Part shown: positions 1 to 50,622 of the stretch, piece after piece
How the letters are laid out: each line of letters begins with the position of its first letter
Position numbering within the stretch: position 1 is the first letter of the stretch
Made by a program: the position numbers and the translations under genes
Notes under the pieces: model-generated
Told to the model about the DNA's origin: nothing
What the model saw: the letters and a program-made list of their open reading frames with translations, nothing else
The model's database searches: none
DNA from: Bacteroidales bacterium
Lineage (GTDB): Bacteria > Bacteroidota > Bacteroidia > Bacteroidales > TTA-H9
Direction: 5' to 3'
NCBI GenBank assembly: GCA_030656615.1
Contig: JAUSOY010000045.1
Coordinates: forward strand, 1-50,622
DNA length: 50,622 nucleotides

Positions 1-80
1 GCAAATTGCGTATCAAACAATCCTTGTTTCCCACTCGTTTTGTAAGACTGCTTTTTAATGCTTTTTGTGTGCTTTTTCAT
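1..80 (-). CDS. Transposase N-terminus, partial (IS5-like?)
   Basis: The frame starts at ATG 80 and stays open to position 1. It encodes about 26 residues, very rich in Lys at first (MKKHTKSIKK) and ending in GLFDTQF. A basic start followed by a GLFD-type motif resembles IS5-superfamily transposases of Bacteroidota, but that is recognition from memory on a very short piece. The DDE catalytic residues are not in the window. The other IS copy (50566-50622) encodes the same first 19 residues. Confidence 0.5.
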   Translation of the reverse strand, partial: MKKHTKSIKKQSYKTSGKQGLFDTQF

Positions 81-83
81 ACA

Positions 84-105
84 CAAATATAGCTATATAT
101 ATTTG
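84..105. promoter_or_regulatory. Back-to-back -7-like boxes inside the IS end
   Basis: CAAATATA (84-91) and TATATTTG (98-105) form an interrupted inverted repeat, so TATATTTG (matching TAnnTTTG) occurs on both strands. One faces the transposase-like ATG, only 3 bp away; the other faces outward over the IS tip. The same element is present in the right copy at about 50541-50562. Confidence 0.35.
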
Positions 106-117
106 AATTACAACAGT

Positions 118-960
118 TTAATTTATAGAACTCCCCTTTAAACTAAGATCCAGACTTTTAATGTGATGTGTAAGTGCTCCAACAGATATATAGTCTACTC
201 CTGTTTCGGCAAATGCACGTATTGTTTCAAAGGTAATTCCACCAGAAGCCTCTGTTTCATATCTCCCTCCAATGATATCAACAGCATTTTTAAGATTTTC
301 GGGATTAAAATTATCAAGCATAATTCGGTGAACTCCTCCATTATTCATGACTTCCTGGAGTTCTTCAAAATTACGTACTTCAATTTCTATTCTTAAATCC
401 TTATCGTTTTTGGCAAGATATTCCTGAACTGCTTTTATGGCTTTAACAATACCACCGGCAAAATCAACGTGATTATCCTTAATCATTATCATATCAAATA
501 ATCCGAATCTATGATTATGTCCACCACCAATTCGTACGGAGTATTTTTCAATTTCACGGAGGAGGGGAGTTGTTTTTCTAGTATCGAGCAAGCGACAAGG
601 CAAACCCTCCAGAAGTTGAACAATACGATTGGTACTGGTTGCAATGCCGCTCATGCGCTGCATAAAATTCAATGAAAGTCTTTCAGCAGAAAGCAATGAT
701 ATTGATTTGCCTTCAACCGTAAAGACGATATCTCCCGGATTAATAATATCTCCGTCTTTAAAAATTGCATGAAAACGGGTTGATGAGTCCACTTTTTGAA
801 AAACCTTGCGAGCGATATCAATTCCGGCAATGATTCCTGGTTCCTTAACCAATAATCGGGCCCGGCCGGTTCTGTCTTCCGGAATTGTAGCAAGGGATGT
901 ATGGTCGCCGTCGCCAATATCTTCGATAAGAGCGAGTGCAACAATTTCGTCAATACTCAT
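118..960 (-). CDS. nadC: Nicotinate-nucleotide pyrophosphorylase (carboxylating)
   Basis: Quinolinate phosphoribosyltransferase converts quinolinate and PRPP to nicotinate mononucleotide, CO2 and PPi in de novo NAD synthesis in the cytoplasm. At 280 residues it has normal length. Family motifs are visible: DTRKTTP, the GGGHNHRFGL stretch followed by IKDNH, MLDNF, ASGGI and the C-terminal YISVGALTH. It starts 13 bp after the stop of the DUF4783 gene, so the two are probably co-transcribed. The last five codons (G-S-S-I-N) and the stop lie inside the flanking IS end. The natural C-terminus has therefore probably been replaced by a few IS-encoded residues, with little expected effect because the barrel is complete. 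Confidence 0.96.
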   Translation of the reverse strand: MSIDEIVALALIEDIGDGDHTSLATIPEDRTGRARLLVKEPGIIAGIDIARKVFQKVDSSTRFHAIFKDGDIINPGDIVFTVEGKSISLLSAERLSLNFMQRMSGIATSTNRIVQLLEGLPCRLLDTRKTTPLLREIEKYSVRIGGGHNHRFGLFDMIMIKDNHVDFAGGIVKAIKAVQEYLAKNDKDLRIEIEVRNFEELQEVMNNGGVHRIMLDNFNPENLKNAVDIIGGRYETEASGGITFETIRAFAETGVDYISVGALTHHIKSLDLSLKGSSIN

Positions 961-973
961 GAAAATAGTGCGT

Positions 974-1378
974 TTAGTTTTGTGTTTCTTCTATTTGTAA
1001 CTGAACAATTTGCATTTGATTATCCATCTCACGCACAAGATAATAAATACTGAATTTTTTGGATGAACTTGAAAAACGAGCGACGCAATAAGATGATTTT
1101 TCTTTCGATTGACCCTGGCGGTCAACTGTAAAAGTAAGCGGTTTATTGGCTTCAAAAAATTGGCGTAACAAGGTTTCGGTCTGAGTTTTCGAAAACAGAC
1201 CTTCTTTACCAGGTAAAGTTAGATTGACAAAAGATGCAAAATACTTTGATAGCTCTTTTGTATCCGCAGATGACAATGAAGCATTAATTTTTTTATTCAA
1301 ATCCTGCTGGCTTTGCGCAACACTTGCGGGAATACTAGTTGAAAGGATTAGAATAAATATGACGATTTTTTTGAGCAT
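974..1378 (-). CDS. DUF4783 family exported protein
   Basis: A small protein of 134 residues with an N-terminal signal peptide (MLKKIVIFILILSTSIP, then ASVAQS). It is followed by an alpha+beta domain of the DUF4783 type (a SnoaL/NTF2-like fold is my inference). An upstream in-frame start at 1408 would add ten residues in front of the signal peptide, so the ATG at 1378 is preferred. DUF4783 proteins commonly sit next to nadC in Bacteroidota. The function is unknown, and the export signal argues against a direct enzymatic role in NAD synthesis. Confidence 0.85.
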   Translation of the reverse strand: MLKKIVIFILILSTSIPASVAQSQQDLNKKINASLSSADTKELSKYFASFVNLTLPGKEGLFSKTQTETLLRQFFEANKPLTFTVDRQGQSKEKSSYCVARFSSSSKKFSIYYLVREMDNQMQIVQLQIEETQN

Positions 1379-1653
1379 GGCTAATATTTTGGATTGCAAT
1401 CCTGGCAAACACCTGCCGGTTTGAAATGGTTTATGGCTAAATACGCACTCTCCAATAATGAGGAGTTATGTAAAACAATGAAATTCATTTTTTTAGAGTC
1501 TGATTTTGATTTGAATTCTGCAAAAATCAGTCCATTGTATACCATAAGTACAAAGATAAGGCAAAACTTTCCATGTTTTTGGTAGATATCTCCACGAATT
1601 TAAGTGTTTTTTGCACTTTTGCAATTCATAACAACGTAAATCCAGCTTAAAAG

Positions 1654-2127
1654 ATGAAAATCCGCTTCGTACTGAATGGGAAAACGGAAGAAAAGCATAT
1701 CGATCTTGGTTGTCAGATATATGAAAAACGAATAAAGCGTTTTGTAGCATTCGACCAGGTTGTTGTGCCTTCCCCACGATTGCCCTCTTCCGCCAAACCG
1801 ATGCATGTAAAGGAGAAAGAGGCGGAAGTTATGGAAAAAGTTTTTCTGACAGACGAGTACATTATGCTTTTAGATGAAGGTGGTCAGGAGATGACCTCCG
1901 TTGAGTTTTCTGATTTTTTACAGCAAAGAATGAACAGTGGGATTAAAAGTCTTTGTTTTATTGTTGGTGGGCCTCATGGTTTTGCGGATAGTATTCGTCA
2001 GAAATCGAAAGGAAGCCTTTCTCTGTCTAAAATGACATTTCCACATCAACTGGTACGGCTGTTGTTTATGGAGCAATTATACCGGGCTTTCTCAATCCTC
2101 AGAAATGACCCTTATCATCATGCTTGA
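1654..2127 (+). CDS. rlmH: 23S rRNA (pseudouridine-1915-N3)-methyltransferase
   Basis: RlmH is a SPOUT-class methyltransferase that uses SAM to methylate pseudouridine 1915 in helix 69 of 23S rRNA. The length of 157 residues matches the family. The trefoil-knot motifs are present: LDEGGQEMTS, FIVGGPHGF, LSLSKMTFPHQLVR, the EQLYRA helix and the C-terminal NDPYHHA. It is a single-gene unit, divergent from the DUF4783-nadC pair and separated from it by about 275 bp. Confidence 0.97.
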   Translation: MKIRFVLNGKTEEKHIDLGCQIYEKRIKRFVAFDQVVVPSPRLPSSAKPMHVKEKEAEVMEKVFLTDEYIMLLDEGGQEMTSVEFSDFLQQRMNSGIKSLCFIVGGPHGFADSIRQKSKGSLSLSKMTFPHQLVRLLFMEQLYRAFSILRNDPYHHA

Positions 2128-2219
2128 TGAAATAAGTATTATTTGTGTGCGTTGTGATATTAATAATATGGTGTTGATAAGTTGTTATGCAGCCCATACA
2201 CCCTCAGGGATTTAAGAAT

Positions 2220-2227
2220 TAACTTTG
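2220..2227 (+). promoter_or_regulatory. Candidate -7 box (TAACTTTG) upstream of the TPR gene
   Basis: TAACTTTG fits the Bacteroidota -7 consensus TAnnTTTG, 117 bp before the ATG at 2344. I see no good TTG at the -33 distance, so this is a weak call made from the motif alone. Confidence 0.3.
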
Positions 2228-2343
2228 CAATATGCTATTGTAAGATATATGAAGTGATTTCATTCACTGGTTTGTTATTTTGAGTACGCAATTATGAAAC
2301 TGGATGATCGATAATCATCACCAAACTATAAACACCGTTAATA

Positions 2344-5300
2344 ATGAATAACCGAACTGCTTATTATTTTTCGATACTTGCTGTTGTGCTGCTGTTAGTA
2401 CGGCCTGTATCAGGCCAGCAAACCGCAGTTTATCAGGATCCCGAATCGTCATTTAATACCGCTGTTGAACTATACGATAGCGAAAAATATGGCGCGGCAC
2501 AGCGCATTTTTGATGATTTATTGCGAAATATTAGTCTGGTTAAGCCAGAAATTTCCGCATCTGCGGCTTACTACGGCTCTATTTGTGCCTTGCGTCTGTC
2601 GAATCGTGATGCCGGAATGCGGCTCGAAAATTTTATTCGGGAATACCCTACCAGTTCGCGTAGAAATCAGGCATATTTTCACCTAGGAAATTTTTATTTC
2701 GCTGGTAAGTCATATCGGAATGCTATTCAGGCTTATGATAATACTGACGCCTACGAACTGCCTGGCTCAAACCTCACGGAATTTTTTTATAAATCGGGTT
2801 ATTCTTCACTAGAAACCGGTAATACGGCTAAGGCAAAAGAACGTTTTTCGCGTATCAAGGACCATGATTCGGATTATGGTAAAAGTGCATCCTATTATTT
2901 TGGACATATAGCCTACACCGAGAATAAGTACGAGACAGCGCTTACAGAATTTAAAAAACTTACCCAGCACGAAAAGTATAAGAAGCAAGTTCCATATTAT
3001 ATTGCTCAGATTTATTACCGGCAAGGGAAGTACGACGATCTTCTGGAAGTAGCTCCACCCTTATTAAAAAACACCTCTGGTAAAGAAAAATCAGATATTG
3101 CCCGGATGATTGGAGATTCTCATTATCGTAAGGCAAATTATTCGGAGGCCCTGGAGTACTTCGAATTGTACCGTTCAAACAATCGTACACCAGTCACACG
3201 TGAAGAGGCCTATCAGTTGGCCTATGCCAGTTATAAGACCAATGACTATAAAAAGGCAGTAGGATATTTCGAGATTGTTGCCGATCGCAAGGATAGTCTT
3301 GCTCAAAATGCCCTGTATCACCTCGGAGATTGTTATTTAAAAACCGGAAGAAAAGACTTTGCACAGAAAGCATTTTATGATGCATATCAACAGGCTTATG
3401 ACCAAATAACGAAGGAGGATGCATTATTCAATTATGCGAAATTGTGTTACGAGCTTTCTGCAGATCCGTATAATGAGGCTATATCGGCCATTAAGCGGTA
3501 TTTGACGGAATATCCCGAAACCCGAAGGGCGGATGAAGCGAATAAGTATTTGGTAAATCTGGCTTTGATAACAAAAAACTATGCGGATGCATTGATTGCG
3601 CTCGACAATATTAAAGTGAAAGACACCAAGTTAAAGACCGCTCAGCAAAAGGTTCAGTTTTTTCGGGGGATAGAGTTATTTAACTTGAAAAAGTATAATG
3701 ATGCAATCTCCTTTTTTGAAAAGGCGGTACAATCGAATTACGATCAGGCCATTAAACCTCAGGCTTTATATTGGATAGGAGAGTCGTGGTACAGAATGGG
3801 TAATTTTGAGAAAGCCCTGAGCTCGTATAATAATTTTTTATTGCTAAAGGGGACCTACAGCACCTCAGAGTATCCACTCACTCATTATGGAGTTGGCTAT
3901 TGTCTTTTTAAAACAGGGAAGTACGAGCAGGCTGGAGTCAGTTTCAGGAAATTCATTAATCATCCTGCGGCAAAAGATCCGGTTATGGTTAATGATGCTT
4001 ATCTGCGCTCCGGTGATTGTTATTATGTAGAACGCGATTATTCTTCTGCACTCACAAATTACGAGAGAGTTGTTAAAAATGGAGGCTTCGATGGCGATTA
4101 TGCGATGTTTCAGATTGCTTTAGCCAATGGTGTTCAAAAACAATTTGATAAAAAGCGGGAGGCGTTGGAAATTCTGATTAGTAAATATCCAAAATCGCCC
4201 CTGGTCGACGATGCATACTATGAATTGGCTCTCACCGGCTTGGTTCAGAATAAAAATCAGGAAGCCTTGGCGTATCTCCAGAAAATTATCACCAATTATC
4301 CGGCTTCCAACTATACGAGTAAGGCCATGCTCCGTAAAGGATTGATTTATTATAATGATAATCAAAATGACATGGCACTTAATCAGCTAAAGGGCGTGGT
4401 TACGAAATTTCCGGGCACTCCTGACGCAAAAGAAGCCCTTGTGACTATCAGTAATATTTATGTAGAAATGAATCGGGTGAATGATTATCTGTCATATGTA
4501 AGTTCGGTTCCTTTTGCATCCGTTTCAATGGGGAAACAGGATTCCTTACTGTATGTGGCGGCTGAGAATCAATATTTAAAGGGTGATTGTGAAACATCTT
4601 CCAAAGGGTTTTTCAATTATCTCGAAAAGTATCCAAACGGGATTTTTGTCGCTACAGCAGCCTATTATTTAGGAGATTGTGCTGGTAGAAACGGAAAACA
4701 GGATGAAGCATTGCGGGCCTTTGAAAAAGTAATTTCCCAATCGGATGCCAAGTTTAAAGAAAAGGCATTCGGCCGTGCTGCCGCTATTCTTTATAAAAAG
4801 AATGAAATTCAACAGTCGTTAAATTATTACCGGAATTTCGAAAAGTACAGCAGTAGTAAAAACAGTATTCTCGATGCATTACAAGGTCAGATGCGCTGTC
4901 ATTTCCAGCTGAATTCGTATGATTCGGCAATGATAATGGCGAGTCGTTTTATGGCCAGCGAAAAAATTAGCCAGGAGCAGTTGATAGAGGGTCATAGCAT
5001 TATGGCTCGATCGGCATTTCAAATGGGGAATGTAAAATTGGCAGAAAAGGAATTTGGTATACTCACCAAGATTGCCCAAAACGATGCTGCTGCTGAAGCC
5101 CAATATTATCTGGCGTTAATTGCATATGAGAGAAAAGACATGGCGCAGGCCGAAAAAGCAGTGTTTAAACTTGTGAATGATTTCCCTGCAATGGATTTCT
5201 GGAGGGTAAAAGGCTTTATTCTTCTCTCAGATGTGTACGCTGCCAATGGGAATTTATTCCAGGCGAAACAAACCTTACAGAGTATTATTGATAATTATGA

Positions 5301-5352
5301 AGGTGCCGAACTACGCGAAATTGCAATTCAGAAAATGGCTCTTCTAAAATAA
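2344..5352 (+). CDS. Large exported TPR-repeat protein
   Basis: This is a 1002-residue protein with a signal peptide (MNNRTAYYFSILAVVLLLV, cleavage near VSGQQ). Almost the whole chain is tandem tetratricopeptide repeats. The recurring pattern is A-x-Y-x-L-G-x-C-Y followed by A-x-x-x-F, for example YHLGDCYLKTGR and YWIGESWYRMGN. The spacing of about 34-37 residues is like YbgF/BamD-type TPR proteins. No catalytic domain is visible. The outer-membrane barrel gene follows after 20 bp and the pair ends at a strong terminator, so the two form an operon. A periplasmic scaffold working with the barrel is a reasonable inference. The substrate or partner is not known. Confidence 0.9.
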   Translation: MNNRTAYYFSILAVVLLLVRPVSGQQTAVYQDPESSFNTAVELYDSEKYGAAQRIFDDLLRNISLVKPEISASAAYYGSICALRLSNRDAGMRLENFIREYPTSSRRNQAYFHLGNFYFAGKSYRNAIQAYDNTDAYELPGSNLTEFFYKSGYSSLETGNTAKAKERFSRIKDHDSDYGKSASYYFGHIAYTENKYETALTEFKKLTQHEKYKKQVPYYIAQIYYRQGKYDDLLEVAPPLLKNTSGKEKSDIARMIGDSHYRKANYSEALEYFELYRSNNRTPVTREEAYQLAYASYKTNDYKKAVGYFEIVADRKDSLAQNALYHLGDCYLKTGRKDFAQKAFYDAYQQAYDQITKEDALFNYAKLCYELSADPYNEAISAIKRYLTEYPETRRADEANKYLVNLALITKNYADALIALDNIKVKDTKLKTAQQKVQFFRGIELFNLKKYNDAISFFEKAVQSNYDQAIKPQALYWIGESWYRMGNFEKALSSYNNFLLLKGTYSTSEYPLTHYGVGYCLFKTGKYEQAGVSFRKFINHPAAKDPVMVNDAYLRSGDCYYVERDYSSALTNYERVVKNGGFDGDYAMFQIALANGVQKQFDKKREALEILISKYPKSPLVDDAYYELALTGLVQNKNQEALAYLQKIITNYPASNYTSKAMLRKGLIYYNDNQNDMALNQLKGVVTKFPGTPDAKEALVTISNIYVEMNRVNDYLSYVSSVPFASVSMGKQDSLLYVAAENQYLKGDCETSSKGFFNYLEKYPNGIFVATAAYYLGDCAGRNGKQDEALRAFEKVISQSDAKFKEKAFGRAAAILYKKNEIQQSLNYYRNFEKYSSSKNSILDALQGQMRCHFQLNSYDSAMIMASRFMASEKISQEQLIEGHSIMARSAFQMGNVKLAEKEFGILTKIAQNDAAAEAQYYLALIAYERKDMAQAEKAVFKLVNDFPAMDFWRVKGFILLSDVYAANGNLFQAKQTLQSIIDNYEGAELREIAIQKMALLK

Positions 5353-5372
5353 CCAGAAAGCATACTATACCT

Positions 5373-7100
5373 ATGAAATTATATCATTTTAACATAATTC
5401 GTAAGGGGCAAAAGGCCCTTCGCCTTGTTCTTACTTGTCTGGTTGTTTTGCCCGGTCTTAATGCTATCGCGCAAAAGCCCCAAGTTGAAGAGGTTACGAT
5501 TATTGGCATTTTTAATCCAACCATTTCTGATGCCAATAAAATTCTGAGAAATCCGGTTTTACAGGATACTACCATCCCTTTACCAGCAATGAATTATTCG
5601 ATCGTATCGCAGCCACTGGACGTTAGTTTCCCGGTGTATCGCATTGATGCTATGAAGACTGATTTGGATCAGGATAAGGAATTGTTAAAGAACTATATCA
5701 AAGGTGGTTTTGGTAATTTTACGACTCCTTATTTTGAATTCTTTGCCAATAAGCCACAATCTAAAAAAAGCGGTTTTGGTATGCATTATCGTCATATTTC
5801 TTCAAAGAATACTCCGGAGCATTACACAAAAGCCGACATGAGTTCCAATCAGGCCGAAATTTTCGGTAAACTCTTTAGCAGAAATAGCACACTGACTGGC
5901 ACTATCGGTTTCGATCGACTGATGGTTCACCGTTATGGGTTTATTACCGATAGCATTGCCGATTCACTCTTGCCATCCAGTGATCAACTTCGGCAGGTTT
6001 ATACCTTGGTTAATACCCGTCTGGGAATTGAAAGCATGGATTCGAAGCGTTCTGATCTGAATTATAATATATTTTTGGATGCTTATTTTCTTGGAGATAA
6101 GTTTGATACCCGTGAAACGGGCATCGGCTTAAATGGCAAACTCGAAACCAATGTGGATTTGCTGGGTTTTAAAAATTCTCAGACTCTTGGTATGAACTAT
6201 AAAGCCGATATGTGGAGTCAAAAAATGGATACGGCGGCCGGTATCACGAATTCACTGATTAGCCTGCAGCCATATTTTGGAACTTCTGTTGAAGAATATG
6301 AATTATGGTTGGGGCTGAATGCCAGCATTCTGACCGATACGGCCACTGAGTTCAGTGTTTTTCCAAAAATCAAGGGCGCATTGAATATTATACCCAATGT
6401 GCTTCGTCTGTGGGCTGGCATCGATGGTTATTACAGTGCTAACAGCATGCTTACAAATTACCGGACTAATCCTTATATAAGTAGTCAACAGCAGTTTTTG
6501 TTTTCAAAAACGGGTTTCGAGTTTTCCGGAGGCCTGTCATCGAGCCTGGGTCGTTTTTTGGATATGAATATCCGCGTACGAGGAGGAAATACCAACGATG
6601 CTGTTTTCTTTATTAACGATACCACCGAACGCTATCTGAATACTTTTGTGATACAGTCCGATGATGTTGATTATATTGAGGGGGGAATTGAGTTTTCCTT
6701 CAACCGGCGCGATGCATGGCGTGTGCTAATAGGAGCGACCTACACCACAATTTCTACCGATTCGATAGTTAAGCCCTGGCATACTCCGGAAATGGTTTTT
6801 TATGTGAATGGAATGGTGAAAATCACTCCTAAAATGACCTTAACGGCCAATTTAAATGCTTTTGGTAAAATGTTTGCCCGCAATTTTATCTGGAATTCGA
6901 ATTTAAACCGTTTCGACGAACATGCCCCGCTCGAGTTGAATTCATTCCTTGATGCCAGCGTCGGTCTACGATATCAGTTTAATAGTCATTTTTCTGCCTT
7001 CGCTAATTTTAATAATCTTGCCGGAAAGAAATATCAGCGGTGGAATCAATACCCGGTATACGGATTTAATATGTTGGCTGGTATATCTTATTCATTTTAG
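5373..7100 (+). CDS. Outer-membrane beta-barrel protein (TonB-receptor-like, no plug)
   Basis: A 575-residue exported protein with a signal peptide ending near LNAIAQ. A short conserved segment with EEVTIIG and NPTISDANK follows, then alternating hydrophobic/polar strands rich in aromatic residues. It ends FNMLAGISYSF, with the terminal Phe typical of outer-membrane barrels. It is too short for a full TonB-dependent receptor and I see no plug domain. It resembles barrels often annotated as TonB-dependent-receptor-like in Bacteroidota. The gene sits 20 bp behind the large TPR gene, with which it probably functions. Transport or envelope assembly are both possible. I cannot choose between them. 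Confidence 0.82.
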   Translation: MKLYHFNIIRKGQKALRLVLTCLVVLPGLNAIAQKPQVEEVTIIGIFNPTISDANKILRNPVLQDTTIPLPAMNYSIVSQPLDVSFPVYRIDAMKTDLDQDKELLKNYIKGGFGNFTTPYFEFFANKPQSKKSGFGMHYRHISSKNTPEHYTKADMSSNQAEIFGKLFSRNSTLTGTIGFDRLMVHRYGFITDSIADSLLPSSDQLRQVYTLVNTRLGIESMDSKRSDLNYNIFLDAYFLGDKFDTRETGIGLNGKLETNVDLLGFKNSQTLGMNYKADMWSQKMDTAAGITNSLISLQPYFGTSVEEYELWLGLNASILTDTATEFSVFPKIKGALNIIPNVLRLWAGIDGYYSANSMLTNYRTNPYISSQQQFLFSKTGFEFSGGLSSSLGRFLDMNIRVRGGNTNDAVFFINDTTERYLNTFVIQSDDVDYIEGGIEFSFNRRDAWRVLIGATYTTISTDSIVKPWHTPEMVFYVNGMVKITPKMTLTANLNAFGKMFARNFIWNSNLNRFDEHAPLELNSFLDASVGLRYQFNSHFSAFANFNNLAGKKYQRWNQYPVYGFNMLAGISYSF

Positions 7101-7118
7101 TTTATTACCCGGATGTTG

Positions 7119-7160
7119 AAAAAGGGCAATTTGTCACTGACCAGCAAATTGCCCTTTTTT
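7119..7160 (+). terminator. Rho-independent terminator after the TPR/barrel operon
   Basis: A perfect 13-bp stem (7121-7133 with 7145-7157, AAAGGGCAATTTG) has an 11-nt loop and is followed by a run of T. It lies 20 bp after the stop of the barrel gene and closes that operon before the binding-protein gene. Confidence 0.95.
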
Positions 7161-7183
7161 ATGCGTTATGTTATAAAATGGTT

Positions 7184-7191
7184 TATTTTTG
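7184..7191 (+). promoter_or_regulatory. Candidate -7 box (TATTTTTG) for the WtpA-like gene
   Basis: This fits TAnnTTTG, lies just after the preceding terminator and 51 bp before the chosen ATG at 7243. Its position inside the longest open frame supports the shorter start. The -33 element is poor. Confidence 0.45.
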
Positions 7192-7242
7192 CGAATTGAA
7201 AAATCATTCAAGTCGTTATTGGCTTTTATTAAACAGACAATT

Positions 7243-8235
7243 ATGAGCAGGCAAATTTTAGTGATTTCATTTTTCTTATCTGTTTTCCTTATTTCCTGTC
7301 AGGGTAGAGCTGACAAGAATAAGGAAGCAGGGAGTAACGATAGTATTAGCGGTGAACTGATTATATTCCATGCAGGGAGTATGACTGTGCCCGTGAAGGT
7401 AATTGCTGATAGTTTTCAAAAACTTCATCCAACATTAAGGATTTATTCAGAAGCGGCAGGAAGCCGTGAATGTGCCCGTAAGATTTCAGATTTAAAGAAA
7501 CCATGTGATATTATGATTTCGGCCGATTATCTTGTGATAGACAATATGCTTATTCCCGACTATACCGATTGGTCAATTAAATTTGCCAGTAATGAAATGG
7601 TTATCGCCTATTTGCCAGAATCACGCAGATCCTCTGAAATAAATCAAAACAATTGGTTTGAGATTTTAATGAAAAAGGAAGTAGCCTACGGACGTGCTGA
7701 TCCGAATTCCGATCCGTGTGGTTATCGTAGTTTACTTTGTATGCAATTGGCTGAGAAGTTTTATCAGAAACCGGGACTCGAAAAGAGAATGAAGGAAAAG
7801 GACAATAATTATATTCGTCCAAAAGAAATGGATCTTTTAGCCTTACTTGATTCGCATGTTATCGATTATGTTTTTATATACAAGTCGGTGGCTTGTCAGC
7901 ATAAACTTCAATGGCTTGAGTTACCCAATGAGGTCAATTTGAAAAATGCTGCAATTAGTGAATTGTATTTAAGCGTGTCAGTTCAATTAAGTGGTAAAAA
8001 GCCTGGTGAATTCGTTGAGCAAAAAGGTGAGGCTATGCTATATGGTATTACCATGATAAAAACTGCTCCCAATGCAAAGGCTGCTCTTGCTTTTGCTGAG
8101 TTTTTTCTCTCTGCAGATGCTGGTCAGAAATTGCTTGAAGAAAATTGCCAGCCTTCAGTAATTCCTGAACAAGCTACTGGATACGTAATGATTCCGGAAT
8201 CCCTAAAAAAGTATTGCCTTGAACCGGGTGAGTAA
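7243..8235 (+). CDS. wtpA: Tungstate/molybdate ABC-type substrate-binding lipoprotein (WtpA-like)
   Basis: The chosen start at 7243 gives 330 residues with a lipoprotein signal (ILVISFFLSVFLISC, lipobox LISC), so it should be anchored to a membrane. The mature part shows the ModA/WtpA type II binding-protein pattern: LIIFHAGSMTVP near the N-terminus, SEAAGSRECARKI, CDIMISAD, YGRADPNSDPCGYR and VDY-like IDYVFIYKSVA. These motifs are those that coordinate MoO4/WO4 in the WtpA family. An earlier in-frame start at 7189 would precede the promoter-like box and spoil the signal peptide. No permease or ATPase gene is adjacent, so it is an orphan binding protein in this window. Confidence 0.88.
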   Translation: MSRQILVISFFLSVFLISCQGRADKNKEAGSNDSISGELIIFHAGSMTVPVKVIADSFQKLHPTLRIYSEAAGSRECARKISDLKKPCDIMISADYLVIDNMLIPDYTDWSIKFASNEMVIAYLPESRRSSEINQNNWFEILMKKEVAYGRADPNSDPCGYRSLLCMQLAEKFYQKPGLEKRMKEKDNNYIRPKEMDLLALLDSHVIDYVFIYKSVACQHKLQWLELPNEVNLKNAAISELYLSVSVQLSGKKPGEFVEQKGEAMLYGITMIKTAPNAKAALAFAEFFLSADAGQKLLEENCQPSVIPEQATGYVMIPESLKKYCLEPGE

Positions 8236-8262
8236 ATCAGGCTAATGGTTCGATAATAGTGT

Positions 8263-8291
8263 ATCAGGCCGGCCTTATAGGCCGGCCTGAT
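8263..8291 (+). terminator. GC-rich hairpin between convergent genes
   Basis: A perfect 12-bp stem (8263-8274 with 8280-8291, ATCAGGCCGGCC) with a 5-nt loop lies 27 bp after the wtpA stop. It sits between convergent genes. The downstream side is AT-rich rather than a pure T run, so it may act in both directions with moderate efficiency. Confidence 0.75.
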
Positions 8292-8332
8292 TATTAATAT
8301 TAAATCACACAATTATTTACTGCGATTATTGT

Positions 8333-8413
8333 TGCATTGTCAGAATTCAAATAATGAACGAAACCCAATTTTTCAAAATCGGCGTTTATTTGGGTGCATT
8401 GTCAAGGTTCAAA
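8333..8413. repeat. Two 19-bp direct repeats, 62 bp apart
   Basis: Positions 8333-8351 and 8395-8413 share TGCATTGTCA then TTCAAA, differing only at three consecutive bases (16/19 identical). They lie in the non-coding gap between convergent genes. No function is evident. Confidence 0.5.
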
Positions 8414-8428
8414 GTCAAAATCGTATGG

Positions 8429-9223
8429 TTAAAAGAGTTCGATAATATTTTTGAAATCGATTAGGTCGAAACTTTCTAAAAACGTTATAACAATGATAAT
8501 AATCAATACCCACCGCACAAATCCAGCCCCTTTTTTGACGGCCATATGGGCAGCTATCCATCCACCGGCGAAAGTACCCAAAGCCAAAGCAAGGCCATAG
8601 TACCAATCAACCTGATGATTCCATATAAAAATTGCAAAAGCGAAGGGAGTATAAACAAAGGTTATCAGGATTTTTATTGCATTTGCTTTCACCAGATCAT
8701 ATCCTGCACCAAGAACCAATGCAGCCAGCAGGAGATAGCCAACGCCAACCTGTACAAATCCACCGTATAAGCCAATCATAAAAAATACGAATCCCATCAG
8801 CCATGGCGATCGTTTTTGCCGGAGTTCGGGTCTGTCTTTTAGCCAGCTGCCAGGTTCCTTCACAATAAAAATGACCATTAAAAGCATAACAATTCCAATG
8901 GCTTTTCTAATCACTTCTTTATCCAAATCAGTAGCTACGAATGCACCGATGATGGCCCCAATAATTGCAGGGAGGAAGTACCATCCACCCTTCTGAAGAT
9001 CCAGCATTTTATTTTTGCGAAAAACGGATAAGGATGATAAACCCTGGAAGATAATAGCTACGCGATTGGTGCCATTGGCAATATTGGCTTCCAATCCAAA
9101 AAACATCAGAAGCGATAAGGAAATTATCGACCCTCCACCTGCCATGGTATTAATAAAGCCAACCAAAACCCCTGCTATGGCCATTATACTCAGATTGCTG
9201 ATTAATTCTGAAGTCCAGACCAT
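8429..9223 (-). CDS. TSUP-family permease (TauE/SafE type)
   Basis: An integral membrane protein of 264 residues with about eight hydrophobic segments in two halves. The family pattern begins AGVLVGFINTMAGGGSIIS and recurs in the second half as GLYGGFVQVGVGYLLL. TSUP/TauE-SafE proteins export or import sulfite, sulfoacetate and related organosulfur anions, but the substrate cannot be read from the sequence. It starts 3 bp after the stop of the APC transporter gene, so the two should be translated from one mRNA. Confidence 0.92.
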   Translation of the reverse strand: MVWTSELISNLSIMAIAGVLVGFINTMAGGGSIISLSLLMFFGLEANIANGTNRVAIIFQGLSSLSVFRKNKMLDLQKGGWYFLPAIIGAIIGAFVATDLDKEVIRKAIGIVMLLMVIFIVKEPGSWLKDRPELRQKRSPWLMGFVFFMIGLYGGFVQVGVGYLLLAALVLGAGYDLVKANAIKILITFVYTPFAFAIFIWNHQVDWYYGLALALGTFAGGWIAAHMAVKKGAGFVRWVLIIIIVITFLESFDLIDFKNIIELF

Positions 9224-9226
9224 CTG

Positions 9227-10915
9227 TTATTTATTATTAAGCCGACTGTGGCGGTATCCGTATACAAAATATAAGCTCAAACCGATGAGTAGCCAAATCC
9301 CGAATCGCAACCAATTAATTACGCCTAATTCCGACATGAGATAGAGATTTAAAATCAATCCCATAACCGGAATAAGCGACCATTTTTTCAAAACGGCAAA
9401 GTAACTGATGACGATGGCTGAAAGCGAAAATATTATCATCGGTAAGTTTGTGTGATTTATCTCGCGGATAGAAAAACCCGGCCCGGATAGGTCAGACAAG
9501 GCGATATAGGCTAAAACACCACCCAGCAATAGCGGTATGAGAAAGAATCGTGAATTAAAGTAAGGTATCCTGAAAGCACGGCTGTCTTCCTGCACTTTTC
9601 CATATGGATTGAGAATTATAATGCCGCCGGAAACCAAAGCAAAGGCAAAAAGAGTACCGATACTCGTAAGGTCTGTAACCTCAGTCAGATTAAGAAATAA
9701 GGAAGGAATAGCAACTAAGATGCCTGTGAGAATTGTTGAAAATGCAGGAGTCTTAAATCGCGGGTGTAACTTGGCAAAACGAGGAGGGAGGAGTCCGTCA
9801 CGGCTCATACTCATCCATATACGAGGCTGGCCTACCTGAAAAACAAGTAAAACTCCGGCCATTGCAATAATGGCACTGATACCAATAATTCCTGATAAAC
9901 GTGTTAGGTGTAGTTTTTCAAAGGCGTAGGCCAAAGGATCGTTTACTCCAAGTTCGGTATAACTTACCATTCCGGTGAGTACCAGGCTTATAAGCACATA
10001 TAATACGGTGGTTATTAAAAGAGAATATATCATGGAGCGTGGCAGGTCGCGGCGTGGATTACGGCATTCTTCAGCCGTAGTGGAAATGGCGTCAAAACCG
10101 ATATAGGCAAAAAACACTCCAGCAGTCCCTTTCATAACTCCAGCAAGGCCATTGGGCGCAAAGGGACTCCAATTTTCAGGGTTAATATAAAAGGCTCCTA
10201 CGCCAATTACCAGCATAAGAATCATGAGTTTTATAAGAACCATGATATTTCCGGCAACCTTCGTTTCGTATATTCCTATATAAACCAGAGCTGTAATGAG
10301 TACAACGATTGTAAATGCGGGTACATCAGCAATAATACGAATACCACCAATACTTGGAGCCGTCATCCATGCAGTATATGCCTTATATAAGTGATAATCG
10401 AGATTTGCAGGTATCAGTCCATTTTGAACGACTTCGTTAAATCCTCTTGCGGCACTGAGATAATCGATGGATAAAAATTCAGGTATGTGGATACCCATTC
10501 CACCCATAAAACCTGTAAAATATCCTGACCAGGAGATGGCGACGGCAATATTACCAACTGCATATTCCATGATGAGATCCCAGCCAATAATCCAGGCAAT
10601 TAATTCACCAAAACTCGCATAAGCATATGTATAGGCGCCTCCGCTGATGGGAATTCTTGAAGCAAATTCTGCATAACACATGGCAGAAAATCCGCAGGCT
10701 AATGCAGTGAATACAAATAGAAGTGAAACAGCTGGTCCACCGCTTGAAGCGGCATTCCCAATGGTGCTGAAGATGCCTGCACCAACAATAGCAGCAATGC
10801 CCATAGCCGTAAGGTCTCTGACACTCAGGCTTCTTTTCATTGATGCCGATCCTCTTTCCTCATTGGCTGCATGAGAGAGAATCAATTCTACTGATTTTTT
10901 TCTGAACAGACTCAA
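9227..10915 (-). CDS. APC-superfamily amino acid permease
   Basis: A 562-residue polytopic protein with 12 or more hydrophobic segments. The APC signature is clear: GIAAIVGAGIFSTIG in the first membrane helix, then CYAEFASRIPISGGAYTYAY and FFAYIGFDAISTTAEE in the middle. The last motif and the length resemble cationic amino acid transporters (CAT/YfnA-like), with extra C-terminal helices after about residue 430. The substrate is therefore probably an amino acid, cationic or branched, by inference only. It is the first gene of a pair with the TSUP permease. Confidence 0.92.
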   Translation of the reverse strand: MSLFRKKSVELILSHAANEERGSASMKRSLSVRDLTAMGIAAIVGAGIFSTIGNAASSGGPAVSLLFVFTALACGFSAMCYAEFASRIPISGGAYTYAYASFGELIAWIIGWDLIMEYAVGNIAVAISWSGYFTGFMGGMGIHIPEFLSIDYLSAARGFNEVVQNGLIPANLDYHLYKAYTAWMTAPSIGGIRIIADVPAFTIVVLITALVYIGIYETKVAGNIMVLIKLMILMLVIGVGAFYINPENWSPFAPNGLAGVMKGTAGVFFAYIGFDAISTTAEECRNPRRDLPRSMIYSLLITTVLYVLISLVLTGMVSYTELGVNDPLAYAFEKLHLTRLSGIIGISAIIAMAGVLLVFQVGQPRIWMSMSRDGLLPPRFAKLHPRFKTPAFSTILTGILVAIPSLFLNLTEVTDLTSIGTLFAFALVSGGIIILNPYGKVQEDSRAFRIPYFNSRFFLIPLLLGGVLAYIALSDLSGPGFSIREINHTNLPMIIFSLSAIVISYFAVLKKWSLIPVMGLILNLYLMSELGVINWLRFGIWLLIGLSLYFVYGYRHSRLNNK

Positions 10916-11028
10916 TCGAAATTCCTTTTTCCGGTTGGGGTAAAGGTAAGAAGTTTCGATAAATACTCGTTATCCATGTCTTGTTAGAAGAAGGATTTGA
11001 ACGTTTAGTATGAGATTTCTTTTTTTGT

Positions 11029-12942
11029 TTAGCGAAGAAAATCCTCGACGGATTTTATGATACCGTCCGCATCAAAACCACATTCGTGGTATAATTCTTC
11101 GGGCGACCCTTGTTCAATAAAATGATCGGGTACGCCCAGTCGCTTTACTTTAGAGGAATAGCCATGGTCAGACATGAATTCCAGAACAGCACTGCCAAAC
11201 CCACCCTGAAGACTTCCGTCCTCAACGGTTATAATTTTTTCGAAATTTTGGAAGGCCTTATGTAATAACTTTTCATCCAAAGGTTTAACAAAACGCATAT
11301 CGTAATGTGCTACTAAAACTCCCTTAGCAGATAACTTATTAATAGCCTCTGTAACAAAGTTCCCCGGATGACCGATGCTTAATATCAGAATATTTCCGTC
11401 TTCTTTAATCACCCGGCCTTCCCCTGTTATTATTTCGATGAAGTCGAGTTTCCAATTATCGTGCATTCCTCTCCCTCGGGGATAGCGAATGGAATATGGA
11501 CCACGGTCGGGTAATTGAGCCGAATACATCATATTGCGAAGCTCTATTTCATCCATTGGAGCAGCCACCACCATATTTGGAATGGATCGGAAATATGCGA
11601 GATCGAAAACACCATGATGGGTGGCGCCATCTTCACCTACCAGACCTCCACGGTCGAGACAGAATACAACACTCAATTTTTGCAGAGCCACATCATGAAT
11701 CACCTGATCAAATGCCCTTTGCATAAAGCTTGAATAAATATTACAGAAGGGAAGCATTCCCTGAGCAGCGAGTCCGGCCGAGTATGTTACGGCATGTTGT
11801 TCGGCAATTCCAACATCGAAAGCGCGTTCGGGCATTACAGCCATCATCATGTTTAGCGAACATCCCGAAGGCATTGCCGGCGTTATGCCAACAATTTTTG
11901 GGTTTTGGCGGGCGAGTTCAATGATAGTTTTACCAAAAACATTTTGGTATTTTGGAGGAAAATGGGTTGGGCAATCGTCCTTATGTATTACGCCGGTATC
12001 TTTATTAAAAAGTCCGGGAGCATGATACGTCGTGGGATCTTTTTCGGCCATTTCCATGCCTTTGCCTTTTTTTGTAATAACATGTAATAATTTTGGCCCC
12101 TGAATTTTTTTTAAATCGGTAAGCAGACGGGTTAGTTTTTCTATGTCGTTGCCATCCACAGGTCCGAAATAACGAAAACGATACGATTCGAATATATTAC
12201 TTCTTCCGGTGAACGTCGATTTTACAGCGTTTCCCAACTGTCTTACCACTGCACGGGTGTTTCTGCCATATTTGCTGCCACCGCCAAGGAGGTGCCAAAT
12301 TCTATCGCGAATGCGATTGTATAATTGAGATGCTGTTACTTCAGCAAGGTACTCCCGTAAAGCACCAACATTGGCATCGATAGCTATACCATTATCATTT
12401 AGAATCACTAGAATGTTTGCTTTTGAAGTCCCTGCATGATTAAGAGCTTCAAAAGCCATACCAGCAGTCATGGAGCCATCTCCAATTACAGCAATGTGTT
12501 GTTGGTTGTCGAGTCCCTGAAGTTTGGCAGCCATAGCCATACCCAAGGCAGCGGAAATGGAGGTGGAAGAATGACCTACTCCGAAAGCATCATATTCGCT
12601 TTCAGACATTTTAGGAAATCCACTGATGCCTTTATATTTACGATTTTTATGAAATTCATCACGTCTGCCGGTGAGTATTTTATGAGCATATGCCTGATGG
12701 CCAACATCCCAAATAAGTTTATCAGTGGGAGTATTGAATACATAATGAATGGCCACGGCCAGTTCAACAGCTCCCAAAGAGGCGCCTAAATGCCCCGGAT
12801 TGATGGAAACAATATCGATTATATACCGACGTAATTCATCGCAAATTTGCGGTAATTGCTCATGACTAAGCTGACGAAGGTCTTGTGGACTGTCTGTTTT
12901 AGCTAGTAATGGGCCGGGCGTAAAATTCAATTCGCTTTTCAT
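11029..12942 (-). CDS. dxs: 1-deoxy-D-xylulose-5-phosphate synthase
   Basis: DXS condenses pyruvate and glyceraldehyde 3-phosphate using thiamine diphosphate, the first step of the MEP isoprenoid pathway. The 637 residues are full length. Motifs in order are DVGHQAYAHKILTGR, GHSSTSISAALGMA, the ThDP-binding GDGSMTAGMAFEALNHAG through NDN, then DVGIAEQHAVTYSAG and DRGGLVGEDGATHHG in the pyrimidine domain. It starts 34 bp after sufT on the same strand, which makes it the apparent last gene of the suf transcript. This suggests coordinated supply of Fe-S clusters for IspG/IspH and of the first pathway enzyme. Confidence 0.98.
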   Translation of the reverse strand: MKSELNFTPGPLLAKTDSPQDLRQLSHEQLPQICDELRRYIIDIVSINPGHLGASLGAVELAVAIHYVFNTPTDKLIWDVGHQAYAHKILTGRRDEFHKNRKYKGISGFPKMSESEYDAFGVGHSSTSISAALGMAMAAKLQGLDNQQHIAVIGDGSMTAGMAFEALNHAGTSKANILVILNDNGIAIDANVGALREYLAEVTASQLYNRIRDRIWHLLGGGSKYGRNTRAVVRQLGNAVKSTFTGRSNIFESYRFRYFGPVDGNDIEKLTRLLTDLKKIQGPKLLHVITKKGKGMEMAEKDPTTYHAPGLFNKDTGVIHKDDCPTHFPPKYQNVFGKTIIELARQNPKIVGITPAMPSGCSLNMMMAVMPERAFDVGIAEQHAVTYSAGLAAQGMLPFCNIYSSFMQRAFDQVIHDVALQKLSVVFCLDRGGLVGEDGATHHGVFDLAYFRSIPNMVVAAPMDEIELRNMMYSAQLPDRGPYSIRYPRGRGMHDNWKLDFIEIITGEGRVIKEDGNILILSIGHPGNFVTEAINKLSAKGVLVAHYDMRFVKPLDEKLLHKAFQNFEKIITVEDGSLQGGFGSAVLEFMSDHGYSSKVKRLGVPDHFIEQGSPEELYHECGFDADGIIKSVEDFLR

Positions 12943-12976
12943 ATGCGTAATAGTAACAGCTATAATTCAAATGGGT

Positions 12977-13300
12977 TTACAATAAACCTAAATCCAGTAA
13001 AGCTGCTTCTGAAATAAATGATTTGTCCCAAGGAGGCTCGAAGGTTAGTTCAAGATCGACCGATCGAATGTTTTTAATTTTACCGGCTTGTTGTTTAACT
13101 TCCTGAGGCAGCGATTCTGCAACAGGACAATTTGGGGAAGTGAGGGTCATCAGAATGAACAGGTCAAATTCATCGCTGACTTTATGTTCGTATACCAATC
13201 CCAGATCATAAATATTGACCGGAATTTCGGGGTCGTAAATATTTTTAAGAACTAAAACAAGATCCTTTTCTATCTTTTGCTTGATTTCATTGTGGTCCAT
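12977..13300 (-). CDS. sufT: SUF-associated DUF59/MIP18-family Fe-S assembly protein
   Basis: A 107-residue MIP18 (DUF59) protein. The diagnostic stretches are YDPEIPVNIYDLGLVY and MTLTSPNCPVAESLP, followed by LTFEPPWDKSF. The Cys in SPNCP is the conserved one. Members help Fe-S cluster maturation or transfer and are frequent at the end of Bacteroidota suf operons. It starts 4 bp after the sufE stop. The symbol sufT is used for this family in other bacteria; function here is inferred from family and context. Confidence 0.9.
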   Translation of the reverse strand: MDHNEIKQKIEKDLVLVLKNIYDPEIPVNIYDLGLVYEHKVSDEFDLFILMTLTSPNCPVAESLPQEVKQQAGKIKNIRSVDLELTFEPPWDKSFISEAALLDLGLL

Positions 13301-13304
13301 AATT

Positions 13305-13730
13305 TCATGAATTTTTTATTTTGAAAGCCATAGCGTAGAGCTTCATTTGCTTTATCATCGATAATAATCCATTGGAACGCGTAGGCGAAAGATGGGCTTT
13401 TAATCCTGTTTGGTCGAGGAAGCTGAGTTCATTCATAATGATTTCGTCAGGACTTTGGTTTGATAAGGCACGGATCAAAACACTTACGAGACCTTTTGTA
13501 ATGATGGCGTCGCTGTCTGCTTTGAAAATAACCTTACCATCATTGTAGTCGGCGCTTAACCAAACTTTTGATTGACAGCCATTAATGAGGTTTGATTCTG
13601 TTCTGAACTTTTCGTCTATTATGGGAAGGCTTTTTCCAAGCTCAATTAAATAATTGTATTTATCCATCCAATCTTCAAACTGACTGAATTCTTCTATGAT
13701 TTGGTCGCCTATCTTGTCAATCGTATTCAT
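13305..13730 (-). CDS. sufE: Cysteine desulfuration protein SufE
   Basis: SufE accepts sulfane sulfur from SufS on an active-site cysteine and passes it to the SufBCD scaffold. The chosen ATG at 13730 gives 141 residues beginning MNTIDKIGDQIIEEF, 8 bp after the sufS stop. The longer frame from 13778 would overlap sufS by 40 bp and adds residues atypical of SufE. The active Cys is in the conserved NGCQSKVW motif, and the C-terminal half has the usual LSPTRSNGL segment. Confidence 0.95.
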   Translation of the reverse strand: MNTIDKIGDQIIEEFSQFEDWMDKYNYLIELGKSLPIIDEKFRTESNLINGCQSKVWLSADYNDGKVIFKADSDAIITKGLVSVLIRALSNQSPDEIIMNELSFLDQTGLKAHLSPTRSNGLLSMIKQMKLYAMAFKIKNS

Positions 13731-13738
13731 AATTAAGT

Positions 13739-14968
13739 TTAAAGAAACATTTGTTTTACTTTGATGATGGCTTCGCAAAGCATATCGATTTCGGAGGGTT
13801 TATTATAAATGGCGAGTGAAGCTCTGATGGTGCCGGGTATCTTGAGTCGATCCATGAGCGGCTGTGCGCAGTGATGACCTGTACGTATAGCTACTCCGAA
13901 ATGATCGATAAGTGTTCCTGCATCATACGGGTGAATAGTTCCAATGAGAAATGAAATTACACTGGTTTTATGAGCAGCACGGCTCAGAAATCTTATACCA
14001 TCAATCTCTCCGAGTTTAGCAAGTGCATATAAATATAAATTCTCTTCAATTTTTTCAATTTTGTCCATCCCGGTTTCAAGCATGTATTGTATAGCGGCAT
14101 CAAGTCCTAAAACGCCACTAACATTTGGTGTTCCGGCCTCAAAGCGGAAAGGAAGGTCATTATAGATTGTTTTTTCGAAAAAAACGGTTTTAATCATCTC
14201 ACCACCACCGTGATAGGGCGGAAGTTGATTTAAATATTTCTCTTTACCATATAGAACACCAATTCCCATGGGGGCATACATTTTATGGCCCGAAAAAGCA
14301 TAAAAATCACAGTCGAGTTGCTGAACGTCTACCGAAAAATGCTGTATAGCCTGAGCTCCGTCAATAAATACTGGTATGCCTTTTTCATGCGCTTTACGGA
14401 TAATTTCTTCGATGGGATGTATGGTCCCAAGGGCATTTGAAACGTGCGCTACCGCAACAATTCGTGTTTTTGTGGTCAGGAGGCTGTCGAGATTATCGAG
14501 AACAAGTTCTCCCAAATCATTCATCGGGATAACTTTTACTGTTGCTCCGCTTTTCTCAGCGGCCAATTGCCAGGGCACAATGTTCGAGTGATGTTCCATT
14601 TCAGAAACAAGAATTTCATCTCCCGATTTAATAAAAGCCCGTGAAAAAGTATCAGCTAACAGATTTATGGATTCGGTTGTGCCCCGTGTAAAAATAATTT
14701 CAGACGATGATGATGCTTTGATAAATGCGGCAATATTTCTTCGTGCAGCCTCATAGGCTTCGGTGGCTTCAATACTTAAGTAATGTGTGCCCCGGTGAAT
14801 ATTGGCATTCATAGTCGAATAATACGAACTGAGTGTATCAATGACTACTTGTGGTTTTTGAGTAGTAGCCGCGTTATCAAGGTAAACCAATGGCTTGCCG
14901 TACACATTTGTGGCGAGTATGGGAAAATCTGCCCGTATTTTTTCGATGTCGCTGATCATATGATTCAT
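13739..14968 (-). CDS. sufS: Cysteine desulfurase SufS
   Basis: A PLP-dependent group II cysteine desulfurase that takes sulfur from L-cysteine and hands it to SufE. With the ATG at 14968 it has 409 residues; another ATG at 14959 is also possible. The longest frame begins at a TTG (14986) that overlaps the sufD stop and is less likely. Landmarks are YLDNAATTQKP near the N-terminus, the PLP lysine in FSGHKMYAPMG and the catalytic cysteine in RTGHHCAQPLM. It lies directly behind sufD. Confidence 0.97.
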   Translation of the reverse strand: MNHMISDIEKIRADFPILATNVYGKPLVYLDNAATTQKPQVVIDTLSSYYSTMNANIHRGTHYLSIEATEAYEAARRNIAAFIKASSSSEIIFTRGTTESINLLADTFSRAFIKSGDEILVSEMEHHSNIVPWQLAAEKSGATVKVIPMNDLGELVLDNLDSLLTTKTRIVAVAHVSNALGTIHPIEEIIRKAHEKGIPVFIDGAQAIQHFSVDVQQLDCDFYAFSGHKMYAPMGIGVLYGKEKYLNQLPPYHGGGEMIKTVFFEKTIYNDLPFRFEAGTPNVSGVLGLDAAIQYMLETGMDKIEKIEENLYLYALAKLGEIDGIRFLSRAAHKTSVISFLIGTIHPYDAGTLIDHFGVAIRTGHHCAQPLMDRLKIPGTIRASLAIYNKPSEIDMLCEAIIKVKQMFL

Positions 14969-14982
14969 AAACGGTAAAAGTA

Positions 14983-16380
14983 TCAAACTTTACTTAAATC
15001 GATTTCAAATTCTATAGGTTTATCAGGTGTTTTGCAATGCAGAACACATTGATCGCAAATGGACAGTTCGCCACGTAAACGTTTTTTAACCATGTCGTCA
15101 AGCCTGTCGCGCAGACTTTCAATGCTTATCTTGTTGATGATTTCGGCGGCAAAAGCGTACATTAATAGTAATCGGGCGTTATCCTCAGAAATTCCTCTCG
15201 AGCGAAGATAAAACATCGCATTTGTATCGAGTTGACCAACAGTAGCTCCGTGGCTACATTTTACATCATCGGCATAAATCTCGAGAAATGGTTTGGAATT
15301 TATTTGTGCTTTGTCGGTCAGTAAAATATTCCGATTGCTCTGATAGGCAATTGTACGCTGAGAATCCTTTCGCACCAGAATATGACCATTGAATACAGCA
15401 TGGGCATAATCATCCAGTATTCCTTTGAACATCTCCGTACTCGTGCAATCGGCTGCTGCGTGATCGATAAAGACATAATTATCAACAGCCTGTTTTTTAT
15501 CCATCAAATACAGACCATAAACATCAACTGAACTTTCGCGGCCGTTTAACTTGACAAATATTTCGTTGCGGATAAAGCCGCCATGCAAACTTAGAGCATT
15601 GGTAGTACATTTACTTCCAGCCTCCTGATGTATATATGTATTATTAATCAGGGTAGAATGATCGTTGATATTTTGAAGCTTATAATGGTCGAGGTTGGAA
15701 TTCTCGGCCATAATGATTTCGGTTACTGAGTTTGTAAAACCAGGGTTATGGTTATGAGAATCGTCGCAATGAGCCAGCCGCAGCTTTGAGTTCTTACCGA
15801 GGATAACCAAATTCCGTGTTTGAACGAATATTGGGTCTGTATGGCTGACAACATTCACCATTTGAATGGTCTTTGTAACTTCAACACCATCGGGAACATA
15901 AATAAAGAATCCATCCGTTGCAAAGGCTGAATTCATCGCCGTAAAGGCATTTTCGGAATTGTCTGCTGCTTTTCCAAGGTGGTTTTCTACCAGTTCAGGA
16001 CATTCTACCATGGCCCGCGAAAGACTTCCGATTATGGTGCCGCTGGGCAGGATACGAAGAGGTGAGTTCTTAAATGTATACCAGCCATTAAGCAATGTTA
16101 TTAACCAGGTATCGAGTCCGGCAACTTCACAGGTAAAATAATCTTCGGGTTTCAGTTGATCCTGAAAATCTTCAAAGAAAATGGAATAATCCGTCTGTAA
16201 AGCTTTGCTGATATCAGTATTTCTCCACCGTTCATTTGATGAAGTGGGAAGTCCCAGCCTGAGCAGATGATTTAAGGCATCGGCCCTGTACTCCGAAACG
16301 ATTTCAGTATCTCTACGCCCAATGGTTTTCAGATTTTCTCTGAAAATTTGGTCGAAATTTGTTATGTCGGATAGTATCAT
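14983..16380 (-). CDS. sufD: Fe-S scaffold subunit SufD
   Basis: SufD pairs with SufB and the SufC ATPase in the SufBC2D scaffold that assembles Fe-S clusters. The 465 residues carry the SufBD beta-helix core, with SKCTTNALSLHGG, RTIAYQSNRNILL and the conserved KCSHGATVGQLD near the C-terminus. A C-terminal CDQCVLHC segment is present. Its start is 42 bp downstream of sufC. Order and strand match a canonical sufBCDS operon. Confidence 0.96.
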   Translation of the reverse strand: MILSDITNFDQIFRENLKTIGRRDTEIVSEYRADALNHLLRLGLPTSSNERWRNTDISKALQTDYSIFFEDFQDQLKPEDYFTCEVAGLDTWLITLLNGWYTFKNSPLRILPSGTIIGSLSRAMVECPELVENHLGKAADNSENAFTAMNSAFATDGFFIYVPDGVEVTKTIQMVNVVSHTDPIFVQTRNLVILGKNSKLRLAHCDDSHNHNPGFTNSVTEIIMAENSNLDHYKLQNINDHSTLINNTYIHQEAGSKCTTNALSLHGGFIRNEIFVKLNGRESSVDVYGLYLMDKKQAVDNYVFIDHAAADCTSTEMFKGILDDYAHAVFNGHILVRKDSQRTIAYQSNRNILLTDKAQINSKPFLEIYADDVKCSHGATVGQLDTNAMFYLRSRGISEDNARLLLMYAFAAEIINKISIESLRDRLDDMVKKRLRGELSICDQCVLHCKTPDKPIEFEIDLSKV

Positions 16381-16422
16381 TCAGGTTTCATTTTATTGAT
16401 TCACGATGGGCTTTTGGAGCAT

Positions 16423-17172
16423 TTAACCTCCATTTTTAAGCCAGTCGTATCCCTTTTCTTCAAGCTCGAGGGCCAGTTCTTTTCCCCCAGATTTGATAAT
16501 GCGGCCTTCATATAAAACATGTACAAAATCAGGAACAATATATTCCAGTAAACGCTGATAATGTGTGATAACTATGGTGGCGTTTTTTTCTGAGCGTAAG
16601 GAATTAACTCCGCCGGCAACGATGCGCAGTGCGTCAATATCAAGACCCGAATCGGTTTCATCGAGTATCGATAAAATGGGCTCCAGCATAGCCATCTGAA
16701 AAATTTCGTTTTTTTTCTTTTCTCCACCCGAGAATCCTTCGTTTACACTTCGATTGGTAAGCTTGCTGTGAATTTCTACCAGTTTTTTCTTTTCCTCCAT
16801 TTTGGCCAGAAATTCTGTGGCGGGCATCGGTTCAAGGCCTTTATATTTGCGGATATCGTTGAGGGCCGTCCGTAAAAAATTTGAAATACTCACTCCTGGA
16901 ATTTCAACGGGATATTGAAATCCAAGAAAAATGCCTTCCCGTGCTCTTTGTTCAACGGGCATATCCAGTAAATTAAGACTGTTAAAAACCACTTCACCGG
17001 CAGTTACTTCGTAAATATCACGGCCAGCAATTACGGAAGCTAAAGTGCTTTTGCCAGTTCCATTGGGCCCCATGATGGCATGTACTTCACCGCGATTAAC
17101 TTCCAGGTTTACTCCCTTCAGGATTTCTTTTCCTTGAATGGATGCATGAAGATTCTTTATCTGTAAAAGCAT
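16423..17172 (-). CDS. sufC: Fe-S assembly ATPase SufC
   Basis: SufC is the ABC-type ATPase of the SufBCD scaffold. In the 249 residues the Walker A is GPNGTGKST, the ABC signature region is GFSGGEKKKNE, Walker B is ILDETDSGLD and the switch His lies in IVITHYQRLL. The doubled Lys in the signature region and DETDSGLD are typical of SufC rather than of transporter ATPases. It starts 23 bp downstream of sufB. Confidence 0.98.
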   Translation of the reverse strand: MLLQIKNLHASIQGKEILKGVNLEVNRGEVHAIMGPNGTGKSTLASVIAGRDIYEVTAGEVVFNSLNLLDMPVEQRAREGIFLGFQYPVEIPGVSISNFLRTALNDIRKYKGLEPMPATEFLAKMEEKKKLVEIHSKLTNRSVNEGFSGGEKKKNEIFQMAMLEPILSILDETDSGLDIDALRIVAGGVNSLRSEKNATIVITHYQRLLEYIVPDFVHVLYEGRIIKSGGKELALELEEKGYDWLKNGG

Positions 17173-17195
17173 AATTGCAATTTTTTATTTGATAA

Positions 17196-18644
17196 TCAAC
17201 CTACACTGCCTTCAAGACTTATCGAAAGCAGCTTTTGAGCCTCAACGGCAAATTCCATCGGTAATTTATTTAGTACTTCTTTGGCGTACCCATTTACAAT
17301 TAAGCCGATTGCCGATTCCATATCAATTCCTCGTTGTTGACAATAGAAAAGTTGATCGTCCGAAATTTTAGAAGTGGTAGCCTCGTGTTCAACAATCGAC
17401 GATTTGTTCGCCGTTTCGATATATGGAAATGTATGTGCTCCGCATTTATCGCCCAGCAATAGGGAATCGCATTGTGAAAAATTGCGGGAATTTTCAGCCC
17501 GTTTTGATATTTTTACCAGTCCACGATAACTATTATTACTAAACCCGGCTGATATTCCTTTTGAAATGATGGTGCTCTTGGTATTATTACCTAAATGTAT
17601 CATTTTAGAACCTGTGTCAGCTTGTTGGTGATTATTTGTAACAGCCACCGAGTAAAACTCACCCACAGAATTATCGCCCAATAAAATGCAGGAAGGATAT
17701 TTCCAGGTGATGGCAGAGCCGGTTTCAACCTGAGTCCAGGATATTTTACTTCCGGCACCTTTACAAATGCCACGTTTGGTCACAAAGTTATAAATGCCGC
17801 CCTCACCTTTTTTATTACCAGGATACCAGTTTTGTACGGTGGAGTATTTTACCTCAGCATCTTTAAGGGCAATAATTTCAACGACTGCAGCATGCAATTG
17901 ATTTTCATCCCGCATGGGTGCTGTACAACCTTCCATATAGCTTACATATGCTCCTTCTTCGGCAATGATGAGGGTGCGCTCAAATTGGCCGGTGTTCGCT
18001 GCATTAATTCGGAAATAGGTACTGAGCTCTATCGGACAGCGGACACCCTTTGGAATAAAAGCAAAGGAACCATCGCTGAATACTGCTGAATTTAATGCCG
18101 AAAAGTAATTATCTGCGTAGGGAACTACTGAACCCATATACTGTTTTACCAGATCCGGATGATTTTGTAATGCATCGGAAAAAGAACAAAAAATGATTCC
18201 GTGTTTTGCCAGCGTTTCAGAAAAGGTTGTTTTAACGGAAACACTGTCAATTACGGCATCCACAGCTACACCACTTAAGCGTTTTTGCTCGTCAAGCGAA
18301 ATACCAAGTTTTTCAAAAGTTGCCAGAAGTTCGGGATCCACTTCATCCAAACTTGAAAGCTCTTTCTTCTTTTTTGGTGCTGCATAAAAGTAAATCGACT
18401 GAAAATCGATGGGTGGTATTTTCAAATGTGCCCATTCGGGAGCTGGCATTTCCAGCCATCGGCGATAGGCTTTGAGACGGTATTCCAGCATAAATTCCGG
18501 TTCATTTTTCTTGGCCGAAATATATCGTACGGTATCCTCACTCAAACCCAAAGGAGCATACTCGGTTTCTATATCAGTTACAAAACCGTATTTATAATCG
18601 CTTTGGGTGATTTCGTTAAGGAGATTATTGGAATCTGAACCCAT
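17196..18644 (-). CDS. sufB: Fe-S scaffold subunit SufB
   Basis: The first gene of the suf operon. SufB carries the nascent cluster in the SufBC2D complex. The 482-residue length is normal. Recognisable segments are [80 protein letters not shown] and [19 protein letters not shown]. Its C-terminus has the [13 protein letters not shown] motif shared with SufD. The 250-bp region upstream, shared with divergent thiL, holds a candidate promoter and a 26-bp palindrome. Confidence 0.98.
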
Positions 18645-18680
18645 TTCGGATAATTTAGATTAAATAAAAACAAACACCTG

Positions 18681-18688
18681 CAAAGATA
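18681..18688 (-). promoter_or_regulatory. Candidate -7 box (TATCTTTG) for the suf operon
   Basis: Read on the minus strand, TATCTTTG matches TAnnTTTG 36 bp upstream of the sufB ATG. No clear TTG is visible at the -33 distance. It would drive sufBCDSET and probably dxs. Confidence 0.42.
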
Positions 18689-18754
18689 GTAACAATAAGT
18701 GTTTTATTAAAGCTACTTAATACTTCTGTGCTTCAATTTCGACTCTTACAAACA

Positions 18755-18780
18755 TAATTAAGTATTGTAATACCTAATTA
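18755..18780. promoter_or_regulatory. 26-bp palindrome, possible operator, between sufB and thiL
   Basis: The half sites TAATTAAGTATT and AATACCTAATTA are inverted around a central GT, with one mismatch in 12 pairs. It lies 111 bp upstream of sufB and 116 bp upstream of thiL. Size and symmetry fit a dimeric regulator. It is not followed by a T run, so a terminator is unlikely. No Rrf2/IscR-type regulator is encoded beside it. Confidence 0.45.
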
Positions 18781-18871
18781 ACGCAAAGGTTTTAAGGCTT
18801 GTGCTAAGCAACAGTTTTTTTTGGGTTTTGTTTGAATAATTCTTATTAATGAGCCTTTTTATGATTTGTCG

Positions 18872-18879
18872 TAATTTTG
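18872..18879 (+). promoter_or_regulatory. Candidate -7 box (TAATTTTG) for thiL-uvrC
   Basis: This matches TAnnTTTG 16 bp before the thiL ATG, implying a very short leader. The -33 region has no obvious TTG, so confidence is moderate. Confidence 0.4.
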
Positions 18880-18895
18880 CACCAAAATTTATATA

Positions 18896-19951
18896 ATGTT
18901 TGAAGAAAAAAACGACAGCAGCCATACCGATTTATCCGAACTGGGTGAGTTTGGCCTTATCAAGCGTCTAACATCCGATATTACGTCTAAAAATTCGTCA
19001 ACGATAAAAGGCGTCGGTGATGATGCCGCCGTACTTGATTTTAAAGATAAGCAGGTATTGGTTAGTACAGACTTATTGGTGGAAGGGGTTCATTTTGACC
19101 TGACATACTATCCACTAAAACATTTGGGGTACAAAGCTGCTGTGGTAAATTTCTCGGATATTTATGCCATGAATGGTCATCCCAAACAGATGTTTGTTGG
19201 TTTGGCAGTTTCCAGTCGTTTCCCGGCCGAAGCACTCGATGAGCTTTATGAAGGAATGAAACTTGCCTGCGAACGATATGGCGTTGATTTGGCCGGAGGT
19301 GACACCACGTCCAGTCATAGTGGCCTTATGCTTAGTATAAGCGTTACCGGTGAAGTAGAAGCTGGAAAAGCAGTGTACCGAAATGGTGCCAATGAAAATG
19401 ATTTGATTTGTGTGTCGGGCGATTTGGGGGGAGCTTACATTGGATTGTTATTATTAGAGCGCGAAAAACATGTATTCAAAGCAAATCCCGACATGCAGCC
19501 CGATTTATCGGGTGCCGATTATATTCTTGAACGGCAGCTGAAGCCGGAGGCTGGAAAGATTACCATCGAAAAGTTGGCTGCTGCGGGTATTATGCCCACA
19601 TCTATGATTGATATTTCTGACGGCCTGGCGTCTGAAATTCTCCACATCTGCACCGATTCTGAAAAGGGCTGTGCCATTTATGCCGAAAAAATCCCAATTG
19701 ATTTTGTGACTTCTGATTTTGCAGAGAGTTTTAATATTTCTCCTCTTACGGCTGCACTAAACGGTGGTGAAGATTACGAACTGCTCTTTACAATTCCGAT
19801 TGATATGCATGAAAAAATTAAGGAATTAGAACATGTTTCTGTAATCGGTCATATTACCAACAAGGAAAGTGGTTGTTTATTGGTGACTACTGATGGAAGT
19901 GCCGTTGAATTAACTGCTCAGGGCTGGAATCATATGAGAAAAGAATCCTGA
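18896..19951 (+). CDS. thiL: Thiamine-monophosphate kinase
   Basis: ThiL phosphorylates thiamine monophosphate with ATP to give thiamine diphosphate, the active cofactor. The 351 residues show the AIR-synthase-like fold motifs: GEFGLIKRL at the start, GVGDDAAVLDF, STDLLVEGVHFD, AVVNFSDIYAMNGHP, AGGDTTSS, ISDGLASE and LNGGEDYELLFT. It is divergent from the suf operon and followed after 4 bp by uvrC. The enzyme makes the cofactor used by the nearby dxs product, though the genes are on opposite strands. Confidence 0.96.
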   Translation: MFEEKNDSSHTDLSELGEFGLIKRLTSDITSKNSSTIKGVGDDAAVLDFKDKQVLVSTDLLVEGVHFDLTYYPLKHLGYKAAVVNFSDIYAMNGHPKQMFVGLAVSSRFPAEALDELYEGMKLACERYGVDLAGGDTTSSHSGLMLSISVTGEVEAGKAVYRNGANENDLICVSGDLGGAYIGLLLLEREKHVFKANPDMQPDLSGADYILERQLKPEAGKITIEKLAAAGIMPTSMIDISDGLASEILHICTDSEKGCAIYAEKIPIDFVTSDFAESFNISPLTAALNGGEDYELLFTIPIDMHEKIKELEHVSVIGHITNKESGCLLVTTDGSAVELTAQGWNHMRKES

Positions 19952-19955
19952 ACAT

Positions 19956-21770
19956 ATGTCATCCTCCCTCGAGAAGCTTCAGTTGATTGTTAAGTCACTC
20001 CCGAGTGAACCGGGTGTTTATCAGTACCTTGATGATAACGGTCGTATTATTTACGTGGGAAAGGCAAAGGATTTAAAGAAAAGAGTTTCTTCTTATTTTA
20101 ACCGTGATGCAAGTCATAGCGGAAAGCTTCTAATGTTGGTAAAACGCATTGAAGATATTCGTGTCATCGTCGTTAAAAATGAATTGGAGGCCTTGCTTCT
20201 CGAAAACAGTCTCATCAAAGAGCATCAACCCAAGTATAATATCAATCTGAAGGACGATAAAACGTATCCTTGGATATGTATTAAAAAGGAAAGGTTTCCA
20301 CGGATTTTCCCTACCAGGAATATGATTCGCGATGGCTCACAGTACTTCGGTCCGTACGCTTCCGTCAAATTAATGTATAATTTGCTTGACCTTATAAAAC
20401 GACTTTATCCGCTTCGTACTTGTTCACTGAATCTGAGCGAACAGGCCATTTCGGATCGGAAGTATAAGATATGTCTCGAGTATCATATAGGCAACTGTAA
20501 AGGACCTTGCGAAGATTTACAGTCGGAAGCCGAATATGACGAAATGATTCAAATGGTTAAAAGCATCATCAGGGGTCAAACAAGGCAGGTTGCCGCAACG
20601 ATTCATTCGATGATGATGCAGCATGCCGATAAATTTGAATTTGAACAGGCACAGCTTTTGAAAGATAAACTGCTTATGCTTGAACAGTATCAAAGTAAAT
20701 CAACGGTCGTTAATACTTCGGTGAGCAATGCCGATGTATTTACAGTTGTTAGCGACGAAAAGTCGGGATTTGTAAATTACATGAAAGTGGTGGATGGAGC
20801 AGTTATTCAGGCGTATACCGTGGAGGTTCGGAAAAAACTGGATGAATCGGATGAACAAATTCTGGCTTTTTCGATCGGTGAGATTCGTATTCGTATTCAA
20901 AGCGATTCCCGTGAAATTATTTTACCATTTGATATTGATTTGGAAATTCCTGGGATTGTTTTTACGGTTCCACAAAAAGGGGATAAAAAACAACTGCTGG
21001 ATATGTCGATGAATAATGCCAGATACTATCGTCTTGAGCAAATGAAAAAAGCGGAGTTGGTCGATCCGGAAAGAAGAGGCAAAAGGGTTCTGGAGCAATT
21101 GATGAAAGATCTTCGGATGAAAGTATTGCCTGAACGTATTGAGTGTTTTGATAACTCAAATCTCGGAGGAGATCATGCCGTAGCGGCAATGGTTTCATTT
21201 AAAAATTGCAAACCCGATAAAAAAGAATATCGTCATTATAATATTAAAACCGTTCAAGGTCCGGATGATTTTGCTTCCATGGAGGAAGTTATTTACCGGA
21301 GATATAAGCGATTAACAGAAGAAGGCAAGCACTTGCCTCAGCTCATTGTAGTGGATGGAGGTAAAGGACAGTTGTCGTCTGCGGTTAAAAGTCTCGAAAA
21401 GCTTGGGCTGAGGGGTAAAATTACAATTATTGGTATCGCGAAAAAGCTCGAAGAGATTTATTACCCGGGCGATTCATTACCCATGTATCTTGACAAAAAA
21501 TCGGAAAGCCTGAAGATAATTCAACATTTGAGAGACGAAGCACACCGTTTCGGTATAACACATCATCGTAAAAAGAGAGAGAAGGGCACAATAAAAACGG
21601 AACTGACAGACATTGCAAGTATTGGGGAAGCTACAGCAAATCTTTTATTAAAGAAGTTTAGGTCGGTTAACGGGATTAAAATGGCGAGTGCCGAAGAACT
21701 TGAACAGGTCGTTGGTAAATCCCGTTCGCGAGCAATTATCGATTATTTTGAAAAACAACAGAAAAGTTGA
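19956..21770 (+). CDS. uvrC: Excinuclease ABC subunit C
   Basis: UvrC makes the dual incisions in nucleotide excision repair after UvrAB loading. The 604 residues contain all expected parts. First is a GIY-YIG nuclease (PGVYQYLDDNGRIIYVGKAK, residues about 18-37). A UVR motif follows near residue 205-235 (FEFEQAQLLKDKL). Then comes the RNase H-like endonuclease with ECFDNSNLGG and VVDGGKGQLSSA, and a C-terminal helix-hairpin-helix pair (IASIGEATANLLLKKF). It follows thiL by 4 bp. Its stop codon directly abuts the stop of the convergent trkH gene. Confidence 0.98.
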   Translation: MSSSLEKLQLIVKSLPSEPGVYQYLDDNGRIIYVGKAKDLKKRVSSYFNRDASHSGKLLMLVKRIEDIRVIVVKNELEALLLENSLIKEHQPKYNINLKDDKTYPWICIKKERFPRIFPTRNMIRDGSQYFGPYASVKLMYNLLDLIKRLYPLRTCSLNLSEQAISDRKYKICLEYHIGNCKGPCEDLQSEAEYDEMIQMVKSIIRGQTRQVAATIHSMMMQHADKFEFEQAQLLKDKLLMLEQYQSKSTVVNTSVSNADVFTVVSDEKSGFVNYMKVVDGAVIQAYTVEVRKKLDESDEQILAFSIGEIRIRIQSDSREIILPFDIDLEIPGIVFTVPQKGDKKQLLDMSMNNARYYRLEQMKKAELVDPERRGKRVLEQLMKDLRMKVLPERIECFDNSNLGGDHAVAAMVSFKNCKPDKKEYRHYNIKTVQGPDDFASMEEVIYRRYKRLTEEGKHLPQLIVVDGGKGQLSSAVKSLEKLGLRGKITIIGIAKKLEEIYYPGDSLPMYLDKKSESLKIIQHLRDEAHRFGITHHRKKREKGTIKTELTDIASIGEATANLLLKKFRSVNGIKMASAEELEQVVGKSRSRAIIDYFEKQQKS

Positions 21771-23591
21771 TTACCCAATCGTGAAATCCGTATGCGGGTA
21801 TGCATATTTTTTAAAAGAGACTTTCCGCATCAGAGCCATGGCCAGAGTTAATGTACCGATACGTCCGACGAACATCGAAAGAATAATGATAAGTCTGCCG
21901 GTTTCTGATAAATGAGCGGTTATTCCGGTTGACAGACCCACGGTTGCAAACGCAGAAATTTCTTCAAATAAAAGACTCAAAAAACTAAAATTTTCCTCGG
22001 TTATACTTAAAAAGAATGTTGAAAGTATCACGAGTCCGATGGAAAAGAGAACGACAGAGTACGCTTTATCAACAGTTTCAAACGAAAGCGTATGTTTTAG
22101 TACCTCAATATGTTTTTTACCCCGTATTGTGGCAATAGCCGATTTGAATAAGGTAAGAAATGTGGTTGTTTTTATACCACCACCGGTCGATCCCGGGCTG
22201 GCACCAATAAACATCAGTACAATAAATATCAGCAGCATGGGTTGGCTAAGCATCGAAAAATCGATGGTATTAAAACCAGCCGTACGGGCTGTTACACTTT
22301 GGAATATGGCTGTGGTGATTTTTCCAAACCAGCCTACTTTTGGTAGCAGATGCGATTCCAATGCGAAAAAAAGGAGTGCTCCGAAAAGAATCAGAATGGC
22401 TGAAGTATAAATAACGATTCTCGTTTGCACCTTGTAACGTTTCCAAGGGTTAGCACGCCGACTTCGGATGCTTTTTAAACCAAAAATATCCTGAAGAGCT
22501 CCAAAACCCAATCCCCCGAGAATAACAGCAAAGATAATCACCCAATGCGAAAGCCAGGCATTTGCTATCCGGGTATCCATCAGATTATCTGTAAAAAGCG
22601 AAAAACCTGCATTATTAAAGGCTGAAATGGAGTGAAAAATGGAATAGAACGCCAGATTCCATGAGTCGAAATTATTGAGTGGTTCATGCCAGGTAATATA
22701 TAAACCGATTGCCACTGCAAATTCAATGGCTACACTAAAAAATATTACACGACGCAGAATCAGACGGGTATCGGAAAGACCACCGGTAGTGAGTAAATCC
22801 TTAACAAGTGATTGTTGTTTTAAACCAGAACCGGTCGCGTAAAAAGTTGCAAAAAAGGTTGCGAAGGATATGATGTTGATACCACCTAATTGTATAAGTA
22901 TCATAATAATCAGATGACCCTTTGTGGTGAAAAAAGTAGCAGTATCGTGAACAATTAAACCGGTAACACAACTGGCACTGGTACTTGTAAACAAGGCATC
23001 AATAAACCCGATTTCACCAGAAATTGTCATTTCAGGCAGCATTAGCAAGCCGGTTCCTGTGAGGATAAGAATTGAAAACGAGAGCGTAAGCATACCGGCA
23101 GGACCAAGATTTATCTGATCTATTTTTTGGCTTGCTTTGGCCAATTCCATCCCCAGAATCACAAAAACATAGGATTGTACAAACAAAATATAAATAGCAG
23201 GCAGATCCGGAAATCCGATTTGCATAAAAAAATTGTAAACCCCATCGATGCCAAAAATGCTTGAAAACATTCCCAACATGACAATAATCAACATTAAAAT
23301 CCCCTCAAACCATGTTCGCCGCATGTAAACCCGGGGATTGAAATCGTAGATTATGTTTATTAAATACTTAAAAACATAAAAGAAAAGGCTACCTCTTGTA
23401 ATCAGATAAATCACATAATCCGAAGCGCCTTCCCGGGGAAATCCGTGATAATACACAACACTGAATAATGCAATACTCGACACAAGAAAACTCAGCATGC
23501 GCAAGCTTCCAAGAACGAATTTCTTATGAGGGAAAAGCCAAAGGTTTATGGTTTCTCTGATACGGTTAATGGCTTTTTTAGCCGGGAGCAT
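21771..23591 (-). CDS. trkH: TrkH/KtrB-family potassium transporter, membrane subunit
   Basis: The ion-conducting subunit of a Trk/Ktr K+ uptake system in the inner membrane. The 606 residues comprise an N-terminal extension with several extra hydrophobic segments (about the first 130 residues), then four MPM repeats. The four selectivity-filter loops are visible as TSTSASCVTGL, SAFNNAGFSL, VTARTAGFNT and SAFATVGLSTG. It is encoded 8 bp behind the TrkA-type gating subunit. The gene ends base-to-base with uvrC, so the two convergent transcripts must read into each other or stop inside coding sequence. Confidence 0.95.
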   Translation of the reverse strand: MLPAKKAINRIRETINLWLFPHKKFVLGSLRMLSFLVSSIALFSVVYYHGFPREGASDYVIYLITRGSLFFYVFKYLINIIYDFNPRVYMRRTWFEGILMLIIVMLGMFSSIFGIDGVYNFFMQIGFPDLPAIYILFVQSYVFVILGMELAKASQKIDQINLGPAGMLTLSFSILILTGTGLLMLPEMTISGEIGFIDALFTSTSASCVTGLIVHDTATFFTTKGHLIIMILIQLGGINIISFATFFATFYATGSGLKQQSLVKDLLTTGGLSDTRLILRRVIFFSVAIEFAVAIGLYITWHEPLNNFDSWNLAFYSIFHSISAFNNAGFSLFTDNLMDTRIANAWLSHWVIIFAVILGGLGFGALQDIFGLKSIRSRRANPWKRYKVQTRIVIYTSAILILFGALLFFALESHLLPKVGWFGKITTAIFQSVTARTAGFNTIDFSMLSQPMLLIFIVLMFIGASPGSTGGGIKTTTFLTLFKSAIATIRGKKHIEVLKHTLSFETVDKAYSVVLFSIGLVILSTFFLSITEENFSFLSLLFEEISAFATVGLSTGITAHLSETGRLIIILSMFVGRIGTLTLAMALMRKVSFKKYAYPHTDFTIG

Positions 23592-23599
23592 ATTTTTGC

Positions 23600-24298
23600 T
23601 TATTCGTTGATTTGGATAAAACGATCCAGGTCTTTATTCTTACCAAACAGCACTAAACGGTCTGTCGGCTGAATGATATATTTTGAGTCAGGCACCCCTA
23701 CCACGTGGTATTCGAGGCAATCAGATCCGTTCTTTTTTACCTGACATTCTTCTTTAATGGTAACAAGGGATAATGAATAACGGTCGCGAAGGTCTACATC
23801 TTCTAAGGAGCGACCAGCGGATCGGCGGGGTGTAAGTAATTCTACAATACGATAGTCATCAGGAAGCTGAAGATATGAAAGAATGGTAGGATTGAGCAAT
23901 CGCTCAGCCACCAGAACTCCCAATTCTTCTTCCGGTGACCATAACTCGGCAACGCCCATTTTTTCAAGAATAATCCGCTGATTTTTACCTCCTGCCCGGG
24001 CAATGATTCGTTTTACTTTTAAATCGACAAGGATGGAAGCACACAGTAGCCTGCTTTCAAAATCCTCTCCAATAGCGATAACGGCAGCATCAAAGTCCTG
24101 GATGCCCTGAGATTTAAATGCCTTGATGTCTGTGGCATCCATAGCTACCGCATAGGCTACGTCCTCAGCGATACGCTCTACGGTATCGGGGTCTTTATCA
24201 ATGGCTAGAACCTCAACGCCTTTTCTTGCCAGATTTTTGGCGATTGCCTCGCCAAATTGTCCAATGCCTATGACTGCAATCTTCTTTGTATTTGGCAT
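23600..24298 (-). CDS. trkA: TrkA/KtrA-family potassium channel regulatory subunit
   Basis: The cytoplasmic RCK subunit that binds nucleotides and gates the adjacent TrkH. At 232 residues it is a single RCK_N plus RCK_C unit, the KtrA-like size rather than the doubled E. coli TrkA. The Rossmann motif GIGQFGEAIA is at residues 11-20, followed by LAIDKDPD and DATD. The C-terminal domain ends with YIIQPTDRLVLFG. It is first in the two-gene operon and has a well-placed promoter upstream. Confidence 0.95.
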   Translation of the reverse strand: MPNTKKIAVIGIGQFGEAIAKNLARKGVEVLAIDKDPDTVERIAEDVAYAVAMDATDIKAFKSQGIQDFDAAVIAIGEDFESRLLCASILVDLKVKRIIARAGGKNQRIILEKMGVAELWSPEEELGVLVAERLLNPTILSYLQLPDDYRIVELLTPRRSAGRSLEDVDLRDRYSLSLVTIKEECQVKKNGSDCLEYHVVGVPDSKYIIQPTDRLVLFGKNKDLDRFIQINE

Positions 24299-24319
24299 GA
24301 TGCATAGTTAAAAAGCCCG

Positions 24320-24351
24320 CAAATTTAGTTTAAAATTAATACCGAAAACAA
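24320..24351 (-). promoter_or_regulatory. Promoter for trkA-trkH
   Basis: On the minus strand TTG (24349-24351) is followed by a 21-bp spacer and TAAATTTG (24320-24327), 22 bp before the trkA ATG. Both elements and the spacing match the Bacteroidota housekeeping promoter pattern. Confidence 0.55.
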
Positions 24352-24394
24352 TTAATTCACATATTTCACTTAAACTTTATTTCTGATACGCATG

Positions 24395-24423
24395 AAAAAA
24401 GCTGCCAATATCCGTCAGCTTTT
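24395..24423 (-). terminator. Terminator after the downstream tonB gene
   Basis: On the minus strand an 8-bp stem AAAAGCTG/CAGCTTTT encloses an 11-nt loop and runs into TTTTTT. It lies 17 bp after the stop of the tonB-like gene at 24440. Confidence 0.75.
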
Positions 24424-24439
24424 CTAAACTTTGATTAAT

Positions 24440-25117
24440 TTACTGTAGTGTAAAAATTATACTCATATTGAATTCAACCCGAACGGGAATTCCACGTTGT
24501 TTACCAGGAATCCACTTAGGCATGGCTTTTACGACCCGAAGGGCTTCTTCATCACAGCCTCCACCGATTCCACGGAGTAAGGTTTCGTGCGTGATGCTTC
24601 CATCGGGTTCTATAATAAAGCTAAGATATACAGTACCTTTTATGCCATTTTCGCGAGCTAGGGTCGGGTACTTCATCGCTTGACGCAAATACTTAATGCG
24701 TGCTTCTTCGCCACCGACAAACTCAGGCATTTCCTGTACTATTTTGAATGGAGTCGGTTCTTCAATATCCGGTTCCGGTATTTTTTTTGGGACAATGGGT
24801 GGACTTTCTGTACCCTGATTTGCTTCAGCGTTTACATTAATGTCTGTAGTGACATTTGAATTATTTGAAACCTCTTTTATTATTGGAGCAGGCGGAGGTG
24901 GTGTGGGGGGAGGAGGAGGGGTAGGCTGTGTTGTAGTTATGACTACGTCTTCTAAAACATTTGTCGTTACTCGTGTAACGTCTTCGAACATAATCTTGTT
25001 GTAGCTTTTCCATTCGAAACCCAGAAGCATAAGGCTTAAGGCCAAGATCATTCCAAATTGGAAGAACAGCCCTTTCTTAGTTTCCAGATTGGCTTTCGAT
25101 GATTTTTTTTCAATCAT
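24440..25117 (-). CDS. tonB: Energy transducer TonB family protein (copy 1)
   Basis: The chosen ATG at 25117 gives 225 residues starting MIEKKSSKANLETKK, the same start as the neighbouring paralogue; a start at 25180 adds unrelated residues. One membrane segment near residues 18-35 is followed by a proline-rich linker (PTPPPPPTPPPPAP). The C-terminal TonB_C domain contains EFVGGEEARIKYLRQAMKYP, GTVYLSFIIEPDGS, GGGCDEEALRVVKAMP and GKQRGIPVRV. It should span the periplasm and energise outer-membrane receptors. A terminator lies on each side, so it appears to be its own unit. No exbB/exbD is nearby. Confidence 0.92.
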   Translation of the reverse strand: MIEKKSSKANLETKKGLFFQFGMILALSLMLLGFEWKSYNKIMFEDVTRVTTNVLEDVVITTTQPTPPPPPTPPPPAPIIKEVSNNSNVTTDINVNAEANQGTESPPIVPKKIPEPDIEEPTPFKIVQEMPEFVGGEEARIKYLRQAMKYPTLARENGIKGTVYLSFIIEPDGSITHETLLRGIGGGCDEEALRVVKAMPKWIPGKQRGIPVRVEFNMSIIFTLQ

Positions 25118-25325
25118 GGTCGTATATTTTAAGCCGTTTATTATTAAACGCAATAAACAATCATATATTGCATTAAACATGAAGTTTGCGAAGGGATTAA
25201 TACTTCATTTTTGCTGATATGATTGATACACGCTCATTTAATTTTTGACCTGAATGCAAAAATGAATTTTGATATATTTCAAGTTTTCCTCATGGTTTTA
25301 AACGGCACTCTCTATCGTTTTGGGT

Positions 25326-25358
25326 AAAAAAAAGGGCGCCTCAATTTTGAGGCGCCCT
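25326..25358 (-). terminator. Strong terminator between the two tonB paralogues
   Basis: An 11-bp GC-rich stem (25333-25343 with 25348-25358, AGGGCGCCTCA) with a 4-nt loop is followed on the minus strand by eight T. It lies 20 bp after the stop of the upstream tonB copy and ends the ruvA-sprA-gcvH-vanZ-tonB transcript. Confidence 0.95.
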
Positions 25359-25378
25359 GAGTATTTTAAAAGCAAGTT

Positions 25379-26056
25379 TTACTGTAATGTAAATTTGATG
25401 GGCATATTAAATTGTACCCTAACTGGTTTTCCACGTTGTTTACCAGGAGTCCACCTGGGCATTGCCTTAACTACACGGATGGCTTCTTCATCGCAACCGC
25501 CACCAATTCCGCGGAGTACCCTTACTCCGGTAACACTGCCGGCAGGTTCTACAACAAAGGTTACATATACCGTTCCCTGAATGCCACTCTCACGGGCCAT
25601 TTGAGGATATTTCATGTTTTCCTGAAGAAACTTCATACGTGCAGCGTCGCCTCCCGGAAATTCAGGCATGGCTTCTACAACGGTAAAAATTTCTTGTTCA
25701 ACGATGTCTTCCTCAACCTTTTTCGTAGGTACATAGGCCTGAATTTCTGTGAGCTGATCGGCTTCGGCATCAATTTTCAGATCATTTTCGATTTCAACAT
25801 TGTTTTCAACAATATTGAGAACAGTGGTTTGTGGAGGAGGTATAGGAGCAGGAGGTGGTGTATTCTGCTGAGTAATCTGAACCATTTCCTCAGGAATGTC
25901 GACGATTTGTTTCGACATGTCATCGAAAGAAATCTTATCGTAGCTCTTCCATTCGAAACCTAACAGCACGAGGCATAAGGCAATAACCATCCCAAATTGG
26001 AAGAATGTGCCTTTTTTAGTTTCGAGATCCGCTTTCGGTGATTTTTTCTCAATCAT
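25379..26056 (-). CDS. tonB: Energy transducer TonB family protein (copy 2)
   Basis: At 225 residues this is a close paralogue of the gene at 24440. It has the same MIEKKSPKADLETKKGTFFQFG start, one membrane helix, a shorter proline-rich linker (QNTPPPAPIPPPQ) and a TonB_C domain with EFPGGDAARMKFLQENMKYP, GGGCDEEAIRVVKAMP and GKQRGKPVRVQFN. The C-terminal halves are far more alike than the linkers, as expected from a tandem duplication with a diverging periplasmic span. It follows vanZ by about 65 bp and is probably the last gene of the sprA transcript. Confidence 0.92.
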   Translation of the reverse strand: MIEKKSPKADLETKKGTFFQFGMVIALCLVLLGFEWKSYDKISFDDMSKQIVDIPEEMVQITQQNTPPPAPIPPPQTTVLNIVENNVEIENDLKIDAEADQLTEIQAYVPTKKVEEDIVEQEIFTVVEAMPEFPGGDAARMKFLQENMKYPQMARESGIQGTVYVTFVVEPAGSVTGVRVLRGIGGGCDEEAIRVVKAMPRWTPGKQRGKPVRVQFNMPIKFTLQ

Positions 26057-26121
26057 TGTATCGTATTTTATTGCCTGTTTCTATTTTGAACGCGCTAAAT
26101 TATTAACTATTGCCTTACCAA

Positions 26122-26511
26122 TCAACCCCGGGACCATAATTTTTGTTTAAAGCGGACAAAAATAAGGTATCCGATGTAGCAACCCAGTGCATCTGCAATG
26201 AAATCATAAATATTTCCACTGCGTCCGGGTATTACGTAGTACTGCAATACTTCTGTAAAACCTCCAAAAATCATGCCCAAAAACATTGAAAATACTCCTG
26301 ATTTATGCAAAAAGAGATGTTGGCTTTTGAATTTCGAAATCCCATGAGCGAATAGAAATACCCATAAACCGAAAATAAAGAGGTGTACCAGTTTATCCGG
26401 CTGTAGTAAATCCATGAACTTCGGAACGTCGGGCATAAGACCTCCCGGAATCCCTGTCAACAGTAAAACCACGATGGTCCAGATGATGGCAGGAATCAGC
26501 GGTCGGAACAT
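26122..26511 (-). CDS. VanZ-like family membrane protein
   Basis: A 129-residue protein with four hydrophobic segments. The VanZ-like signature includes KLVHLFIFGLWVFLF, then FGGFTEVLQYYVIPGRSGNIYDFIADALGCYIGYL. VanZ-like proteins are polytopic membrane proteins of mostly unknown role; teicoplanin resistance applies to the namesake only and should not be assumed. It starts 10 bp after gcvH. Confidence 0.9.
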   Translation of the reverse strand: MFRPLIPAIIWTIVVLLLTGIPGGLMPDVPKFMDLLQPDKLVHLFIFGLWVFLFAHGISKFKSQHLFLHKSGVFSMFLGMIFGGFTEVLQYYVIPGRSGNIYDFIADALGCYIGYLIFVRFKQKLWSRG

Positions 26512-26521
26512 AAATTTCTAA

Positions 26522-26905
26522 TTACAGACTTTCCAGATGTGCTTTATATGCGGTGGCGTCCATCAATGAATCCAATTCGGACGCATTGCTGAGTTTGATC
26601 TTAATAACCCAGCCGGATGTGTATGGATCCTTATTGATAGCGTCCGGAGTATCTTCGAGGCCATTGTTAAATTCAAGAATCGTTCCCGAAATGGGCATAT
26701 ACATGTCTTCAACAGTTTTAACGGCTTCAATGCTACCGAAGCTTTCACCTTTTTCCAGATCTTCGCCCTCCGTTTGAACATCTACAAACACGATGTCGCC
26801 TAACTGGCTTTGAGCATAATCTGTGATACCAACCGTTGCAACATTGCCATCCACTTGTATCCACTCATGGTCAGGGGTATACTTCAGATTTTCAACTATA
26901 TTCAT
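26522..26905 (-). CDS. gcvH: Glycine cleavage system H protein
   Basis: GcvH carries the lipoyl-bound aminomethyl group between the P, T and L proteins of glycine cleavage. The ATG at 26905 gives 127 residues starting MNIVENLKYTPDHEW; the longer frame from 26965 is unlike the family. The lipoyl lysine is in GSIEAVKTVEDMYMP. The C-terminus has the usual YTSGWVIKIK. gcvP and gcvT are not in the window. The link to sprA is positional and common in Bacteroidota. Confidence 0.97.
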   Translation of the reverse strand: MNIVENLKYTPDHEWIQVDGNVATVGITDYAQSQLGDIVFVDVQTEGEDLEKGESFGSIEAVKTVEDMYMPISGTILEFNNGLEDTPDAINKDPYTSGWVIKIKLSNASELDSLMDATAYKAHLESL

Positions 26906-27003
26906 TTTATGGTTTTTTTGATTATGTGATTCGACGGCAAAGTTAGGTTTTTGTTTTAAAAACAAGGAGCCATTCGTTCATTTTCTACCGTAAATATTTC
27001 GTT

Positions 27004-30000
27004 TTATTGAGCCAAAGTAAATCGGATACTGATTCCTCCATTTGTATTAGAATTCGAGTATTGATTCGATACAAAAGGATTATTGAATGCCCAATCGACG
27101 AACAATCGTACACTAACCCGTTGATTCATCTGATAATCAGCTGAAGTGTTTACGGATATTTGTTTTTGTCCGGCCGAAATCTGATTTACGTCTTCTTCAA
27201 TACGACGTAGCAATGTTTTGTTGGTTTTAATAGCAAAATCAGCTTTCAAATTCAGATCACTTTTGAATTTCTGACCAGCGCCACCACCGCCTTTAAAAAT
27301 GAGTTCAACATCTTTAAAACGATAACCAATACCAATAACTATTTCATCGGAACTAACTTCAGTCAGCTGATTATTAACGAAACTTAAAGCCAATGCTCTT
27401 GATTTCCTGATTTCGAAGCGTGAAAGAACATTGTTCTTCCATGTCATATCTATTCCGAATAAGGGAACAAACTGTTCAGAAATACTGATCTGTGAAATTT
27501 GGAATTCGGGAATGAAGTTTCGTATTGCGTCATAAGTTCCGGGCTGTCCATCAATTCCGGAGAATAGTACATTGGTGGCGTAATTACCCACACTATATGA
27601 AGAACGGTAGCTGTGGTTCAGGGTAACTTCCCTAAAATATTCCTTTACTTTAGGTATCTGGCCGATTCCTTTATAGGTGATTCGCCAGTTAGGTAATGGA
27701 ATTCGAGGGAAAGCGTTAAGTGCCACACTTCCGGGAGTTTTTCCTGAATAAGCGGCTATAAAGGAATAATGTAAAACATCTTGTGATGTTGGACCATAAC
27801 CAACAGGAAATCCGGTAGTATCATTAAACTGAGGATCTGCTTTCCAGGTAGGATTTTGTTCAGCCAGACGAAGAGCTATTTGCATTCGGTTATCCTTCAT
27901 ATTATCAAAGGTAGAGGAGCTATTTTCCGTGGCAGTTCCACTGAAAGCCGTAGCAAACGTGATGAATGAAATATTGAAACTACCATGATCTACCGGTGAG
28001 AAGGAGGTGAAGTTGTTGTCTCTTACCTTAAAATACTCCTGATGATCCGTTGAATGTGTTCGGTTGGCAGTAAGTTCAATTCGGAGGTCTTCTACAGGTT
28101 CCAGCTGAATCCTTGCAGTAAAAGTAGCAGAATACTTCGTGGCATAGGCCGAATTAAAGAGCGTATCTTGTGTAAGCCATCCATCGGCAGCCGCGTTGTA
28201 TCTTATATCATTCTGACTTCCGAATACGAATCCAAGGCCGGGTGCATTACTCGAAAAATCATTTCCTATCAAGCCCGGTGTTTTAGTAAAACCGGGTAAA
28301 AGGGTTCCATTGGTCTCTGTATAAGAGATGGAGCCATCCTGCAAGCTAAGCACCAGTTTAATGGCAGCTTTACCAGCACCTCTCATAAACTTGGCAAATG
28401 CACTCGGCTGGATGGAGTCTTTTGCTGTTACCGGAAGCACTGCAGCTGGTTTGCTCGGATTACGTGGGTTCTCTGGACGTCCCGGAGTTGTTCCTTTCTG
28501 AGGGCTGCGGTCGCTGGCCAGCATTCTTTTCAGGAATGGAACTTTATTGTATAGCGTTGTAAATCGAAGATTCGCATTTAATTGTTTCGAATTGCTGTTT
28601 TCTATACTGTTACCCAATATATCCTGAACGGATTTTGGTGACGCACTCCATGAATAAGTTCCCTGATACCTTGCTGTGGCATTAATCCAACTAAACAAAG
28701 GAATTTTATTAATGGGAATGGCATAATTAATCGTGTACTGCTGATTATAGCGGTTCATGGTACCAAAACCCAGAATTTCTTCACGGATTCGGTCTTTTTT
28801 CTCACCAACCGTATGGCCATAATCATCATTATCAACACTGCCGGGTAATTCGTCAATAAATGCATTCGCGTTGGCATTAAACTCGAATTTAAGGCCTTGA
28901 GTAAGATCATATTTGAAATCATACATTCTTGTCCATACAAATGATTTGATGTATGAAGGATCAATGATTACCAGAGCTGTACTTTTATTTCTCAATTTCC
29001 TTTCGGTGTATTCGCGGTTCATATCCATTCGGAAGCTGAAAAGCTTAGGAAGCAGGTAAAAGTTGAAATCACGAATCAAGGCGAGTGATTTCGATTTCTG
29101 AAACGCTGAAACATTGGATAGAGGCCGATAATTTTGCGGCTGAATCATGTAGTTATATCCAACACCACCTCTGTGCATCGTTTTATTGTCGTATTCTATA
29201 TCGATGTTATGAGCGTCCACCTCAGAATACGCGTAAGTAAAATCGAAGTTTTCAACATCCCATGGTTTGGGCGGTGAAGTTGCTCCAACTCTATCTTTTC
29301 TCACATTCATAAAATTCAGGTTTTTACGAGAAGTAAAATCCTGTGTAAGACTTCGGATGGAGTCTTTTTCCGGATCGGTTTTATAGGATGCGATTTCTTC
29401 AGCCAGCTTCACGTCGGGATCGAGTGGATTATATTCAGGGCTGATTACATTCTGCGAATAGTCGAAGTGCATCGGGATGCGAATGCCATATTTTTCGGGG
29501 AAGAATTTGCCAAGTTGTAAATTGGTAGCGAAATCAAAAGTCGTAATGGCTTCTTTTTGACGTTCGTTCACCTTTTTCTCAATGCTTCCGAAACCGGGAG
29601 TCGAATGCGAAGCGGAGAAAGCAACATTTCCGAGATCTGCCAGGTTAGCAGTAATCCTTCCCGTTGCGGCCCAACCAGACTTATTGTCGAAATCGGACAA
29701 GCGGAGTTCGTTAACCCAAATTTCAGCACTCTTAGGATTGCCATCATCCGGATCATTTAAGGATTTTCGTTTTGGATTTCGAATACCAATCATAATAGCC
29801 CGTACATCACTCAGGCTCGGTGTACCCACAATGGTTATTTTATTTAAACCATCCATAACAACAAAAGGAGTATTTAGCGTGATGGCTGTTCCATTTTGCC
29901 GCATGGTAATATTTCTGTCTTGCTTAATATTTACAAGATTTTCGAGATTTACATCAAATGCATTGGCAGTGGGCCAAATGGCTTCCAGATTGGTAGCGGT

Positions 30001-33000
30001 GGTTCCCCATGCCGTGAAAGTCAGTGGAATTTCGTATTCATAATAGTTTTGGGTGAAATCGGCCCCCATACGAATGAATACGGTTAAATCGCCGTAGCTG
30101 TTTTTTTGGTTGTTGAACAAGTCTTCGGCATGTACAAACATTTTCAGGGTTTTGTACTGGCGGAAATCGAAACCGGTGGTTTTATATGCTGCCCGGGCGT
30201 CGCCATCCTGTAAATCTTTAACCCGAAGTACCATGGCCTGTTCGTTGAGGCGGGTAAAATTGGTTGTACCGTAATTGATTTCTCTTTCGATCCCAGGAGG
30301 AATAACGTAAGGAACTGGCTGTTTACTGCCGTTTTCTTCAATATTAACGGTGGAAACTTCGAATTTGGTCAGGCCTTGTTCATCATTGGGAATGTATTCT
30401 CCGGCTGATAATAAATCATATTTATACCGGCGCCAGTCTCCTCTGACCAGTTCAAAAGTTGCAAAACGAGTAATGATGGGTCTGTCAAAATTTTTGTAAA
30501 TCATACGCATGAAGCGGATTGACTTAAAATCCTGAATATTTCCGACAATTTTTTCGGGGTCACTCACGGGGACTTTAAACTGGTACCAACGTACGGTACC
30601 CCTGTTTCCGTTTTCCAGATAAACATCACGGGCAGTATAAATATCAGCGATGTAGTTTTCGCCAATAATCATTTTGTCGGGTCTAAGGTTGATTTTGTAT
30701 TGGAAATAACGCTCGTCTTCCCATAAGGTATTGTCGTAATTGATGTCTTCAACGTTGGGTAAGGTTGTTGCCAAAGTGGGGTATGCCTCACCGGCTTGTT
30801 CGGCCGTGGGTGAGTTACCTTCCGAGCCCTGGAATTTTTTGTACCGGACATTTATATTGGAGAATGCTTCCAACTCGTCATAATCAGAACCCCGGAAATA
30901 ATGATAATTATCACCGGATGGATCCTCAGCGGCTTTGGTATAGGCATCGGAACCAGCACCATGGCGGGCAATAATTTTTTGGAGATATGTGCCATCAAAG
31001 AAAGCTTTTTCATCGGCATCACTTAATCCATCGTAACCAATATCCTGATATTGTCTTGAATTTGGATTGTTATCAAAAGCATTAACCAATGACTGAAGTC
31101 GCGGAACTCTTCCCCAGATGGTTGTATCAACATCCGTTGACTGGCCTGAAATAGGCATGCCATTTTCAAAACTCTTTTTACCATCGCGTAAAATATCTTC
31201 TGAAATATCACCAAGGTGGAAATACATATCTCCTCCAGGATGATCAGGATTGTCGACGAAAGGATCCATCATCCAGAATTCGACATATTCAACATTGGTA
31301 GCTTCAAAGTCGGTGGACTCTATTTTTCGCATGATACCGCCCCAGCGTGAACGAGGTTCCTCGAGCGTGCCATCAGCTTTTAAACCTTTTGACAAACCGG
31401 CCACACCATCAACATCATAGTTGTAGGGCCCTCTTTCGTTTGGATAATAGTCGACATTTAGTACGGCGATATTGGTTGGTGTGCCATTGGGTATTTGTTT
31501 GGCAGGAAAAACCTCGTTTTCGAGTACCTGTCTGACTGAATTTCTGGATAACTCGTCAGGGGTAATGTTTTTTGGGCGCAAATTGCCATAACGATCGTAA
31601 AACAATGGGTCGATAATATACCATGATAAGGCTGCGCGGTTATATCCGTATGCCAGTCCGGTTCCTATAGCTCCTTCGGGGAAAAGACCCGGGTTGGTCT
31701 GTCCCTGAGGGGTGCTGGCTAAAAACCAGTTGCTTTGTAATTTCAGATCTATACTCGATTTTGCTGCTTCAAAATCATCGATGTAGGAAGTACCCGAACT
31801 ACCAATGGCACTTGAATGTCCGGGAATAAAGTGAGCAAATTCACCACTCACCATTACTTTGGAGGGAACATTGGTTTCTATAAATGGCAATTTATCAACC
31901 AGTTTGGTTAGCAGGAGCGATTCTTCAGAATAATTAAAATTGAAACCCCAAATCGTGTTACTGATAGGATCCTCTCCAAGGATGGTTTTTTGAGTAAGTG
32001 GCCGTTCTGTTAAATTAATGATGGTAGCACCAAGCATAAAATCCTTATTCACCATATAATCAACATGGGTACCCATATATGTTTTGCTCTGGATACTGAA
32101 CATTGAATTGCTTTCCAGACTGATATTGATTGGTGTACCAGAGCTAATCAACGCTTCGTTAATGATTTTAACACGGCCCAGGGTATAATCAACGGTATAA
32201 TCTACGTTTTCGGTTAAAGGAATGCCACCATGGGTTACTTTAACGGAGCCCTGGGGAACATTGAGCGCATTGAGTGATATTTCATTACTGGAGGATGATT
32301 TAAAAAATCCTTCCAGAACGAATTTATTCTTTTCAGGGTATTGTTGTGCTCCTACTTTGGTATTGGTGTACAACGAATCGTAGCAGTATTTATCCGCAAG
32401 TTTATCGTCATTGATTTTGATGCGTAAATCTTTTCCAAAAGGTTCGAGAACCGGAAAAAAGATACGTCCGTTGCTCGAATTAATCGTACCACCCTGAGTA
32501 GATGCATTATCGATAAAGTCAAAAATACCATCCGGAGGAGGATTCGACAAAGGATCAAGATTATCAAGGCCCATCACACGAATAAGTGGTATACCGGCTA
32601 TTATTGTTTCGGTTAAGTAACCTGTGGGAACTCCATTGTTATTTCCACTATAGAGTATGTTTAATATAAAATCCTGACGATTAACCTGATAAGCCCCAAT
32701 GGCATATACGTTTTTCATCATGAGATTCCATATGGGAATATGGGTATTAAGACTGGTACTTTTCAATAATTTCACCATCAAACAGGATGGAGCACTGATA
32801 CCTCCATCCGAAAATTCACCGACCTGATAAACAGCAGTATCACCTACGACCGTGTACTGATATGCCACTGCAAGAGTTTGATCAGAATTGAGGGTCGTAT
32901 TAAGAGAGATAAATCCAAGCTGAGAATTGTATGTGTATTCTGAAGGGTTGAGCTTACGGGCACTTTCAATTTTTTCGAAATCAGTACCAGCGGCAAAACT

Positions 33001-34269
33001 CAAAGGAGGACTCTTTAGATAGCTGGAGGCCGTATTGATATTGCGTACCTGATTGATATTAAGGGTAGTTAATAAATTATTGGCTCTGTTATTGGCATAG
33101 GGAGGCTGACCGATATTTCCCTGAACGTTGATATTATATGGTATACGTTCTCCTAAATCCTGAAAAGCAATAATGTTTCGGTTTTCTGTCACGGCTGCAC
33201 CAATATTGGTTACCCAGACTTCGATTTTCGTAAGATTAATGTTCGATTTTACGAGAGGAAGCGAAGATAATGCCTGATTATAGGAATCTCGGAAATATTG
33301 CCCCAGGAAAAAATGCTTGTTTTCTTCATATTGGTCGGCTTTTAGTGTAAACTGACTGGTTTGTGCACCACCCTGAACCGTTATACTCGAAGTTTCGCTT
33401 TCCTGCTGAGAAAAGACAGAAGTTACCGTGGTTCGTCCAAACTGAAGTTTCGTTTTTATGCCGAAGAGGCTTTGACTTCCTTGTATCAGTGTTGAATTCA
33501 GCGGTAGGTTAACATTACCTACTTCAACCAATTTAACAATTTCATCTTCTTTGCCTTCATATTTTAACTGAAGACGATTTTCGAAATCGAAGGTGGATTC
33601 GGTATTATAATTGGCTTTAAATTCTATCTTATCACCCACTTTGGCAATAACGTTCATCTGAATTTTTTCCTGAAAGTCGAAGTTGACGGTAGAACGTTGA
33701 CGAACATTTAAAGTAGGATCATTGCGTTTATTAGCCAGAATGCCAAAAATAAGTTCGGCAGAACCGCTTGGACGAATATCAATGGTAGAACCTCCGAAAA
33801 TCATATCAAAAGCTTGTCCACCGATGTATATCGAAGGAATAATTCCATCACTTTGTCCGCCTTTATTGGCAAGAGATTTCTCACGCCAGTAATTCCGAAG
33901 TGAACGACGTGAATCAATGTCCTGGTATTCTTTAAAACTGGCGTAACGTGGAGGACGGATATTAAAATCACCAATTTTATCCGTTAAAACATATTGATTG
34001 GTTTCCGGATCGTATATCACGTCAGATTGAACATTTGAAGGACGTTTCATGTACATACCACCTTGCGGAGCTTCTGCGCCAGGTTCGTAATTCCCCTGAT
34101 CACGGAATGGAAATCGCAAATCGCGAATGGTGTCAGGAGGTGAATACGGCCAAAATTCGGATGGCTGATTGCCAGGTCCTGCCTGTATGATAAATGGAAT
34201 GATTCCTGCCAGAATAAGTCCGGTATACAAAAGAACCGGATAGACTATACTGAATTTTGATTGTCTCAA
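27004..34269 (-). CDS. sprA: T9SS outer-membrane translocon SprA/Sov
   Basis: SprA forms the very large outer-membrane barrel through which type IX secretion cargo passes, and in gliding species it is needed for motility. The 2421-residue size is typical. The N-terminus has a signal-like hydrophobic segment (YPVLLYTGLILAGIIPF). The N-terminal third contains the SprA_N region with GSAELIFGILANKRNDP, QEKIQMNVIAKVGDKI and GYLTETIIAGIPLIRV. The rest is beta-rich and ends ISIRFTLAQ. It starts 19 bp after ruvA and precedes gcvH. A likely cargo with a T9SS signal is encoded at 45184. Other components (porK-N, porV) are not in the window. Confidence 0.97.
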   Translation of the reverse strand: MRQSKFSIVYPVLLYTGLILAGIIPFIIQAGPGNQPSEFWPYSPPDTIRDLRFPFRDQGNYEPGAEAPQGGMYMKRPSNVQSDVIYDPETNQYVLTDKIGDFNIRPPRYASFKEYQDIDSRRSLRNYWREKSLANKGGQSDGIIPSIYIGGQAFDMIFGGSTIDIRPSGSAELIFGILANKRNDPTLNVRQRSTVNFDFQEKIQMNVIAKVGDKIEFKANYNTESTFDFENRLQLKYEGKEDEIVKLVEVGNVNLPLNSTLIQGSQSLFGIKTKLQFGRTTVTSVFSQQESETSSITVQGGAQTSQFTLKADQYEENKHFFLGQYFRDSYNQALSSLPLVKSNINLTKIEVWVTNIGAAVTENRNIIAFQDLGERIPYNINVQGNIGQPPYANNRANNLLTTLNINQVRNINTASSYLKSPPLSFAAGTDFEKIESARKLNPSEYTYNSQLGFISLNTTLNSDQTLAVAYQYTVVGDTAVYQVGEFSDGGISAPSCLMVKLLKSTSLNTHIPIWNLMMKNVYAIGAYQVNRQDFILNILYSGNNNGVPTGYLTETIIAGIPLIRVMGLDNLDPLSNPPPDGIFDFIDNASTQGGTINSSNGRIFFPVLEPFGKDLRIKINDDKLADKYCYDSLYTNTKVGAQQYPEKNKFVLEGFFKSSSSNEISLNALNVPQGSVKVTHGGIPLTENVDYTVDYTLGRVKIINEALISSGTPINISLESNSMFSIQSKTYMGTHVDYMVNKDFMLGATIINLTERPLTQKTILGEDPISNTIWGFNFNYSEESLLLTKLVDKLPFIETNVPSKVMVSGEFAHFIPGHSSAIGSSGTSYIDDFEAAKSSIDLKLQSNWFLASTPQGQTNPGLFPEGAIGTGLAYGYNRAALSWYIIDPLFYDRYGNLRPKNITPDELSRNSVRQVLENEVFPAKQIPNGTPTNIAVLNVDYYPNERGPYNYDVDGVAGLSKGLKADGTLEEPRSRWGGIMRKIESTDFEATNVEYVEFWMMDPFVDNPDHPGGDMYFHLGDISEDILRDGKKSFENGMPISGQSTDVDTTIWGRVPRLQSLVNAFDNNPNSRQYQDIGYDGLSDADEKAFFDGTYLQKIIARHGAGSDAYTKAAEDPSGDNYHYFRGSDYDELEAFSNINVRYKKFQGSEGNSPTAEQAGEAYPTLATTLPNVEDINYDNTLWEDERYFQYKINLRPDKMIIGENYIADIYTARDVYLENGNRGTVRWYQFKVPVSDPEKIVGNIQDFKSIRFMRMIYKNFDRPIITRFATFELVRGDWRRYKYDLLSAGEYIPNDEQGLTKFEVSTVNIEENGSKQPVPYVIPPGIEREINYGTTNFTRLNEQAMVLRVKDLQDGDARAAYKTTGFDFRQYKTLKMFVHAEDLFNNQKNSYGDLTVFIRMGADFTQNYYEYEIPLTFTAWGTTATNLEAIWPTANAFDVNLENLVNIKQDRNITMRQNGTAITLNTPFVVMDGLNKITIVGTPSLSDVRAIMIGIRNPKRKSLNDPDDGNPKSAEIWVNELRLSDFDNKSGWAATGRITANLADLGNVAFSASHSTPGFGSIEKKVNERQKEAITTFDFATNLQLGKFFPEKYGIRIPMHFDYSQNVISPEYNPLDPDVKLAEEIASYKTDPEKDSIRSLTQDFTSRKNLNFMNVRKDRVGATSPPKPWDVENFDFTYAYSEVDAHNIDIEYDNKTMHRGGVGYNYMIQPQNYRPLSNVSAFQKSKSLALIRDFNFYLLPKLFSFRMDMNREYTERKLRNKSTALVIIDPSYIKSFVWTRMYDFKYDLTQGLKFEFNANANAFIDELPGSVDNDDYGHTVGEKKDRIREEILGFGTMNRYNQQYTINYAIPINKIPLFSWINATARYQGTYSWSASPKSVQDILGNSIENSNSKQLNANLRFTTLYNKVPFLKRMLASDRSPQKGTTPGRPENPRNPSKPAAVLPVTAKDSIQPSAFAKFMRGAGKAAIKLVLSLQDGSISYTETNGTLLPGFTKTPGLIGNDFSSNAPGLGFVFGSQNDIRYNAAADGWLTQDTLFNSAYATKYSATFTARIQLEPVEDLRIELTANRTHSTDHQEYFKVRDNNFTSFSPVDHGSFNISFITFATAFSGTATENSSSTFDNMKDNRMQIALRLAEQNPTWKADPQFNDTTGFPVGYGPTSQDVLHYSFIAAYSGKTPGSVALNAFPRIPLPNWRITYKGIGQIPKVKEYFREVTLNHSYRSSYSVGNYATNVLFSGIDGQPGTYDAIRNFIPEFQISQISISEQFVPLFGIDMTWKNNVLSRFEIRKSRALALSFVNNQLTEVSSDEIVIGIGYRFKDVELIFKGGGGAGQKFKSDLNLKADFAIKTNKTLLRRIEEDVNQISAGQKQISVNTSADYQMNQRVSVRLFVDWAFNNPFVSNQYSNSNTNGGISIRFTLAQ

Positions 34270-34288
34270 GTTCGCCCGTTTTTCCTGT

Positions 34289-34873
34289 TTATAAAATCTT
34301 TAATGCTTCTCTGATTAGCTGCTCCACAGGCAATTCGATGCCCATCTGCTGCTGAATTTTCGACAATGCCTTTTCTGCCTCGACTTTTCCAAAACCAAGC
34401 ACCACCAACCCTGATAACGCTTCTTCGCGTCGGGTATTGTAGGATATGTCTAAATTTCCTGAAATGCCACTCTCTTTTAAAACCTTATCACGCAAATCTA
34501 CGATGATACGCTGAGCTGTTTTGGCACCTATACCTTTAACTTTTTTCAGCAATCCTTCATTTCCGGAAGAAATGGCGGTGACCAATTCCGAAGGATGAAG
34601 CGATGAAAGAAGTATTCGGGCTGTATTGGCGCCCACACCGGAAACCGAAATAAGAAGACGGAAAAGTTTTCTCTCATCTTCATCGGCAAAGCCATAGAGT
34701 ATCTGAGCATCTTCCCTAACAATAAAATGAACGAGAACGCGCGCCGTATCCATCATTTTAAATTTCTCAAATGAATGCAACGAAATGTGCATAAGATAGC
34801 CTACTCCTTGCGCATCCACAACGATATGGGTCGGGGTTTTTTCTGTTAATTTACCTTCAATGTATGCGAACAT
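34289..34873 (-). CDS. ruvA: Holliday junction branch-migration protein RuvA
   Basis: RuvA binds Holliday junctions as a tetramer and recruits the RuvB motor. The 194 residues show domain I (MFAYIEGKLTEKTPTHIVVD), then two helix-hairpin-helix motifs (SVSGVGANTARILLSS and KVKGIGAKTAQRIIVDL, about residues 75-125). The C-terminal domain III that contacts RuvB begins near EEALSGLVVLGF. It is first of the ruvA-sprA transcript. ruvB and ruvC are elsewhere. Confidence 0.97.
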   Translation of the reverse strand: MFAYIEGKLTEKTPTHIVVDAQGVGYLMHISLHSFEKFKMMDTARVLVHFIVREDAQILYGFADEDERKLFRLLISVSGVGANTARILLSSLHPSELVTAISSGNEGLLKKVKGIGAKTAQRIIVDLRDKVLKESGISGNLDISYNTRREEALSGLVVLGFGKVEAEKALSKIQQQMGIELPVEQLIREALKIL

Positions 34874-34963
34874 GCCTTAGCGTTTGTATGAATACCAATA
34901 GAAGGCATAGCTGTAATTTTTTAAAGAAACAGCCATACATCCTGTATTTTGAGGTATAAGGCA

Positions 34964-34971
34964 CAAAAATA
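34964..34971 (-). promoter_or_regulatory. Candidate -7 box (TATTTTTG) for ruvA-sprA
   Basis: On the minus strand this matches TAnnTTTG about 90 bp upstream of the ruvA ATG. The -33 region is only approximate. It would serve ruvA, sprA, gcvH, vanZ and a tonB gene. Confidence 0.4.
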
Positions 34972-35101
34972 CAATTTTAAGTGATTGAATAAAGTCTAAA
35001 TATCAATCGGCTAAAATTACTTTAATGCGGTATGGTGGAATAAAAGTCTATTAATGTCTGCTGAAATGAAATCGATTAAAGGGATAAAACTAAAGTGATT
35101 T

Positions 35102-35851
35102 TCAACGTTTTTCCCATTCGAGGCGGGCATTAACAATGGTTTTATTATCGGCCTGACGTTCAGCGGTTAAAAAGTAACTTCCATTGTCCGGATTTGAAGC
35201 TTTCATTTGAAGTTCATCAGCAAAACGTGATTCGTGCATAAAGTTTATCTCGAAAGTTTTTAAATGATGCGCTTCATGCCACTGGGTATCGAAGGTGTTC
35301 ATAATCATGGCCGCATAACGAGCATTGGTCGTGTGACCATAACTGTCGATATCAGTATATTGAACCGATTGCAAATGACGTTTTTCAAGTTTTGAGGGTA
35401 AAATAATACGGGCAGCATGGTCGATTTTTAAACGGCTTTGTCCGTTATTGGCTTCGGGGATTGAAATTCCTTCAAATTTCTGCGGTCGCCGGGTTACTTG
35501 ATCGATGATCATCCAAACCTGTGAGGCTTCTCCCAATGGACGTCCATCCGAACCAGTTATTTTAAATCCCCTAAAAGCCAGCAATCCATCCAAACCGGCC
35601 GGCCAGGTACTTATTTGTATTTCTTCATCCCATTTTGGGTATTCTTCCATCTCTATTAACATACGAACAAGCACCCAAATATGGTTCGATTGGTTCATCT
35701 TTTCGTATCCTACACCCAGATGCGTTGCATGACGCCATGCCGATTCCTGTAGAAAATTGCATAAACTATCAATTCCTGCAGTGTTGGTAATACGTACATC
35801 TCTCCAGTGAACTTTATAGTTATCGGTCCAAACAGTTTTCAGTTGAGTCAT
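35102..35851 (-). CDS. Acyl-ACP thioesterase (FatA/B-like)
   Basis: This enzyme hydrolyses acyl-ACP to release free fatty acids. The 249 residues form two hot-dog domains of the acyl-ACP thioesterase family. The N-terminal one has WRDVRITNTAGIDSLCNFLQESAWRH and EASQVWMIIDQ. The C-terminal one has YTDIDSYGHTTNARY, corresponding to the family's D-x-N/Y-GH-x-NN-x-Y catalytic region. It is flanked by non-coding DNA on both sides, so it is probably transcribed alone. Chain-length preference cannot be read. Confidence 0.92.
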   Translation of the reverse strand: MTQLKTVWTDNYKVHWRDVRITNTAGIDSLCNFLQESAWRHATHLGVGYEKMNQSNHIWVLVRMLIEMEEYPKWDEEIQISTWPAGLDGLLAFRGFKITGSDGRPLGEASQVWMIIDQVTRRPQKFEGISIPEANNGQSRLKIDHAARIILPSKLEKRHLQSVQYTDIDSYGHTTNARYAAMIMNTFDTQWHEAHHLKTFEINFMHESRFADELQMKASNPDNGSYFLTAERQADNKTIVNARLEWEKR

Positions 35852-36015
35852 GGTATAGGTATTGGGCGAAGTCGAATATAAAAAGTAATTTTTTAGGACG
35901 GCTAAAGTACATTTTTTGTTTGAAAAGGATTTTATAAAGCCCGTTGCAGAAAAGATCAGGTTTTCCAGTGAATCATGATTGAGTTTGTTGGATAATCAAA
36001 AAGAAAAGAATTGCC

Positions 36016-36023
36016 TACTTTTG
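36016..36023 (+). promoter_or_regulatory. Candidate -7 box (TACTTTTG) for the methyltransferase gene
   Basis: This matches TAnnTTTG 80 bp upstream of the ATG at 36104. There is no clear -33 TTG at the right spacing. Confidence 0.35.
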
Positions 36024-36103
36024 ATTTGTACTAAAAATGGGGAGCCTACGCTGGATTGCCTTTTTAAATGGAAACGTAAAAATTGTGTTACGAATTTTTA
36101 AAT

Positions 36104-37216
36104 ATGGAAACCGGATTAGAAATAGCGATTAATGATTTGCAAATAAAGGTTAATCGGCCTGAACCAATTATTGGTGATATTGAGGTGGTCATTTTTTCCA
36201 GAAAAGGTGATCCCAAAGTCGCGGTTAACGCTCTTATGGCAGGGAATTTTGTATTGGTTACCGATTTTTATAGCAGTGGGCTTTTGCTACTAAATGAGCT
36301 TAAAGTGCTTATTAAAAATAAATATCCAAAGCAGTCTTTTCTGGGACAGCGTGAGTTCAGAGATGCCTTTCGTGAACTTTCAAATAGAATATTACTTGTA
36401 GTTTATGAGCATAAACTTGAAGTAAAAAAAGCTCCTGACATCGGTTGGCTAAAAATTTTGTACCCCGAATTATCCGACTTTTTATTGCCATTTCCTCAAA
36501 TACAGGGATTAAATAGTGCATGGCAGTGGTATAAAAAAGGCATTTCAATACCAACAATCGATGTGAAGATATATCCATTCTACGGAACATATTTCCCTAC
36601 TCGTTTTGAACATCTCCATATTTTTGATCAGTGGTTGAAAAGGTATAATGGTAAAAGAGAAACGGTTTTTGATGTTGGTATTGGCAGTGGAGTCCTTTCC
36701 TTTTTATTGTATAAGCATGGCTTCGCTAAAGTTTTTGGAAGCGATTCGAATCCGAATGCTATCATTGGATTAAATGAAGTACGAAATAAAATTCCTAAAT
36801 TTTCTGAATTACAACTTTTTTATGGGGATTTGTTTGCCGGTTGTCAGGAAAAAGCTGAATTGGTTGTGTTTAATCCTCCCTGGCTTCCGGCATTACATAA
36901 CGCGGAAGGGATAGATAAAGCCATTTATTATGATGGGGATTTATTTCCCCGGTTTTTTAATGAAGCCGTAAATCATTTGAGCGATGAAGGACGGATCGTA
37001 TTATTGTTTTCTAATTTGGGCCATCTGACTCATGAGGATTTTATTCATCCTATTTTGGATGAAATACAACATGGAGGCCGTTTTGAAAAGGAATTGTTCA
37101 TAAAGAAGAATGTTGGTGCAGCGTCAGTAAAAACTAAAAGAGATCAAAATTGGAGGACTGATGAATTGGTGGAACTTTGGGTATTGAAACCGCGTAAATC
37201 TCATCAAAACGCATAA
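36104..37216 (+). CDS. Class I SAM-dependent methyltransferase with novel N-terminal region
   Basis: The ATG at 36104 (METGLEIAI) is preferred to an upstream TTG. Of about 370 residues, the C-terminal half is a Rossmann methyltransferase. Motif I is VFDVGIGSGVLSFLL, an acidic residue follows in FGSDSNPNA, and motif IV is VVFNPPWLPA. An NPPW/NPPY motif is typical of enzymes that methylate amide or ring nitrogens (HemK/RsmC-like), which hints at a protein or RNA target. The first 170 residues, with FLGQREFRDAF and a segment ending YPFYGTYFPTR, match no domain I recognise. The gene appears monocistronic. The substrate is unknown. Confidence 0.82.
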   Translation: METGLEIAINDLQIKVNRPEPIIGDIEVVIFSRKGDPKVAVNALMAGNFVLVTDFYSSGLLLLNELKVLIKNKYPKQSFLGQREFRDAFRELSNRILLVVYEHKLEVKKAPDIGWLKILYPELSDFLLPFPQIQGLNSAWQWYKKGISIPTIDVKIYPFYGTYFPTRFEHLHIFDQWLKRYNGKRETVFDVGIGSGVLSFLLYKHGFAKVFGSDSNPNAIIGLNEVRNKIPKFSELQLFYGDLFAGCQEKAELVVFNPPWLPALHNAEGIDKAIYYDGDLFPRFFNEAVNHLSDEGRIVLLFSNLGHLTHEDFIHPILDEIQHGGRFEKELFIKKNVGAASVKTKRDQNWRTDELVELWVLKPRKSHQNA

Positions 37217-37342
37217 TTCCTTAGGATTTCAATTTTCCAAGTCTTAAATCTTTCGGTTTTGGGATAGATTCGATAAAACTTCCCCCAATTTTTTTCTATT
37301 TTCACCGTTGTTTTTTTAGAAAATCAATGAAATTGTAATTCA

Positions 37343-38344
37343 ATGAAATCGTATTCCATCTCCGAACTTAATGAAATTCTAAAAGGTGAGTTAGTGGGCA
37401 ACTCAAGCCACCTGATTTCTGGTCCTGAACAACTCGAAAGGGCTGATAAAAATCATATTACATTTATTGGAAGTTCAAAATATGCACGTCTGTGGGAAAA
37501 ATCAGGAGCCAGTGCTGCGGTGGTCAATGATAATCTTCAGATCGAACCCGGCGAAAACCGGGCTATTATCAAAGTGAAAAATGCTGATTTGGCTATGGCC
37601 AGACTACTCGAAATATTTGATCCGGGCCTTCCGGCATTTGAAATGGAGATTCATTCTTCAGCCATTATTCATCCATCTGCGTCCATTGGTAAAGACTGCA
37701 AAATAGGAGCCGGGTGTTATATTGGAAAGGAAGTCGTTTTGGGTGATGGCGTCATTTTATACCCCAATGTTACCATTCTCGACGAAACCAAAATCGGCAA
37801 TGGAACTTTGATATGGTCTGGGACCGTAATTCGTGAACGATGTGAAATTGGTAGTTATTGTATTTTTCACTCGAATGTCAGCATAGGTGCCGATGGATTT
37901 GGTTATCGACCAAGGGAAGATGGAAGAGGTTTGTTAAAAATTCCACAAATAGGCAATGTAGTTATTGGTAATGCCGTAGAAATTGGAGCTAACTCCTGTG
38001 TCGATCGGGGCAAATTCAGTTCTACAATTATTGGCGATGGATGTAAAATTGATAATCTTGTTCAGATTGCACATAACTGCATCATGGGGCGTTCGTGCAT
38101 TATGGCCGGACATAGTGGTTTAGCTGGCTCTGTGACATTGGGTGATGGAGTTATTATTGGCGGTTCTGCATCCATAAAAGATCATGTTACAATTCATTCA
38201 GGAGCAGTGGTAGGTGCAGGTTCAGGCGTTATGAATGATGTGGAAGCAGGAAAAACCGTTTTGGGATATCCGGCCACCGAAGCCCGTGATATGTTGAAAC
38301 AATGGGTGGCTTTACGTAAACTTACTCAAAGTCAGAAACCATAA
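37343..38344 (+). CDS. lpxD: UDP-3-O-acylglucosamine N-acyltransferase (LpxD)
   Basis: LpxD adds the N-linked 3-hydroxyacyl chain in lipid A synthesis. The 333 residues have an N-terminal uridine-binding domain with ITFIGSSKYARLW. A left-handed beta-helix of hexapeptide repeats follows from about residue 105 (HPSASIGKDCKIGAGCYIG onward). The catalytic His region is LVQIAHNCIMGRSCIMAGHSG, and the fold ends with GYPATEARDMLKQW. No lpxA, lpxB, lpxC or fabZ is nearby. It may be a second, stand-alone LpxD, or the only one separated from the usual cluster. Confidence 0.93.
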   Translation: MKSYSISELNEILKGELVGNSSHLISGPEQLERADKNHITFIGSSKYARLWEKSGASAAVVNDNLQIEPGENRAIIKVKNADLAMARLLEIFDPGLPAFEMEIHSSAIIHPSASIGKDCKIGAGCYIGKEVVLGDGVILYPNVTILDETKIGNGTLIWSGTVIRERCEIGSYCIFHSNVSIGADGFGYRPREDGRGLLKIPQIGNVVIGNAVEIGANSCVDRGKFSSTIIGDGCKIDNLVQIAHNCIMGRSCIMAGHSGLAGSVTLGDGVIIGGSASIKDHVTIHSGAVVGAGSGVMNDVEAGKTVLGYPATEARDMLKQWVALRKLTQSQKP

Positions 38345-38397
38345 AACGATTGATGGAATCTTACGTTTCAAAAGCACCATGCCGGGTTTATTTTGTT

Positions 38398-38405
38398 TAA
38401 ATTTG
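38398..38405 (+). promoter_or_regulatory. Candidate -7 box (TAAATTTG) for the patatin gene
   Basis: This matches TAnnTTTG 48 bp upstream of the chosen ATG at 38453. The -33 region is not convincing. Confidence 0.38.
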
Positions 38406-38452
38406 GGATTACCGAATACGATGAATAAATATTGTATTGTAAGTCCAATAGA

Positions 38453-39340
38453 ATGAAAAAGAAAGTATCTCTTGTGTTATCCGGGGGCGGTGCCAGAGGT
38501 AGTGCTCATATTGGCGTAATTGAGGAATTGGAAAGGCAGGGATATTTAATTACATCCATTGCAGGAACTTCAATGGGGGCATTGGTTGGTGGCGTTTATG
38601 CGCTGGGTAAAATGCCGGAATTTAAAGAATGGATATGTTCACTCGACAAAATTAAGGTATTCAAGTTAATCGATTTTACTTTTAGTACTCAAGGCCTGGT
38701 CAAGGGTGATAAAGTGCTGAATGCAATGAAGGCGATTATTTCGGATACCAATATTGAAGATTTAAAAATTCCTTACGCCGCAATTGCCACCGATATACTG
38801 AACAAAAAAGAGGTGGTTTTTAGAGAAGGGAGCATTTATAAAGCAATCCGGGCATCCATTTCCATCCCGACCGTGTTTACACCACTTAAGGTCGGTGAAA
38901 CCTTGCTTGTAGATGGTGGTATTATTAATAATATACCTCTGAAACATGTAAAACGCAGTCCCGGTGATTTACTGATAGCTGTTAATGTTAATGCAGATAT
39001 TCCTGTATACCGACCGGATTTTACCCAAAAAGAAGAAACAGCCATTCAAAGCCTTTATAGAAAGAGACTGAAACGTTTTCATAATTATTTGCAAAAGGAT
39101 GCTGAAGAAAAGGAAGTCGATCATCTGAGTTATTTCAATCTGATTGACAAAACACTGAGTTTGATGATGTATCAGATATCTCAGTTGTCTATTGAACATT
39201 ATGCTCCTGATCTGTTGATTAAAGTATCACGTGATTCGTGCAGTACATTCGATTTTTTTAAGGCAGAAGAGTTGGTTGAAATCGGTCGCCATGCAGCTGC
39301 AAAGAGTCTGGCGGAAATGAATCTTAAGATAAATGATTAG
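38453..39340 (+). CDS. Patatin-like phospholipase family protein
   Basis: The start at 38453 (MKKKVSLVLSGGG) gives 295 residues and the standard patatin N-terminus; the longer frame opens without an ATG. The oxyanion hole is SGGGARGSAHIG, the nucleophile Ser is in AGTSMGALVGG, and the catalytic Asp is in LLVDGGIINNIP. These complete the Ser-Asp dyad of bacterial RssA/YjjU-like patatins. There is no signal peptide, so it probably acts in the cytoplasm on lipids or acyl esters. The C-terminal 90 residues are charged and not recognised. The last 8 kb before it are mostly envelope or lipid genes. Confidence 0.92.
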   Translation: MKKKVSLVLSGGGARGSAHIGVIEELERQGYLITSIAGTSMGALVGGVYALGKMPEFKEWICSLDKIKVFKLIDFTFSTQGLVKGDKVLNAMKAIISDTNIEDLKIPYAAIATDILNKKEVVFREGSIYKAIRASISIPTVFTPLKVGETLLVDGGIINNIPLKHVKRSPGDLLIAVNVNADIPVYRPDFTQKEETAIQSLYRKRLKRFHNYLQKDAEEKEVDHLSYFNLIDKTLSLMMYQISQLSIEHYAPDLLIKVSRDSCSTFDFFKAEELVEIGRHAAAKSLAEMNLKIND

Positions 39341-39490
39341 GTTGTTTTTGGTTTTCATGTTTGATTGGTCATGGGCTGTTGTCTCCGATTAGTATCAACG
39401 AATTATGGCATCTGAAATTAAATTCAGAGGTGTGTTAATACAATTATCCCATGTATGTTTCGTTTTATAGTAATCAAAATCTAAAACAAC

Positions 39491-40158
39491 ATGAAAAACA
39501 GCCTTTATTTTTTGTTTCTTGCCTTAACGAGTCTCATGTTTTTTTCCTGCGGAAAGGATAATATTGACCCGTATCCCGATAAATATGAAATCAGATGTAC
39601 TGATTACACTCAGTTAAAAGTTGGAAATTATTGGATTTACCAACGTTATACCATTGATAGCATGGGCTTTGCCACGCCGCTCAATAAATACGACAGTTGC
39701 TATGTAGCAAAAGACACAAGCATCAACGATAAGGTCTACTTCAAAGTGTACCGGCCATCACTGATGCCACTCATTAAATACGTTTTGTTGAGAGATTCAT
39801 TGCATTATCTGGTAGATCACCGGGGCATGATTCATTTTTCGCATCTTGACTTTACAAGCATTTTTTATGAACGATACATTGTGACGTTCGATACTATGGG
39901 CTTTATGTATACCCGTATGGACGATAAAAAATACCGGTGAATACCCCTGCCGGAGTTTTTAATACGCTGAACGTCAAAACGACCTATGAATTCAGACCAC
40001 CCTACACATTTTCTGGAAATCCAAGGTATCTTAATTGTCGTTATGCAATCAATGTGGGCATTGTTTCAGAAAGTTTGGGATTTTATATGTCTCAATCTTC
40101 TAGTACAGAGCGACGCTTGGTGAGATATCATATTGAACTATTGGTAGGTACGAAATAA
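39491..40158 (+). pseudogene. Exported lipoprotein gene broken by a -1 nt frameshift
   Basis: The first part (39491-39940) encodes a lipoprotein signal (NSLYFLFLALTSLMFFSC, Cys in the lipobox) and about 130 residues, with YTQLKVGNYWIYQRY as the clearest segment. The frame ends at a TGA right after GATAAAAAATACCGG. Adding one A to the A6 tract joins it without a gap to the frame 39937-40158 (VNTPAGVFNTLNVKTTYEF onward), giving one protein of about 222 residues ending LLVGTK. The junction sequence then reads DDKKIPVNTPAGVF. This is either a true inactivating deletion, a sequencing error in the homopolymer, or slippage. The family is not recognised beyond a Bacteroidota lipoprotein. Confidence 0.8.
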
Positions 40159-40274
40159 ATAGCTTAGCAGACAATCTGTCGCAGACTTTCCTTTTTTTCT
40201 TAACTTGCTTCATTAATTTTCCATCGAAATTGTCAAATATTGCTTTTCAATGGATTAAAGCATATGAATTGCCC

Positions 40275-40448
40275 ATGAAAAACATTCCTCTTTTATCCAT
40301 TTTGGCTATAACGATTATGGCCATATCAATAAGTCTACTCGACTTTAATGATTTGAGCTGGGCTCAAAATTCAAAGAGCTATATCGGATTGGTTATTTTT
40401 ATTGTTTTACTGATTGTTACCATTCAATTGAAACGGAAGAAGCAATAA
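40275..40448 (+). CDS. Small two-helix membrane protein
   Basis: The ATG at 40275 gives 57 residues: MKNIPLLSILAITIMAISISLL, a short loop with DLSWAQNSKSY, then a second helix (IGLVIFIVLLIVTI) and a basic tail QLKRKKQ. The pattern of a signal-like helix, an N-D-L-S-W-x-x-N loop and a second helix is common among small uncharacterised Bacteroidota proteins. The basic end should face the cytoplasm. It stands alone on the plus strand. No function can be assigned. Confidence 0.6.
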   Translation: MKNIPLLSILAITIMAISISLLDFNDLSWAQNSKSYIGLVIFIVLLIVTIQLKRKKQ

Positions 40449-40697
40449 TAATTATTTTGTTTATTGGCTTTTTAAATAGTATTGATTTTCACTATTTCAC
40501 GGTGGATGTTTTTTGGATTGTTATGCCAGGGTTGAGTTTTTCAGGAAACCGATCGATTAGAGATTGTTTTTAAGGTCATTTAGTAATTCGCAATTCTCCT
40601 TTTTAAATATCTGTCCGGAAATGCTGAAGGTATTGAAAGGAAAATTCTAAGAATTAGGATGTTGGTTTATTTCTGCAATATTTTTTAAATCAGTGTG

Positions 40698-40992
40698 ATG
40701 CGTATTTTAGTTTTATTGATTTTTATTAATATTCACTATCTGGTAATAGCTCAAACCGATGCTCCAGTACCCTTGATGCCAATTCCTTCAGCATCTCAAA
40801 TGGAATGGCCAACGGGTGAAAACCTTTACAGTAGATGCTTGGGTCAATGGTCATTGGCAAAATATTTCGATCGGTATAACCATTGGCTATAAAAGGATTT
40901 TGAAATTGAATGGTGTATAGACCGATAAAATACGGATTGCGATTTTGGATTCTAAAGCCTGTCAATTGATTTCGACGGTGGGAATATATTAA
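40698..40992 (+). pseudogene. GH29 alpha-L-fucosidase remnant with a large internal deletion
   Basis: From ATG 40698 a signal peptide (MRILVLLIFINIHYLVIAQ) leads into TDAPVPLMPIPSASQMEW, the N-terminal start of GH29 fucosidases, up to 40808. From 40810, in the +1 frame, the sequence is the C-terminal domain of the same family: QRVKTFTVDAWVNGHW, then ISIGITIGYKRILKLNGV. A TAG at 40918 follows, then TDKIRIAILDSKACQLISTV to the TAA at 40990-40992. The whole catalytic domain (roughly 400 residues) is missing. Deletion, frameshift and an internal stop make this a clear pseudogene. The family assignment is from recall of conserved segments. Confidence 0.8.
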
Positions 40993-41026
40993 CGTAACAA
41001 TGATTAATCCCGGGAAGAATTGTTTC

Positions 41027-41506
41027 ATGAAAAACCTGAAGGGTAGCTTGTTTTTAATTGCATTTGTGTTACTGCATTATATTTCATGGTCCCAGGAGTC
41101 TTTGCTCTATAAAAATCCAAACATTGCTGTTGATTTACGGGTTAAGGATTTGATTTCACGAATGAGTCCTGAGGAAAAATTCTGGCAATTGTTCATGATT
41201 CCAGGAAACCTGGAAATTAAAAAGGAGGAGTTTAAAAACGGCATATTTGGTCTTCAGGTAAATGCAATAGGAAATAAGAATGCTGTAACTCAGCTGTTGA
41301 AATACGATGCCAGTCTCCCGGCTCACGATACAGCACGCACAATAAATTCAAGACCTTTTAATTGCGTCTGTGATGTTTCTCCTATTAAGCATTGCAATCT
41401 GATGGTTAAAATCGTTTTTATCATCGTATTAACCATTTGGTTTAATACTATACATCAGATTGAGTTTGGTTCAGGGGAATTCCGTAGTTTTATCTCACCA
41501 AAATAA
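41027..41506 (+). pseudogene. GH3 beta-glucosidase, N-terminal fragment
   Basis: From ATG 41027 the first 108 codons (to 41350) encode a signal peptide (LFLIAFVLLHYISWSQ) and the N-terminal part of a GH3 glycosidase. The conserved segments are DLRVKDLISRMSPEEKFWQL, then FGLQVNAIGNKN and AHDTARTINS. After TINS, where intact relatives continue into the active-site barrel, the frame runs on for 51 codons of unrelated hydrophobic sequence to a TAA at 41506. The catalytic Asp/Glu and more than 80% of the usual length are absent. It lies 34 bp downstream of the GH29 remnant, suggesting a former operon. Confidence 0.78.
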
Positions 41507-41536
41507 ATTTTACAAAACAAAAAACTTTTACTAGAA

Positions 41537-42937
41537 ATGAAAAAGATTTTCGAACGAATATTGATTGTGGCTCTCATATCTGTGCTTGTGGGTGTATTGG
41601 GCTGTAAACCAACTACAAAGCAAACGGAAAAGGCATCTTTTAAAGCCATTGAATTATTTCCTGAGCCAATACGACCTGAAGGGCAAAGTGATGTAATCGA
41701 GTTAAAATCTGAACCCATTGATACGGTTCGCATTGCTATTATCGGATTGGGAATGCGTGGATCACAGGCAGTTTACCGTTATTCGTTCATTGAGGGTGTA
41801 AAAATTGTAGCCATCTGCGATGTAGTATCAAAAAATGTGGAAAGTGCTCAAAAATTTATGCAGGAAAGTGGGCTTCCTGATGCAGATGCATACACCGATT
41901 CAACCGATTGGAAGAAAATTTGCGAAAGAGACGATATCGATTTAATTTATGTATGTACTCATTGGGATTTACATACGCCCATTGCGGTATATGCTATGGA
42001 ACACGGCAAACATGTTGCACTGGAAGTTCCTGCAGCTATCACGATTGAAGAGTGCTGGCAATTGGTCAATACCTCTGAAAAAACACGAAAACACTGTATG
42101 CAATTGGAAAATTGCAACTATGATTTTTTCGAAATGGCTACTCTTAACATGGCTCAACATGGACTTTTTGGTGAAATCGTTCATTGCGAGGGCGCCTATA
42201 TTCATGATTTACGCTGGCTCAATTTCGATGAAAAATCCGGATACTGGAATATGTGGCGTTTAAAGCATAACGAAAAACGCAACGGAAACTTATATCCAAC
42301 ACATGGCCTGGGACCGATTTGTCACATTATGAATATTCATCGGGGCGATAAAATGGATTACCTCGTGTCTGTTTCGAGCAATCAATTCGGAATGACAGAA
42401 TATGCCAAAGAAAAGTTCGGCTCGGAATCCGATTATGCAAAAATGGAATACAAACATGGTGATATGAATACGACGCTCGTAAAAACGCAAAAGGGAAAAA
42501 CGATTATGATTCAGCATAATGTAACCAATCCCAGACCGTATAGCCGGATTCATCTCATTAGTGGTACTAAAGGTTTTGCTCAAAAATGGCCTCAACAAGG
42601 TATCGCTCTTGAACCCAATGGTCATTCTTTTTTATCAAAAACTCAATTGGATTCTCTTTTAAAGGTTTACGAACATCCGATTTCGAAGGAAGTTGGAGAA
42701 AAGGCGAAGAAAGTAGGCGGCCATGGAGGAATGGATTTCGTAATGGATTACCGCTTGATTTATTGCCTTAGAAATGGTTTACCCCTCGATCAGGATGTGT
42801 ACGATGCCGCTGAATGGTCAGCCATTATTGAACTCTCGGAACGATCAGTCGAAAACCAGGGAATGCCGGTAAAGATCCCTGATTTTACCCGTGGTGCTTG
42901 GGAAAAGCTTAAAACGGTGACTTATTATACTAAATAG
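41537..42937 (+). CDS. Gfo/Idh/MocA oxidoreductase-like glycosidase (GH109-type) lipoprotein
   Basis: 466 residues with a lipoprotein signal (ILIVALISVLVGVLGC). An NAD-binding Rossmann domain starts at about residue 65 (RIAIIGLGMRGSQA), followed by VAICDVV, CTHWDLHTPIAVYAMEHGKHVALEVPAA and ENCNYDFFE. The C-terminal part has NLYPTHGLGPICHIMNIHRGD and GGHGGMDFVMDYRL, segments seen in GH109 alpha-N-acetylgalactosaminidases, which use NAD without net redox change. The export signal fits glycan breakdown. It is intact, unlike the GH29 and GH3 remnants just upstream. A non-hydrolytic sugar oxidoreductase remains possible. Confidence 0.88.
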   Translation: MKKIFERILIVALISVLVGVLGCKPTTKQTEKASFKAIELFPEPIRPEGQSDVIELKSEPIDTVRIAIIGLGMRGSQAVYRYSFIEGVKIVAICDVVSKNVESAQKFMQESGLPDADAYTDSTDWKKICERDDIDLIYVCTHWDLHTPIAVYAMEHGKHVALEVPAAITIEECWQLVNTSEKTRKHCMQLENCNYDFFEMATLNMAQHGLFGEIVHCEGAYIHDLRWLNFDEKSGYWNMWRLKHNEKRNGNLYPTHGLGPICHIMNIHRGDKMDYLVSVSSNQFGMTEYAKEKFGSESDYAKMEYKHGDMNTTLVKTQKGKTIMIQHNVTNPRPYSRIHLISGTKGFAQKWPQQGIALEPNGHSFLSKTQLDSLLKVYEHPISKEVGEKAKKVGGHGGMDFVMDYRLIYCLRNGLPLDQDVYDAAEWSAIIELSERSVENQGMPVKIPDFTRGAWEKLKTVTYYTK

Positions 42938-42997
42938 AGATTTTCTAAAGCTTACTTTAAAGCAAAATCAAAACTGAAAACACTCAGGAAGAGGATT

Positions 42998-43198
42998 TTA
43001 ATCTCCATCTTCGAGCTGGAAGATTTCATTTACTTCTTTGCCAAAGTATTGTGAGAGCTTGAGGGCTAAAATAGTAGAAGGTACGTACTTCCCGAGCTCA
43101 ATAGAGTTAATCGCCTGACGCGTAACCCCAATTTGCTTTGATAACTCCTCTTGTGTGATATTTTTTATGGCCCGCTCTACCTTTATATTATTCTTCAT
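42998..43198 (-). CDS. XRE/Cro-CI family transcriptional regulator
   Basis: A 66-residue single-domain HTH protein. The helix-turn-helix is EELSKQIGVTRQAINSIELGKYVPS (residues about 17-41), and the C-terminus is YFGKEVNEIFQLEDGD. This subtype (short, with NEIFQLE-like ends) usually pairs with a small membrane protein of the DUF2178/DUF2975 kind. Here it overlaps the 3' end of the upstream membrane-protein gene by 11 bp, so the two are translationally coupled. It probably binds the direct repeats at their shared promoter. Confidence 0.93.
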   Translation of the reverse strand: MKNNIKVERAIKNITQEELSKQIGVTRQAINSIELGKYVPSTILALKLSQYFGKEVNEIFQLEDGD

Positions 43199-43673
43199 GG
43201 TCTAAAATGGAATTTGATTTGTGGAGGATATAGTAAAACCGTATGATGAATAAAATCAAAATGGTAAACATGTTGAATATCATAACATAGAGAAATTCAA
43301 AGTTGTAGAAAAAGAGGATGCATAAAATCAGAATTGCATAGTTGATATAGGTTGCCCATACCAGGGATTCTAGTCTGATTTTTGAAATAAATTCATCCTC
43401 ATGCTTTTGTCTGGAGAAGGCGACCAGAATTGCCCCGATGATAAAAACCACACCTGCAATTTCATCGGTAACGTTGTTTTTTATCAGACTGAATATATTT
43501 GCATCCTGACTGCCTGGCAGGAGATTCGAACTGTAGAATGTAAATACAGCCGTATCAAGGAATTTTAATTGAAAATCAAGAATAATGAATAATATTCCAA
43601 GGATGGCAGAAGGAATCAGCAAAATCCATCCGATTCGTTTGAATTGGTTTGGAAATAAAAATTTCGTTTTCAT
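43188..43673 (-). CDS. Four-helix membrane protein coupled to an XRE regulator
   Basis: The ATG at 43673 (MKTKFLFPNQFKRIGW) gives 161 residues with four hydrophobic segments: IGWILLIPSAILGILFIIL, IAGVVFIIGAILVAF, YINYAILILCILFF and FLYVMIFNMFTILILFIIRFYYI. No catalytic motif is visible. The gene precedes and overlaps the HTH regulator gene, an arrangement in which the membrane protein may sense a membrane or stress signal; that role is inference. The upstream start at 43712 would lie within the predicted leader. Confidence 0.75.
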   Translation of the reverse strand: MKTKFLFPNQFKRIGWILLIPSAILGILFIILDFQLKFLDTAVFTFYSSNLLPGSQDANIFSLIKNNVTDEIAGVVFIIGAILVAFSRQKHEDEFISKIRLESLVWATYINYAILILCILFFYNFEFLYVMIFNMFTILILFIIRFYYILHKSNSILDHEE

Positions 43674-43698
43674 AATCGTCAGATTTAATAATTTCATA

Positions 43699-43728
43699 CA
43701 AATGTAATACACAAATTACAAAAAGCAA
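43699..43728 (-). promoter_or_regulatory. Promoter for the membrane protein/XRE pair
   Basis: On the minus strand TTG (43726-43728), a 19-bp spacer and TACATTTG (43699-43706) match the Bacteroidota -33/-7 pattern, 26 bp before the ATG at 43673. The -33 element lies inside one of two direct repeats, so repressor binding there would block it. Confidence 0.6.
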
Positions 43729-43750
43729 TGAATAAATTATAAAAAGTAAT
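43711..43750 (-). promoter_or_regulatory. Tandem 19-bp direct repeats, likely XRE operator
   Basis: Read on the minus strand the units are ATTACTTTTTATAATTTAT (43732-43750) and ATTGCTTTTTGTAATTTGT (43711-43729), 16 of 19 identical, at a 21-bp period (two helical turns). They overlap the -33 element. Same-face spacing and position suggest cooperative autoregulation by the co-transcribed HTH protein. Confidence 0.55.
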
Positions 43751-43995
43751 GTATAGGTTACATTATTTCAAAATGCAATCCTATGAAAATAGCAGGATGG
43801 GAAGGCTTAATAAGCAATATTAAGATGGTTTTCGGTCCTGATTGATAATGAATTCGAATTGAAAATTTTGGTCTTTAACTCAGTATTTGTACAACCTGAC
43901 AGAAGAAGTACTTGATAATCGGAGTAAAACATGAATAACAAGGATTATTATTGTAAAACCTGATTATGGAATTTTTCAGGTTAAGGTTTTCTTTA

Positions 43996-44003
43996 TACCT
44001 TTA
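43996..44003 (+). promoter_or_regulatory. Candidate -7 box (TACCTTTA) for ilvE
   Basis: This is one base off TAnnTTTG, 44 bp before the chosen ilvE ATG, with a T-rich stretch at the -33 distance. A weak to moderate call. Confidence 0.35.
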
Positions 44004-44047
44004 GCCCTACAAAAAACAAAGTGTTAAACCTACTAAAACCTTTGGTT

Positions 44048-45067
44048 ATGATTAATGTAGAATGGGGCAAACTCCCTTTCGCCTATTTTAAAACCGATTA
44101 CAACGTTCGTTGTTACTTCCGTAATGGCGCCTGGGGTAAACTAGAGATATCCTCTTCCGAAAATATCAGTATCCATATGGCAGCAACGGCCTTGCATTAT
44201 GGACAGGAAGCTTTTGAAGGCCTTAAGGTCTTCCGTGGTCAGGATGGCAAAATCAGAATATTTCGCTGGGAAGAAAATGCAAAACGATTGCAGAATTCGG
44301 CGCGTGGTATACTCATGGCGGAGGTACCTACCGATCTTTTCAAAGAAATGGTCTGGAATGTCGTTAAACTGAATGAGAAATACGTTCCGCCATATGGCAG
44401 TGGTGCATCCTTATATGTACGCCCCTTGCTTATTGGCACCGGACCACAGGTTGGTGTTAAACCAGCCAGTGAATATCTTTTCCTTGTATTTGCAGGCCCG
44501 GTTGGTCCCTATTTTAAAGAAGGATTTAAGCCTGTTAAAGTTCAGATAGCCCGTGATTTTGATCGAGCTGCTCCACTAGGTACAGGAATATTCAAAGTAG
44601 GAGGAAATTACGCAGCAAGTCTGCGTGCCGGTGAACGCGCTCATGGCGATGGTTATGCCGCCGCTCTATTCCTTGATGCGAAAGAAAAGAAATACATCGA
44701 CGAAGCTGGACCCGCCAATTTCTTTGGGATTAAGAATAATACGTATGTAACTCCTAAATCGGGTTCAATTCTTCCTTCCATCACCAATATGAGTCTTCAG
44801 GATATCGCACGTGATTTGGGTATGCAGGTAGAGGTTCGTCCGATTGCTGTTGATGAATTGGGAAGCTTTGAAGAAACCGGAGCTTGTGGAACCGCAGCTG
44901 TTATTACTCCGATATGTGCAATCGAAGATCGTGATTATGCTACCGTTTTTTCATATTGTAAAGATGGTCAGGCTGGACCCGTATCTACAGCGCTCTACAA
45001 ACGTTTGCAAGGCATACAGTTTGGCGATGAGGAAGATAAATTCGGCTGGGTCGATGTTATTGAATAA
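44048..45067 (+). CDS. ilvE: Branched-chain amino acid aminotransferase
   Basis: IlvE performs the last transamination in leucine, isoleucine and valine synthesis, using PLP and glutamate. The ATG at 44048 (MINVEWGKLPF) gives 339 residues, the length of the eukaryote-like (type II) BCAT group. Motifs include ALHYGQEAFEGLKVFRG, YVRPLLIGTGPQVGVKP and the PLP lysine in GTGIFKVGGNYAASL. Also present are DEAGPANFFGI (matching E-x-G-x-x-N) and SITNMSLQDIARDLGM, with the phosphate-binding EETGACGTAAVITP near the end. It is a single-gene unit with its own terminator. Confidence 0.96.
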   Translation: MINVEWGKLPFAYFKTDYNVRCYFRNGAWGKLEISSSENISIHMAATALHYGQEAFEGLKVFRGQDGKIRIFRWEENAKRLQNSARGILMAEVPTDLFKEMVWNVVKLNEKYVPPYGSGASLYVRPLLIGTGPQVGVKPASEYLFLVFAGPVGPYFKEGFKPVKVQIARDFDRAAPLGTGIFKVGGNYAASLRAGERAHGDGYAAALFLDAKEKKYIDEAGPANFFGIKNNTYVTPKSGSILPSITNMSLQDIARDLGMQVEVRPIAVDELGSFEETGACGTAAVITPICAIEDRDYATVFSYCKDGQAGPVSTALYKRLQGIQFGDEEDKFGWVDVIE

Positions 45068-45085
45068 ACTTTGTGATAATAATTT

Positions 45086-45124
45086 AAAAAAATGCGTCTT
45101 TCATGTGGAAGACGCATTTTTTTT
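45086..45124 (+). terminator. Rho-independent terminator after ilvE
   Basis: A 15-bp stem (45086-45100 with 45109-45123, core ATGCGTCTT) with an 8-nt loop ends in a T run. It lies 18 bp after the ilvE stop and ends just before the -33 element of the next gene. Confidence 0.95.
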
Positions 45125-45125
45125 G

Positions 45126-45157
45126 TTTGTAAACCGATATAGACTTTACTATCTTTA
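45126..45157 (+). promoter_or_regulatory. Promoter for the T9SS-targeted propeller protein
   Basis: TTTG (45126-45129), a 20-bp spacer and TATCTTTA (45150-45157) fit the Bacteroidota promoter pattern with one deviation in the -7 box. It starts immediately after the ilvE terminator and lies 26 bp upstream of the ATG at 45184. Confidence 0.55.
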
Positions 45158-45183
45158 CAATAAAACTATTAAAAAAGTAGGCT

Positions 45184-47226
45184 ATGAAAACCAGATGTAT
45201 GGCAGCTGTCATGTTAATGATGCTTTTTTTCTTTTTCCCCGGGGAAATATCAGCACAGAATGAATTTTATTGGCATAATCCGTATCCCGATGCTTCTGCC
45301 ATCAATGCAGTATGGATGCGTAGTTCCACTTCGGCATGGGCAGTTGGCGACCATGGTAAAATGCTTTATTACGATGGTGACATTTGGATAAAATATCCTC
45401 CTCTGACCGACAACAATCTTTATGGAATTCATTTTTCAGATCCTGATAATGGTTGGGCTTGTGGTGAATTTGGATCAATGCTTCAATATCAAAATGGGAA
45501 TTGGAGTGTAAGCAATAGCATGACCGATTTCACATTCCGGGCGGTTTTTTCAGTTTCTCCGGTCTCAGCCTGGGCAGTTGGCGTTGGAATTTATTATTAT
45601 GATGGTAATTCCTGGGCCAAGGTTCCGGATGTTAATGAGTTCTTTAATACCGTTTGGTTTCAGAATCCTTCCTTGGGATGGGCTGCTGGTGATGGTGGCC
45701 TGCTTTATAAATACGAAAATGGTTCATGGGATCCGTATGATTTGGGAGATACAGATGTATTTATTCATTCTTTAGTATTTACAGATGCTCTTACAGGATA
45801 TATGGGTGGTATTTCTCTCGATTGTGGCCCTAAAATGTATAAATATTTGAATGGAGGTTGGGAAAGGATAATTAATAGTACTGGTTTTGTCGATTATATT
45901 GCCCCTTTTAATCAATCTTCCGTGTTAGTTGCCGGTAATTGTGACTTGGATGAGATGGCCTCGATAGGTATTTATAATGGCAATTCATTTGAAAACAACC
46001 GTGTAACAGATATTCCATTATCGGCTCATGGTTTATCAAATGATGGTATTTCTCTGGTGGGTGGGCGTTTTGGTAATATCTGGAAGATGAAACCCGACGG
46101 ATTGAGCCTTACAAATTCCTTAAGCGATTATGATTTCCGTGATTTTTATTTTCCGGTAATTGATACAGGAATTGCCTGCGCTGGTGGAGGTGAAGGAGTC
46201 GGTGGGGCTGTATATCGCTTTGAAAAAGACCACTGGGTTAAAGATTTGAATTTCCCATCAGAATATGAACCATTCAGCCTTGGCTTCATTTCTCCATCCA
46301 ATGGTTGGGTCTCAGCCTCGGATGGGGTTTTACTAAGGACCGTTTTTCATTATCAGGGAGGAATTTATACTGAAGAACCCTCAACTCCTTATTTTGATGA
46401 TATTGATTGTATCGATGAAACGCATTGCTGGTCTGTTGCAATGAACAACATTCACTTTTATGATGGCACACAATGGATTACACATGCGCTATCTATAAAT
46501 ACAGAACTAAATACCATTGATTTTAGTGCAAGCGATAATGGCTGGGCCGGAGGAAGTGTTCTCTCGGGACCCATGTATAATGGTGTAATATATCATTTTG
46601 ATGGTAGCTCATGGACAGAAGTGAGGCAGTTTAATGGCATCGTTAATGATATTTCTGTTTTGGATGCTCAACATATTTGGGTTGCAACCTCTGCCGGATT
46701 ATTCTTTTACAATGGTAGCGATTGGTCAATAACCGCTGCCGGAGAATACACGAGTGTTACCTTCTTGCAGCCCGATCTGGGCTATGCGGTAGAATACGGC
46801 CAAATATGGAAGTATAATGGGATAATATGGTCTTCGGTAATAGATGTCGATCCGGGAGTAATCCTGAGCCTTGAAAAAACAAAAGATAATAAAATATTTG
46901 CCGGAGGGCAGTCGGGAATTATCTTGTCCACTTCAGCACTCCCAACAGTTGGTATTGCCGTGCCTGCTGAAAAATCAGTTCTTTCAGTATTTCCAAACCC
47001 AACGCACGGAAACATCAATATACAGTTACACCTCGAACAATCATCGAGAGTATTTATAGAACTTTTCGATATGTTTGGGAAAACAGTTTATATCAGGGAT
47101 GCTGGTTTGCAAACAGGTGGCTCTTTAAGTCTTATCGAAAACCTCTCCAATTTGAAGGCTGGAATGTATATTATACGAATATCTACTTCATCCAGAGATT
47201 ATAAACAAAGGATTATTATTCGATAA
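45184..47226 (+). CDS. Secreted beta-propeller-like protein with T9SS type A sorting domain
   Basis: 680 residues. A signal peptide (AAVMLMMLFFFFPGEISAQ) is followed by about 570 residues of irregular repeats. These centre on W-A-V-G-x-x-G-x-x-x-x-Y-x-G-x-x-W, for example AWAVGDHGKMLYYDGDIW, GWACGEFGSMLQYQNGNW and GWAAGDGGLLYKYENGSW. The spacing is about 45 residues, as in YVTN/WD40-like or HCF136-like propellers. The last 80 residues are a type A T9SS C-terminal domain: LSVFPNPTHGNINI, VFIELFDMFGKTVY, LKAGMYIIRISTS and a basic end. It should be exported through SprA and attached to the surface or released. No enzymatic motif is visible. Confidence 0.93.
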   Translation: MKTRCMAAVMLMMLFFFFPGEISAQNEFYWHNPYPDASAINAVWMRSSTSAWAVGDHGKMLYYDGDIWIKYPPLTDNNLYGIHFSDPDNGWACGEFGSMLQYQNGNWSVSNSMTDFTFRAVFSVSPVSAWAVGVGIYYYDGNSWAKVPDVNEFFNTVWFQNPSLGWAAGDGGLLYKYENGSWDPYDLGDTDVFIHSLVFTDALTGYMGGISLDCGPKMYKYLNGGWERIINSTGFVDYIAPFNQSSVLVAGNCDLDEMASIGIYNGNSFENNRVTDIPLSAHGLSNDGISLVGGRFGNIWKMKPDGLSLTNSLSDYDFRDFYFPVIDTGIACAGGGEGVGGAVYRFEKDHWVKDLNFPSEYEPFSLGFISPSNGWVSASDGVLLRTVFHYQGGIYTEEPSTPYFDDIDCIDETHCWSVAMNNIHFYDGTQWITHALSINTELNTIDFSASDNGWAGGSVLSGPMYNGVIYHFDGSSWTEVRQFNGIVNDISVLDAQHIWVATSAGLFFYNGSDWSITAAGEYTSVTFLQPDLGYAVEYGQIWKYNGIIWSSVIDVDPGVILSLEKTKDNKIFAGGQSGIILSTSALPTVGIAVPAEKSVLSVFPNPTHGNINIQLHLEQSSRVFIELFDMFGKTVYIRDAGLQTGGSLSLIENLSNLKAGMYIIRISTSSRDYKQRIIIR

Positions 47227-47383
47227 ATCAATGAGAATGCCCGATAAAACGAATGACGCTTCCCCGTATTCAGGAATTTATTAAAGATGTGGGCTTAGTT
47301 GGTATCGTTCTTATAAATGGATCGTAGAAGAATTGATTAACAAATTCTGCTGCAAATCCACTAATCGCCTATAAATGAAATAC

Positions 47384-48226
47384 TTAAAGAATTTCGTTTA
47401 GTAATTGTTCCATTTCGATCTGAAGTTTTTTAGCTTCTAACCGGGCTACATCTGCAAAATCCATTGCAGAAGAGGCAAAAATAATGCCTCTTGATGAGTT
47501 GACTAATAATCCACAATCTGCAGTCATTCCATATTTGGCAACTTCAGAAAGGCTACCCCCTTGGGCACCTACACCGGGAACCAGCAAAAAGTGCTTTGGC
47601 ACTATTTTTCTGACTTCGGTCAACATTGCTGCCTGCGTAGCGCCGATAACGAACATCATGTTTTCTTCGTTACCGCCCCATGTGAATGATTGTTGCAGTA
47701 CTGTTTCGAATAAACGATTATTATTCTCTGTGTTTCTCAGATGTTGAAAATCGAGGGAACCTTTATTCGATGTAAGTGCGAGTAAAATCACCCACTTATT
47801 TTCAAATTGCATGAAAGGCTTTACAGAGTCTTCACCCATATATGGAGCTACCGTAACTGCATCAAAATCAAAACCCGACGATTTTTTATCAAAAACGGAC
47901 AGGGCGTAATTTTCGGAGGTATTTCCAATATCGCCGCGCTTAGCATCGGCAATGGTAAATACCTCATCCTTGAAATTTTCAAGGTAATGCATGGTCTTTT
48001 CTAGACTTTGCAATCCTTTAATGCCTCTCGACTCATAAAAGGCAAGATTGGGTTTGTAGGCTACGCAATAGTCGATTGTAGCATCAATGATGGCTTTATT
48101 GAATTCAAAAACAGGGTCTTCAGTGTTTAATAAGTGTTTGGGAATTTTGTTTAGATCGCTATCCAAACCAACACATAAAAATGATTTTTTTCTAAAAATC
48201 AAATCGCGAAGTTGACTGTAATTCAT
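47384..48226 (-). CDS. pyrF: Orotidine-5'-phosphate decarboxylase (type 2)
   Basis: PyrF decarboxylates OMP to UMP, the last step of de novo pyrimidine synthesis. The 280-residue length and sequence are of the type 2 (longer) group. Motifs include [14 protein letters not shown] near the N-terminus, the catalytic [26 protein letters not shown] and [10 protein letters not shown]. It starts 11 bp after the prfA stop, so it is co-transcribed with prfA, a pairing common in Bacteroidota. Confidence 0.97.
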
Positions 48227-48237
48227 ATACTTACAAA

Positions 48238-49311
48238 TTAATCGATGCTTTCGACTTTCAAACGCTCTGCATTTTCGGCAACCATAAGCTGGTCAATCAT
48301 ATCCTGAATTTCGCCATCCATATAAACCGGAAGATTATAGTTCGAAACATTGATGCGATGGTCGGTTACTCTTCCTTGAGGGTAATTGTAGGTCCGGATT
48401 TTCGCGGAGCGATCGCCGGAAGAAACCATCGTTTTACGTCTCGAAGAAACTTCATCGAGATATTTCTGATACTCGCGTTCAAAAATCCGAGTACGTAATA
48501 TCGTCATGGCCTTTTCGTGGTTTTTCAACTGCGATTTTTCGTCCTGCATCGAAACCACGATGCCGGTAGGAACGTGGGTAAGCCTTACGGCCGAATAGGT
48601 TGTATTAACACTTTGCCCGCCGGGACCGGAAGAGCAGAAAGTATCTTTGCGGATATCGCTGAGTTTGATATCCACGTCAAATTCATCGGCTTCGGGTAAA
48701 ACTACAACGCTGGCTGCCGAAGTATGAATACGTCCCTGAGCTTCGGTTTTTGGCACTCTTTGCACGCGATGCACACCCGATTCGTATTTAAGAGTTCCGT
48801 AAACTTCATCACCTATCACGTTGAAAATAATTTCTTTATATCCACCAACGGTACCGTCGGCAAAATCAACCATTTCAACTTTCCAGTTTTTCTTTTCACA
48901 AAACTTCTGATACATCCGATAGAGGTCGCCGGCAAATATACTGGCTTCATCGCCACCCGAACCGGCACGTATTTCCATCACCGCATTTTTGCCGTCCTGA
49001 GGGTCTTTTGGTAGAAGAAGGATTTTAATATCTTCCTCAAATTTTTCTTTTTCTGCAAGCAGGGAGTCAATTTCATCCTTGGCCATTTCCCGCATTTCCT
49101 CATCTTTTTCGTTATAGAGGATTTCCTTGCTTGATTCTATCCCTGTGAGAACCCTGCCGTAGCCTTTGTATATCTCAGCAATGGGAGTAAGTTCTTTATA
49201 ATCCTTATTAAGCTTAATATATCGCTTTATGTCGGCCATAATATCCGGGTCGTTCATCTCTATTTCGATGTCTAACCAACGCTTGTATATGGCTTCTAAT
49301 TTCTCAATCAT
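48238..49311 (-). CDS. prfA: Peptide chain release factor 1
   Basis: RF1 releases nascent chains at UAA and UAG codons. The ATG at 49311 ([12 protein letters not shown]) gives 357 residues, the normal length; the frame upstream to 49380 lies across the promoter. The GGQ loop is [17 protein letters not shown]. The codon-recognition region is [14 protein letters not shown], with PKT in place of E. coli PAT, the RF1 rather than RF2 type. The N-terminal coiled coil and the acidic [13 protein letters not shown] segment are present. It is the first gene of a prfA-pyrF operon. Confidence 0.97.
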
Positions 49312-49338
49312 GAAAAGTAATTCTTTGAATTTGGGATG

Positions 49339-49346
49339 CAAAGGTA
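49339..49346 (-). promoter_or_regulatory. Candidate -7 box (TACCTTTG) for prfA-pyrF
   Basis: On the minus strand this matches TAnnTTTG exactly, 27 bp before the prfA ATG at 49311. The -33 element is not clear. Its place inside the longer frame supports the shorter prfA start. Confidence 0.48.
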
Positions 49347-49717
49347 CAAAAAGCGATGGTATGAGTAGTTGCCGTCGCAAACTGACATTTTACACGGACT
49401 AAAATAATGACGATTAATCAATTGAGGATTATTAGGCAAGGAGGTTCATGCATCCACAAAATAGCACAAATGATGCGGCAATTATTTTATAAAAGATAAC
49501 AAATTTATTATTTTTCTTAGAAAAATTCATCGGAGGTATAATGATAAATTACTCAAATATTGCTTGTTATGCCGAAAATTAAAAATTCATATTAAGTCAC
49601 AGTTTCGTTAAAGCTGAAAATTGTATTTTCCAATATGTATTTTGGAACCCAGTGTCAAATCCCGTACTTCATCAAATGGCTATAAACCGCATGGTAAAGT
49701 AATAATTCGGTTTTTTA
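49347..49717. other. Intergenic region without recognised genes
   Basis: This stretch of about 370 bp between the prfA promoter and the TonB-C remnant is AT-rich. I found no frame of useful length, no hairpin with a T run and no repeat. A ribosome-site-like GGAGG before an ATG near 49540 leads only to about 13 codons. Confidence 0.5.
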
Positions 49718-50508
49718 TTATTTATCCAGATTTATAACTACTCTAAATAATAGATTAACAATCTCTTCACCCTGTTTACAGGGGGTCCAAAGGGGTAAAT
49801 TCTTAAGGCTTTGTAGTACTTTTTTCTGATCATCATCCTTCATTCGCCAGGCCTTGGGTATAGATACGTTCCTCATTCTGCCCCGTTTGTTGATTACGAA
49901 TTCAAGTACAAAACTGCCGGTTATCTCCGGATAGGTTTCCTTAATGATATTTTTGCAATATTCTCTGAAATAATTCTCATCACCGCCCAGGAAAGAAGGC
50001 TGATTATCAATAATTACAAATACTGGCAAGGAGTCATTATCCGTAGAACTTAATACATCGAGACTATTCCATTCAAATATTTGATTCTCTTCATTGATGT
50101 ATATTCCGTATTGCATTCTTTGTTTAATCGGTTTATTGTTATATAAAGCTGGTTTCCAACGAGATGAAGACTCCAATATTAATCTTAAAAGCTCAAAATT
50201 TACATCTTTTGAAATACCACCATTTAGCAATTTTGCAGAAGTAACCTGTCCAGATTCATCAACTACAAATGATACAAATACAGAACCAATTTTAAAATCA
50301 TGAGTAAATGGATTCGGGTAGTGAAAGTGTTCATTAACGTATTTCATGAATGTATCACCCATATTTGAAGCATTATAATCTGGAATTTGAGAAACTGTTT
50401 CCAACTGCAATTGGGTAATCGTATTCATTACCTGGGTATAATTCAATTCTTTAATGAGTTTGCCTTCTTTGTTCGATATTTTCCATATGCCATAGGGATA
50501 ATCATTAT
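49718..50508 (-). pseudogene. TonB-C domain protein, 5' end removed by an IS
   Basis: The frame is open from 50524 inside the IS to the stop at 49718 with no good start codon; a TTG at 50446 is the first formal option. Translation upstream of that TTG (YPYGIWKISNKEGKLIKELN) looks like real coding sequence, a MORN-variant-like G-x-W-x-x-x-x-x-x-G-K-L motif, so the gene once extended beyond the IS junction at 50508/50509. The remainder holds two TonB_C-like units. The first is about 50360-50090 (FKIGSVFVSFVVDESGQVT, then WKPALYNNKPIKQR), the second about 49990-49720 (SFLGGDENYFREYCKN, LEFVINKRGRMRNV and PLWTPCKQGE). It is a probable pseudogene. Confidence 0.75.
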
Positions 50509-50622
50509 AGGGGAGTTCTATAAATTAAACTGTTGTAATTCAAATATATATAGCTATATTTGTGTATGAAAAAGCACACAAAAAGCATTAAAAAGCAGTC
50601 TTACAAAACGAGTGGGAAACAA
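50509..50622 (+). mobile_element. 5' end of the same insertion sequence, right copy (partial)
   Basis: This 114-bp segment is the exact reverse complement of 24-137 and reaches the last base of the window. The outer tip is at about 50509, abutting the interrupted TonB-C gene; the transposase-like frame starts at ATG 50566 and runs out of the window. With the left copy it bounds the window in opposite orientation. Confidence 0.75.
50566..50622 (+). CDS. Transposase N-terminus, partial (right copy)
   Basis: An open frame of 19 codons from ATG 50566 (MKKHTKSIKK, then QSYKTSGKQ) to the window end, identical to the first 19 residues of the frame at 80-1 on the minus strand. Too short for firm family assignment; see the left copy. 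Confidence 0.5.
   Translation, partial: MKKHTKSIKKQSYKTSGKQ

Follow-up and report, generated by a model that had tools for sequence, protein, structure and literature searches.

The window analyzed here, a 50,622-nucleotide stretch of a Bacteroidales genome (contig JAUSOY010000045.1 of assembly GCA_030656615.1), carries at positions 40698 to 40992 of its plus strand the two ends of a GH29 alpha-L-fucosidase gene, the start of which, up to the conserved block PIPSASQMEW, directly abuts the last 61 residues of the gene (GQRVK...GIY), one frame over. The head, i.e., the retained 5' end (40698 to 40808, plus strand), was located by tblastn with intact GH29 proteins and bears a motif unique in the window; its first 37 codons translate as MRILVLLIFINIHYLVIAQTDAPVPLMPIPSASQMEW, comprising an N-terminal hydrophobic stretch, signal-peptide-like by eye, and then the first conserved block. 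The tail, i.e., the retained 3' end of the same gene (40807 to 40992, plus strand), consists of 61 codons, including an internal TAG, plus a stop codon, and reads in the other frame as GQRVKTFTVDAWVNGHWQNISIGITIGYKRILKLNGV*TDKIRIAILDSKACQLISTVGIY*. From the sequence and the homologue codons at both sites, the junction was assigned to the trinucleotide GGC at 40807 to 40809 (plus strand), which in the head reading supplies the end of the Trp codon and the first base of the next one and in the tail reading spells a conserved Gly codon. The frames of the head and tail thus differ, and the tail is further interrupted by the in-frame TAG (40918 to 40920, plus strand), so that no single open frame leads from the leader to the C terminus. 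Across the junction run an open reading frame (ORF) of 65 codons (40695 to 40892), which starts at the intact leader and continues into the wrong-frame tail, and an antisense ORF of 100 codons (40726 to 41028, minus strand), which matched no Pfam family and is probably due to chance.

We compared positions 39001 to 43000 of the window by tblastn with eight intact GH29 proteins from related genomes. The tail was matched by all eight queries, with E values of 7.8e-18 to 8.9e-13, and the head by four of them (E values of 9e-5, 6e-4, 0.003, and 0.12), while the other four gave no match to the head in this region. The two pieces are homologous to the same intact GH29 proteins and lie next to each other, in the correct order and on one strand. 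In a six-frame search of the window, a pattern describing the head motif had a single hit, at the remnant, and it had none in 200 codon-shuffled windows. Pfam returned no family for the 65-codon ORF or for the tail up to the TAG, and NCBIfam returned none for the whole tail (E ≤ 1 in both cases), which is unsurprising given how short these pieces are for libraries of this kind. The original prediction, that the middle of a GH29 gene is lost, that its two ends are joined here one frame apart, and that a TAG interrupts the tail, was therefore borne out.

Comparison with intact homologues, which had been proposed as the way to map the ends of the deletion, placed one end at the Trp that closes PIPSASQMEW and the other at the Gly that opens GQRV. 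The distance between these two residues is 375 to 387 residues (median, 382) in 29 intact homologues, a set from which homologues with blocks outside the search pattern were left out. Since the Trp and Gly codons of the remnant overlap by two bases, this spacing corresponds to a loss of 1124 to 1160 bp, most likely about 1145 bp; the number of bases lost is not divisible by three, which puts the tail out of frame. The middle is thus gone, as predicted, with a size of about 382 rather than 400 residues, and the tail, correctly recognized by its QRVK block, has also kept the conserved Gly that precedes it. In the intact homologue from genome G046, to which both ends of the remnant align, the Trp is residue 75, the Pfam domain Alpha_L_fucos (PF01120) spans residues 75 to 380, and a galactose-binding-like domain spans residues 398 to 504; the deletion removed the equivalent of residues 76 to 456. 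The nearest solved relatives of this homologue include 8ayr, 5k9h, and 3eyp, as well as the alpha-1,3/4-fucosidases 3ues and 3mo4, and it is itself a relative of the GH29 fucosidases of the alpha-1,3/4 type (e.g., PDB 8ayr, 3eyp, and 3ues), which we take to be subfamily B. Unlike those enzymes, the remnant is devoid of the catalytic domain, PF01120 being absent and the ORFs of the remnant giving no Pfam match, and since that domain is gone, no fucosidase of this type can be made from it.

The sequence at the border, TGGCCAACGG (TGG C CAA CGG; positions 40806 to 40815), does not agree with the CAA microhomology suggested originally, as a join at CAA would have produced TGGCAACGG (TGG CAA CGG), in frame and with no extra base, whereas the window has an additional C and a frameshift. 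The residue following the Trp is H or Q in all eight aligned intact proteins, and the head side of the parent therefore probably read TGGCA, a sequence seen in 30 of 46 homologue rows, although this count is not independent, as only rows with H or Q fitted the pattern by which they were picked. At the tail end the parent sequence was GGN-CAR. Of the 46 rows, 40 have a site that is readable and lies in a long frame, and GGC encodes the Gly in 6 of these; in the window itself, GGC accounts for 186 of the 832 Gly codons in 19 long ORFs. The homologues thus allow GGC at either site of a parent sequence that is now gone, and a GGC overlap, which we infer on these grounds, would account for both the extra C and the frameshift. 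We prefer it to a blunt join since the tail frame has retained a codon for the conserved Gly; had the parent carried a Gly codon other than GGC, there would have been no overlap at all and the join would have been blunt. A report on two strains of the archaeon Haloquadratum walsbyi (PMC3119063) describes many deletions between them at short direct repeats of 4 to 20 bp. The remnant would be like these in its origin at short direct repeats, but the archaeal repeats described there are at least 4 bp long and were observed by strain comparison, whereas the 3-bp overlap proposed here was deduced.

The genes on both sides of the remnant, on whose breakage the original prediction was silent, turned out to be damaged as well. 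Upstream lies a frameshifted gene, lipoprotein-like by eye (39491 to 40158, plus strand), broken near position 39930, and one continuous frame spans both of its halves in each of two related genomes (215 codons in G022 and 245 in G058). This gene was matched in 4 of 60 genomes, that of the window included; Pfam gave no family for either half, and NCBIfam gave none for the first half. The frameshift is located beside a run of A at about 39930. Downstream, positions 41000 to 41350 (plus strand) hold a stump of a GH3 glycosidase gene, recognized by homologous GH3 starts and corresponding to about the first 117 of about 890 residues, the best matches being 49 to 52% identical to the start of GH3 proteins of roughly 890 to 900 residues. 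It was matched in 81 of 393 genomes of the order, that of the window included, with the best other match showing 51% identity in an 893-codon frame; of one GH3 relative of 898 residues, residues 14 to 114 are present at the stump. A search of the assembly for the rest of this GH3 gene failed to find it and yielded only paralogues, on contigs C46 (39 to 40%) and C77 (26%). A search for further GH3 pieces in 41200 to 41700 (a target of 501 bases), in which five of eight loci provided a GH3 protein under the pattern used, gave weak matches only (E values of 0.002 to 0.39); the match at 0.002 overlaps the GH3 head, and the next, at 0.006, covers 21 residues. The frame of the stump (41000 to 41506) runs on for about 50 codons of unrelated sequence to position 41506. 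A repeated element at 41330 to 41540 was considered and rejected, as no second copy occurs in the genome and the best other match is one of 20 bases with an E value of 0.1. Immediately downstream, and outside the remnant, an intact GH109-type gene follows (41537 to 42937, plus strand; Pfam Glyco_hydro_109_C, 3e-55), for which 80 of 180 relatives were kept (49 to 78% identity), those with names being mostly Bacteroidales metagenome assemblies, which points to a host of that order. The G+C content of positions 39341 to 41536 is 0.350, versus 0.397 for the window.

We are confident that the remnant is a GH29 pseudogene that arose by one internal deletion and lies in a patch with broken genes on either side. 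Genes are well known to decay in this way, and the remnant is an ordinary instance. The parent would have been an intact GH29 fucosidase gene, about 1.5 kb long and belonging to those that carry a galactose-binding-like domain at the C-terminal end. A single deletion of about 1145 bp would have fused its first block, at the Trp codon, with its last block, at the conserved Gly-Gln-Arg, most likely through replication slippage or end joining at the short GGC matches. Since the genes flanking the remnant are broken too, it is probable that a glycan-degrading cluster is being lost while the adjoining GH109-type gene is kept, the loss as a unit and the order of events being our reconstruction. The state of the tail speaks in part for and in part against a pseudogene. 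Among nine columns that are conserved in 95% or more of the 42 sequences compared (a set that includes one remnant, L194), the tail departs at one, T to I in TTIGYKR, which speaks for a pseudogene, and 31 of the 42 sequences depart at none; among 16 columns conserved in at least 90%, it departs at two, and 12 of the 42 also depart at two or more. Judged from these columns, the tail is, apart from the TAG, not strongly decayed, which, like the failure of four of the eight queries to find the head, counts against a pseudogene, and at looser cut-offs it is not unusual. Such a level of decay would be consistent with a fairly recent loss, although it gives no date.

The foremost alternative is an assembly error, i.e., the organism has an intact gene, the two ends of which were joined by the assembler, and the genome is indeed a draft of 90 contigs. 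Yet a search of the rest of the assembly at an E value of ≤1 did not recover the missing middle, the sole other match being to part of a distant intact GH29 paralogue on contig C33 (a 498-codon frame), the only other GH29 gene found there, so that the assembly contains no intact copy of the gene in question. Moreover, the TAG stands in the tail, apart from the junction, and the breaks in the two flanking genes are of other kinds. Three matching bases are also far too few for an overlap join, an overlap of that length being too short for an assembler to bridge two places. Taken together, the independent damage on both sides, the absent middle, and the three-base overlap make a true deletion much likelier than a misassembly, which we regard as unlikely.

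We then determined how often such remnants of GH29 genes occur. With the tail as the query, matches were found in 139 of 393 genomes of the order, and among the 150 tail matches listed, 146 belonged to frames 432 codons or longer and only four to frames under 200 codons, namely, those in the window, at G055:C16, at G172:C12, and at G292:C47, the last at a contig end. A class-wide survey with a 171-residue query gave matches in 50 of 395 genomes, and among the 75 matches listed, only the one in the window lay in a frame under 450 codons. Remnants of this sort are thus rare, though not unique. The one at G055:C16 (L046/L203), from another family of the same order, resembles that of the window in that the middle is lost and a GH29 head is followed, out of frame, by the final 67 residues (QEYIK...), but its head exceeds 200 residues and has a stop inside, and it represents a separate event in a different gene. 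Its break is about 20 bases from the boundary in the window. The remnant at G172:C12 (L204; about 6243 to 7178) is a GH29 C-terminal piece, interrupted by stops in its C-terminal part, and no front part was found for it; its similarity to one relative (L081) extends 28 residues upstream of the Gly. A recurrent breakpoint was considered and rejected, since beyond the window only these two short-frame tails lie off contig ends among the 150 matches listed, which is too few to support clustering. A search of the literature on GH29 pseudogenes, short-repeat deletions, and bacterial pseudogenes gave no title about the gene of the remnant among the matches listed.

It is very improbable that either the short ORF has been kept as a secreted peptide reusing the fucosidase leader or deletions in this gene family tend to end at the GQRV block near the 3' end. 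Taken by itself, the idea that the 65-codon ORF encodes a new small secreted peptide, for which the intact leader and the length of the open frame would speak, has an even slimmer chance of being right, as past the junction the ORF contains only the fucosidase tail in the wrong frame and has no Pfam family, and no other head-tail join at that place occurred among the matches listed for the 393 genomes of the order and the 395 of the class, the three other short-frame cases having been inspected. Least credible of all is a chance join of a head and a tail from two different genes, since, short as the head is and weak as its matches are (E value of 9e-5 at best), it matches the same intact proteins as the tail, the two lie in the correct order on the same strand with nothing between them, and the only other GH29 gene found in the genome is the distant intact paralogue.

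As a pseudogene, the remnant records that this lineage has lost one fucose-releasing enzyme, and it means little beyond bookkeeping. It is, however, a trap for annotation, as either the 65-codon ORF or the 100-codon antisense ORF could be called a new small gene, and with both of its ends cleanly retained, it makes a usable example of the loss of an accessory glycosidase gene. We also examined the conservation of the gene order at 80 of the 180 GH109 loci, for which the fetched stretches were of unequal length. At an E value of ≤1e-3, none of the fetched stretches contained both the GH29 tail and the GH3 head; the former was present at two loci (L078 and L081), and the latter, on the other strand, was present at one (L094). 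In another genome (G202), a GH29 gene and a GH3 gene, on opposite strands, are separated by about 1.5 kb that includes a further gene, and the pairing of GH29 with GH3 therefore exists elsewhere, in a different order.
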